From NCBI RefSeq assembly GCF_036417845.1, contig NC_089979.1, positions 26,601,958 to 26,665,957 of the forward strand: DNA of 64,000 nucleotides, in the 5' to 3' direction. The position numbers and the translations under genes are program-made. Positions 1 through 64,000 of the stretch are shown piece by piece. This stretch comes from Apteryx mantelli (Eukaryota; Chordata; Aves; Apterygiformes; Apterygidae). Under the pieces are notes generated by a model. It saw nothing but the letters and a program-made list of their open reading frames with translations. It had not been told where the DNA came from and did no database searches. Positions within the stretch are counted from its first letter, which is position 1. The number at the start of each line of letters is the position of its first letter.

Positions 1-1778
1 TCTGACCTTTTCATAGCTAGGGATTCAGGAATACAAAGTCTTGATATCAAGACTTTTATAAATTGTTCCACAAATAAGTGCCTCATAAGATCAGAGTCAA
101 TCTTTTCTGATTGTATATTCCATTTTGCCATAATGCAATGGTCAGATTCTCTGTTGTGGTCCTTTGCAAGTCTCAATGTAATAGAGGAGCCATGAATTTC
201 TTCCAGACAATTTCCCTAGCATAAAGAATTCCATAATAGACCAAAGAGGGCTGGTGGAAGTATTACAGTGGCTAACTTAGCCCCATCCCAGCTGGTATAT
301 TCTAGAAATCAGAAAGGATTGTGCTGGAACAGCCCCCCTTTTCATCTACTGTATATTGGAACCAGATCAGGAGTAAACTAAAGCAGCTCCATAAATGCCA
401 TGGAGTCATAGCAGGCCAGCTCCCAGAACATGAAAGCCTGAAGGTTCCTCATACCTTGCCACATCTTCTCCATGCTGAGCAGAAACAGACCATTAGCCAA
501 GCATACTTTCAGAGATCAGGCCAAACTTTCAGCTGCGTTCAGTCTGGATTCAACTGAAAAAAAGGCAGTAAGAATCACATGGGCCAGTTTTTTGGCCCAT
601 GTTCACCTCTTCAGACTTGGCTGACTGAGGACAATGTCCAAGGTACTATTATGTAGATGACAGCACAGCATTTTCCAGTTGTAACTATCTCTGGCAAAGG
701 CATGGTGAAGAATCAGCCAACAAGGATTTAATGTGATATTTAGGACAGATTTATGTCTTTTTGCACTGTCAGAATGATGCAAAGTTGAGGGCCAGGATCC
801 TTATCACTGAAAGCATTTTAATCTTGTTTTCTGCTCACAGTCTGCTCCAAAGTTGTACAGTTACCAGTGTCCCTCTTGCCACACATTAAAGCATCACAGT
901 TAAAAGATGCCTGATCATCCCATGAGCTGAAAGCCCAAAGTTTCATTCTTGCTTTTTTTTGAAGGAAGTCGCTGGTCAGATCAAATGCCTCATTACTGTG
1001 TGAGACATAAAAGCAAAGCTCTACCATTTATGATTGTAATCTGTCTTGGGCATATTTCACATTTCAGGTGTATTAATCCCAAGATACTGGTCACCTTCCA
1101 ACCTCAGTAATTAGTTCTCTGTCTTCACAACTTCCTTCTTAAATTCCACAAATTCATCAATTGCACTTTGAGTGAGTTTTTTTCTTCACTTTTTGTTATA
1201 AAGCGGCTGCATCATTCTACACTGTGGAGGCCAAGTAGACCTTGTCAGAAATTTCTAATGGAATTGTTTTCCCTGGAAAAATGTCTTATGCCCCCTTTTT
1301 GGAACTGCTCTTCCCAATTAAGTATATGCTGTGCAAGGGAGAATATAGGGGAGGCTAACTCTCTGGCCTGAAGATCAAGGCACTCTTCCAAGATGAAAGA
1401 GTTCCTCAGACAAATTGCAAGTGTTTCAGCAGAAGAGATCAAGATCCTCCTCATAAAAGCTAAGAGAGCAGTTGTGGTGCACTCATCTGGGAAATGAGGG
1501 ACTAAGGTGAATTTGCTCATATAACCCAGAAAAGAGAGGGACATAAATCCTAGCAGAGTTTTTTAATCAATAGCTAATCTCTTCTCATGCCCTTTTAGAA
1601 AAAAAAAAAATCAAACAAAACTTAGAAAGGCCTTGGTGTTGACCCACTAAAAGAATGAGAAAATTCCAAAATCTCAACTACTTTCATGGGATGGCATAAA
1701 AAGCATTTTACATCCCAGTCAAGCAGTGGGTTTCATACCAGAAGGAATAGCTTTTAGTGGGGCTGAACTCACAGTCCT
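1..1778. other. Non-coding stretch, no gene recognised
   Basis: Only short open frames without family resemblance or paired splice signals are present. A small perfect hairpin lies at 577-602 and a short A-run near 1600. I cannot assign the rest to a repeat family by eye. It lies far downstream of ANKRD46, in the interval that in other vertebrates separates ANKRD46 from RNF19A. Confidence 0.5.
577..602. repeat. Short perfect inverted repeat (hairpin)
   Basis: Arms ACATGGGCCA and TGGCCCATGT (10 bp each) flank a 6-nt loop, GTTTTT. No gene end or repeat end can be tied to it. Confidence 0.6.
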
Positions 1779-2840
1779 TCCCCTTAGAATCAGAGAGTCA
1801 CTTAGGCTGGAAGGGACCTTGGGAAGACATCTCATCCTTCCTCCCACTCAAAGTGCATCCAACTAAAATCAGAGGGCTCTGGCCTTTTCCAGTCAAGTTT
1901 CGAATGTCTGCTAGGATGAAGATTACACAGGTTCTCTGGACAGCCTGTTGCACTGCTTAACTACTGTCATGGCAGAAAATGTCTTTCTAGCATCTAAGCT
2001 GAATTTCTCTTGATGCAACTTGTGCACCTTCCCTTTCATCCTATCACTGTGCACTGAAAAAAATCTGGTTTACAGTAGTTAGCTGTAGAGCAATAATGAT
2101 CTCCCCTTGGCCTTCCCTTCTTAAGGCTGAACAAAACCAGCTCAGACAGTTTCTCTTCATACATCATGTGTTCCTGCCCCTTAACCATCCTGGTGACCCT
2201 CTGCTGGACTCACTCCAGTTTGTCAATTAATTTCTTGAGTTGGGGATCCCCAGTTGGGACACATTACTCCAGCTGTGGTTTCACAAGTGTGGAATAAAGA
2301 ATCATCACTTCTCTCATCCTGCTGGCTGTACTCTTGCTAATACTGCCCAGCACACAGCTGGCCTTCTTTGCCATAAGGGCACATTGCTGATGCATATCCA
2401 GCTTGTGGTCCACCCAAGTCCCTTCTTGGAAAGCTGCTTTCTAGACAGTAGGCCAGACTATACACATGGGGTTATTCCATTCCACTTACAGGACTTACCA
2501 TTTGCCATTGTTGAATGTCATGAAGTTTCTGTCAGTCCATTTCTCCCAGCTGTCAGGGTACCTCTGAATAGCAGCCCTGCCCTTCAGCATATCAACCACT
2601 TCTTCCCAATTCGGTATGATCCACAAATTTGCTGAGAGTGCTCTCCATCCCATCGCTCAGGTTGTTGATAAAGGCATTAAAGAGTGTTGGCCCCAGTACT
2701 GATCCTGGAGGGGCACCACTAGTAAGCTGCCACCACAGTTGGACTCTGTTTTGCTGACCACAACCCTCTGAGTCAGGCAGTCCAGCCAACTGTCCATCCA
2801 CTTTATTGCCACTTATTCAGTCCATATATCACCTTACAGA
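1779..2840 (-). mobile_element. Degraded CR1 LINE fragment (3' part)
   Basis: The left end reads as the reverse complement of the avian CR1 3' end (around GGCTGGAAGGGACCTTGGG, 1808-1826), so the element lies on the minus strand. On that strand 2592-2801 still encodes a recognisable reverse-transcriptase stretch, including SGAPPGSVLGPTLFN, the region normally just before the catalytic F/YADD box. Here that box is degraded to FVDHTE, so the catalytic aspartates are partly lost. The copy is 5'-truncated near 2.84 kb, with many stops and indels, and is older than the CR1 at 39.66-41.07 kb. Confidence 0.8.
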
Positions 2841-4176
2841 GGCATAGTGAAGATTTGTGGGTGTTTATAAGATGCTTTGATAGCTGTCAGCCTTGTGCAA
2901 AAAAGCCACAATAAACTTGGACAGAAATATATTTGTAACATTTCCATTTTCTGAGTGCCTCACTTTGCAAATTAACTGAGTTATTGTTTATACAATTTTA
3001 TTTATGTTTATACCAACAAGTGGGAAGTGTTGATTCAGGGCTCAAAGCCTTTTAAATAGCTTTTCAGTAGATGCTTTGAAATTCCATGGTTAATAGATGC
3101 TGCAGGAATAACTAACTGTTCGTGTGTGTTCATAACGAAACTCAAACACTGCAACTATAGTGACCAATACTCTTAACATACTAATTTTCCACACGTGCCC
3201 TGCCTGATGTAGTGAGTTATGTGGTTATTCAGGTTTCTTTCCATTTGCTTATGTAGTTTTATGCCTGTTCTTACTCTCTGCACTACCTCTGGTTCATGAA
3301 GATGGCCCAGCTGCAGCAATCACTACTCCCCCCTCTTCCAATTGCACTGGCAATGGCAGAAGCAGCAAGTCTGACTTCAGGACCATCCCAATCTTTACCT
3401 ATGTATGTCCCTTCTCTTCTCATACCAGGGCAGGCCATCCTTGCCTAATCAGTTTCATTAACACTGCTGAGAAACTCTGAACTCAATTTGAACAGATGAT
3501 CAATTTACTATACAACTATGCTCCATCCCTAACTAACACAAGGTCCCTCTCATACACTGAATTTGACAAGGCAATGGAAAAAATGCACTTGAAAAGGGAA
3601 AGCTTTTTACAAAGAAACTGAGGAAAACTTTTTGAGAAGGTTCGGGGAGCTTTACTCTGCCAAAAGGGCAAATTGGGCCTTCAGTGACACTATTAGTTGT
3701 TGTTTTCCAAGGATAAAACATCAGCTTTTAGAGAAGAGGCTTTTGCACTACAGGACTAGCTGTGGGTGTCTGGGGCAAGTTTGGGTAGTGGAAAGCCCTG
3801 TATGTCAGTACAGATATGTATAAAGAAGCTCCCTTGCAGAATGAGTCAAATACAGTGAAGTCGATGCACCTTGACCACCATCACTGCCCACCAGGATCAA
3901 GTCTTACAGTCAGAAGAACCATCCCAGAATCCTAGGTTCATAGCGGGTGCTGTTTCTGAGATGGTCACACAAGCTGAAATTTCTATTGTGTTTCTGCAAT
4001 GGGAAGACTCAGTGACAGCTTTCCAGCCAAGTTAGGGAACTATTCAAGGTCTTAGAAGGCAGGAAAAGACAATAACAAACAAATTCACAGAATAACTATT
4101 TTGAGCAAAAGATGTCTCTGTCTTCCCACATAACAACTGCTGGAGCTACTGAGTAATCTGCTAAGTTGCTCTGGAT
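2841..4176. other. Non-coding stretch, nothing recognised
   Basis: AT-rich sequence with only short spurious open frames. I see no splice-flanked exon, RNA gene or clear repeat. Confidence 0.45.
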
Positions 4177-4206
4177 CACAGAATCACAGAATGGCTGAGG
4201 TTGGAT
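4177..4206 (-). mobile_element. Tiny CR1 3'-tip fragment
   Basis: About 30 bases match the reverse complement of the extreme CR1 3' end, where a short ATTCTGTGA-type repeat is preceded by CCAACCTCAGCC. The match stops abruptly. CR1 copies are often 5'-truncated severely, and this would be an extreme case. A chance match to so short a piece cannot be fully excluded. Confidence 0.55.
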
Positions 4207-4834
4207 ACCTGGATGAGGAAGAGTGGTATATTAAAATAAGTTATAGTTTGATCAAAAATAGCAAGAAAAAGTCTAGAGAGCCTGATACTTTTTTTTTGTT
4301 GAAAATCTCAGCTGGAAAGCACGAACACATGGCAACAGTGAGAGAACAAACCCCGCTGGAAAGATGTTAGCACAGTGTTTAATGCATTACCAGAATACAC
4401 ACAATGACTATGAGGATGTGACTAGTCATGAAAACCCATATAGAATAAAAGCTTTTTAAAATTTGGCTTTGCTGTAAGTTCAAATGGGTGTATCTTAGGG
4501 TGGAAAATAGTTTCTTGCTTTTCTCATTGGCTTTGCAAAATACATTGGAGCAAAGAGATCCAAGAAAGTCATGACTTACTGTGTTTTTCCTCTGTGAAGA
4601 TCACCATCACAGCAAGCTGTGTACTCAAAGGCTGGATGGTTTGAGCAAGAGTATTGTTTAATGCTAATGCAAACACTTTTGTACGTGACACTTTAAAAAC
4701 ATAAATTAAAAATGAATTACATGTTTCACAAGAAATTTCAAAGTTGATTGTAAATTAATACCATAGACAGGAAACAGACTGAAATAACTTTTGGGGTAGA
4801 AATGACAATTGTCCAATAAAGAAATACTGCTGTA
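4207..4834. other. Non-coding flank of the Tigger1 insertion
   Basis: No gene or repeat is recognised. It is AT-rich sequence leading to the TA target dinucleotide at 4835-4836. Confidence 0.4.
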
Positions 4835-4836
4835 TA

Positions 4837-7237
4837 CAGGCATACCTTGTTTTATTGCACCTTGTTTTATTGCATTTCACAGATATTGCATCTTTTACAA
4901 ATTGAAGGTTTGTGGCAACCCTGCGTTGAGCAAGACTGTCAGCGCCATTTTTCCAACAGCATGTGCTCACTTCGTGTCTCTGTGTCACATTTTGGTAATT
5001 CTCACAATATTTCAAACTTTTTCATTATTATTATATCTGTTATGGTGATCTGTGATCAGTGATCTTTGATGTTACTACTGTAATTGTTTTGGGGTGCCAT
5101 GAACCACGCCCATATAAGACAGTGAACTTAATCGATAAATGTTGTGCGTGTTCTGACTGCTCCACCGACTGGCCGTTCCCCCATCTTTCTCCCTCTCCTC
5201 AGGCCTCCCTATTCCCTGAGACACAACAATATTGAAATTAGGCCAGTTAACAACCCTACAATGGCCTTTAAGTGTTCAAGGGAAGAGTCACACATCTCTC
5301 ACTTTAAATCAAAAGCTAGAAATGATGAAGCTTAGTGAGGAAGGCCTGTCGAAAGCTGAGACAGGCTGAAAGTGAGGCCTCTTGAGCCAAGCAGTTAGAC
5401 AAATTGTGAAGGCAAAGAAAAGTTCTTGAAGGAAATTCAAAGTGCTACTCCAGTGAACACACGAATGATAAGAAAGCAAAACAGCCTTCTTGCTGACATG
5501 GAGAAAGTTTTAGTGGTCTGGATAGAAGATCAAACCAGCCATAACATTCCTGTAAGCCAAAGCCTAATCCAGAGCAAGGCCCTGACTCTCTTCAATTCTA
5601 TGAAGGCTGAGAGAGGTGAGGAAGCTGCAGAAGAAAAGTTTGAAGCTAGCAGAGGCTGGTTCATGAAGTTCAAGGAAGAAGCTGTCTGCATAACATAAGT
5701 GCAAGGTGAAGCAGCAAGTGCTGATGTAGAAGCTGCAGCAAGTTATCCAGAAGATTTAGCTAAGAGAACTGATGAAGGTGGCTACACTAAACAACAGATT
5801 TTCAGTGTAGATAAAACAGACTTATATTGGAAGAAGATGCCATCTAGGACTTTCATAGCTAGAGAGAAGTCTATGCCTGGCTTCAAAGCTTCAAAGGACA
5901 GGCTGACTCTCTTGTTAGGGGCTAATGCAGTTGGTGACTTTAAGCTGAAGCCAGTGCTCATTTACCATGCTGAAAATCCTAGGGCCCTGGAGAATTATGC
6001 TCAGTCTACTCTGCCTGTGCTCTATAAATGGAACAGCAAAGCCTGGATGACAGCACATCTGTTTACAACATGGTTTACTGAATATTTTAAACCCACTGTT
6101 GAGACCTACTGCTCAGAAAAAAAGATTCCTTTCAAAATATTACTGCTCATTGACGATGCACCTGGTCACCCAAGAGCTCTGATGGAGATGTACAACAAGA
6201 TTAATGTTGTTTTCATGCCTGCTAACACAACATCCATTCTGCAGCCCATGGATCAAGGAGTCATTTTGACTTTCAAGTCTTATTATTTAAGAAATACATT
6301 TTGTAAGGCTAGAGCTGCTATGGATAGTGATTCCTCTGATGGATCTGGGCAAAGTAAATTGAAAACGTTCTGGAAAGGATTCACCATTCTAGGTGCCATT
6401 AAGAACACTCATGATTCATGGGAGGAGGTCAAAATATCAACATTAACAGGAGTTCGGTAGAAGTTGATTCCAGCCCTCATGGATGACTTGGGTTCAAGAC
6501 TTCAGTGAAGGAAGTAACTGCAGCTGTGGTGGAAATAGCAAGAGAACTAGAATTAGAAGGGGAGCCTGAAGATGTGACTGAATTGCTGCAATCTCATGAT
6601 AAAACTTTAATGGATGAGGAGTTGTTTCTTATGGATGAGCAAAGAAAGTGGTTTCTTGAGATGGAATCTACTCCTGGTGAAGATGCTGGGAACATTGTTG
6701 AAATGACAACAAAGGATTTAGAATATTACATAAAGTTAGCTGATAAAGCAGTGGCAGAATTTGAGAGGATTGACTCCAATTTTGAAGGAAGTTCTATTGT
6801 GGGTAAAATGCTGTCAAACAGCATCTCTTGCTACAGAGAAATCCTTTGTGAAAGGAAGAGTCAAACGATGCGGCAAACTTCATTGCTGCCTTATTTTAAG
6901 AAATTGCCACAGCCACCCTGACCTTCAGCAACCACCACCCTGATCAGTCAGCAGCCATCAATATTGAGGCAAGACTCTCCATCAGCAAAAAGATTACAAC
7001 TCGCTGAAGGCTCAGATGATGGTTAGCATTTTTTAGCAAAAAAGTATTTTTTAATTAAGGTATGTACATTTTTTTTAGACATAATGCTATTGCACACTTA
7101 ATAGACTACAGTATAGTGTAAACATAACTTTTATATGCGCTGGGAAACCAAAAAATGTATGTGACTCACTTTATTGTGATATTCGCTGTATTGCAGTGGT
7201 CTGGAACCGAACCTGCAATATCTCTGAGGTATGCCTG
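4837..7237 (+). mobile_element. Tigger1-like DNA transposon (Tc1/mariner superfamily, pogo/Tigger group), full length
   Basis: The element is bounded by inverted termini starting CAGGCATACC and ending GGTATGCCTG. It is flanked by TA dinucleotides at 4835-4836 and 7238-7239, the target duplication expected of Tc1/mariner transposons. Its 2401-bp length is close to the roughly 2.4 kb I recall for mammalian Tigger1, and the whole sequence reads like that consensus, with many differences at former CpG sites (CG to TG or CA). It carries a CENP-B/pogo-type transposase gene, broken in several places, so it is not autonomous. Family assignment is from memory, without alignment. Tigger1 is known to me from placental mammals, so a copy in an avian genome is unexpected. 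Other pogo-like families are possible but unlikely given the near-consensus termini. Confidence 0.9.
5261..6921 (+). pseudogene. Tigger1-type transposase pseudogene (DDD catalytic core, broken frame)
   Basis: The family protein has N-terminal CENP-B-like helix-turn-helix domains and a DDD integrase-fold core that cuts at the element ends. The ATG at 5261 opens the expected frame, but a small deletion shifts it within a few codons and it stops at 5335. The DNA-binding part resumes at 5426-5698. The core is read from 5699 to 6460 and keeps all three expected acidic positions: D in SVDKT (5810-5812), D in LLIDDAPGH (6152-6154) and D in QPMDQG (6251-6253). Then a TAG at 6458-6460 and a frame change separate it from the C-terminal part (6505-6921), which ends early at a TGA. 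At least two frameshifts and several stops make it non-functional. No host splice sites suggest domestication. Confidence 0.88.
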
Positions 7238-7239
7238 TA

Positions 7240-9830
7240 TGTGTGTTTGTAAGAGAATGAGGAATATTGAAGTATGCTCAAATGGTGCGTGTTTTCCTGT
7301 TTAGCACAAAAAGCTGCTTTCTACAGAAAGCACCTTGTTGACTCCTGCAGACTTGTTCAAACTCCTGTAATATCAGTCAGCATCTCCCCAGAAACAATTT
7401 ACTTCCTGGGTGCACTTATGGAAGATAGAATACACCCATTATTATTAGTGAGCCTTGCCATCAGCAATCTCAGCTCTAGGGTACTGTGGTGATTAATACT
7501 TGTGGAAAGTCTGAATAAGGTTTGCATGTCGTGGAGGAAGAGGATGCTTGTGGCCCTGTTCTTATTTGGGGAACGCTAAGTTATGTATGCTAAAGAACAT
7601 TAACATTTCTGATCACCATTTTACAAAGAATATCATAAAGACAGAAAGAGGTTGTCTCATGGAAACAACTAGAAGGAGAACATAAAGAAGCATGAGATTA
7701 ATGCTTAAGGCCAGGTACTGCTTTCAGTTACACAGGTATTTAAATCTGGAGCAAGTCTATTAACATGAAAGCAATTTACTCCATATTTACCTAATTTTAG
7801 TTTGACAGAACTGGCCATTGATTTTCCACACTGTATTTTCTTTTTTTCTTTGTCCTTTTGTTTTCTTTTTTCTGCATCCTCTCCCAGCATACACCAGCCA
7901 GGCTTGTGGTTTAGTCCATTCCATTCACATCCATGTTTACATCCTTCTGTACTTACCCTGTATTTTTCCTTGAACACAATACAATTACGTACATAAATAC
8001 TGCTTGTAACACTCATAAAATCTTGTTTATGCACACTCTGTCCATCTCATAGTGTTACAAAGTTCCATTCATGCTGTTACATCTTGGTTTCCACAGTAAC
8101 TGTATTGCTCCAAAAGGGGGAAAACCAGAAATTCTTAAAGGGGGGGCGGGGGGAGTCAAGTTTCAAATAAGTGCCACAAAGAATAGGGTACTGTTAGGTT
8201 TTTAAACACCACTCATAACTAATGGGCTGGATCCAATGCCCCTCAAGTCAACAAGAGTCTTTCTCATAAATAAGCAATGATCAGGTCACTTCTATGGTGA
8301 TGTTCACTGAATAGCATCCTTGCTTTCAGACATGAGGAGAAACAACAACTGAAAGTTTTCAGATGAGTCCAGCTATTCAAGTAGTTTTGGAACTATGCAG
8401 CAGATGCCATTGCTGGAGCTGACAGCGCATTACCTGAGACCAGTTCAGGAGATGGATTACACCGGGGCTGCTGGAATCTTTACTGATTCTTTACTGTATT
8501 TTGCAAGCCAAAAGCTCAGAAAGAATGACTTTGACCCACAACATTTATGCTGCATAGCTCTAGAAGCATATTGCATACATCCACTGATAGAGAAGAATTT
8601 GAGGTAAGTGCATAGAAATTGCATTGCCATTAGCTAGAGTATGTGCCATTTCCTCTCAAGAATCCTGCACTTACAAGGTCTCTGGCAGACTTTTGTGATG
8701 ATAAACTCATGCACATCAATTTTTTCAGCATTTCTGAACTATACTGCTTTTGACTTAGGGAGTCTATGCTGGACTTGGTCCTTCATAGTTAGCATGGGAC
8801 AAATGATACCTGACATGTAATTTAAGAAAACAGCATAGAATTTATGACTTTCCTTTTTAATAGCCATGAAGTAATCATTGCAGGATAACATCTCTTTCTC
8901 TCAAAAAGGCCTTCAGTGTAATATAAATGGCCAATAATCATGGAAGGTAGAGACAAAGCCACTGAAAACTCATGATGGCAGGACGGCATTCAATGGGGTG
9001 AGGAAATCACACAACTGAATTATCATTTTATTTTAAAAAGACCTTGACTTCCTTATTCCCAGTAATGTTTCCCCATAACATTTTTCCTTGCCTGAACCAC
9101 ATTGCTTTTTACTTGGTGCAAATCACCCTGAACATAGAAAGATACATCTAGTTCACTTAGATTTTTTGGTTTCTACTCTGCTGAGGTGGCTAACCAACTC
9201 AGTCCCCTTCCTTATGGAGGGCTGGCTTTACCTTTGTAACCTTTACCTTGCTTTCCAATAGTCTAAATAGCTTTTTTTTTTTCCTCCTGCTTTTGGGACT
9301 TGCTTCATCTTCAAACTATCTCATTACAATTCTACGTTACTTTTTTCTTACAATAACAAAGAAAAATGTGTTCAGAGCTTAAAGCTAAAGCTGTTGCAAC
9401 CAGTGTCTAAGCATTTTAATCGATTTTTTTCATTTAGCTACCTTCACCATTTAACCAAATAGGGAGTAACCAAGTTCCATACATTAAGAACTACCTTGCA
9501 TCTCTTACTTATACAAGCCATTTTTACTAACACAAGCAGTGCTGTTGAGTTCCAGCACATTAATACCTGCATTTGTAAGAATTGAGAAAACAGGCTAGTG
9601 CACCTGTGATAGCAATTTTTCTTAAAATTGTTTAGGAAAGGATCAAGATCAGTTGGCTGTAAAGTCATCCCTTCCAAAAGTTATTTTGATGTTGCAGAGC
9701 TGAACAGACCAAAACTGAAAGAGCTTGTGGAATGCCTCAGTCTGTTAATGAATATAGTTCAACTGAAGCATCATCTCTATCATCTAGACTTGCAAAAGCA
9801 GGCAAGCATCTGATCTTAGAGCCGGTTTAT
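7240..9830. other. Non-coding stretch downstream of Tigger1
   Basis: No gene is recognised. There is a G-rich run near 8140-8154 and an isolated 70-codon open frame at 8395-8607 that runs into a donor-like GAGGTAAGT. I find no similarity for that frame and no convincing partner exon. Confidence 0.4.
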
Positions 9831-9876
9831 TTAAAAAAAAAACAAAAAAACAACAACCCCCCCCCCCCCACACACA
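9831..9876. repeat. Low-complexity A-rich/C13/CA tract
   Basis: An A-rich stretch is followed by 13 consecutive C (9857-9869) and a short CA repeat. First of a series of long C-runs on the plus strand up to 14.3 kb. Confidence 0.85.
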
Positions 9877-10624
9877 CAATACTCAGCTTTGGCAGAATAA
9901 AAGAGCTATCTTCAACATGGACTGTGCAATACTGTGATGAGGAGACACACTGACCATAACCCATCTGAGCTGACGATCTGTAACTGCAAAGAAATTTGCT
10001 GGTTTATAAATTGTAACAAACCCTTGAAGAGTTTTGGCAATAGAAGACAGTAAATCCTATCTTTAGATGGGGATTCTAAACTTTTCATGGGGTTTTAAGG
10101 ATGCTCATTGCATGCAAGCGACAGCATTTGAGCAGTGTAACTCAGCCTACCCACCTCTTCCTTCCCGTTCCCAGAGTAACTGTCATTCAAGATTCCTGGC
10201 CTTTTGTATTTCTAGCATAAATTATAACTAGGTATTTATATTCAGGGAACTGCCAGGACAAAATCCACTGAATGAGTTGCTTGTTCTAAGTTAGCTAGCT
10301 GCCCAGCTAAAGCACAGAAATATCTCAGAGGAACTGATGAGCAGCTCATATCCAGAAATATTTTCCTGGCCTGTGAATTGTTGGAGAGTTGCCTGCAATT
10401 CATACAGCTGGAAAGAGATGGTACTGTTTATTAGACAGTTTTGCCAATCTCTACTGGATCTCTCTATGTACAGTGGGCCCAGGACAATGCAAACAGGCAA
10501 TTCCACAGCTGAAAGCTGCAGTAACAGCACTGCTTCAGCAGAGTTACTCTGGATTTACAGTGAGGAAAGTGAAGTTGAAATCTGGACAACTAATAAGGGG
10601 TCATTAAGTCTTCTTCTCACCTCT

Positions 10625-10638
10625 CCCCCCCCCCCCCC
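10625..10638. repeat. C14 homopolymer
   Basis: Fourteen consecutive C on the plus strand, preceded by a CT-rich stretch. Confidence 0.9.
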
Positions 10639-11416
10639 AAGAGAGTCAGTGAAGCTAATAAAAATGGTACTAGACCAAAAGATAAAGTGAAGTGGCTGTT
10701 GCACACAATTAACACTGCACACACTGTTCTCACAAAGAATAGGGAGTTTCCACCTAGGAAATTCCCTCATACAAACTCCATGTTTATCCTCATGAAAGAT
10801 GAGTGAGTAGCCAAGTAAGAGAATGCAAAGAACACAATTGCTCTAAAGGAAGATGAATCTCTCCCTTCATCTGATTGCAGAGAGAGAAAATTTTTCTAAA
10901 ATAAGAATTATCATTAACAGTCTATAAAAATGGTATCACTTAGTGGTCAACATGGCCAATATAAGCTCTCAACACCCAATGAGAGATGTTCAGTTTGTTC
11001 ACACTTTACCTTTCCCCAGCCCAGTGCAATAAAGTCTGTGGTAGAGGGCTTTTTACAAAGCACAACACAAAAGAAAACAAAACCAATGAAACTTATATAG
11101 GAGCTCCGAGCTTGACAAACTTGAACCTCCTGTACTTTTGAGAACATACTTTAACCTGGCTGTTTCCATGCTGGAGTTATGTCACTGATGCTAGCTATAT
11201 TGCACCAAGAGCCCCACCAAAATCAAGGCATCATATCTGGGCAGTTTTTCCATAGTGCTGCAGTCTGAACACTGGCATTTTGTTCCCAGAGTCCCACAGC
11301 AGTGAGAAATTTTCCAGCCAAAATGAAGCCTCATAAAGTACCAACTGCCATCAGGACCTTGAGTTCACTTTACTCTCCTCCCCCCGCCCCTCAGTTGTTT
11401 CTTGATTGCTTTTACT

Positions 11417-11432
11417 CCCCCCCCCCCCCCCC
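11417..11432. repeat. C16 homopolymer
   Basis: Sixteen consecutive C, with another C-rich block 35 bases upstream. This is the longest C-run in the cluster. Confidence 0.9.
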
Positions 11433-12477
11433 GAAGTTTCTTGACCTCTCTCCCTTCCAGATACCAGGAGGCATGTCAGGCCACCAGCCCCTGCCTGCTG
11501 TGACAACACACTACCTGCCTCCTCCATGGCTGTGGGGGGCGAGTGCCTCACCTGGCAGTCCAGGGAGTAGAATAAGACATGGACATGCTAGGGGAAAGAA
11601 AGAAGCCCCCTTTTTAAAACTAATCTTCACCCTGAGGAGGTTTTTTTAACTGTGGAATTAGAGCAGTCTGAGCAAAGTAGCTCCACAGCTAATCCAGGAC
11701 ATGGCTGGAGAGCGCTCCCCTAGCTTCCTGCACATACATATGCAATGTCTGGCCTGACTTCTGAGACTGGGTGCTGGATTTAGGACCTGGCCATCAAGTG
11801 CTGTCATTAAATGTGCCAAGAATGGAGAAATGTCACAGGAGACTTTCCAAAGCTCTGATTCCATAGCTCATACATCTTGTTGCTGCCAAACTCATTTCCA
11901 GAATGAAAGCTGATTCCCTGCTCAATGTGGAAATGTGAGAACCTCTGCCTCCACCAGAGAAAAGAGAGGGAAGTGCCTTGATCACAATCCTTCCTACTCT
12001 GCCTACACTAAGCCCAAGCTGGACACCTGGCTCAGCTTCTATATTTTAGTCTTCTTCCATTTTCATTATGTCTCGCTGAAAACAGGTAGGTCTTCCGTAC
12101 TTGGCCAAGATTCTGGATCTGAATCATCTCTGGACACCAACTGCTCTTGCCCACAGCCACTGAAATCAGTGGGACTTCACACACTGATGCAGGAGTCTCA
12201 GCTGGTGAGTGATGATGCAAGATGAGAGCTTTTGTCTGCAATTCAGGTATATTTAAGTGTGCTAAGGGAATAACAGGAAACAACAATGAGGTTAATAGAT
12301 GATATCTCAAGGAATATATACTCCTCTGCCATTAGATTATGCTTATCCAATATATTGGATAAAATTAACACAATTAGTTCGAATAAATGATAGTAAAAAG
12401 CCTACAAGCTATCAGCATCTGTATTTAAAGTCTTTCATGCACATTCATGACATCACTCAGAGGCTGATAAGTTATAC

Positions 12478-12605
12478 TGATTTTACTGGTAGTGAAGCAG
12501 AGGTTAAATAAGTATTCTAAGACCACACAGCAAGTAAGTGCTTGAATTTGTAACTCCCAAATCTGCCTTCTGCTCAATCCAAGCAGGCCATGCTGACTCA
12601 CTGTG
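12478..12605 (+). mobile_element. MIR-like ancient SINE fragment
   Basis: The order of landmarks fits the core and 3' part of MIR: GCAGAGGTTAAATAAG, then ACCACACAGCAAGTAAGTG, then a stretch ending CAGGCCATGCTGACTC. It is strongly diverged, as expected for an old amniote SINE. Assigned by eye from remembered landmarks. Confidence 0.6.
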
Positions 12606-13637
12606 GAATGCATATTTCCAGTGAACTCTTAATGGACAAGAGTAATCAAAAGGAACAGTAGATACAGATAAAGTAAGCATTAATTCTGAAAAATAAATGT
12701 TTTCTGCCCTTCAAAAAAGTTGAGTCACCTTCTTTTTAAGTTTCTACACCTTGCCAGTGTTAGCCAGAAACAGGAGATTAGAATAAAACAAGGGAGACAG
12801 TTCTGACCATGTTTTTAACAAGACTGAAAGTCAGACACAACAGCCTTATGTCATGAGATTTCCAGTACAAAGAAAATCTAATATATGTCTTGAGATTTCA
12901 AACGACATTTATGGAGATTTATCCCAATGTAGCTTTAAGGTTCAGAGGAGCCAGAAATGTTCTCTTTCACACAGATCTTGACATCCATAAGACTGTAAGA
13001 AACCAGCAATGATACTGTTATTCCAGCTCTGGAACATGTTCTGTGCTACTACTGTATATTTTATAAGGCTGCTCCTCAACATTGGGCTTATTTGTATGTA
13101 CTGTAACATAAAAAAATAACTTGTTTCAGGCAAATTAAGAATTTAAATATTAACTTTCTCCTCCTAAGGATGAAATATTTTACAGAAACTAAGAAAATTA
13201 AATGGAAAGACAACTCTCTCTGCAATTCCAAAGACCCCTTAGGTCAGAAATAAAACAAACTGAATGTGAAAGAAAGTGCTGATTATGTGACAACAATACT
13301 ATAACCAGACTGTGCGGAATCCTGTTCTGTAGTGGGAATAAATGGTAATTTATTTCCTTTCATAGGTAATCAGAAGGGAGATACCCAACCTGACATAGTT
13401 CTCAGAATACTCAAATGGACTTGCAGAGACATTAATGGATAAAGAACATCAAACTGCAAACTGCCTGCTCCGCATACCCTCTTCTGACTGCATCTAATTT
13501 ATGCTTACGTAACTCATGTCATGGGATAAATCAAAACCTATTGATGGCAGATTCAAATGTAAGTACTGGCAACAATCTTTTGTGCATTGAGAGACTGAGA
13601 TTTAAGCATCAAAAAAACCCAAAAAACAAAAAAACAA

Positions 13638-13646
13638 CCCCCCCCC
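13638..13646. repeat. C9 run inside A-rich low-complexity tract
   Basis: Nine C embedded in a roughly 60-base tract of A-runs (about 13610-13675). Confidence 0.85.
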
Positions 13647-13769
13647 CAAAAAAAAACAGCAAACAAAAAAAAAGGAAGTAGAGAAAAAGAACTAAGTGGC
13701 CCTTCTTGAACTTGGCTTTGGTTAAAGTCAAGCAGCTGAAAGAGCTCCTGATCCAATACCCTAATGTAA

Positions 13770-13880
13770 GAAACAGATGAGGAAATTACATATTCTGATA
13801 CTTCTTTTAGAACCTGACATTCTAAACTTACTCAGTGCAGAGTCAGAACCAGAAACTACTTCTGCTATGCATTTTCATTT
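13770..13880 (+). mobile_element. Possible MIR-like fragment
   Basis: AACAGATGAGGAAATTACA resembles the MIR segment around 'acagatgaggaaactgag', followed about 70 bases later by GCAGAGTCAGAACCAGAA. Highly diverged; could be chance. Confidence 0.35.
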
Positions 13881-14285
13881 CAGAAACATAACTTCTGAGT
13901 CCCAGTATAAACAAACATCTTAAATGATGTTAGAAATAAAAGTCACATTAAAAATCTTACCCATTTTAGTCAAGAGGAAAACACTCTAATTCCACTTATG
14001 TTTCTTGTTACAAAACTTGGAATGTTTTGCTCATTTCAAGAGCTCCAGTAAAATAACATTTAGATACCTGTATCTTCAGAATGAAAAGATTTTCCCTCAA
14101 AACTGTCCTTTTCTGCAAGGAGCATGTCAGTCTGCCCAGCCTTCCTCTCAGAAACATCTGCAGTTTCTAAAGAAGTTCCTGATCTCCCTCTCTGAATCCT
14201 TCTCCTCTTTTTGATCCATTACTTTCAGCATTCTTCCTTCATGTGCTGAAAAGTCACATTGCACCTCAGATTCCTTCCTTACCTA

Positions 14286-14300
14286 CAAAGAAACTCCCCC
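14286..14300. repeat. C15 homopolymer
   Basis: Fifteen consecutive C followed by an A/C-rich stretch. The proline runs in overlapping open frames are artefacts of it. Confidence 0.9.
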
Positions 14301-17300
14301 CCCCCCCCCCAAAACTTAAACCAAAAAACCCACAGGGGAAGTTACTCACAAAAAATACTTTCCATAAAGAAAACATGCTCCACTTTGTGCACCAGTGGTT
14401 TTCACATACGATCTGTGGCCCCAAACTGCTTGCTAATTGGCCACGCAGGGATGACAGACTACACAGTACTGACAATGCTTCCGCTCCTCCCTGCTGTTTC
14501 ATCAGGTGTGCATCCTTGGCTCAACTGTGAAGTGACAGGGCACTGCTGCAAAAGATAGTTAGATATGTTCCTAAACCACAGTAAAAATACAATTGGTTCT
14601 ACCAGCTCATTGACACTGGCTAGTAATAAGGAACCACAGTGGTCCCATCTCTAACATCTGTTTTTGCCTTTACAGACTGTCCCCAAAAGTCTTGCAGTGC
14701 AAGGGGAATAGCTCCAATGGTATATGTCCACTCCAGAGACCATTTCACCAACCTCTATATGGCCAGCATAAGGCTATATGGAGCCATAACCAAAAGAAGG
14801 GTGGTAAGCCTGGGGCATGCTGTTCTTGTGATCTGTGCTGCTGCTGTAAACTAGAAAAATTCATTGGCTACTATATCTTATTCCACAGAACAAAGAGACT
14901 GGTCTCTTTGTACATCCAGTACCACTTGGTACATCCAGTGCCACTATCCAGAGAGTCTCAGAAGTGATACTAAAACCACCCACATGCACTCACCTGAGCC
15001 AAGCTCAGTTTGTCCACAGTTCAATATTTGGACATTTTACGTTGAAAGTTGAAGCAGTCCACACCTGACTTAGTTTGATTTAGTGAAGGCACCAAAGGAA
15101 TCGGAGACAACATTAGAGAAAGGAAGTAGAACTGAAAACAAGGCTCAAAAAGTTATCTTCTTGTATCTTTATTATAGGAAAGTGTGAATTAAAAACAAGA
15201 CTACTACTACTGCTAGCAGTGAACTAGTGAAGTGGAGGCAGCTGATAACCCACTCTTCAAAATATGAAATCCTCCATTCCATAAAGAGCATTCAGCATAG
15301 AATAGACCAGATAAATATCCTGTAGAAAACAATGGTTCAAATAAGATGGGGGAGAGTGTGCTGTAAGTAATGGAGATGGCAAAATGGAAAGAAGTTATGG
15401 GGAATAAATATGTTTTAAGAAGAGAACCCTTGACACACAAAAAGTGGGGGTAATTCTCAAGCATGATAAGAGTCATGGAGTGGAGGGCAGGAGATGAAAC
15501 AGGGAGGGGAAGCATTAGGAAGAATGCAGTGGGAGTGAGAGCAGATTTCTGGTCAGGCTAATTGGCACAGCTCCCTGAATCAGGTCCCCGGGGGTCATAT
15601 GCACGCTAGCACCAGTGCAAAGGCAGGGAGGAAAGCCCACAGGGACCAAAGGAGCAGGTGACTGGGCGGGGGGAGAAGGCAGAGTTTGTGGTGGGGCTGA
15701 CAATAGATTCAGGCCGCCCTGAAATCATACCTTTACTTCAGGTAAAACTTAAAAATTGACTTGCAGTTAGTTTTCCAGGCTCAAAAATACATGCAAAGGA
15801 TGGGCAGTTTAGAATGACAGAATTTGTTCCCAATTGCTCCATTAGAGCATAGCTTGTTGCCTGGAGGAAGAGCTTTCAAAACCCCACACCTAAGAATTTC
15901 AGAACATACAGGTCAAGAGCTCCTACAAAGATATCCTTTTGGCAGAGGGACTCCAAATGCTGACATATAACCAATATGTGATTCGCAGGGCCCCAGAAAG
16001 CACGAAAACATAGGGAATAGACATGTGTCTAGCTCTACTGCCAGATTTTCTTTTAATCCTCAAACCATTTGCTCCTTCTGCAAAGGCATTTTGGAGGATC
16101 AAGTAAAGCAAAGGCCGACAGTTCCCCTGACTGGTATTTCATTTTGCATACAAAAGTGAGAAAAAAGAGAGAGTACTTAACTGAACAAATGATAGCTTAT
16201 TAACAAATGCATTGCTCACTTTGCAAATAAGACTGTGTAACTCTAAAAAAACCCCAAAACCCAGAGAGAACAGACTAACATTTTGAAACTGAAGAATTAA
16301 TGTATTGTCAAAATAATGAAGCTCAGTTGGTGAAGCACGCCTTTGAGAGCTATATGATGTGATCTACACTTCCCAAAAGTTTATACTTAGACCATGAAAA
16401 TATGCCACTAAGTCAATGCAATGATAAAAACAGAGCTGACAGTAGATTAAGTAGTGATCTGATGAGGAATGACAAAAAACAGAATTCCTTAAATTAGGCT
16501 TTTATTTCAAACTGATCTCACTGGAGGCCTTGCTTGCTATTCTCTAAATGTCTTTTTGACATAGGGGTACACAGAGTAAGGACACACACATGGTCATTAT
16601 CTGTGTACATTCACAGGCTATAATTCTTGTAAACAATAAATAAAAGAATAATTTCCTTGAACTTTGAAATAAGGAATAAGTCTTTCACTTCTATTATAAT
16701 TAATAATTGTGAAAACAGTCTTCAGTTCAAGCCCTATTTAAAACACTGGTGTCCATCTACTGACACAAGGATTCAAACCAATACCATAAATGGGAAAACC
16801 ACTAGTTCTATAAGAAATACAACTGGCAGGATTGAGCAGCCCACATACACGCCACTGTGGTTTTTAGCAGGATAGTCCATTATTCTTTATTCCCGCTACA
16901 GAAACTGTACTTGCCAGCTTAAATCTATGGATGCCTACATATTTCATTTTTTGTCTGAAAAGGTATCCATAAAAAAAAAAAAAAACAAAACCCTATGCCA
17001 GACATTAAATACGCAATGAGACAAGAATAACACAAGGAAAAGAACACAGCATTTCAATTCTTATATCCTAGCAGATATTAACTATCTCTGTTAGCCAGCT
17101 TTGCTTTAATATGCACACTTCATTAAGCCAATACAATCTTTAAACATTATTGACTTCACACTCCTGTAAGGGTATGTCAGCCTTTCTACTCAAAAACTTA
17201 CCTGCCAGGGGGTTATAATGTTATCTGAAAAATTACTTATACTAAGGAAGTTGACTCAATGAGGAATTCATATTCTGCAGTTGAAAACAAATTAACTGTG

Positions 17301-20300
17301 ATTTTCTTCTTGCTCTGCACTGAAGAGAATGTTATCTGCTCTTTTTCCTTTGGCAAAAGAAAGTGAGATATTTTTGCATATACTTGATCCTTCTTCTGGA
17401 TCCCTGCCTTCTCTTATTTAGATAAACATAATTGAATACAGTAGAAATATTTAATGTTTTACAAAGAGCTGTTCACATTTGGAAAAACTTCTTTTGATAA
17501 TCCATGTGCACAAGGATTCTTGTATAATAGGAACCAGTAAGACTTCCACATGAGCAGCTGTTGGGGTAGGCACACATTCAAACATGCAGTGGTCTGAAAT
17601 AGTAGCGTTCTGGACACCGAGAGTCACGAAGGGCCAGCTCAGGTTGCAGGGCTGGGCCCAAGAAAGCATGGTCACCCCTATGTAATGGCGTTAAAACAAG
17701 CCAGTGAAATCCTCCTCATGTTAGGAGACTATTACTGGTCACTCCTTGCACTTTTTACAAGCACTGGTATGGGCCTGCAAGCAGTAATTCATAAAGGCAT
17801 CTCACTGTTCAGCCTTCTATGCCACTGTCTGGGCCATTGTATTTGTTTCCCTCCTCTTTTCTGCAAACCATACCACAAATCAGACACAAATTCCATACCA
17901 CAAATTCTTTTCCAAACATCTCCTTTTTTCCTTATCCAGGAGAAGGTAGCTTAAAATCACAAGCCTAAATAATGTGCTACTTGAAGCCATGCTAGCCACT
18001 TCTTCACACTTGGATTGCAAAAGAAATCCTAATTTTGTTACTTCTTACTTATGGCATCACAGATTTCCAGTTCCCCTTGTCAGTAATGAAGAGCAATAGT
18101 TTTGTCTCATCACAGTCATTAGAAGATATTGGGTGGTTAAGGATTTACATACTATAAATACCTACAGCAGACAGACATTTTTCAAAGTTCTGCACACAAA
18201 CCGCTTCAGCTGCAACATCAGAGCACTGGTTCAGCATCACAGTATACAACAGATCACTGTCTGAGACTTCTAGTTTTCATCTCTTATTTCTCTTGCAGCC
18301 TGTCCCTGGGAACATTTAGTTTTCCAGCACTAAATAGTGAAGAACTACATATTAGTTGCATTTGTTTCCTAATACTGTGCATTTTAAAAGTGCTCCTCCT
18401 TTGAAGCATTTATAAGATCAGTACAAAAGATGACAGGAAACACAGATTCAGCTGAAGTACTTAAATAGACTTAAGATAACAGATGCATTACCTGCAAGTA
18501 GAGGTACAAGGTTATTTCTAACATCATCAGAAATGAATTTCATAATATTAATACAGATTTGACATTTATGATTCAAGAGTATTTCAGCATTTAACAATTT
18601 TACAGAGAACTGCAGGTTATGAAAGTGTGTAATGACATCTGACTTGTTCTAGAAAGCCAGTACAAAAAAATCAGGGATGAGAAATGTAGTAAGAATTTGC
18701 AACAGTAATTTCTGTAACATTCTGGATCACTTAGGAAATTTCACAGAGTGCATCCCAAGTAACCAAGCTACAAGGATTTTGAAATAGAAGAAAAGAACGT
18801 AGAAGAAAGGCAAAGCATTCTCATATAAGAATTCTTGGATCATGTAAGACTTATTTTAATCATTCAATTCAAATATGAATCAAGGGATAACTTAACAAAG
18901 AGCTGGCTTCAAAAACTGGATCAACCTGAGAAACAAGTGGCTTCAGAAACAAGTTATCTTTTATGTCAGCTGAGGAAGAGAGCAGTTCTGTTAAAAGTCA
19001 GCTTTAGGTAACATAAGGCAATTGCACCTAAGCAGATCCAATTGCAGTCACAATGCTTGACTGTGCTTAATTTCAAGGTGAATGTTAAAATGAATATTAA
19101 CTGTAAATATATGCTAAACTTTTGAAAGATTCCAAGTATGACAAGAGGCAACATTATCCATATTTTTTGAGCTTGCAGGATGGTTTTCACTCATACTCTA
19201 CACTTTTTAGTACTACTTTAAAATGATGCCATTGAATTGCTGAATAAATTACTTAATTCACATTTCTCTAATGACCAAACACTTTTTGGTCAGAAAAAGA
19301 GCTACCTAGCTAGCTGGCTCATCTACAATACGCTGGTGAGTTGATTATTTTTACTTATTTAAGAGATGAAAAACAGCCAGAGAGAGATTAGCTGGCTCAT
19401 GAAAAAAACAAAAAACAAAAAAACTCCAGAGTAGCTGCAGACCCAGAAACAAACCTAGATCTTCTGTTTCAATACTTTAAAATGAAACCATGTTCCTTTT
19501 CTCACAGGAGCTTTTCGTGGTGATACAGGTGAGAGTGCCGGACCATGTCTAGTAATGAAATATGCACTACACTGCAGTGACCAAAAGCAATACCTACCCA
19601 AGATAGTTACACAACTGATCATCCCCTTCTACAAAGCAGAATACCAACATGAATGAAAACAAAGCCCTTGAAGATAAAAATGATACGGTACATGAACAAG
19701 TTACTACGAGATAAGATAGGTATGATCTTGCCATGGAATAAATGTGAACACAGGGACGGCCACTGCAGTCACCTACGTGCTTCATTTTCACACCCCAGCC
19801 TATCTCACACTCTCTTGTTCAGCAAATTGTGTTATGACACTGGAAAAATCATTCCATCTATCCAGGAGTGTTTTCTCTCTCACTTCCCTCTTCCATTTTA
19901 TCTCATTAGTCTGAGAACAGCTCGAGACAAGAATCTATTGTACATGGATCTGAAGAGTGCCTAGCGAAATGGAGTCCCTGGAGTTAGACTGTATTTAGAC
20001 ACTACTGCAATCATAAAGAAAGAAATCTTACTGAAACACAGACAACACAAGCTGATCTATGCTATAACTGAAATACTGAAACTCCCTATGACAACAGCTT
20101 CAAGAGAAAGCAGATTAAAATTCTCTTTATGTCCCTGTAAGAAAGACACGAGGTATTCCTTGAATTCTAGTATACAGGAGGTATATTCATCCTTAAGAAC
20201 CAACCTTTGAGATGGGAGCTCTTAATATTTATGGACATACAGAAAGGCACAGATGTCCTTTTTCAATAACAAACAAACTTCTCTTTTAGTCAGATGTTTC

Positions 20301-20799
20301 TCTATGTCCTTATTTCAGCAAGAAAGTCATTACACAGTGGAGCTGAGACAATATTTGGATTTCTTTGGGTTAAAAATGATGTATATTAATATAGAACAAA
20401 CGCATGATTTTTCAAACATTTTCAATGTACAGTTCCAAAAGTGTTTGTACATACCCCTCTATAGCAAAGTAGGAAAGGCTATTTAAGACTCAAGTTTGCT
20501 TTTTTAATTATCTTTTGTAACCCCTCATCAGCAGTCTTGTATCTTGAAGGACTTTTAGATCACAGGTTGAAAATGTGATATCTTATACAACAGAGAGAAA
20601 GCACCTAACTAAAAATTACACTGAAAATAAAACAGGCAAATCTAAAGTAACTGTGTTCTAAAACCTTATATAGACTGTTAGCGTGGTTTCCATTTCTCAG
20701 GAATGGAAACTCCCCGCCTCTGAAATGTTCATTATCAATGCAAAACAGAAAAAAAACCCCAAAACACTAAAATGGGGAAGTACCATTACCACTGAAGTA

Positions 20800-20870
20800 A
20801 TGTAATAGAAAAAAATAGAAAAAAAATAGAAAAAATAGAAAAAAAGAAAATATATTTTCTATATTTATTT
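20800..20870. repeat. A-rich tract with reiterated TAGAAAAA motif
   Basis: Several imperfect copies of a TAGAAAAA-type unit, followed by TA-rich sequence containing TTTATT at 20864-20869. On the minus strand this last motif is an AATAAA hexamer. Confidence 0.6.
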
Positions 20871-22738
20871 ATTTTTGGCATTCACTCATACTGAGAATAC
20901 AATTACAAATTATGCAGAGAATACATATTGAAGGAAAACTTGATTATTTAAGATACAGAGTATTATTAACAGAAATGTACTTACCTGGAAAAGTAAATGT
21001 AGTTTAGGTATACTATGAGCTTATATTTCTCTATTCATAAACAGATGTATAATAACAGAAATAACCAGAAGAGAAGTAGGCTTTTTTTCCTCTTTTCTCT
21101 CTCTCTCTTTTTTTTTTTTAAAAGAGTCTTCACTTTTTATGGCATTGCAGCTGCTAGAAAACTATTGTTTCATTAGCCTCTAACTAAAGAAATAAGGTCA
21201 AGAATTATTCAGATGCAATTTAGAATGGAACCCATGCCAACAAAACCCATGTCATACACTTAAAACAAAGGCAACAATCCTCTTCACTCAAACCCATAAA
21301 CAGGAAAAAAATATACACATGGTAGCAGAATAGAGAGGGGCAATTACTTCTACCACTACTTATTGTAATTTATAATTTTACAGAAGTTTGATTTCATATA
21401 GCAACAGTTTAGGAGTCATTAAGTAAAAAAAACCAAAACAACTATTTATTAGGTTTGCAGAATTCATTTTGTTTGGGATTTTCAAGGACAATTAAGGGAG
21501 TCAGATATCTAACCACCATGGAAGGAAAGAATCTGCTTTCTTTGAAAACCTACAACTTATTACATAATATCTTCGTAGACTTCATAAAAAAAGTATTTGA
21601 CAGATTCATATCTTTAGATTGCTAACAAATAAGCCAAAGATTTCACAACTGAAGTACAGAATGGGACAGGATATCATGTCATACAATATTCCTAAACATT
21701 AACATTTTAAATACTTGTATTCTGTATACTCAGAAAATACTTCACAAGCCTGTAAGTGCCATCTGAAAACAGCTGAAATGGAAAATAATTCTATAAAGGA
21801 ATTCTATCCAATTGAGCCCTCTCCACAAATGCGAAAATGATACAATCACATGGTTCAGTTTGGTCCCTGTGGAGGAAAAACACTCTTACACTTCATGACA
21901 TAATATTTCGCAAAGATAAGGCATTACAGAATTGTTAGATACAGAGCAGAACATCTAAATTGCTTTTTATCCACCCTTACAAAGAAAGGTTTGCTTAGTA
22001 AAATTTCAACAAAGAGGCGTATTTTAAAACCTAAGGCTGAAACAACTTTGCTTCCAAAGCACTACAAACAGCTTTGTTTTACAAAATTTGCTTCAGGCAG
22101 ATATTACACAAACATCAAATTCATTTGAGGAAGAAACACTACATTAACCTAATAAATGAAGGAGTGATCTATACATTAAAGATGCAGTAAGGTTTGAAAT
22201 ATTTCTCATTCCTTTTATAAACTAAGAGATGTGAAACTATGGCAAGGAATTAAAAGAGCCATGCAGTTACAGCTTATTACTGTATGTGTATCAGGGTATA
22301 CTATTATTCTGGTAACTTGAGAAGGACTTTTAAAATAATATTTTTCTTTCAACTGAAACAGAAAAAAATGCTATAATAGATTTACTTCTTTTCATAAGGA
22401 AAATAAAATAATTTGGTCTTGTATTAGGATACATTTTTCATGTTCAAGAATTTAATATTCATTATGCAAGGCCTTTTTTAATCCTAATAATTTAGCAATA
22501 GAGATGCGCATCTACACATCTTGTTCGAAGTCAATATAAGTCAGAGGTAGCTCAGGAATGCTTTAGAATTTAGTGGTTTAGTTGAAATGAATTAATCCCT
22601 CTTTCAAAAGGGTTAATATTAAGTTTAAAAGGCAAACAGTATATACAGCTGCCACTGTCTGCACCAAGAAGATAATTCCAAGAAGCTCAAAATAAGATTA
22701 GAACACAGAAAAGCACAGTGCACTTCTTCACATTTGCT
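20864..22738 (-). other. ANKRD46: Probable ANKRD46 3' untranslated region (extent uncertain)
   Basis: AT-rich non-coding sequence directly downstream of the ANKRD46 stop. On the minus strand, AATAAA hexamers occur at 21445-21450 and 20864-20869, and an ATTAAA at 22451-22456. Any of these could direct 3' end formation. Transcript data are needed to choose. Confidence 0.4.
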
Positions 22739-22955
22739 TCAGTGCACCAGTTCAGGCTGATTTTCTACAAAAGGAAGCACCCCACTAACATAGTATGCTA
22801 TTCCAAGAGACAGAAGAGCAATGACAATAATCAGGAGCAGCACCCTCCAGAAGCCCAGGTCTTCCACAAACTCTTGCCATGTCGTGCGGAAACTGGAAAG
22901 AACTCCTTCACCTTGCTGTAGGTTTGGATTAAGGAGGGAATGGCTTTCCATCGCA
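22739..22955 (-). CDS. ANKRD46: ANKRD46 last coding exon (membrane segment)
   Basis: The acceptor reads TTCATAG followed by TGCGATGG. The first base completes a Ser codon split from the previous exon (AG|T). The exon encodes about 71 residues, including the hydrophobic segment and the ENQPELVH C-terminus, and ends at the TGA at 22739-22741. Confidence 0.96.
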
Positions 22956-25900
22956 CTATGAAGGATTAAAAATACATCAGAGCAAAAGAATGCACCTTTA
23001 AGTATGACAGTAATCCTACTAAGAGCAACTGAAACATTCTAAATTAAAATCTAAACCCACTCGGAGATTTATAGTACTTCCTTTGCTAAATCAAGTCAAA
23101 GAAGATCGAGAAAAGACTCCCAACTCTAAACTTGAGTTACTTGAAAAGATATTTATTAACTTGTGTGATGAGAGCGATATTTGTACCTGTGTGATTGTAC
23201 AGTTTGAAGGCTTGCAACTTCAAAGCCTTCAAAAGTCAGTCCTCACAATTCCTAAGAAAGGCTTCGTAAATATAATGGAGCATAAGCCAAAACGTTAAGG
23301 GGCACAGCTGTTGTTACTAAAACAAACAGCAAATTATAATTTAAATGTAAACTCTGCTGCATACAACAGAAACTATAACCAATATAATTTAGATACTGAA
23401 CTATGTAGTAATCTTCATTACTCTCCTGCACTTCTTTGTTACAAGGCCTCTTCTCCAATATAAAAATGTCAGAGGAAACAATAAATTTGGACAAAAATGA
23501 AGTTCTGAAACTTTCTGATCTAGAAGATAAGTTAGCATTGCTGTGTTCTCTGCCACACAGCACTCAGCAACTGCTCTGATGTTTTAACATTCTACTACCA
23601 ATCCATCAGGTGCCCTCAAACTGCTAGACTACAAATTAGGGACTGGAACTCTCACTTTTAAATGAGAGACAAATAAGAAATTAGAATGTCATCAGAGTCA
23701 TCTTGACAATGAATCGTCTTGAGAAAAAAATTTAAGTTGTTTCAAATACTGCATGGCTTCTTATATCAGGCTCCCAATTTTGCTGGTTTCACAATTGCTT
23801 TATAATATGAAACTGTTTCTCTGTTAATGTATGACAAACATCACAAACAGTAGGAAAATTTTCTCATCACTGGATTTCATAAACACTTACGTACAATTTT
23901 AGTCACCTGCGTAGTCCTACTACTTCTCACTTGAGTGTAATTACATATAAAAGTGTTTACATGATCAGGCTCTGACAAGCGTGGAAAGGAAATGGTGAAG
24001 CTGACTATGTACACAGCGATGTAGAAGCAGAGCAAAAACAATTTTTTTCCTCTCTTCTAATTGCTTTCAGTTACTATATTCTCTAGGTATCTCTTACAGC
24101 AGTAATAAGACAAGACATTTCAGGGAAAAGTAATTTCCTGGTCAAAACCAGCTGTATAAATGCTATTGTTCCTGGTAATAATAATAAATTGACAAAATAT
24201 TGTAATTAGAAAAAAGTCTCATTTGTGAATCTCTCTTCTAATATTATACAGTGGAAAAACTTTGCAGAAAAACGTTACACCATTCATCTGGTATTTTTTC
24301 ATCTTAGGAAGTACAGCCACTGAAGAATAATTAGACTAAATTCCCATAGCTTACTGAAGTATCACAGTGTCATCTGCAGAAAATTTCAGAAATTGCTTAC
24401 TAAACAGCTTGCCTTTTTTTGCTTTTTAAATACTTACTTTGCTATAAAGCTATTTTAGCTTGCCCATAGCTGCAGGAGTTAGTCATCTTCCTTGCTTATT
24501 ATGATTTCCCAAGACAGCTATTGGTGTAGAACAGTACTACTCACTCATTAAGTACTAACTAGTTAGTTAATATATAACCACAGAGAGGTTAAATAAAAGT
24601 GCAATACAATTTAAATGAAAAGATCACATGCTTGCTCATTAAATAGGAAAGGGTACACAGAAAACATTTTTGACATTTTATACTACAACCAAATTAAAAG
24701 CAATGTTATTCAAGACATTTTTCTTACTATGAAGAAATGCTAATGCAGCAATGCATATTACAGAAGAGTTTGTGCCATATAGCACAAATTTTCTTTTTTC
24801 TTTCTAGCAAAGCATGAAAGTTCACATTTGGGTGCATTGTGGGCAGTCACAGGTCATGTTGGGCTATGTAGATAAAAAAAGATCATCTGTGCTGAAATAG
24901 AGAGGGTCTTGCCTGACAGCACAGTGCCACTCCTTACTGGGAGAAGTGCAAAGCAAGAGGGAAGAAACTTGACTTGGGAATCTAGTTTTGGCCTTTTTTT
25001 CCCAGGTCAGCAGCAACTGTATGTAGTATGAAGCAGAAAACTGTTGTTCAAGAGTGAAGTTCATGGTTCATGTTCAGAAAGAACAATCATTATCTTTCCA
25101 TAGGTTCATACATAATGGAAGAGAACAAGCGAGGGGAAAAAATAAATAAAGAGGGCAGAAGACACTCCAAGTGTCTCTAAAACGCAGAAAAAAAATGCAA
25201 AGAGGGAGGAGTGAAACTGTGGAGGTCTGAAAAGCCAACTGTTACAAAGACATTATTTATTTACAAAACAAACAGCAAACTTGCTTTTGCTGCTGTCAGC
25301 ATCTATTATATGTTATTTTAAAAATAATATATTTCAGACATTTTATACATGTTCACAAACTAGCTGGGGAGTGAGTGCACTGTTCATAGGTCTGTACCTC
25401 TCCCCAAGGAGAGTTGCCAACTTCCTTGACAAACCAAACAATGTAACATTTATGAAGGTCAAATAGCAGAAAGGAAGCTATGTTCCTTAAAGGGACACTG
25501 TCAAATCAAAAGTCATCGTTTAAACGGGGCTAAGCTTTTGTCCCATACGTTAAAACAAAAACAGCCTAAATGCATTTCTATGTCACAAGCAATTTTTAGT
25601 AAGATTTAGTAAGATTCAGAAAGATAATATACACAAGTTCTAATAATTAATACCAACGTAATTTGGAGACTAATATCTAACTTTATATTTCAGGGCTTAA
25701 AACAGTCTCTGTGATGAGTTGGAGTTAGGGGGTTTACCTGATGTGTAAGAAAGAACTTCCAGTCTGCTCACTGGGAGTATTTATTTTGCATGATTTCTGT
25801 AATATTGTTGGTTTCAATTTTTAGATACCAATTTCATCTAGACAGTTTAATTATCATTTACAGTGAAAGCTGTGTACATTTTGATACAAACTGGACTAAA

Positions 25901-28900
25901 ATTATGTGACAAGATTTCCTGTCTTTCATGATCTAATGGTCCAGCCGTCATAGTTCATCATCGTTATTAGAAAATATAAAAATATTCAGTGTTTGGATAA
26001 ATTCAGTATGAGAACAAGTACTTCAAACAATGTAATATCCTGGTTTGCAATATATATTTTAGAAAAATAGTCCTGGAAAGGATGCCTTGTGCTATTAAAT
26101 CTCAGTCCCACACTTCGTCATGTTTACTTGCAATTCAGTGGTTTCCGGAAGAGGATTAGTCTCCTTTGAAACTTGCAAGGTTTCTTGCCTCATCCAAATC
26201 GTATGAGAAAGCTCTCTTGGAACCTCACTGTAGAAAACCACCCTCAATCTTCAGTTAAAAATTTTATCTGTTTCCTCTGGCTCTTGTGCTAGACTCTTTT
26301 GTCCTAAACATCTATTTTATGTTCTTCAAAAACAGTGTTTCTAGACAGCAAGCACACACCTCTCAACCTTCACTCTGCCAGGCTAAAACCAGCTATATTC
26401 ACCTCTTTTCACAAAGGAGATTCTTTGTTCCTTGATCACCCAAGTAATCCTTCTCCACCCTTATTAAAGGACAAATGCAACTTCTCTGAATGGGGGTAAA
26501 CAGCACTATATAATATATTACATACAAGGAGTTACCGTTGCTTTTTACAATGGCACTAACAGTTTTCCATATGTTGTGAAAATATCTCACCTTGTACATT
26601 CTAGGATTTCATTGACTTTTTCATGGTAGTGTTACCTCCTGTAATTGAATAATATACCAAGCCTTTTCTCCTGCACCACCATTTTCCACTGAGAAATTTC
26701 CATTTTATGGCATATTGCTTTAAGTAGATAAAGTTGCATTTTGTGCTTATCGAATCACGATTCATTACCACTATTTTCCTCTCCCTAGTCAGCCACTTTT
26801 TTGTCTATGACACCCCAAATTTCCGCTGAGTTGCCTATATCTCACTTCTAAGTATTATTAACATGTTACTTCTTTCTGTGCCAATATCATTTATGAGAAC
26901 TTTAGATAAGCACAGTGCTAGGATCAGATCTTCAGGAATTCATTAGTAACTTCCTTCCAGTCCAATACTTTCCTGGAAATTGTCAGCAATTTTCCTGAAA
27001 TTATCAATTCTCTAATCATCAATAGCTCTTTAGCCACTATATAATTCTTATTTTATTTTCCATTTTTTCCAGGACCACTACCAACAGAAATTTCATGTAT
27101 GACACCATATCAAATACTTTTCATCCATTTGAAACTGAGTAAAGCCTGTTATCTATTCTTTGTACAGACAATCCACCATCTTATCAAAAGGATGTTAGGT
27201 TAGTCTTTGATATTGGCACTTTGCCCCATTTTTCCTTTGGTTACATGGTAAGTTGTAGAGTATCTGTTTTTTGGAGACTGTAATGGAAAAGTCAGTAATT
27301 ATTAAAACTGCTTCCATCACAAAATGACAATCTCAGTAAAAAAAGCTCTTTTTTTCCTTACATTTGGTCTGTTTAAAGAAATTTTTCCAAATCCTAATAT
27401 TTGATTTTGATTTGGCCTGATAGCACCAGGCCACTTGATATGTGTTTTGAGAGGAACAAACAAGTCGAATCATAAAAATCTGAAAGCAATAAACATTTAC
27501 TAGTAAAGACATACTTTACATATACATCATTATTTCTCCTATTAATTCTTTCTGTTTTGTAAATACCTTTCACTTTCAGCAGTTTGCATTGTTTCCAGCT
27601 TAGAGTGAGCTCCTCTATTAAATCCTTTCACCTCCTGCTCCTCCAAAGACTCCAGCAGTCTAATCACATCCTTATTTACACCTCTTCGTTTTGCAAGAAC
27701 GAGCGGTGTTGCACCTTGGTGATTGCTAAAATATCCCGACAAAAGGGCATGAGAAGAAAAGAAACTCTTAAAATAGAAATTTTGTAACAAGACAACTCAG
27801 CATAACATACAGCATAGAATTTATGAAGTCCTCGGAACTATTTTCTGCCATGTAAGACAGCAGGCAATTCCTACCTATTAAAGGCATAGCATAATTGACT
27901 ACAGGAAAAAAAAATCAGTATATTTCATTTTAAAATGACACAACTCTATTTTTTTCTCTAAACAAAATCAAAGTTCTTAGCATGTTAATCCAATTGGAAT
28001 CTTTGGGTATTATAACAATAAACAAACAGCAAATTTATGGCAATGTTTGAGATTGTTTGTTTTAAGAAGTAATTGTGCAAGCTGGTTCCTCGTAGCTCCT
28101 TTTTCCACATGGGTGTGAGGACACCAGGCAAAAACAAAATAAAATACAGATGGTCCCTCTGCTACTATTAAAATAATAATGAATAGTACCGGCTGCCTTC
28201 AGACCAGGGATTTTCACCAAAAAGTTGTTCAAGGTAAGTTAAAAACAAACAAACAAACAAACAAACAAAAACCCCATAAAGAATACGGTCTGCCAATAAC
28301 TAGTTTTGCTGAGCTGAAAGCATGAACAAGGGACAGATGAAAGACTCAAAGGTTTTGAACTTACTACTGGTGTTTTTCACCTGCTGGCAATGTGCAGAAA
28401 AGTCAACAAACAAAATAACGTAGTTGATGCATTGAAACAGCTAGTTATTTTACAGCTTGAAAGCTTGCATCTGAGCACTGACATCTGACAACTGCTAGAA
28501 GCCAGAAGGAAAGAATATACAATAATTAAAAGAAGGACTGAGTCACAGACTTCGAGGAAGGAGGAGAACACTGAAAGGAATCATTGTCACCAAAGGAGTA
28601 TGGGTATAAACAGATGCACACATGTACTGTATTTTGTCTTACACAGTACAACAATTAAAACATTAGAAATGTGGTAAAGAAAAATATTTTAAATTAGTCA
28701 ATGCGATTTTCTTCCTTGGTGCTAACCACTCACATCTGGATATCTGGACAAACTAGGATAGCAATGTCATCAGGGAGGCAGGATTAGATATAGTGGCCCA
28801 GACCAGCAGCTGCTATTTTTATTTGCTTTGTTTGCTGCACATGACCAGCAAGAGTGGCCTTTTATTGTTCTCCTGCCTTTTTATTTTGTCTTTTTATTAA

Positions 28901-29345
28901 GTGATATCTTAAAAAATTGAACTGTGCTAAATACAGCATTTCAGCAGCAACCAATTTGTATATACAATGCTCTGGAGACAGAACACTAATATATTATAAA
29001 ATCTGTGCTGTAAATAAAAAAGAAAGTGACTTACCAAATGTCAATTTTAAGTCCATTAGAAACAAGGAACTGGATGGTATCCACATGCCCACACAGGTGA
29101 AGGGCTGTGTTACCTTGGTAATCAGTGGCTAGTAGGTCAGCACCAAATTTATGCAAGAGCTGACAGATGTCTACATTTCCTCTAGCTGCTGCAAGATGAA
29201 GGCCAGTTCGGCCCCGACTGTCACGAATATTTGGGTCAAAACCACTCTCTAACAGTCTTTTAGAATAGTTAAAATCTCCATCAATGCAAGCCTGCAGCAG
29301 CGGCACATTTGTCTGTGAAGAGTCGTTTACAAAAACGTAGGACAT
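22739..29345 (-). CDS. ANKRD46: ANKRD46, ankyrin repeat domain-containing protein 46 (complete coding span, 3 coding exons)
   Basis: Joining 29345-29035, 27725-27567 and 22955-22739 gives 687 nt, or 228 residues plus TGA, the length I know for vertebrate ANKRD46. Both coding introns are phase 2 and have canonical GT-AG ends. The product is a small ankyrin-repeat protein: repeats occupy roughly residues 11-140 (for example GRTGLHLAAARGN and GNTALHLCGH). A polar linker follows, then a hydrophobic segment at about 195-217 (VLLLIIVIALLSLGIAYY) near the C-terminus, making it a probable tail-anchored or single-pass membrane protein. Its biochemical role is not well defined. The start is the first ATG of its exon, 32 nt after the splice acceptor. 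Upstream is a long first intron and a CpG-island promoter. SNX31 lies upstream on the same strand, as in other vertebrates. Confidence 0.96.
22956..27566 (-). other. ANKRD46: ANKRD46 intron 3 (4.6 kb)
   Basis: Bounded by a GTATTT donor and a TTCATAG acceptor. Mostly AT-rich. It contains an old CR1/L3-type LINE remnant near 26.7-27.25 kb. No other exon is recognised. Confidence 0.8.
26700..27255 (-). mobile_element. Ancient CR1/L3-type LINE remnant
   Basis: Read on the minus strand, phrases typical of the 3' half of old CR1-superfamily RT genes appear in order, notably the segments around 27115-27260 and 26880-26945. They are heavily mutated with no open frame. Assignment by eye. Confidence 0.5.
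27567..27725 (-). CDS. ANKRD46: ANKRD46 second coding exon
   Basis: The acceptor TATTTTAG precedes CAATCACC; the first base completes the Cys codon TG|C. The exon encodes the fourth ankyrin-like unit (NHQGATPLVLAKRRG) and the start of the acidic linker. It ends ...GAAAG before GTATTT, 159 bp in all, phase 2 at both ends. Confidence 0.96.
27726..29034 (-). other. ANKRD46: ANKRD46 intron 2 (1.3 kb)
   Basis: GTAAGT donor and TATTTTAG acceptor. Contains an (AAAC)n microsatellite near 28244-28269 and nothing else recognised. Confidence 0.85.
28243..28270. repeat. (AAAC)n microsatellite
   Basis: About six tandem AAAC units within ANKRD46 intron 2. Confidence 0.85.
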
Positions 29346-29377
29346 TGTTTTGATGTTCTTTGGAGTAGGTTACAAAC
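29035..29377 (-). CDS. ANKRD46: ANKRD46 first coding exon (start codon at 29343-29345)
   Basis: The acceptor TTACTTGCAG leads into 32 nt of 5' untranslated sequence, then an ATG in the context AAAACAATGT. Coding part is 29345-29035. It encodes three ankyrin repeats, beginning MSYVFVNDSSQ. The exon ends ATTTG before GTAAGT, splitting the Cys codon (phase 2). Confidence 0.95.
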
Positions 29378-32300
29378 CTGCAAGTAAAAGTGGGAAGAAA
29401 TGATGGTGAAACCAGGCAAATAAATACAATGAAAATATTTTGTAGACTGTTGAGATTCCCAAACAAGAATGTAAACTAGCTTATAAACAAACTCTGAAAT
29501 CTTCCTGTCCTACAAACTAATTTCATGTGCTGCATTCTCTTCTGATAATAAAGATCTCTTAAGTCTTATTCACACCTCCCGAAACGGCAGCAAAGTCTTG
29601 TTATTTCAGAAAACTGCCTTATATCTATGCCACAAGACAGCTGAGTAACTTTCAGCTAGGAAGAAGTCAAATGAGTAGTTTTGGTTTAAAAGGGCAAAAC
29701 ATTTTCTATCAGAACTGTAGGAAATGAGGAAAAGAACCACTTTTCACAAACCAGGGACTATAGACAATTCACTTAACAGATACAGTAACACTAGCTGCAA
29801 TTCTTACTAAGTATTAACAGCTACTCCAGTGGGATTTCCTCCATCTCTAATTTGAACTTTGATGCACATAATAAATTACTGAGAATGCTTGATTAGTATG
29901 AATATTAACTCCTTTAGTCTGCAAAAAATGCATTTTTCAACACTTTTTGCAGTACATTATTTTTATAGCACCATAGATGCACAAACTTCTGAAAAAAACA
30001 AGAAAAGAAACAGGGACCAGGGGAAGCCAAATGTATTATGTAAAATGGCTCAACAGAAAGCAAAAACTGGTAACAGGTACAAGGAGAACAGTAGTAAAAT
30101 CAAGTGAGGAGCTAGGACAATTGTGGGTTCAACCTGTCCACTAGAACCTCAGTACAGAGGAGTACAAATATAGTTCCTCTGGTTTAATATTAAATGAAGG
30201 ATTAAATCCTTTTCTGTATTAGGACCTGTGAGAAGATAAAACTTGCTTCACCATGCATATTTTGATAATGAATGCTTCATGAAACATGATTTAAGTTTTA
30301 TGGAAGAACATTTTAAATATGATTCAAATAATGAGGGGATATTTCATAACACTGTGTACCTATGAGACACAGAAAGATGACTTGAAAACAATACGGGAAA
30401 AAAAGAGAATGACTATTCAAGAGGCTGATAAAATGTGCACAAGGTGATGATAAGAAGAAATGAAAACACCTAGGAGACTGGATAGAAAAGCTTTGCATTG
30501 CCTTTAGAGAGGAGGCAAAAAAAAAAAAATCATATTAAACAGTAAGAATCCATAGAAGAAATCTCAACACAGACATGACAGTTCAAGTGACAGGAAGGAA
30601 AAGTGATTTTATTAGATAAGCTTTGAATGGAAACTGAAATGAAATTCACTTGAAACAGAATCTTTCACATGATCAGGTTTTTACCAGTGGGAATGGAGAT
30701 GAACTGATAGATCTTGAAGATTCAGTGTTTCAGGCTCGTGATGTAACAGTGTTCTGGTTAACTACTGAAGCTTTTATAAGACTGCCATACACACATTTTT
30801 ATTTTGTCAGCTATATAAGGTATCCTTCCACACCAGTACACTCATTCAGCTGGGGGAACGGAAACACGGCCAGCAGCCAGAGAATTCAATTTAAACCTCT
30901 CCTATTTTTGAGAGTTTATAACATTTATATAATATAGCTCTTCTTCCATGTTTTAAATTAAAGATGAAAGTACCTACAGAGGTCATTTCAGAATGATTAC
31001 ACACTGGTCTGATTAAGAGGTGTACCATTTTGGGCTGTTCAGATTAATAAATTACATTTAAGCTTCACTAGTTTGTACTTCCTATCTGGACAAATTCTGC
31101 TGTATGTATCAACACTGTCTAGTTTGCCAGCACAGGACACACAATTAGTTTTCTCTATTAGACGTGGAAGAAAAAGAGACAGGAATAACTTGCAAGTCCT
31201 GGTATCTGTATAACAAATGATTTTAAGCAGAGACCATTTTGTGAGGCTGCAAGTATGTTTTTTTTGCATGTGATGGTACATCACTGTTTTAAGCACCCTG
31301 TTTCACAAACACCTCTAATAGTAGAAGCCCAGTTCACTGATGGGCCATAAAACATTTCATGCAAGGTTTGTGCCATTTATGGCACTAACAGCTTTCTCAT
31401 ATCCAGACATAGAAAGGACGGATGATGTACTTACTGGTATTTCCAATGAACATGTTACAAAGCCCTGGCTGTTGCAAAGCTAGGATTCCCAGTTGATATC
31501 AATTTCAATTTTCTTGCCCATTTCCCACCCAGATCATAAATGACATGAGAATGCTTCTTCAACTCCGCTAGTGCAATCTTTGCTTAGAAAATAGCAGGCC
31601 CAATTTCTGTAGAATGTGACCATGACCTTTACATTTTGCACTAAATCTTCCTTAAAGTATGATCATAAATCATTTTAAAATCTCCAACTATCAAGCATAT
31701 CAACAGCACAAAATCCTACTTGTACTTGATAAAAGGATCATAGTTCACTTATAAGATAATATTTGAGTGCTTAAACCTGTTTAAAAAAACAAGGCCTAAC
31801 ATAAATCACCAACAGAATACTACACTAAGTATGCTATTTGTAAAATAGAGTGATATGCTCTGTTAAATGTAAGCTTATGTTTATATTTTCATACCAGATA
31901 TATGTCTGGTAAAGCCTTATAAAACTCTCTGTCACTTCACATACAATTCTAATGAAACATTAACACCAAAAAAAGCCCCCTCCTTGCACATGAGAGGGAG
32001 CACAAAGATTAACAGTTATCAGAAAGTATAACTGACAGTACTTGTGATTCAGAATCTACTATCATGAGAATCTTAAGAACTGATCACTGACATGTAGAAG
32101 ACTAAAGTGAAACCTTAGTATTTCACAGTAAGAAAGAATAAAAACAACAAAACGAATCCTTCTTGCCAATACTTGAGGATTGTGGACTAAACAAATACAT
32201 TTTCCCATTCACAAAAAGAGAAAAAAACTGTACCATCTGGTTTGATTTATTTTTGTAATTAAAAAGACTTTTCTACAAACACAATTCCATTTTACCTATG

Positions 32301-34804
32301 GCCTATCTAACCTCTGCCAGACATGAGCTGTACACAAGGGTGAAATATATAGTCATTAAAACACCTGTCCCCAAATAGTTCTTCCCTCAAATTTAATCCA
32401 GTTTAGCAAAATTTCCTATCTAACAAAAACTCAGAAAAAATTACAATAGTTAATTAGATATTTTTAAATAAACAAGATGTGGTTACATTTGTATCTACAT
32501 TATGTGTCAAAAAGGTTACTGCTGTAATGATTGGCAATTTATTAAGTGAATTAGAAAAGAAAAAAAATACAAAGTATTAGCCATTCCCTTTAAACTGTTT
32601 CTGAAAGGTAATTCACATAGCACCTCTATATCTAACTAAAAGTTGGGATAGCTACCATTAAGCACTAATGTCAGGGACACAAACTAGAGCAAATGGACTT
32701 GCAGTAGTTAGTACCAAGACAAAAAAGTACTGTAAAATGAGCATTCTGAACATGCCTGTAAATTACTAGTGCTGGAGTTGAAAATAAATAAATGCTCTAA
32801 TTTGATTCAATAAATGACTGCTTCTAAAAATGTGCCACTATCTACTGAAAATGCATTTTTTAAATTATATTTTTGTGAAACAAAGTTTTAATAATTTGGC
32901 ACTGTGACAGGAAATTACTTTTGGGAAAAAGCAAATTGAAAGATGTCCTCCCAAGCAAGAAGAATTCCCATTAGAAAGAAATAGTATTAGAATACATTTT
33001 CCCTAAGTTTATACAACATGGATATAGCCTGATCACAGTATGCTTTTATTATTATTTTTAGAAATTATGCTGTAAGCCACTTTTTCAATGATACATGTGA
33101 ATTAGTACAGGAAGAGAAAATATGACAGAATATTCTGTTTTCAAAAGGTAGGCTTTATTAAATGATTATATAAGAATTATTTATTAGAAGTCTGTTGTCT
33201 ATTGTTGTAGGGTGTAGAATTGTAACTCAATGTCAAGTATACATCTGTTATGTAACACACTGAAAACAGCAGGAGCAGAAGGTAGGAGCTTTCTTGAATA
33301 ATTCAGATCATGGAGCTAAATCGAAGTTCTTTCAAATCTTAAACTATTCCTAAACTTGCACTGATTTTGGACAGTTTTATTTTACAGTAAATGTATGCTT
33401 TCCTCTGTGCACTTCTCAGCATGTTAAACAGCTACCAAACAGCTCCAGAAAAAGAAATACACGGCTAAATTGTTTATGAGACAGATTCACTCATGGGATC
33501 AGATTCTCTCATATTCACCACAATAATATTAAGCTTTACAAGTTGTAATTAATCACCCAACCACTGCTACATGATTTATCAGTTCCACAAGACTACAATA
33601 TTTCCAAGAGCATTCACTTCATCCCCCTCAAAATTAAAGTAACTGTCACTACTTTAAAGCAACAGTTCAAAACAATGGAACCATATTAGATCACACAGTA
33701 GTTGAGACTTCTCAATATTAATACACACTTCTGACATCTACATCTTAAATGTCAGTAAGACTATCACTAGAGAAATTATGACTAACAAGAAATGGTCACT
33801 AAAACAAAACCTACAAAAAGCAGCTTCCTCCCACCCACAGCAAACACATAACATGCTCTAGATATAAAATCTACATTTGCCAACTCCCTCAAAGTAAACA
33901 GCTTCTCTTTTCTGCAACTCACTTTCAGAGTACTTCAGTGGCAATGGCTTACAGAGTTCTTCCTATACAGTTTTTACATGAATGAAAAAACATTTCAGCT
34001 TAAGTATTTTGGTTAAGCTGTAAGGCCATGATCTCTGAAAGCAAGGTTTCCTGACTGGATGGGATGTACCCTTAAAAAAAACTATGCAAGAATAAGCTCT
34101 CTTTGGATGTACAAGAGAAAATTAAGAAAAAAATGTAATTTAATCATAAGAGGAAAAAATAATTGCCTTGCTTGTGTATCCTCTGAACACTGATCAAACA
34201 TTGAAATGTATACCCAACAAATACTCTCTTTCCCTTCCTACATAGAGGGAGAAATTGTTTGGTAAGCTTTCACGCACATTTGTCTTTACATGAAAGTTAG
34301 AGAAGTCTTTTAACTGAATGTTGTATTTATTCTGAAAATTATATGATCAATTGTCATTTTTTGGGGGGGAAAGACTACCATTATCTACATCTATTTCCAG
34401 TGAGAGCTCTTTATCTTCTACTAAAAACCTTTACCTACTTCTTCCAACTGAGAGAGAGATTCACTGCTCCAGTTATAACGGATTGGCTATAACAAGCAGC
34501 ATCTCAGATTCGGTACAGTATGACACGTTTTAAACATAGCAAAGTTTTGTAGCATTTTCTCTTCCTAACCTTAGCTATCCTTTCCAACAGTCCTTGGGGG
34601 CAAGGTATAACAACAGGTTTTTATGACCTACCTCTCCTTTCATGTCTCTAGAAGGACATGTGGGTAGGTGGTAATGCAAAAACACCGCTACTTATGCCAT
34701 TTGCTTACAATCATCCCCATTTCCTTCTGCAGTATTAAAAATGGACATGCAAGATACACAGGTATATTCTCTTGAAGTCAGGACCATACTGTAAGTAGAA
34801 ACTT

Positions 34805-34950
34805 TGGTGCACTACATATACCTAGTACTTTGCACTTACAGACTGTAAAATGCTTTATGAAAAAATTACAATTATTGATCTTTTATAGATCAGTAGACAA
34901 TGGCACTGAAAAGTAGAGCACTTTGCACAGCATTGTACAATAAGTCAACG
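34805..34950 (+). mobile_element. Possible MIR-like SINE fragment
   Basis: Contains CTAGTACTTTGCACTTACA, then TTTTATAGATCAG and AGAGCACTTTGCACAGC, in the order of MIR core landmarks but strongly mutated. It lies about 100 bp left of the AAAGG tract. Confidence 0.4.
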
Positions 34951-35051
34951 TTAAAGATAAAAAACAAGATCTCCAGGGTTGCCAGTCCAGGGTTGCCCAA
35001 TCCTTCCCCAGATAATATAGTAAATGCATTGTGTATATATGTACACAGAAT

Positions 35052-35311
35052 AAGGAAAGGAAAGGAAAGGAAAGGAAAGGAAAGGAAAGGAAAGGAAAGG
35101 AAAGGAAAGGAAAGGAAAGGAAAGGAAAGGAAAGGAAAGGAAAGGAAAGGAAAGGAAAGGAAAGGAAAGGAAAGGAAAGGAAAGGAAAGGAAAGGAAAGG
35201 AAAGGAAAGGAAAGGAAAGGAAAGGAAAGGAAAGGAAAGGAAAGGAAAGGAAAGGAAAGGAAAGGAAAGGAAAGGAAAGGAAAGGAAAGGAAAGGAAAGG
35301 AAAGGAAAGGA
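35052..35311 (+). repeat. Pure (AAAGG)52 pentanucleotide microsatellite
   Basis: About 260 bases of AAAGG units with no interruption. All purines are on one strand, giving perfect mirror symmetry of the kind that can form triplex (H-DNA). The motif has no stop codon in any of six frames, so the long Lys-Gly-Glu-Arg and Leu-Ser-Phe-Pro open frames across it are artefacts. It sits in intron 1 of ANKRD46. A tract this pure is likely length-polymorphic, and its assembled length may not be exact. Confidence 0.98.
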
Positions 35312-36140
35312 GTTAGGGTAAATGGGTAAATGCCAAATTTGCCCTGATATAGGACTTAATTTTAACAGAATTTTATTGGCAAGCAGATTCACAAATATTT
35401 TATGCTCACTACACTTCACAGGTAATTCGGTTGCATTAATTGTTTCAGTGCACTTTATCAAATATACATTTAAATATTTCTGAATCTTGCCCATTTTTTA
35501 TCTTTTACAAAATAAGCATTCAAGAAGAAAGGTAACTTATAGGAGTTATAAACAGGTTTCTTTGGATTATCTATAACTTTAATTTCCTACAACTACCTCA
35601 TGTAAAATCAGTAAAGTGACTGAAGCAAGCTCCTGAAGGATTTCACTTCAATAGTTCCCTATTCATTGTTATTAGTTTGACTATATCTGCTTTTATAGAA
35701 AACTACTAAATCATACATTTTCGTCATAATTGTTGAGGTCTTCAGAAACGTTTATTCAAATCCTTCTTTGTTTTTGCTGGGAATGTGAAGGGTGCTAATG
35801 TATGTTGGCCAAGAAAGTCTTAAAGGTCACTGAAGTTTGTTTTTTTTTTAAGCAGACTAAAGAGCATTAGCCCCATTCCTACTGAAGTGTTTAAGTTTGC
35901 TGCAGGCCTTGGAACAGTCTTCTGGAAAAGACGACAAACTGTAACTGAGCAACAAGAAATCATTAATAAGTACGTCAGACAAACTGCGTAAGTATCGTTT
36001 ATAGATAGAAGAATAGTGCCACTATGTGGCCTGACAAATTACTGCTCAACTGAAGTAAATAGTGTGATGTATAACCCCAGACCCATTCAGATTACTTTCT
36101 CTAGCTTTTGTAGTGTTTTCTATTTTTCTAGAAAGGAAAC

Positions 36141-36196
36141 GATGCAAGACCTGAAAATTCAAATCTTACTGATGTAAGACCTGAAAATTCAATTAC
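36141..36196. repeat. 30-bp tandem duplication (second copy partial)
   Basis: Unit GATGCAAGACCTGAAAATTC plus 10 more bases at 36141-36170. It is repeated from 36171 as GATGTAAGACCTGAAAATTC with one substitution, then diverges. Confidence 0.8.
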
Positions 36197-36249
36197 TTAT
36201 GAAGAACCACATGCTTTCATTTTATTGAATCAAGATCTTGCTAGCTTCA

Positions 36250-36970
36250 TTTGACGATCTCTAGTTCTTTTATTGGAAGGGAGACCTCCACCCAGTCTTT
36301 TCATGCCACGCATGATTCTACAGGCCTTTATCATATCCTCCTCAGTCTTTTCCAGAGCAGAGAGTCCTAGCTTTCTTGATCATTCCTTATACCATAAGTG
36401 GTTTCATGTCTTTGATCATTCTTGTTGTCCTTCTCTGAATCTCACTCATTTTTACTATATGCTTTCTGAGATGGAAGGGGAGGGAAGGGAACAGAACTGC
36501 ACCCAGTATTTTGAGGTGAACCATTGGACTAATACAGTGGCATGACAACATTCTCTGTTTTGTTCTCCATTTGTCTCCTAATAATTTTTATTATTTGATT
36601 TACCTCTTTGACTACTCATGAGCATTGTGGTTACATTTTCATGGAACCATCTATTGTAATTACAAAACATTGCTCATTAGTGGAAGCCCATGATTTTATA
36701 TGTGAAATTAGGTTTCTTTTTACCCTATCTGAATCACTTCATGCACCTACACAAAATTTCATCTGCCATTATATTGCATGGTAACTTTGTCTTACAGGGT
36801 TGTTTGCAATTTTTCAGTTGGCCCTTTTCTTTACTACCTTAAACAGCTGTGTCATCAGCAAACTTTAACACCTTGCTACTTACCAACTTTTCTAAGCTGC
36901 TTATAGAAATGCTAACAGTTCAGGATCCAGAACAGAATCCTGCAGAACTTCTCTACTAACATTCCTCCAC
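36250..36970 (-). mobile_element. Ancient CR1/L3-type LINE remnant
   Basis: On the minus strand the segment follows the layout of the RT and 3' end of old CR1-superfamily elements. TCATCAGCAAACTTTAAC (36853-36870) and the block around 36919-36965 correspond to conserved RT regions. No open frame remains. Its relation to the next LINE piece is unclear. Confidence 0.55.
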
Positions 36971-36982
36971 TGAAAAGGCTGA

Positions 36983-37050
36983 TCATCAGTTCCAAAAAAA
37001 AAAAAAAAAAAAAAAAAAAGAAAACCAACCAACCCCCCCCCCAAAAACCC
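36983..37050. repeat. Poly-A and poly-C low-complexity tract
   Basis: A run of about 25 A is followed by an A/C-rich stretch with a C-run near 37035-37043, separating two LINE remnants. Confidence 0.85.
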
Positions 37051-37790
37051 TACACCCCCAGGGTCAAACCAATGATCTGTCTGTACTGTGCTTTCAGCAC
37101 TGGCAGTCAGAGATGCTACTCTGGGAGAGCGCATGAGCCTGGCTGCCTTCTGCAGTCCATTCCCCTCTGGCTCCACAGCATCCACAGCTGTTACACTAGG
37201 TACCTCCCTGCCCAGTCCTGTCAGCATCCCCTCACAGGCTTCTTGCCCATGAGTCTGTCTGATCCCTTTCTGAACCTGCCAACACTGTCTGCCTCCACAA
37301 CTGCTTGGGGCACCAAGCTGCAGAGCCAACTGCCCTGCCACCCCTGCTGGCTAGAGAAGTCCTTCCCTAGGGCCATTTGAAACCACCCTCCTACCAGCGA
37401 CCCCCTCAAGTGACCCCTGCTGTAGTACTGGAACACTGCGTGAGTACGTCTCACCTTATGCAGCACCTTCAAGATTTCATAAATCTTGATTGACCATGTC
37501 TCCACCTCAGCCTTCCCCTCTCTCACTTGAACAATCCCAGCTTTCTAGCCTTTCCTCATAAGGAAGCTGGTCCCCTTGACCCTTTCTGTTGCCCTTCTCT
37601 AACCCGCTATATCCTTCTTCAGGTGCAGAGACCAGAAGAGCACACACTACTCCACATGTGGGTGCATCAAGGCAGAGCAGCAAAATGATGGCCTCTGTCT
37701 TTTCAATACCCTCCCTGAAGACACATTTTCCTGGCTTTCTGGCTGTCACTGCACGCTGAGCTGATGATTTCAAAATCAAAAGCCTCTGGT
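37051..37790 (-). mobile_element. LINE remnant, probably CR1 superfamily
   Basis: Minus-strand open frames (36901-37341, 37221-37526, 37507-37779) overlap in different frames, as expected for a decayed retrotransposon rather than a gene. Wording near 37530-37640 resembles the CR1 RT C-terminal region. The tract at 36983-37050 could be its tail. Family assignment is tentative. Confidence 0.5.
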
Positions 37791-39660
37791 AGAGAACTTT
37801 TTAAATGTTTTTTGAAGATCCAAGTATAAAAATATAAAAATAAAATCATAAATCAGATCATCAGATCATCTGCAGCTTACTTGGCAAACCTTAGTAAAAA
37901 CTGACTAGCCTTACAGACAGCAAACATCTAAAAACGAATCCACACACAGGCATAGCAGAACCAGTCCCTGACATACTTAAATGCACAACAAGGACAGGCA
38001 TATGCCTCTCCCTCTGTGCAAAGAAACTATGCCAGGGTGAAGAAAAAAGACAAGCATTATACTGTATACTATCCACAGGAAAACCATAAACCAGAAGCCT
38101 TCCCTGAAATGTGCTGCTGTCCCTTCTCTGTCCCCACCCATTATGCTGATCTGACAGTGTAAGAGGGCTTAAGCATGTTGGAAAATGTAACCCAGTCAAT
38201 GTAGAGTAAAAGATTTATTCATTTAGGTCTATGTTATAAAATTCTGCTGATGTAGCTGTGTTACTTGGATATGAGAAGTTCGCTGAGTAGCAAAACGGGT
38301 GTTTATACAGCTCTGTTCCCACTTAGATTTTGGACTTAGTTTATTTATCAACACTACTTTTCCAGAACAGCATTGTCAGAAAAAACTCTAGTAACATACG
38401 CTCTGCCACTATTTGAAGACTCTATCAGTAAAATTTCAATTGATTAAGTTCTATAGTATAGATATGGCTTCAATGAGGTACTGCATGAGATTAGAGTAAA
38501 ACTTTTTTCCTCATACTTAGAGAATATCACTTTTAAATAGCAAAGCAAACCAAAACAAATCCAAACATTTGAGTATCTGTACTCTTCTTTAGGTGACAGA
38601 GGAATCTCAATACACACCAAGGAGAGAAGTTTGGTTTACCAGGCATGTGCACTCAAGGCAAACCTATCAGTCTGCCATCTACATTAACAGCACATTATAA
38701 ATGGTCTCTGTGGAAAGCTGCATGCATTGCTGATCATGTATTCCAAATATGCATGAACAAATACCCTATAAAATACTTTATGTGCATATTAACTGTCCCA
38801 TCTGAAACTAGAGCATACAGTGAACAACTGAGATCATGTAGGAGGCCACCAACCAACCGCCTGATCAAAAGAAAAGAGAAAACAGCTCTCAAAATTCCAA
38901 GATGCCTAAACCCCAGACAGAGCCACTAGTAGTTCACTCCTTGGATTATTAGGCATCTCAGATCCTCAGCTCCAGATAAGGACTTCAAGGCCATGTGCAC
39001 CCAGAAATTAACTCCACAAGAATATAAATTGGGGTAGGTGGATATGGACTACAGCCAACTTAAGACACCATTTGGAATCTCTAGCTCTTGCTGGTGAGGC
39101 AGCTCTAAATGAAGGATACCAAAATGGTAGGTTTCCTCTCAGCAGTTTAAGTGTGGATCAGAACAGAACTTCCCCTCCCACAGCTACAAACTAACATCCC
39201 TCTGGAAAAGAGCAGGACAGCAGAGGCAAACACCATGCTTCAGTTTTTGACTCATTTCAGCTTACTCTCCAAAACCCTCTCTTCAACTCAAAAAGAGAGC
39301 CAGTGACATCTTCTGATTGTCACCAATTCTGTTATTCAGACTGCAAATAGTACTATAAATAATTTTCTTCTAAAAACACATTTAACAAGTTTCTGCTAAT
39401 GAACTAACTGGTCTCATAACTATTTTATAAACAAAACAAAAGCAGATCTAAGAGATACAGATAACACTAAGCTTAGTCCCCTACTGCAGCAAGCTAAACT
39501 AGTCACAGTCCATCTAAAAATCTCTTGTTTTCTTGCTCCTCCTTGACCTTTGGGAAGGCTGTTCTGAACATCAGTGCTCTGATGGTTAGAAATTTTCATG
39601 TGATACTCCTCCCAAAATATATGTTAAATTATTCATATATCAACACTGTCCTTCAGCTCA

Positions 39661-41064
39661 CAGAATCACAGAGGTTGGAAGGGACCTCTGGAGATCATCT
39701 AGTCCAACCCCCCTGCTCAAGCAGGGTCACCTAGAGCACATTGCACAGGATTGCATCCAGGCGCGTTTTGAATATCTCCAGAGAAGGAGACTCCACAACC
39801 TCTCTGGGCAACCTGTGCCAGTGTTCTGTCACCCTCACAGTGAAAAAGTATTTCCTCATGTTCAGGTGGAATTGTCTGTGTTTCAGTTTGTGCCCGTTGC
39901 CTCGCGTCCTGTCACTAGGCACCACTGAAAAGAGTCTGGTCCCATCCTCTTGACACCCTCCCTTCAGATACTTGTACATGTTGATAAGATCTCCTCTCAG
40001 CCTTCTCTTCTCCAAGCTAAACAGGCCAAGCTCTCTCAGTCTTTCCTCATGAGAGAGATGTTCCAGTCCCCTAATCATCTTTGTAGCCCTTCGCTGGACT
40101 TGCTCCAGTAGTGCCACATCCCTCTTGTACTGGGGAGCCCAGCACTGGACTCAGTACTCCAGATGTGGCCTCACCAGGGCTGAGTAGAGGGCAAGGATCA
40201 CCTCCCTCGACCTGCTGGCACCACTCTTCCTGATGCACCCCAGGATACCGTTGGCCTTCTTGGCCACAAGGGCACATTGCTGCCTCATGCTTAACTTGGT
40301 GTCCACCAGCACTCCCAGGTCCTTCTCCGCAGAGCTGCTTTCCAGCAGGTCAACCCCCAACCTGTACTGGTGCATGGGGTTATTCCTCCCTAGGTGCAGG
40401 ACCCTGCACTTGCCTTTGTTGAACTTCATGAGGTTCCTCTCCGCCCACCTCTCCAGCCTGTCCAGGTCTCTCTGAATGGCAGCACAGCCCTCCGGTGTAT
40501 CGGCCACTCCTCCCAGTTTTGTATCATCAGCAAACTTTCTGAGGGTGCACTCTGTCCCTTCATCCAGGTCATTGATGAAGAAGTTGAACAAGACTGGACC
40601 CAGTACTGACCCCTGGGGGACACCGCTAGCTACAGGCCTCCAACTAGACTCTGTGCCACTGATCACAACCCTCTGAGCTCTGCCATTCAGCCAGTTCTCA
40701 GTCCACCTCACTGTCCACTCATCCAGCCCACACTTCCTGAGCTTGTCTATGAGGATGTTATGGGAGACAGTGTCAAAAGCCTTGCTGAAGTCAAGGTAGA
40801 CACCATCCACTGCTCTCCCCTCATCTACCCAGCCAGTCATTCCATCATAGAAGGCTATCAGATTGGTTAAGCATGATTTCCCCTTGGTGAAGCCATGCCG
40901 ACTACTCCTGATCACTTTCTTGTCCTCCACATGCTTAGAGATGGCCTCCAGGATGAGCTGCTCCATCACTTTTCCAGGGATGGAGGTGAGGCTGAGTGGC
41001 CTGTAGTTCCCTGGGTCCTCCTTCTTGCCCTTTTTGAAGACTGGGGTAACATTGGCCTTCCAGT
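39661..41064 (-). mobile_element. CR1 retrotransposon, 5'-truncated, young, with target-site duplication
   Basis: The left end is the avian CR1 3' terminus in reverse (TCACAGAATCACAGAGGTTG at 39658-39677). The right end is a truncation inside the RT gene at about 41064. The 10-mer CTTCAGCTCA lies on both sides (39651-39660 and 41065-41074), the apparent target-site duplication. The endonuclease and N-terminal RT regions are missing, so the copy cannot move on its own. Compared with the other CR1 pieces here it is well preserved. It lies in ANKRD46 intron 1 in the same orientation as the gene. Confidence 0.93.
39731..41064 (-). pseudogene. CR1 reverse transcriptase, C-terminal part, one in-frame stop
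   Basis: The minus frame is open from the truncation point at 41064 through about 304 codons. It meets a TGA at 40151-40153, then continues in the same frame to a natural-looking end at 39731. RT landmarks are visible: [12 protein letters not shown] (motif A), [15 protein letters not shown] (motif B), FADDTKLGG (catalytic box, both aspartates present) and the CR1 C-terminal domain ([14 protein letters not shown]). Only one nonsense change in about 444 codons points to recent insertion. It lacks its endonuclease domain. Confidence 0.9.
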
Positions 41065-41439
41065 CTTCAGCTCAATTTATTTGTTTCATGGTGTTTACCT
41101 TGATGGTTCAATTGAAAACAAAAAAGGCCTTTATTCTGCAGAACTGAGCAAGCCAAATACTTTTTTCAAGATAGGTTCTCCACTTCCCTACTCATACTAC
41201 GCAAACCCTCCTCTTTCTGTTCCACTTTAAGTTCATCTTTTTATTTGAGAGTGATTAACATTGTATGGAATATTCTAGAGTTTTGCTCAAGGATAGTAGT
41301 AACATCTTTTTCTGGAACATCATAGGTCTGCATTCACCTTTTGCACAATAATGTATCTTTTAACCAGCTAATATATCTACATATTTTGTTTCTGTGTTGC
41401 TTTAAACTGGTAAGAATTTCATCTGTAGAATAGATGCTT

Positions 41440-41840
41440 TCTAGTTTACAACAGCATAAGTTTACTCTTAATTACTATTGCATTTTACCCATTTCATTCC
41501 CTAGATCTCAAGATCATCCAATTCTTTGTGTAGTACTGTAAATGTCTTCTATATTGCCATTTTCTCCCAACTCTGCATCATCACTGAATTTAAATAGTAA
41601 ACTTTTAAATTCTGCACCAAGATCTTTATTAAATATGTAATAAGACTAGTCCTAAGATGGTCCTTCGAAGAACTCATTTTATAACCTCCCTTTATACTCA
41701 GATTTGATGGTTTTCTTCTCAATGTTACTCACCATAATTTGTCTCTAGTTACCTCCTCATCCACTCTACAATTCTGGTAATGAGCCCTACCTTTTCAGCA
41801 CAGTAACAATTTCCCCTGCAGCATCCAATTGAGAACTTTA
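41440..41840 (-). mobile_element. Ancient CR1/L3-type LINE remnant
   Basis: Minus-strand order of motifs resembles the RT 3' half of old CR1-superfamily copies, around CATCATCACTGAATTTAAA (41577-41595) and 41650-41730. No open frame. Confidence 0.45.
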
Positions 41841-42740
41841 CTGCTATCTAGCAAAAAAGAAAACTACTTAATTTCCCTTAAAAATAGTAATTATTCTAGC
41901 AAAGATAATCATGAGGTTAACTAACGCAGACCACTTTTGGCAAAAATACGTTACCTTTTAGTTTCCTTTATTTTCACATCTCCTTTTTTTCCTCCCCAAA
42001 AAATCTTTTCGAAAGCCAGCACACCCCAGGGTTTGCTAACACATTAACATCCCCTCAGGAAGGCAGTTACACAGGTCGCTATTTCCCTCCTGTTCCTCGA
42101 TTGGCGCGGGTACTCCATTTGCCATTCTCTCTCTCACCAAATATCATCCCCACCCTGACAGCCCGTTAAAAAAAGAAATAATAATAATAATAGTCCCACC
42201 CAAACGGCACTAGTTTTGCTGCATGCCACCAGCCTTCGTCCCGGGGGTTATCCAGCCGCCACGCCGCTGCCGTAGAGGTGCGTGTCAGCTCCGCGGCTTC
42301 CCGGGGCCAGGCGGCCGCCGCCCGCAGGCTGCCCGCAGCGGCCCCTCCGGCCGCTCCGCCTCGAGCCCCGCTCCCGGGCCCGCGGCCGCCCTTGCCCTGC
42401 GGTTCCCCACACGGCGCCGCGCTCCAGCGCGCGCCCCGGGCGGCGGTTTCTGCCGTTACGGCTCCCCTCCCCCCCTCAGGCCCGCGCGCCCCCAACCGTG
42501 GGGGGAGGGGGGAACACGACAAGGGCGCGCAGCGGCGGTGCCCGGCAGCGCCCGGCCTCGCCGCACAGACCGGCGGGCAGCGCCCTCCCCCGCACGGACC
42601 GGCGGACGGACCGACGGCACGCCTCCTCCTCCCGGACAGACCGGCGGACAGCGCCCCCCCCCCCGGCCGGCGCCCCGCGGTACCTGCCGCTCCGTGGCGG
42701 CGGCAGCGGCTCGGCACGGAGAGGGCGCGCGGGGCTGGCA

Positions 42741-42800
42741 GCGAAAGGCGGGGGCGGGCAGCGAAAGGCGGGGGCGGGCAGCGAAAGGCGGGGGCGGGAA
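42741..42800. repeat. 20-bp unit repeated three times, each with a GC box
   Basis: Units of GCGAAAGGCGGGGGCGGGCA at 42741, 42761 and 42781; the third has a changed penultimate base. Each carries GGGGGCGGG, a strong Sp1/KLF-type site. The array sits in the core of the island, close to where transcription should begin. Confidence 0.9.
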
Positions 42801-42826
42801 CGACGCGGGCGCGCTCAGACGCCGCG

Positions 42827-42842
42827 CGCGCCCCCTGCCGGG
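42827..42842 (-). promoter_or_regulatory. CTCF-like motif
   Basis: The minus strand reads CCCGGCAGGGGGCGCG, which fits the CTCF core (CCASYAGRKGGCRS) at nearly all positions. GC-rich surroundings raise the chance of a random match. Confidence 0.45.
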
Positions 42843-42932
42843 CGGAGGCCGCCCGCCCCGCGGCCACGGCCCCAGATGCAGCGCCCCGCCCCGCCCCGCC
42901 CCGCCGAGTGACTCCGGAGCGGCCACGCCACC

Positions 42933-43259
42933 ATGTTCCCGCAAGCGCGGGCCTGGGCCGGGGGGGAGACGCCGCGGGGCCGGCGCCGGCCCGGGCCTAG
43001 GGCGCCGTCAGCGCGGGGAGGAGGCCGGCCGGGGCAGCGGGAGGAGGAGGAGCAGGAGGAAGAGTGCGGCCGGGCACGGCTCCCCTCGGGGCCGCCGCCC
43101 ACGCGCGGCCCCCTGGGACACTCGGGCACCTCTACGTCCCCTGACGAAGCTCTGGCGGTGCTTACGGCCCTATTTTTCCAGTTTAAACCATTTCCCCCTA
43201 TTGGTGTGTTGAAGGCCTCCAGTCAGCGGGGAAAATCATACACTGCGAAGAGAGGCTAG
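42933..43259 (+). other. Open frame with strong Kozak context on the divergent strand
   Basis: GCCACGCCACCATG is a near-ideal vertebrate start context, opening 108 codons rich in Arg, Gly, Pro and Glu. No family is recognised and the composition follows the GC content. Reported because it lies in a possible bidirectional promoter; it may be uORF-like, lncRNA-borne or meaningless. Confidence 0.2.
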
Positions 43260-44647
43260 GCACAGGTGAATGTACCAAAGAATGGGGAAGTGGCACCACT
43301 CCTGCCGCTGGCAGCACCTTCTATGTAACAGGGCCTTCGTGAGGGGCGAGGGATGCGTGTGATCCACTGTCAGCACCCAAGGCACACACTCTGCCAGGGG
43401 TGAACCACCCTGGGAAGCACAGGCCTGGCCTTTGAGCTGAGATAAACAGGGAAGACAACAGCTATAGGAGCAGGGGCAAAAGGTTTAGCAGAAAAAATCC
43501 TTTGTATTGACCAGGCAGCAGGTTTCTTGATTTATAGAAAAAAATAGTTTTCTAAAGTTTTAACAGTTGACTCTTTTGTTAACTAAAGGAAATGCTAAAG
43601 AAAGTTATCAAAACTGTGCCTCTCCGGGGAGCCTTTACTTCCAATACTAACGTGTGCTACCCATCAATTTACATCACAACAATAGCGAGCTAAAAAAATT
43701 CAGGCAGGAGTGCACTTCCTCTATGTTTAGAGAGGCCTTTCCTCCCCCTGTTTCTCTGAATATGTGTAAGTGGAGAAATGTCAACAAACTGGGGCTGAAG
43801 TTACTTGATCTTCCCCAATACACCAGAATTTGGCAATTTTTGATTTTCACTTCCCTGTTCTCTCACCTGATTCTGCCTTTCAAAGCAAGCACAGTAAAAG
43901 GAATCAAAAAACCCAAAGCCTGATATGGACTACTGTGGTTTAGGCACTCCAAGTAGCAAACAACTTAGTGACATGGTTAATGTTGGATCTAGCTTCCCCC
44001 AACTAAATCAGGTACCCATTTAACACTAGTGTCATCCACGTAAGACAACTCAACTTTTGATGCATAGTAAATAATTTAACTGATTCCTCCTCCCCACTGC
44101 TGTGCTAGGGAATCTCCATTCTCCAAAGCATTGCAGCTTTTGAATCAGCACTGATGGCAGCTCAAAGCACAATAAGAGCACCGCAATAGTCTGTTCTGCT
44201 TAAGGAAAGGAATGACAGGTCCTGGCAAAGGGTATGATCATAGAAAATGCATGCCTTTTCCAGACAGTTGCAGAGGTGGCAACAGCCTACTCAGCCATTT
44301 TATGAGCCTACTTATTAATTACATGAATACTCAGAGAAACAGTATATACTGATGTTTTAATGCAAAGTACTTTTTTCCTCTAATACCTTAAAAACTTTTT
44401 CCTAGTTAACCCTTCCCTTTCTGCCCCAACACTTTCCGTCTGAAAAAGCCTGCATGTATACAAGATGTCTGTCTCCAGGTTAATAGCACATTCTAACTCA
44501 AAGAATTGCTCACTGGAGTTAAGTTCTACAAATAAAGACCATTGCAAAGGCAAGGAATTACACTGAAGATACTTTTCTTATAATTCAAGATTTCAAAGGG
44601 TTTCTGATTTTCAGACAATCTCAAAAGACAGTATCTAAATTAAATTG
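43171..44647. other. Short interval between the SNX31 stop and the ANKRD46 CpG island
   Basis: Contains the presumed SNX31 3' untranslated region. On the minus strand an ATTAAA polyadenylation-type hexamer occurs at 44356-44361, about 290 bases past the stop. No AATAAA was noticed nearer. Otherwise no gene is seen. Confidence 0.5.
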
Positions 44648-44743
44648 TCACAGGTCCTCTTCCCTTATTTTCTCAAATACATAATCCTCTTCATTTGGCT
44701 GAACCAAAAATCTTCTCCTTGATATAAAACTGGAATGAACTAC
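44648..44743 (-). CDS. SNX31: SNX31 last coding exon
   Basis: The acceptor CTCTGCAG is followed by GTAGTTCATTCC in phase 0. The exon encodes 31 residues (HSSFISRRR near the start, KIREEDL at the end) and the TGA at 44648-44650. Confidence 0.93.
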   Translation of the reverse strand, partial: VVHSSFISRRRFLVQPNEEDYVFEKIREEDL

Positions 44744-47700
44744 CTGCAGAGAAACAAGAAACAATTAAAAGAGTATATGCATTTCAATAGTTAAATATAA
44801 ACATAAGCTAGAAAATCTGACATGATAATTGTTTAGGTGCAGTGAATGATCTTTTTATGTTAGCATTTGGGAAAGGACAGAATTTGTTGCTAGAGTAGAC
44901 AGTTGTTTCTGCTCTTAAGGATAATTGCAATATACCAAGTGTGGTGCAGATTGAAAGGCAGTTCAGAACATGCTAAGAGTGTTCTGGGGTATTCTAGTGG
45001 CCACAAGCACATGTGTGCAGGTACTTTAACCATGTCCATCTAATTCAGAAGGCCTGGTACATAGTTAAAGTTGGATATGGTTAAGGATGTATGATAATAC
45101 CTGCATAAATGACACCTACATAAATGAATAGTTTATACAGTCATTCTAAATAGATGCATCATGTTCTGTCCTCCTCAAAAAGCTGTCACTGAACTAAATT
45201 TTCAGTTAAGAATACTATACCTTTCTTAAAGGCTACCATGTACCATCTGAAACATCCCAACACCATGTAAACCAGGTTTTTAAGGTGTAAGCAGGCTAAC
45301 CAGACCCTCACATTGGATGTATCTGTAGCAGTTTACTGTTGTACTAGGAGACTTTTTGGCACAAATTTTTATTCTGCCTCTTACAGAATGATATCCTGAG
45401 ATTTATATAGAACAAATGTCCTAAAGCACTCTACTAAAGGGTCTATTGTAAAGCTATGGCAATCACACTGCAATAACTTTAACAGAGGCTAGGCAAAATT
45501 TGGTTTCAGTTTCCTAATACCTGTTTCCTAATGTTAGTTACTTCATACCTCTTTTCTCAATTTTTCTAGAGGACTCAAAACAGTAAAATTGCCTAGATGC
45601 AGGCACATTCCATAGCATAGTCTCACCGTCTACATGGACTGCATATTGCATACTAGTTAAGTCATTTTTATCTCAATTCAGCAGATTGTTCTTGATTTCC
45701 CTACTAAATCTTATTGCTGCACTGGATTATCTATTCAAACAAGAATTTACAGGCTATCATGCTGATCTAGTAGTAACAGAGGATGCAGCTACAGAATCAC
45801 AAAACCAAGATTAAATTTTTCTTCTCATGAGTCAGCAGAAAATATCTGGCAGAGTTTTTCCAGAATCTTTGGAGAGCAGTCAGATAAACTTTCAGCCAAC
45901 TCAGGCCAGATGAAAGATCTGTAAGACTCTTGGGGATAGTAATGGCCAAATTATAATGGCCCAACTGAACCCCTTTTTAAGTGAGAATGTGCAAAGATAC
46001 ACTTTTATTGCATCATTTTTCAAGCATCTTGCAAAGAAACAAAGAAGAATAGGAAAGGGAAGTCTTAAACTGGATATTGTGATCACAGAAAGTTTAGAAG
46101 TTCTATTAAGTATGAAGATTTTATTTTAGTTAACTAATAACAGCTTTGTGCAGGAAGACATAAACCACTGTTGAACTTGCTGCATAATATCAGGCATAGT
46201 ATGCCATACTATCACCATTTACAGCAGCAGCATACCTTGACTTTCTTTAATAAACAATTACATTCTAGTTACCAGCTCTAATTTTCTTTCACTGAGTTTG
46301 ATCTCAACAGCTGGACATCGCTCCAGGAAGACACAGCTGACTAGCTGAGGGGTTGTATGTTGCCCTATCCAAAGTTGCTTTCCTCACAAACTCTAAGGGA
46401 GCATTCACAGTGCATCTTGCTTCTAATAAAGTATTTTAAAGTATGTTTAAATCAGAAGAATTGCCTCAAACCCAGTGCCATACAACTTAGTCATTACTTC
46501 ACCTCCAGCATCTAAAGTTGTATGCCAGTGAACCACATCCTTACTCAGTCTTCAGAGGCACAACAAATCCATTCAGAAAATGCCATCTTCTTTATTATCA
46601 TTTGCAAATTATTTGCAAATACTGAAGAACCTAGAATATAGTCTCCAAGAGCGGTGAGTACAGAGCACCTCAAAGCAGCAAGAAATCCCACCACACAACC
46701 TAGGCTATCTGCTTGTGAAAGAATAGTTAGTGATTGGTTTTGTGCTGTTTAATGTTCTTTCTAAAGCTGTATCAATATCTATTTTTTTTTTCCTGAATTC
46801 AGATTAGATCTTAGGTTTCTCTTTTAGAAATGGTTTCCAGTGGCCCATCATACACTCTGACAGAAGAATTTATTTTAATTTGTTTTATATTATTCTCTTT
46901 CCATTTATTTATTTATTACCTCACATTGAACAAATGACTTAGAAAATTAACATTTTTAACATTGGACTACTCAGGAAGCATTACCTATGAATGTTGATTA
47001 CAGTCATTGCAACTTGACATTATATCTGTTACATGATAGGAATGTACATGTACAGGTATGTAACATGACCAATTTCCCAAATAAAGGTAAAGATGAACAC
47101 AAACAATCCCAGCATGAATCCAAGTACAAGTCCATAAACTATAGCAACAGCTGCATGTGGATATACAGACACATGATCTATGCACACATTTTGGCTTTGT
47201 GAATTTCATCAAGAATTGAATTCAGAAATGTTTTTAAGAAGTAAAATAAAGCAAATTGTCACTAAACCCAAAGCAAAATAATAATTTTATTCTGACATGT
47301 TTCCTGCTCTCTTTCTCCTTCCAAAATTCAAGTTTAGCTCCACTTCCTACTCAAAGGAATGCCCACTAAATTTATTAGGAGTCTCCCTGTTCGAAAAAAC
47401 AGATTGAGCTAAACAGCACTAATAAGCAAACACCATATATTCACATTTTGGAGAGCTTTTCTCACTTACTAACCTGTTTCTGTTGGCTGCTGGGTTTCTT
47501 ATTATTTTTTGTAGATTCAGGCATCTTGACTTCCTAAACAGATTGAAAGATTTAACTTGCAATAAGCTTGGCACACCCCCAAGTACTGGAACAAAATATG
47601 TTGGGCAGATGAATCAGTGTTCAATGAAACCCACTAGAAACAGCATAGGAAATGAACTGGCATACTTGCCCTTCTTTTACAATTCTGGTCATAGTCAAAG

Positions 47701-49226
47701 TTACCCCAGTAGTATCAACAGCTGAATACTTAAATACTGAATATTAATCTTCACAATTAAAGGTTTATTGTACTTCCATTACAAATAAACTTAGGAGGTA
47801 AAAGACTGAATCTTTCCAAAATTCAAATCAGTCTGTTTCCATGTAACTATTTTTAACTGCTTATAGTTTAAAGCTATGAAATTAGATGTTCATTGCCTTC
47901 CTGCTCACTGTAATGAGCATGGGTCTAGAAGCAAACCCTTTCCTTCCCCCTCTTAGGGGGTTTTGACATAACAGCCATTCAGAGTCTTTAGATGTCACAG
48001 GCACATTAATACTAGTTTTTTGGTTGTTTTTTTTTTTTTTTTAAATAGCAAGTACCTAAACATATTCTCATCCTTAAAGGCCTACACAAAAGACAACAGA
48101 AGTATTTAGCTACAAATCACATTTTTATTAACTCTATTTAAAACCAGAGAGTATCACAGTAGGAATGTCACAGCTATCAAATTGGTCTAACACTGCAGCA
48201 GATGGGCAAGCAAGTGAAGCGGTGAAAAAAAAGAAAGCCAGATATGGATACAAACAGGCTATAGCAGAACATAAAAATTATTCCATAAGTGTCTTGTCTT
48301 ACATGCAGCAAGAATTAAAATCCAAGAGGGAGAATGGAAAACATTACTAAAATTATGATGACAAACCATCTTTAACATTCAGAATAAATACTATTTCCAA
48401 TAAAACTGAGCAAAGGTAGACTTCCTAGTCAAGTAATTCTGTACTGAAATGTTGGAACATGCAAGATCTTTTTCATCAATAGGACTTTCCCAAGCACATT
48501 AAAAAAAAAAGTTTTGTTTCCTTTAAACAGCTATTCAGGCACCTACATACACACATGCTCACCATTTCTTGGCTTTCTTTGCTTGCCTTCATCATCTGTT
48601 CTGATATGATTTTCTTCAAGCAGCTACTCAGCAGAAAGGCCTAGAAAGGATAAATGTTCCAATTCTAACATTCCAATTTCTTCTATTAAAAGATATACTG
48701 AACTCTTCCATTCCTCCCCCACCAGAAGATTACAGTCCCTAACTACTGAGCTATTACTTTCCTAATTCAGTTAATTTTACTCTGCACTTAAAGTGCTTAC
48801 AGTCCCACCAAACTAGCTCAAACCCGTGCTACTTCTACACAGCAGCACATTTCCAGCCTTTATCTCCTCCTTGCACCTCTGAGGAAAGGGGGACAATGGT
48901 TTTCTAATCACTAGTCTACATCTAGCACAACTCTAATAGATTTCATAGGAGAATTAATACTGAAGTAATTTTAGTTTTCTGTTTTCCCAACAGCAAAGAA
49001 ACTAGAAAGCTTCCTGCTTTCACTGATGGTGTGAATGTGGATGGCTCATGTTCTCACAAAACTTAAGTGTGGCAGGAAACTAACACTTACTACAGAGTTG
49101 TGTGAGCTGCATCATCACCTTGGAATTCAGAAGTCATGTGTGAAAAATTAAGCTTTTTGATTTTACTTGGAAAATCCTGTCTGCTGTTGTGTGGGACAGA
49201 GGCAAAAGAAGCAATTTGAGGAACAG

Positions 49227-49258
<32 letters not shown>

Positions 49259-52200
49259 AGAGGCTCAGTACCTAAACTGAGGCTGGAGCTCCCTTGGATA
49301 TTGCAGAGCCTAGATTATCTGCTAGGCAGCATAACCACAGATGGCTGTCTTCAATTCCTGGATACCTTTATCTTTAAAGAGCTGCTGGAAAACAGTGGGA
49401 GGAATGGCACCCTATCAAAAGCCTATTTAAGTACTATTTATATGTAAAGATAATACTTGTTATCAAGGCACATACTTACATCCTCCATTAACTTGTGTTT
49501 ATACAGCATATATTTGAACAATAGGCTTTCTTGGGGAAGATAAAAGCCTTTGACCTTAGGCAGGTTTGACCAATTAATGATTTGGGATACTCACTGAGCC
49601 CAGTAACTGAATGGCACCTCCATGCTCCATGCCAAGCTTGCTGCTCAGTACTAAGCATTTCTTTTGCCAGGGTGGGGGGAAGGGGGAAATTTCTTCTTAT
49701 ACTAGAAACTTAAATGCTTTTCCCCTGTCTCTAGGCTGACCTGCTGTAAACACGGCAGCTACACTCTGATACAAGAGATGGACTAATCACTTCTGAAGAA
49801 CAAATTCCAATCCCTATGGTTATAGGATTACATTTCACTCTGATCTTTTTCTAACATGATTAAGAACGAACCTGTTTTGTGTAAAAAATTATCCACTGCC
49901 ATTTATCTGAATCTCTGTACTCAAATCTGAGCTCCAGAGTCTCTTCTTCACCATCCTTTTCAGCACCCTGAAAAACACAAGGAACAGAAGAAACAGCCAT
50001 GAACAGCATTAAGGTGTTCAGCCTTAAACCTGAATTAGTCAGTCAGGTTCATTTTATACAGCATATAAATAAAACAGTTGAAGATCTGTACCAGAATACT
50101 TCTCCTGAGGGGGAGCAGGTGGGAGGGAGGAAGGGGGAGTCTTTGCAAGCATAAAACTGGCTAAAGCAATTCTTTTGCTCCCACACAAAATGCTCTGCCA
50201 ACTCCACCTTCAACACCAAGGGAGAGGGGCTGGTAAAGTAAGACATAAAACATCAGGGAAGGGAGCAAACACAGCAGAGTAAGGCTACGGGAATTTGTTC
50301 CAAGATAGGATTGGGGGGCTGGGGAGTCATGGATAGGAGAGATTTAAAACAGAACCCGCCCCAAGATCTGCCATTGCTTGACAACCTCAGTTTTCATACA
50401 GAAAAAACAAATTCAGATACAGAGTCAGTGAAGTACTTACAAGAAAAGTGACCTGCCAACATCTCAACCTGTTGATCTTAAAGCTGACCTCTTTGGTTTG
50501 GTTAGTAGGCAATTTTATGCAGCAGTTAATTTCATTATTGCCCACATAGATGTCAGCTGAGCAACCTGCTTCTGGGTAGTCACAAAGGCAAGGATCAAGT
50601 CGTATATATCCATAGAACTGCAGTTCTCGAACCAGCTTCAGGAACTGCATCAGAAAGACAGAACTAAAATGATTACAGTAAAGACAGGTGAGGGCTAGTG
50701 ATTTGAAAAATGGGTTATTAAAGCAAATCTTTCAGATTTCACTTTCTTCTGGGAGAACACAGATCCACAACAAAAATCTTAGTGCTCAACTCGGTGAATA
50801 AAGCTCCCAGTCCCAATTTAGAAGCTTGATTTTTTTGCACTGGATATGGCAAGCTGGATCTTCTGACAGATGCATATGAGCCATGAAGAGGGGAAGAGAA
50901 AACTAACCAGAAGGAAATACTGAGGACAGAAGTCCCAGCAGCCTGAATTCCCACCTCACTTCCTAAATTGAATGTGAAACCTTAGTGTCTGAGCTTGGCA
51001 AATAGCGAATACTGGGATTCACAGGCAAACTTCTTGCTAGCCTTAGGTATCCAAGTCATTCTGTGGGATGTTTTAAAATGCTAGCGAGATAGGAGCCTCC
51101 TCTTCTCTCTGATAACTCAATAGTTGCATCTGACCAGGAGCTGGGAGACCTGGGTTTCTGGCCCACCCCGTCTACAAAACCATGCTCTATTTTTAAACAG
51201 TAACAGCCTCAGGTGCCATTGCTTCAAAATTCACTCCTCAATCTGTTTGTATTGTTTTAAAATACCATTTTACCTTCACTTTGTCTGCAGTCTTTTGTAG
51301 AAATTCAAGTTCCTGCATTTCCCTCTCTGTTGGTTTAACCCAGTTCCTCTCTATTTCCTGGATTGCCTTAAGTGAATTTTTAAAAATAGTAAAAAAAATG
51401 TCAGTAAAAATTTATTTGCTTTTTCACACTCCACCAACTGTTTTGTTTTGTTTTTTTTTAAAAAAAAAAACAAGGAAGACCTTAGATTTTGGGACAGGTT
51501 CATTCTACTTTGTTCTTCCCTCCTGAATTAATAGTTTCCAAAGCTAGCACAACCCAACACACCTACAGTTTAGAATTCAAATGCTGTCATCATTGAAGAG
51601 TACCTACAGAGATATGAAAAGAAAGTGGACAGATGTCTAAATATGCTCCTTTTGTGCAATTCCCATGCACAAAACAAAGAGGAGTTAGTGTCTCTAATAC
51701 ATGAGTTTGCCCATGCTCCCCCCCCCAAAGTGTTCAACAGTAGCCATACCCATCATTTAGAAAAGTGCAATAAGGCAGTGTGAATCAGAAACCATTTATG
51801 AACATGTTTAATACCAATATAATCTACACCAAACATTTCAAGAGCTTGTATAAAATAAGAAATTAACACAGGAAAGTTAACTTTTAAAATTCTGAAGATC
51901 TTTCAGTTTTACCTGTATATATAGCAAATTTATTGAAGCTCTACAATCCATCAGCAGTGTATCAAGAGAAGGATCCATATACCTACCAGGGGAAAAAAGG
52001 TAATAAAATATGAAGATATACTTCTAAATATGGCCCTTTAACACATCAGACAAATATGATGGGAGCACCACTCAAATATCCCCATAATTACTAGATAAAG
52101 TAAACAGTTTTATCCTTGAAATGTGTACTATAGTCATTCTTTATACATTGTAGCTGTATGGAAATAAACTGAAGTTATATTAACCTCTCCACTTTGACTT

Positions 52201-55200
52201 TGGTGGTACCAAACCCAACAATTACAATTTAAAACTATAACATTCCTCCATTTTTTCTTTCTTTGCCCAAACAATTCAGGTCTTATGTATGCAGAAGTTG
52301 ATAGGCCTATCAGGGCACCTACCGCCACGGCTGTAGTGCTGACGTACAAGACCTAGCCTTGAGCCAGCTAGCTCTGCTACCAACTACCGTATAACTGCAG
52401 CAGGACCAAGATCAGTACAGCAGCAAAGGAGGTTAAATATTCTGTTATCCAAATGCCATGCTGCAACAGCCATCTAACGTAAGGCAGCTTGGGTGAGTTT
52501 ACATGACACTGAACAGGGCAGCGTGGGCTCCATAGTTGGTCTGGTTGTACTACTCACATCACACAGCCAATGTTCCTCCTGCAGCACACGAACAACTCCC
52601 AGACTGCCGTTCTCTACCTGCATTTGTGTCTTTGAAGCAGTGGTGGATTGAAGGGTTTCTACACCAACAATTACTCTGTCACAGGTTATCCCAGTAGAAC
52701 CAAACAACGGTGTCATTAGGCTCCTATATTCTCCAGTTTATAAAGGCACATATAGGGAAACTGAGAAAGCTTTGCTCTAAGCCAAGCTCTAGCCCAGATG
52801 ATTTAAACCAGAGAAGTTATGAGCAAACAACAGGCATCTGCAGCTTCAAGCCAAGCAACCTTGCTTGCCACCAAAAGGCATAATTCTGCCCTTCCCCTTC
52901 TCCAACCACAGTCCTTGCGCAGCACTTATCAGATGCAGCCAATTCAAATCAAGAAGCATCCAGAAACCTATTCACTTTTATCTGTTTCATTGGGGGCAAA
53001 AGTAGACTAGGACCACAGCCACACCAAGGAGCCATTAGACTGGCTCAGCTATGCTGCATAACTGCACTCCCAGGGCACCGTTTGACAAGTGGGACTTTGA
53101 CACCAGACTCCCAGTCCCCAGGGTTTGTCCTCCCCCACAAGCCAGCACAACTGTTTGCTGCACAACTAACGAGATTGCGGGACTGACATAGGCCAAAATA
53201 GGCCAGCAAAAAACAAACAAACACACCAAAAAAGAGCCAGCAAGTTATTTTTAGCCTAGATGAGCTCCCCAGTCCAGTTCACCATGCCTGCCACAGAGTT
53301 CTATCAACATGGCTGAGGAGGAGCCAGAGATGGGGCAAATGAAAGGGGAACAAGGCTTTGCTGCTTAAGCCTGCTCACTTGCCAAAAGAAATGCCCAAGC
53401 TACAGCCTCAAGTATTTTGTGCATTAATATATAAAAATGAGAACTTTAAAGTAAACTGTCTCTGCCCAAACTGAGTTGGAGCTTGTAACTCAGAACCCCA
53501 AGTTTTCTTTTATATCATTTTAACTGTATTTTAAAATATATATTCCCATTTGTGGTCACTACCTTATGCAAATATAAAAATTAAAGTCAAGCATGCACAA
53601 AACCCCTCTCTAGAGATTCTGAAAGAGAGAATAAAGAGCTCACTGGAGTGAAAAACACTTCAGAAATACTACAGTAATAAAATTAAATAATATGCAGTGC
53701 CACAGAAATCAGTCAATTCCAATAACAAACTGGCCTCAAAGAGCAATGGTCAAGTTGCTGAGGTTGAAGGCTTTGTATCGAAGTTATTCAAGGGACTTCT
53801 TTCTTTGACACCGTTTATAGCAGTTGTCAGGCATCTTACTAGTCTCTAAGCTTCTTGCTCACCACTTTCTGATCCCAAGCTTACAGTGCAACTCTTTCAT
53901 GCTCTGAAGACTCACATAAGGAAGTTCAAATTCTGCCACTTTTTTCACCACTGGGAAAAGAAGAAAAATGAAATATTTGGTAAAATCTAGTGAAACAGGC
54001 CAGCTAGTCTCATATTTCAGTTAGCGATGTATTAGAGTGCTGATCAGCAACATGCTTTTGGAGAGGAAAAAACTTCACAAAAAATAAATTCTTGGGTAAA
54101 GTAAGGTGACAGGTTATCTTCCTCACTTCTCTGCAAGTTTAAATTTAAGTAGCTCTTTTGTTTACAGAATATCTCTACTCCCTTAGAGTATGCTCTTATA
54201 GAATATCCTTCTCAAAACAGCTTAGCAGGATGGATGATTCTGCATTTAAAAAGAAGTGTGGATGCAAACTTCCAAGATTGGTACCTTTCTTGAATAAAAC
54301 ACTAGACAAGAACACTGCAACTAATATGCAGTAAGAAAAGCATGCGACTCTTCAGAGGTGACTACTCTCCTGGGTACTTTTGTTTTGTTTTGTTTTTTTT
54401 AAATATATATGTCTAAAGACCCAACCCTGTAAATATTTATTTCTGAGCCAAAACCCAATTCAGCAGAACACTAACATGTGCTTTATTTCAAGCAAGTGAG
54501 CACTTTGCTATTTCTTGGCAGTGGACTGCGGGTTACATTTTGACTTGATGTGTTTGTGAGGAGTATCAAAGATACTATGTAGAAATGTAATAAATTGAAA
54601 ATCTATTCTCCTGTGTATCCGATTATATTGCAATACAAGGCAAAGAGAAATTCATCTATGACTGCCATAAAATGGCATATAAAATGTTACATCCAGACAT
54701 AATAACAGCCAGGGAGCCTGTGCACTCAGCAGTACCTTTCATAGCCAGAGAGGGGGAGAGAGAGAGGGAGAAATTACAAATAAAATAACACAAACAGTAA
54801 GGTTTCTACCCCACTGAGAAAGTTAGCATTTATTACTGGACCTTCAGTGCCTCTTCATATGGAAAAGGTTCAGAAGATGACCATTAGCATCTTTATGCCA
54901 ACGAGGAGACTGAAAAAAGCTAAATGACTTGTCAAGGTCACATGGAGAAGCTGTGATGCCCAGCTTCACTAAAATCAATGGCAAAGCTGGTATTCACTTC
55001 CCTGTAGGAGAGAGATTTGGCCCCAGCCTATCTTAATCCCAGGCCTAGGTCCAGCCTCATCCACACACTTATCCATACGGGAAACAGAACATCAGTAACC
55101 CAATGAGGGCAAAAAAGCCTCTTCACATTTTGTGAATCTAAAGAAACTCGCACTCTGCATTTACAGCTTGCTCAGTGCCATCATTGTGGTTAAACTTCTA

Positions 55201-56389
55201 AGTTTATCAGTTAAGAAAGGAAACATGTCAGGACATAAAGGAAAGCAAGCCACAGACATTGTTTATAAACTTAACAAAAGAGTTTCCTGCCCCATTGTTA
55301 AACCCAGCATGAGATTTGTAGAATTAAACCCAGCTTTTTTAATAGATACAGCCATCTGATTAAATGCCTACACAGAAGATCCACCCGACAGTTCCCATAT
55401 GGAAAAGTTGCTATATGTCTTGTAAACAGAGAGACACAATATCCTCATGTGAAAGTCTCACCCCTGCACCACACCAACCTACTGCCCAACCTTGCTCCCA
55501 CCCACCACTTTTGCCCAAAGAGCAGCTGAGCCACACAGGGCAATGACTTGAGGGGATTTAATCAGACAGAATTGGTCTTTCAGCTGAAACAGGCTCATGC
55601 ATACTCTGTTCAGGGATCCCAGATTCAATCACCACAACCTACAAAAATCCAAGGGAGGGCTAAATTAAGCACTTGTACAGCTTACCAGAGAGAGCTCCAT
55701 CACTGTGATCTTGAATAAAAAATAGGCTAAAATATCCTATTAATTCTCTTGATAGCCCCATCTTGTATGATGTAACCTTTAAAAACAGAGAAGGTCAGCT
55801 ATGCATTAGCATGAATAAGGAAGAGGCATGTTCAATACCTGTTAATGCAACTTAATTGTTTTTAAACCATTCCCTTATGTCCTACTTAACTGTCCATTTA
55901 AAAACAAATATAACCATTCCCATATTGCAGCATTTGAGTTTGTGAGGAGTTTCATAAGTTTCTAGGGAACATAAAAATGTAATAAAATAGAAAGTGTTTT
56001 CTACTCTGCCATGCATTTAAGTATACTACAATGCAAGGCATCTAACATGTAACCCCCAATCTTACTGAATCTTCAAATCCTGTTGTACAGTAAGCACTTG
56101 TGTGCCCTGAGCTAATAACATTGCTTACTAGCATAATACAAATTCTGTAAAAATATATATTTGTGTGCCTTCCAAGCTGATAGAATCTTATTGCATTTCA
56201 AGCAAATGTGTGAGGCCTGCCCCTTTACCGAAAGCTCCAGTTTTGCTTGTAGGATTCTACTGTTCTGTGTGAAGGTTTCTGTCAAGAGCCTACTTGAGCT
56301 CTGTTGAGTTTTCATTATTGCCAGTGCATAAGAAAGAAAATCTTACCCAGCTTGACATTTTGACATTTTTTTTAAAGCTTCCTGTGGCC

Positions 56390-56423
<34 letters not shown>

Positions 56424-59289
56424 GAAAGAGGGTAGAAATAGCATCAACAGAAAATGCAGAAGTGATCTGTAGGACCAGCTGCACAACAGGATAGTGAGGA
56501 CAGAAAACAGGCAGAGGTGAGCATGGAACAGCTGGATCAGACTGCAGCAACTGTCTTACACTCTGATTTTCAGGACCAGAAACAGAGTAAGTTAAAGCAG
56601 CCACAACCTAAAAGAGCACAGTGGCATCAGAGCATTCTCAAATTCTGCAGTGATCATAAACTCCTGAGCTGGCTCAGGAAATCTGTGTGGCAACCATAAG
56701 AAAAGCCCTGTCAGTTAATCTGGCAGGCTGCACAACTTGATCGAGGAGTCATGCTTTGGTCACAGAAGATGGCCTCTCCTTTCTCTGAACATGAAATGGA
56801 AGTACTGGTTTTCAGTCTCTTTCCATAAGGTGCCAACCCTAAAATACTTCCACCTCAGCGTCATAGTGAAAGCACTGTAAATTCACTCATCTCCACAGAC
56901 CACACAACTAAGTTCACAGGGAGGTTTTCTTCCCCAGCTGTTTCAGCTGGTTTAAAAAAAGAAATGTTTTTGCCTGGAAAAAGTAGACATTGAGCTAAAT
57001 ATAGGTTGAGAAGAATTGCTCCAAGTTTAAATTAAGAAACATCTGTGAGGTTTTCTTCATATTTGTTAATATGAGGACTGTCACCTGAGAGGGCAGCAGA
57101 GCTTAAAAATCACTTGCCTCACTCTCAGTTCAAACACCAGGTATAATGTGAAGAAAGTTTTTAAAGTCCAAACACAAAGACAAAAAAGGAAATTATTAAC
57201 ATCACCATCTTTCTTTCTGTATGCCTCTGTGCTAAGAAATCCCTGCAAATTACTTTCTAATTAGCCACCAAGCTTCAAAATGTTATAGGTACTAAAACGT
57301 TAGTAGTATAATACTAAGTGCACCAGACGGCATTTCCCAGGAATGTCAAGCACAGAAATCAGATTCAGTAAGATTTTGACTTATTTTATTTCTTGGATCA
57401 AGGCACAGCCTGTCATACATTGGCCTGAACATCAGGATGTTAGAAAATGACAGTCCAAGTCTACCTGCACTGCAAAGGAATAGTGAATGCAGTAGCATAC
57501 TTGCAATGAGGAAAACTAAGTAACTGAAAGTCCTAACTCATCTTTAAGACTATTAGAGAAGAAATGGTGTCTGCAGTATTTCAAATCTGTAGCCGTTTCT
57601 TTGAAGTACATGTAAACTTTAAAAATCTATGAACGCTATAAACAAAGTAACACACAATACCAGTCTGTGGCTTGGAGATGACCTTGACCCACTGCAGAAC
57701 TAAGACTACAAGAACCAATGCTGGCCTTAGACAATGCACATACCAAGAAAAAATAATAGGTGGAGCCCAAATTATTAATATTTTTTCAAAGTTTATTAGC
57801 AAATCCTTCCCTTCAAGGGTCCTGGGCAAGCCCATCTAAAACTTTTCCTTACTTCTTCTGCCCTAGTAGCACTTACTTCCCTCTCCCCAAATCAGAATTC
57901 CTACCTCCCTGCCACCCCCAAGCCCTTCTCTCCTTCAGCATATCACACCAGCCCTCAGCTTCCACAAGTCTTCTGTTGTAGGGTCTAAGGCCAGCTCTGC
58001 GACTTACCTTCCCCTGGAAGAACCGGTCCCGGCATTGCCTCAGGTGGTGCAAAACCCCATGGCAGACAAAGCCACCTTGACAGAGCAGCAGGTTACCCTG
58101 TGTTATCCGAGCCATAGTAACTGTGACAGGTAGTGTGTGGTCTGTGGATGGACTAACACACATAGCTTGATGAAGGAGAGTGAGTACCCATTCAGCTTGC
58201 TTGTACCTAGGGCCAGCTGAGAACTAACTCCAATTTAGACTGCAAAGGTACAACACAAATATACTACACAGCTTTCTGTGTGATAAGTGGGAATTTCAGA
58301 CTCCCAGGAAGACAACGAGTACCAATATGGAAGGTATGTGCTTTCTTGTTATTGCTGTTAAGATTAGGAAAGAGGAGCAACCAAGAAAGAGGCTTTAGCC
58401 TTGCTGTGTACGCGCACACACACAGCGCCACTCTGCTCCTCCTTCCCAGAGATGGGGAAAGGATGATCTTAAAGTTTCAAAACACAAGCCAGCCAGTTGC
58501 ATAAATAACATTTGGTTGCTAGTTGTTTCAAAATTTAACTAGTAATTGTTTACTACATGTACTACAACAGCAGTTACAGACATCCCAGAGCCACAGTGCT
58601 CAAACTGGGCTGGTATTACAAAGGAAGTCCCACGATTTCACAGTAAGCATCAGGGCACACAAAACAGGTAAAGGAGAAGCATGCAGAAAAACAAGATATA
58701 TCAGTCGCACAATGAGTTTTAACAACAGTGCATCAGCTCATTAAGCCAAGACTAGGTCAACATTTTTGGCTACAGCATTCAAGCAATTTCACTAGATTTC
58801 ACAGTATTCAAGTAGTTACACTGAAACAAAGGGTTTTGTTTATTTTGAGAATGTTTTCCCCAAAAGGAAAAAAAATTTATTTTCTGATTCTATCATAAAC
58901 GAAGAAAACCTGAACTAGACAGCCAAAAAGCCATAGGATTACACAGTGCATGACATTAGGAAGAGAGAAAATTACAAACAAACATAAAAACAAAGAAACT
59001 CATCTGCAAAATCAGCAATCCTCTCAATGCCCCCCCCAAACTCTCAAGAAACAGGGAGGATATTCTTGTGTTTCCTTCAAATAGAGAATTTTGCCCTTTC
59101 TTTACTAAAATGATCTCCATTTTTGCCCACTTCTTGCAAATGGAAAATTTCAAGCAAATTCCTGTTTAGAACCATTACCTCTAATATTCTTTCTGCAGTG
59201 TCTGATGTCTGGATATCAAGTCTAATATTGCTGCCATCAGCAAAGTAAACATCCAAAGAAGCTCTCTGGGTTTCGATCTTAAACGTATC
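44648..59289 (-). CDS. SNX31: SNX31, sorting nexin 31 (partial: last ten coding exons, FERM-like region and C-terminus)
   Basis: Ten minus-strand exons with GT-AG borders and compatible phases join into 987 nt, or 328 residues plus TGA. They run in the order and spacing of vertebrate SNX31 (about 440 residues). SNX31 belongs with SNX17 and SNX27 to the PX-FERM sorting nexins, which sit on early endosomes through a PX domain and bind NPxY-type sorting signals of cargo such as integrins. The window holds the FERM-like region from F1 (SDTAERILE) through F2 to the PTB-like F3 module (RCWQVTFL, WQWIIFYTKQ) and a basic-then-acidic tail ending KIREEDL. The PX domain, roughly the first 110 residues, was not found in 59.3-64 kb and is probably beyond the edge. 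ANKRD46 follows on the same strand. Confidence 0.95.
44744..47473 (-). other. SNX31: SNX31 intron (2.7 kb)
   Basis: GTTAGT donor and CTCTGCAG acceptor. AT-rich; no exon or clear repeat recognised inside. Confidence 0.8.
47474..47533 (-). CDS. SNX31: SNX31 coding exon, lysine/glutamine-rich linker
   Basis: Encodes 20 residues with KNNKKPSSQQKQ, in phase 0 at both ends, donor GTTAGT. The acceptor CTGTTTAG before GAAGTCAAG is preferred. A second in-frame AG 9 nt downstream would drop three residues. Confidence 0.82.
48563..48640 (-). CDS. SNX31: SNX31 coding exon, end of F3 module
   Basis: Acceptor CTTTCTAG, donor GTGAGC, 78 bp, phase 0. Encodes AFLLSSCLKKIISEQMMK, the helix that closes the PTB-like fold, then a polar stretch. 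Confidence 0.94.
49232..49256. repeat. Poly-T tract
   Basis: More than 20 consecutive T within a SNX31 intron; on the gene strand it is poly-A, possibly a retroelement tail. No source element recognised. Confidence 0.8.
49872..49967 (-). CDS. SNX31: SNX31 coding exon, F3 module
   Basis: Acceptor GTTTTTCAG, donor GTTCG (weaker than the others), 96 bp, phase 0. Encodes LELRFEYRDSDKWQWIIFY; the paired tryptophan region is characteristic of this family. Confidence 0.94.
50441..50644 (-). CDS. SNX31: SNX31 coding exon, start of F3 module
   Basis: Acceptor TCTGATGCAG, donor GTAAGT, 204 bp, phase 0. Encodes FLKLVRELQFYGYIRLDPC, then CDYPEAGCSADIYVGNNEI and RCWQVTFL, the most recognisable part of the protein. 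Confidence 0.96.
51274..51366 (-). CDS. SNX31: SNX31 coding exon, F2-F3 linker
   Basis: Acceptor TTCACTTAAG before GCAATCCAG, donor GTAAAA, 93 bp, phase 0. Encodes AIQEIERNWVKPTEREMQEL, a charged helical stretch. Confidence 0.94.
51913..51982 (-). CDS. SNX31: SNX31 coding exon, F2 module
   Basis: The first base completes a Trp codon split from the previous exon. 70 bp, acceptor GGTAG, donor GTAAAA. Encodes YMDPSLDTLLMDCRASINLL. Confidence 0.94.
51983..53862 (-). other. SNX31: SNX31 intron (1.9 kb)
   Basis: Donor GTGAGC, acceptor GGTAG. A somewhat more GC-rich block lies at 52.5-53.3 kb, but no exon or repeat family is recognised. Confidence 0.75.
53863..53950 (-). CDS. SNX31: SNX31 coding exon, F1-F2 boundary
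   Basis: Acceptor TTTTCCCAG, donor GTGAGC, 88 bp. Begins in phase 1 and ends in phase 2. Encodes VKKVAEFELPYVSL and CKLGIRKW. Confidence 0.95.
54870..55010 (+). mobile_element. MIR-like ancient SINE fragment
   Basis: ACGAGGAGACTGAAAAAAGC followed by TAAATGACTTGTCAAGGTCA matches the MIR core landmark order. Diverged. Lies in a SNX31 intron in antisense orientation. Confidence 0.6.
55686..55776 (-). CDS. SNX31: SNX31 coding exon, F1 module
   Basis: Acceptor TTTAAAG before GTTACATC, donor GTAAGC, 91 bp. Starts in phase 0 and ends in phase 1. Encodes SYKMGLSRELIGYFSLFF. Its last base plus the next exon form a Val codon, confirming the join. Confidence 0.95.
56397..56423. repeat. Poly-T tract
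   Basis: About 25 consecutive T; poly-A on the gene strand. No retrocopy recognised next to it. Confidence 0.85.
58008..58120 (-). other. Exon-like segment of unknown identity in a SNX31 intron
   Basis: On the minus strand a CTGTCACAG acceptor and a strong AAG|GTAAGT donor bracket 113 bp that is open in the frame containing MARITQGNLLLCQGGFVCHG. The length is not divisible by three, so inclusion between the flanking SNX31 exons would shift the frame. I recognise no protein family. It may be a poison exon, part of an antisense or nested transcript, or a chance arrangement. Confidence 0.25.
59179..59289 (-). CDS. SNX31: SNX31 first coding exon visible in the window (start of F1 module)
   Basis: Acceptor CTACCTAACAG, donor GTAATG, 111 bp, phase 0. 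Encodes TQRASLDVYFADGSNIRLDI and SDTAERILE, the ubiquitin-like F1 start that directly follows the PX domain in this family. Confidence 0.95.
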
Positions 59290-60468
59290 CTGTTAGGTAG
59301 AAAAAGAACACTTTTATTGCTTCCCATATTTCTGGAGCCCTTCTGAAGGTGCTGATGCTCCATTTCCCTATTTATCCCACTAAAATAAACAATTAAAAGC
59401 CACTACAGTTAAAGCTTGCAGATGACAAAAATGGTATACAGGACAGCAACTGAAGATACTGCTGACTTAGAGGAGGATCTCTTAGATTTTAAGCTGAGCA
59501 TGAGCTATCTAGTTTAAGTATATGTAGGAACAACACAGTTACTATGCAGTGACTCCAAGAAGAGGTGGGTGGATAAACAGCTGAATGAATATTCAAAGCC
59601 ACAGCTTTGCCAAAAAGAAAAAAGCATCCCTGTATGTACAAATAGGGAAGTCTCAAGACAGAACAATGAGGCTGTGTTATCTTAATACTTACAGCAGAAC
59701 AACTGCTACTGGAATATCATCCAGAGCTAGCACCCAAGCTTCAAGAAAAATACTGCAAAATGAGAGGAGGTTCAGCAAAGAAACCCAACAGCATTTAGGT
59801 CATGAGAAAAGAAGCTTCACAATAAGACTTCAGAGAGCTTTATTACATCTAGGCATAATAAAGGGGTGCTTTGCAATCTAGAAAACAAAAGTACAGAAGC
59901 CAGATCCATTGGCTGCAAGCTCATGAGAGACAGAGTCAGACTAGAAGTAAGACGCACATGCCTAACAGCGAAGCAGCACACAGAAATGGGGTATTCTCCA
60001 CTGGTTTTATATCAAAACTGAATGTTTCCCTAAAAGATTTTCCTTAGCTCAAACTCAAAGCCCCACATCTTGCTATGCATGAGAAGCCAATATTCTTGTT
60101 GCTAGAGGAGGGATACTAGTTTTTGAATTCCCGTAGGGATGCAGCTGGATGAGATGGCAGAAACCTCTTCCTGCTGACTGCCCCATATCAGAAGATGGCA
60201 ATGGTCCTTCTAGCATTTTTATTAAGTAAGGAGAGGTAATCCCCTTGAGAATCAAAGTGGAGGGAAACACTGTAACCTCACATGCTGTGTGCAACATTAA
60301 ATCTTAATTTCTTGTATCCATCTTTGCTGGCCTGATGGAGAATATAGAAAACTCCCTGGGAGCCCTTAGGTTTCAAGTATTCTTGGTATCTTGCTGCAGG
60401 GTCTTTGGATGCCTGGGTAGCTGGGGGCCTCTGCCTCCTCTCCTCACTGCTGCAATGCCAGCATGAGT

Positions 60469-60482
60469 GGGGGGGGGGGGGG
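60469..60482. repeat. G14 homopolymer
   Basis: Fourteen consecutive G on the plus strand. Confidence 0.9.
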
Positions 60483-60576
60483 CCAGGAGGGGCTAGCATT
60501 TATGCTGCATGCTCCATTAGCTCCTTTGGGTGCCCTGGAGAACAGGCCAGGATGTACAACTCCAGTTAACTAACTC

Positions 60577-60640
60577 AGTTCATAGATTCACCACACTTTT
60601 GGGTCAGAAAAAACCTTATTATCCAGGTAACCTGGCTTAG
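60577..60640 (+). mobile_element. Possible old LINE/CR1-type fragment
   Basis: TTCATAGATTCACC followed by GGGTCAGAAAAAACCTTATT resembles the widespread sauropsid motif 'atagattc...ggccagaagggaccattat'. Short and diverged. Confidence 0.3.
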
Positions 60641-62906
60641 TTAAGAGTGATTTCAAGGGCAAATCAGATGCAAATAAAATATATTTTCTTCTATAATACC
60701 TAAACATTAAGAACACATTGACAAGAGCTTGCAAAAAGACATATGAGAAAAAAAGCTCTTGAGGTTAAAAAACTGCTTACACTGCAGCCTTTCTTATTTA
60801 AAGAGACTTTTTGCAGATTTTCCTGACACCCAGTATTTTCACCTAACTGCATGCCTACGCATCTGGTTGTATGGATTAGAGAGAACCTCTTCTCAGGGGA
60901 TTACATTAGCAAATGTCCTGTCTGAAGTCCTTCTGAGGATCCACACAGATTTAATCTTTATCCCAGAGCTAATTTCCTTCTTATCCAGGAGATATTTTTT
61001 AATTAAGAGTAATGACCAGAACTAAGCATTGCTTTGTTTCTGTGGAGATACAAACATCTCTTATATCAGGGGTCATCTCCTGTGCTTAACTGACTAATCA
61101 TCTCCTTTCCTCAAATGGGAAGGAGCAGACACTTCCTCAGATGCCTTTGGTGCACATATTTCAGGTGTGAAACATCATTTTGCATGTGATAAAAATGTAT
61201 GTGAAACAAGCTTGTGATGTGAACATCAGAATGAGAGACATGCAGCTTATTACTAACTCTGTTAAGAGCACACAGGTCAATACAACAACGCTGGCATGAC
61301 GGAGTGCCAACCTCTTTCCTTCAGGGGCATGTAGCAGAGGAGCAATTTATGCTGTTTGGGGCCAGGCAGAGCAGGGACCTGCTGAGTGACGCAGCTGCTC
61401 TCAACAACTGTCTGAGGCTATTCTCACCCTGCTTCTGAGCGCTCCCCGGCAAAGGACACAGAGGACTTTAAGCATCTACTTCTGTGATATCCTCGCCGCT
61501 GCTCCCGCAACTCTCTTGGACTCGGTAGAGGCCACTTCATCCCCTGTGGTGCCCAGAGTCACAGGCACAAGGGTGGCTAATGTCACTTCATGTCACCTTA
61601 ACCTTCTGTCCCTTGGAGAGAGGCAGTCACTCCTCACTGCACCCTGCCCCTTTTGCCACAACACTGCTCCACAGTCCATGAGAAAAAGCATGAGCCAAAC
61701 TTTCAGCTACTTCCAAGCTGGTTTTGGGTTCTGCCAGGACACCACATAATGCATTAGTAGGCTGATTAATTTGAGGATCTACAAGAAAGGACATATCAGA
61801 GAAAAGAAAACTCAATCCCAGCTAGAATGACTGTATTAAGCACCACACTGTTTACTACTTTGGCTAGTGGTTTCCATGGTCTCCATTTAAAAACTGCTTT
61901 AATTTCACTTATTTGCCTCTACTGAACTACATGCAAAGCTTCATTTCATGGTCTTGAGGACAAATTCCCTACTTTCTTATCTCTAACTTCTGATAATAAA
62001 TATCTTCTTAATATGGCTATGGCACAGCAAACCAAAAATAAAAAATTATCTTACACTGTCAGGTTAAGGGATTTTTTTCCCCCCCTTCCTTCGTTATACT
62101 TTTACCACAGAAGGTTAAAAAACTCCATACCAGGAACACCATTATTCAGTGTTATAAATATTTGTGTTTAGACCTTTATCAGCTAAGTACTTTGGGACAT
62201 TAAAAAATTGCTTGTATACAAAAGGAGGAAATAGAGCAGTCCGTAAGGCAGGAGAAGATGGCGCTAAGTGAAGACAGACAACTAAATACACGTTCCTAAA
62301 ACAATGCAAGACAATGCAGAGTAAGTTTAGTCCAAATGTAAGGGGAAGAGTGTTTATTGTTAGTGACAATCCCTTTTGTGAATACATATGGCAATTACAG
62401 CCATTTCCAAAATGGACACAATATTTTTGAAAGAAGTTTGCAGCATTGAATTGGAAAGTATCAGTATCTTTTCCCAAGCTGCTATTTTAGTTTTGAAAGA
62501 AGCAGTACAGTCATTGCCTCATCTACTCAAAGCCCAGGCAGCAACATTTTTAAAAATACTATGTTTTGGCAACTATACATGTCCAGTAGTACTCTTTACA
62601 TTTCCTACATTTTTGATCCTGAAACCCAGGGAATGTGTCACATAATTAGAATTATATACTTCCTTGCATTCCTTCAGATTACTTATTTAAATCTTCCCTT
62701 AACACTGTCACTATTACCTGTAAAATCTCTTGAAACCTCTAGAACTGCTGCCCCCTTCCCACTTGCCTGCCCCAGTAGCAGGAAGCATGGCTCAGTTATT
62801 AATATAAGAATACAGAATAATAAGTTGTTAAGCAGAGCTGGTCAGTATTTTTCTCACTTTTTGGTTTTGATGGAAAGAACACTTTTTGCAAAAAAGTAAT
62901 TACCCC

Positions 62907-62933
62907 GGGGGGGGGGGCAGGGGGGCAGGAAAG
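62907..62933 (+). repeat. G-rich run (G11, G6), potential G-quadruplex
   Basis: Eleven G, CA, then GGGGGG, CAGG. Several G-tracts within about 25 bases could fold as a quadruplex; no promoter context is evident. Confidence 0.7.
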
Positions 62934-64000
62934 GGAAACATAACACAGAGACTTTTTTTCTCTCCAGTTTTCCATTAGGAAACTGAAAATGAAATGATTT
63001 AGTTTTAGAAGAAGTCAACACTAATCCAACCTTTCACAACATCTCAAGGGATGTGTTACTCATCTAGGAAGCATGGTCCATAAAAGGAGAAAGGGCAAGA
63101 ACGAAGGCTCTTAGTTACAACTTCTTGGAAAAGAACAGCAGGTCAGGGGACTGAAGTGCATCTTAGCATTGAAACAAAAATAGAACAGACACCTTTGAAT
63201 TAAAATTCTTCAGACTTTCTATGCCAGAAGCCTTCCCCCAGCACAAAAGAAAAGCTTGAAAGTACAGAAGCTTCCCACATGAAATTCAGATTTCTGGCCA
63301 GCTGTACTTTTGAAATAGAAGTTCATAAATAAGAATCCCAAGGTGGTTTGCTAGGTAAGAAGTAACATTTTTAGAGCCATGCTGAAGTCAGAGACTCTCA
63401 GCCCAACAGCCATCTGTGTACATACACATCAAACATTTGTGAGTTACTGCTAGCAAGTATAGAGGAATGTTACATGTGTGAATTCCTCTGCTGTGTACAC
63501 AAATGGGGAGATTGAAAAGTAAGTTGTGCAAGTGCACAGGGAAGCCCAGGCTGCACGGTCAGAGCTCCAGGCTCCGTTCTGAGACAGTGTAGCCAGTGGT
63601 CAGAATAGCTTTGATTCCCAGTAACATCTGCAGATTTCTGGGCTACGCTTTACCTATACTCTCAATAACATACACACCACAGCTCTTTCCATGGTGTTCA
63701 CTCCTGAGCCTCATATTTGCTCCTGGAAAGGAAAACAGCCTTACATGGCAGCCCTTTGATAAAGGCCACAGAGGAATCCTGTTTCGTGTCACCAGGCACC
63801 ACGTGGCTCCATTTGCTCAAGTACTCAGAAACTTTCTATCTGTTCTTTCAGTGACACCTGAATCCTTCTGCTCATAACAAAGACTGCTGTTTATCAGCAA
63901 CAGACCGGAAGGGCCAGCCTCCAGATCACTCCAGATTCTGCTGTCACAGAGTAAGATCTCTCATAGCTTTATTCATAAATGTATCACAACTGACTGCCCT

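Follow-up and report, generated by a model that had tools for sequence, protein, structure and literature searches.

Tigger1 (TIGGER1 in Repbase) is a DNA transposon family with placental mammals as its customary hosts. Published consensus sequences are 2408-2419 bp long in four mammals, and the multiple copies in eutherian genomes have been attributed to an expansion some 100 My ago, ahead of the placental radiation (PMC3517439). The closest report from a bird concerns brown kiwi, in which more than 20 insertions resembling Tigger1_MNa, from the bat Miniopterus natalensis, match the bat consensus with at least 97% identity; contamination or vertical descent of these insertions was left unexcluded (Platt et al., 2016; PMC4971623). 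Tigger elements in one bird species are mentioned by Diaby et al. (2022; PMC9219625), and repeat tables for birds such as spotted owl and blood pheasant give small TcMar-Tigger counts, with Tigger1 not named in them. In our searches of the open-licence literature we came across no study that decides between contamination and transfer for kiwi Tigger1. As far as our searches show, Tigger1-like insertions in kiwi are already known, and the confirmation of the family, its size and divergence, a conversion gradient and a selected copy are new.

A full-length, inactive Tigger1 copy and its bird surroundings

We analysed a stretch of 64,000 nucleotides from Apteryx mantelli, referred to as the window. 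On its plus strand, positions 4837-7237 form one end-to-end copy of Tigger1, a cut-and-paste transposon of the pogo group within Tc1/mariner, as judged from the sequence, an inverted-repeat search, a genome search and alignment to a family consensus. The copy is 2401 bp long, against 2419 bp for the consensus. Its terminal inverted repeats are CAGGCATACC/GGTATGCCTG. The 5' repeat, CAGGCATACCT, occupies 4837-4847 (plus strand) and the 3' repeat 7227-7237 (minus strand), with the TA target-site duplications at 4835-4836 and 7238-7239 read from the sequence and the inverted-repeat search. Including the TA, the arms at 4834-4847 and 7227-7240 are inverted copies of each other without mismatch over 14 nt and are separated by 2379 nt. 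A sequence-only reading of the window had described a full-length Tigger1-like transposon here, and the coordinates, inverted repeats, TA duplications and length that it gave are all exact.

The transposase gene, with start and stop read off the sequence, extends over 5261-7026 (plus strand) and corresponds to 593 codons in the family consensus. Pfam families were found in two of its three pieces: the HTH_Tnp_Tc5 DNA-binding domain at 5492-5677 (PF03221, E 1.5e-14) and the DDE_1 catalytic domain at 5894-6448 (PF03184, E 1.5e-50), both on the plus strand. The third piece, a 144-residue stop-free frame at 6487-6921 (plus strand), is the C-terminal part of the transposase shifted out by a frameshift, and a Pfam search assigned no family to it. 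A search with the DDE part gave no relative in the PDB at E values up to 1. Because the transposase frame contains four stops and five frameshifts, the copy is inactive although it is full-length. The earlier description of the element as almost unbroken therefore holds for the sequence, which runs from end to end, but not for the transposase frame. The copy differs from the family consensus at 5.0% of all aligned sites, and at 3.4% outside CpG, and retains 19 CpGs against 55 in the consensus.

The remainder of the window agrees with the bird host named in the same reading. A reverse-transcriptase frame at 39731-41071 (minus strand), with Pfam RVT_1 in its first piece and no Pfam family in its second, is presumably CR1 ORF2; it has a single in-frame stop, so we regard this CR1-type copy as young. 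An ankyrin exon and a sorting-nexin FERM exon, with the domains identified by Pfam, are taken by us to belong to ANKRD46 and SNX31, respectively. Elsewhere in the genome, the alpha-A globin exons have 3a59/3fs4 as their best single-match PDB entry, which we take to be ostrich globin; six higher rows are chains that match twice. A recent CR1-Y burst has been described in kiwis (Galbraith et al., PMC8665684). A long array of (AAAGG)n pentamers, with several of its frames open, occupies positions 34890-35320 of the window. Part of the CR1-type frame recurs, with 96% identity across 300 bases, in the left flank of another Tigger copy, L054. A COX1 search of the assembly revealed no intact COX1 and no mitochondrial contig; fragments with stops at C12:14097524 and C2:89840049 are likely nuclear copies of mitochondrial DNA.

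Family size, consensus and probable route of entry

The assembly searched is of chromosome scale (1.504 Gb, 408 contigs). A whole-element search returned 884 candidate places, of which 40 were scored, giving 43 match rows; these 40 places are 88-93% identical to the window copy, itself excepted. Four more whole-element searches used copies L037, L003, L039 and L005 as queries, with 40 places scored for each. A 30-mer from the middle of the element matched the genome 476 times with up to three mismatches, and a 30-mer pattern from the 3' end 663 times, while the reversed controls of both gave no matches. The excess of 3'-end matches suggests further deleted or truncated forms. We read 83 copies, 63 picked by similarity and 20 picked by position from the listed exact matches to the mid-element pattern. 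Deletions that run from 1065 or 1084 to 1714-1728 (near 1716) are present in seven of the 20 position-picked copies. The internal deletions shared by L072, L080, L081 and L085-L088 mark non-autonomous Tigger1 subfamilies. Eleven of the long copies scored lie within 14 Mb at C1:106.9-120.5 Mb, perhaps a local concentration.

TA is present on both flanks of 59 of the 83 copies, where the flank background predicts 0.46. Flanks of different copies do not match each other in BLAST at E 1e-4, and the copies reside on contigs of up to 223 Mb. Copy L039 is inserted within CR1 sequence: its joined flanks align across the joint, with 65% identity, to the CR1 in the window, which thus represents a paralogous empty site. 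It is the only spanning case among the 83 joined flanks tested.

The family consensus (2419 bp), built from the first 40 copies, contains an intact frame of 593 codons with D187, D302 and D335. The last two are separated by 32 residues, making a DD32D triad. For the same 40 copies, the K2P distance to the consensus averages 0.052 over all sites, or 0.040 with CpG left out. The non-CpG mean is 0.0419 for the 63 similarity-picked and 0.0392 for the 20 position-picked copies, and the copies are about equally distant from the consensus. Divergence from the family consensus outside CpG is about 4% on average, with the window copy slightly below this value.

As a yardstick we used a provisional eutherian Tigger1 consensus. 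It has the same length as the bird consensus and differs from it at 20 of 2419 positions with no gaps (99.2% identity), and the synonymous divergence from this provisional sequence is 1.1% (dS 0.011). The window copy departs from the bird consensus at 121 sites; at 118 of these the yardstick agrees with the bird consensus, which guards against a yardstick biased towards the window copy. The yardstick's base occurs in at most 7 of the 83 bird copies at 12 of the 20 sites that differ. The other eight are mixed within the bird family, with the yardstick's base the commoner one at two of them, and it is therefore possible that there was more than one founder sequence. The yardstick is backed by the published consensus lengths (PMC3517439) and by the published kiwi match (PMC4971623).

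We conclude, with a probability of roughly 0.93, that horizontal transfer brought Tigger1 into the bird lineage, where it multiplied by means of its own transposase, fell silent and left copies that drifted. The transfer would have come from a eutherian lineage with Tigger1, or through the same vector as that lineage. The anatomy of the element points to cut-and-paste insertion into TA by the encoded DDE transposase, which would then have spread Tigger1 in the bird genome. Internally deleted, non-autonomous forms probably arose before the family fell silent, and the copies would since have drifted by about 4-5%, with neighbours on the same chromosome partly homogenised by gene conversion. None of our observations demands present Tigger1 activity. 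Bird substitution rates are about 1.9e-9 per site per year, with slow rates of 0.8-1e-9, which would place the age of the bird copies at about 20-27 My or 40-65 My, respectively. Eutherian Tigger1, at about 100 My, is older, so either the donor had a late active copy or the bird rate was very slow.

The genome-wide copies exclude a chance match and a one-off chimera. Contamination with mammalian DNA, which Platt et al. could not exclude for the kiwi genome that they searched (PMC4971623), deserves next to no weight, since there are hundreds of copies on chromosome-sized contigs, mostly with TA ends and in unlike flanks, one of them nested in a CR1 copy. The sequence-only reading had named chimera or contamination as what might refute it, and the same copies refute both. 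Vertical inheritance from an amniote ancestor might appear attractive given that TIGD1, TIGD4 and TIGD5 sequences have been reported to occur widely among tetrapods (PMC7325037), and a neutral, vertical reading of the kiwi matches was left open by Platt et al. (PMC4971623). Against it, marsupials carry only one or two degenerate copies (PMC3517439), and among the genomes mined by Diaby et al. Tigger, not necessarily Tigger1, was in one bird species (PMC9219625). The low divergence of the bird copies from their own consensus, 4-5% on average, also favours the horizontal origin that had been proposed for the element. The separation of birds and mammals dates back some 320 My, with which a synonymous divergence of only about 1% from the provisional eutherian consensus is incompatible, and vertical descent thus appears very unlikely.

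A bird family that is instead the sister of eutherian Tigger1, with a third host or vector as the source of both, is a possibility that we would take seriously without favouring it. The 12 sites at which the provisional eutherian base is rare among the bird copies are in agreement with such a history. So is the distance of mammalian copies from their consensus (12.1-28.0% in four species, PMC3517439; 13.6-16.0% in bats, PMC4971623), which is much larger than that of the bird copies. Searches of viral contigs, prokaryote genome contigs, plasmids and phages yielded no relatives, which speaks against a third host among these collections, although a eukaryotic donor is not expected there. These findings settle the doubt left in print: kiwi Tigger1 is genuine and present in large numbers, and horizontal transfer is its best explanation.

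Divergence between neighbouring copies

Among the first 55 copies, both members of each of the eleven closest pairs share a contig, at separations of 13 kb to 1.2 Mb. The nearest relative is within 2 Mb for 21 of the 55, compared with a mean of 0.66 and a maximum of 5 in 2000 shuffles. Over all 83 copies, the mean p-distance rises with separation, from 0.009 below 100 kb (n=9) and 0.023 at 100-500 kb (n=9) to 0.059 at 0.5-1.5 Mb (n=16) and 0.080 at 1.5-3 Mb (n=11). It levels off at 0.087 for 3-10 Mb (n=72) and 0.088 beyond (n=529), close to the 0.0885 of unlinked pairs (n=2757). All 18 pairs less than 0.5 Mb apart are closer than any unlinked pair, the lowest of which is at 0.060. When further pairs were examined, 13 of 13 with a separation under 420 kb were likewise below the lowest of the 2757 unlinked pairs; ten of these had been picked by position from exact pattern matches and three from similarity searches. 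Examples of near pairs on C1, C2, C3, C4, C13 and C44 include L003/L004, L008/L011, L028/L030, L051/L062, L061/L068 and L069/L070.

The differences within near pairs are unevenly distributed. In the 18 pairs less than 0.5 Mb apart the core has diverged by 0.9% and the ends by 4.7%, whereas the values for unlinked pairs are 8.4% and 10.2%. The core is less diverged than the ends in 15 of the 18, the two are equal (both zero) in two pairs, and the order is slightly reversed in one. In L028/L030, for instance, all 13 substitutions fall within the first 200 bases. That near copies are alike inside and less so at their ends points to distance-dependent ectopic gene conversion, as far as can be judged from the sequences. 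The evidence has exceptions: unevenness also occurs in some unlinked pairs, several near pairs rank no higher than the top 4-10% of the unlinked distribution, and for several pairs separated by 0.7-3 Mb the unevenness does not exceed the usual. The window copy, 1.2 Mb from L002, resembles it unusually closely, chiefly over its 3' 1400 bases, and may be partly converted with it; since 7.6% of unlinked pairs are equally uneven, we consider this conversion likely rather than shown.

Recent local hopping by a Tigger1 still active in the bird was our first reading of the close pairs. It would account for the linkage of the eleven closest pairs, and L003/L004 and L087/L088 have zero differences where compared. 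We abandoned it upon finding the differences mostly at the element ends: a hop carries the ends too, and ends that differ more than the core, as they do in 15 of the 18 pairs under 0.5 Mb, argue against one. We consider hopping improbable as a general account, and possible for the two equal pairs and the reversed one. With gene conversion as the preferred reading, the copies would constitute a natural ruler for conversion between dispersed repeats, strong below about 0.5 Mb and fading by 1.5-3 Mb, and the gradient matters for dating transposons by copy-to-copy divergence. A limited literature search, which is no proof of novelty, found no direct precedent for distance-dependent gene conversion.

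A copy with an intact frame, and comparison with known systems

Stops and frameshifts were scored in 55 copies, and the 28 later ones were screened for missense and nonsense changes only. Among the 55, L005 (C5:50322891-50325284, minus strand) is the sole copy in which the 593-codon frame has no stops and no frameshifts and keeps both start and stop. It carries 18 nonsynonymous and 26 synonymous changes, corresponding to a dN/dS of 0.19, against 0.75 for the pooled copies. Outside CpG there are 16 missense and 21 synonymous changes, a missense deficit relative to the other copies with p = 1.2e-4, or about 0.01 after correction for 83 copies. L005 is not merely young, because 63 of the 638 sites in its noncoding part have departed from the consensus. 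Every other copy among the 40 places scored with L005 as query is at most 94% identical to it. Two further copies were considered as intact-frame copies and rejected: L016 has lost its stop codon and has a dN/dS of 0.92, and L039 has lost start and stop, contains one stop and one frameshift and has a dN/dS of 1.03.

The 5' end of L005 faces about 1.5 kb with 64-78% GC and a CpG observed/expected ratio of 0.75-1.13. Head to head with it, on the opposite strand, lies a first exon with its start codon 2151 bp away (L064:1501-3000), which encodes a Pfam WW domain (E 6.2e-14) and which we take to belong to WWC2. We speculate that the CpG island of this WWC2-like exon could serve L005 as a two-way promoter. 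An intact, selected frame alongside a noncoding part that has drifted makes L005 a candidate host gene, a tentative assignment that we think has the lesser share of the probability. The other reading is that L005 is a long-lived last autonomous lineage.

If the candidate assignment of L005 is correct, a bird has independently tamed the same transposase that became TIGD1, the Tigger1-derived gene of mammals, and its location near a WWC2-like gene would make it a test case for parallel domestication. Like TIGD1, L005 keeps an intact Tigger1 transposase frame; it is a separate insertion, in a bird, and its domestication is putative. The DD32D triad of the bird consensus is that given for TIGD1 (PMC7325037).

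The bird family shares its length, inverted repeats, TA target, HTH_Tnp_Tc5 and DDE_1 domains and DD32D triad with placental Tigger1, in support of the identity assigned to it. The 99.2% identity to the provisional eutherian consensus would fit the same assignment, although the bird family is near-fixed for another base at 12 sites. The bird copies, at about 5% from their consensus over all sites, are far less diverged than those of the four mammals (PMC3517439), and the host is a bird instead of a placental mammal. The transfer would be an uncommon one for a DNA transposon, in that a family known chiefly from placental mammals reached a bird, and the insertions can mark ancestry within the kiwi lineage and help to place its encounter with the donor.

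Other transfers of transposons that involve vertebrates and distantly related animals differ in the element or in the hosts. AviRTE is a retrotransposon that also occurs in nematodes, Mariner-1_Tbel connects mammals with insects (PMC3517439), and the potential transfer between the manakin Corapipo altera and a butterfly concerns another pogo-like element (PMC7325037). Nearest of all is Tigger1_MNa with its brown kiwi matches (Platt et al., 2016; PMC4971623). The kiwi matches probably represent the present family, either in this host species or in a sister species; to them we add hundreds of copies, their TA junctions, divergence and deletion forms, and one selected frame.
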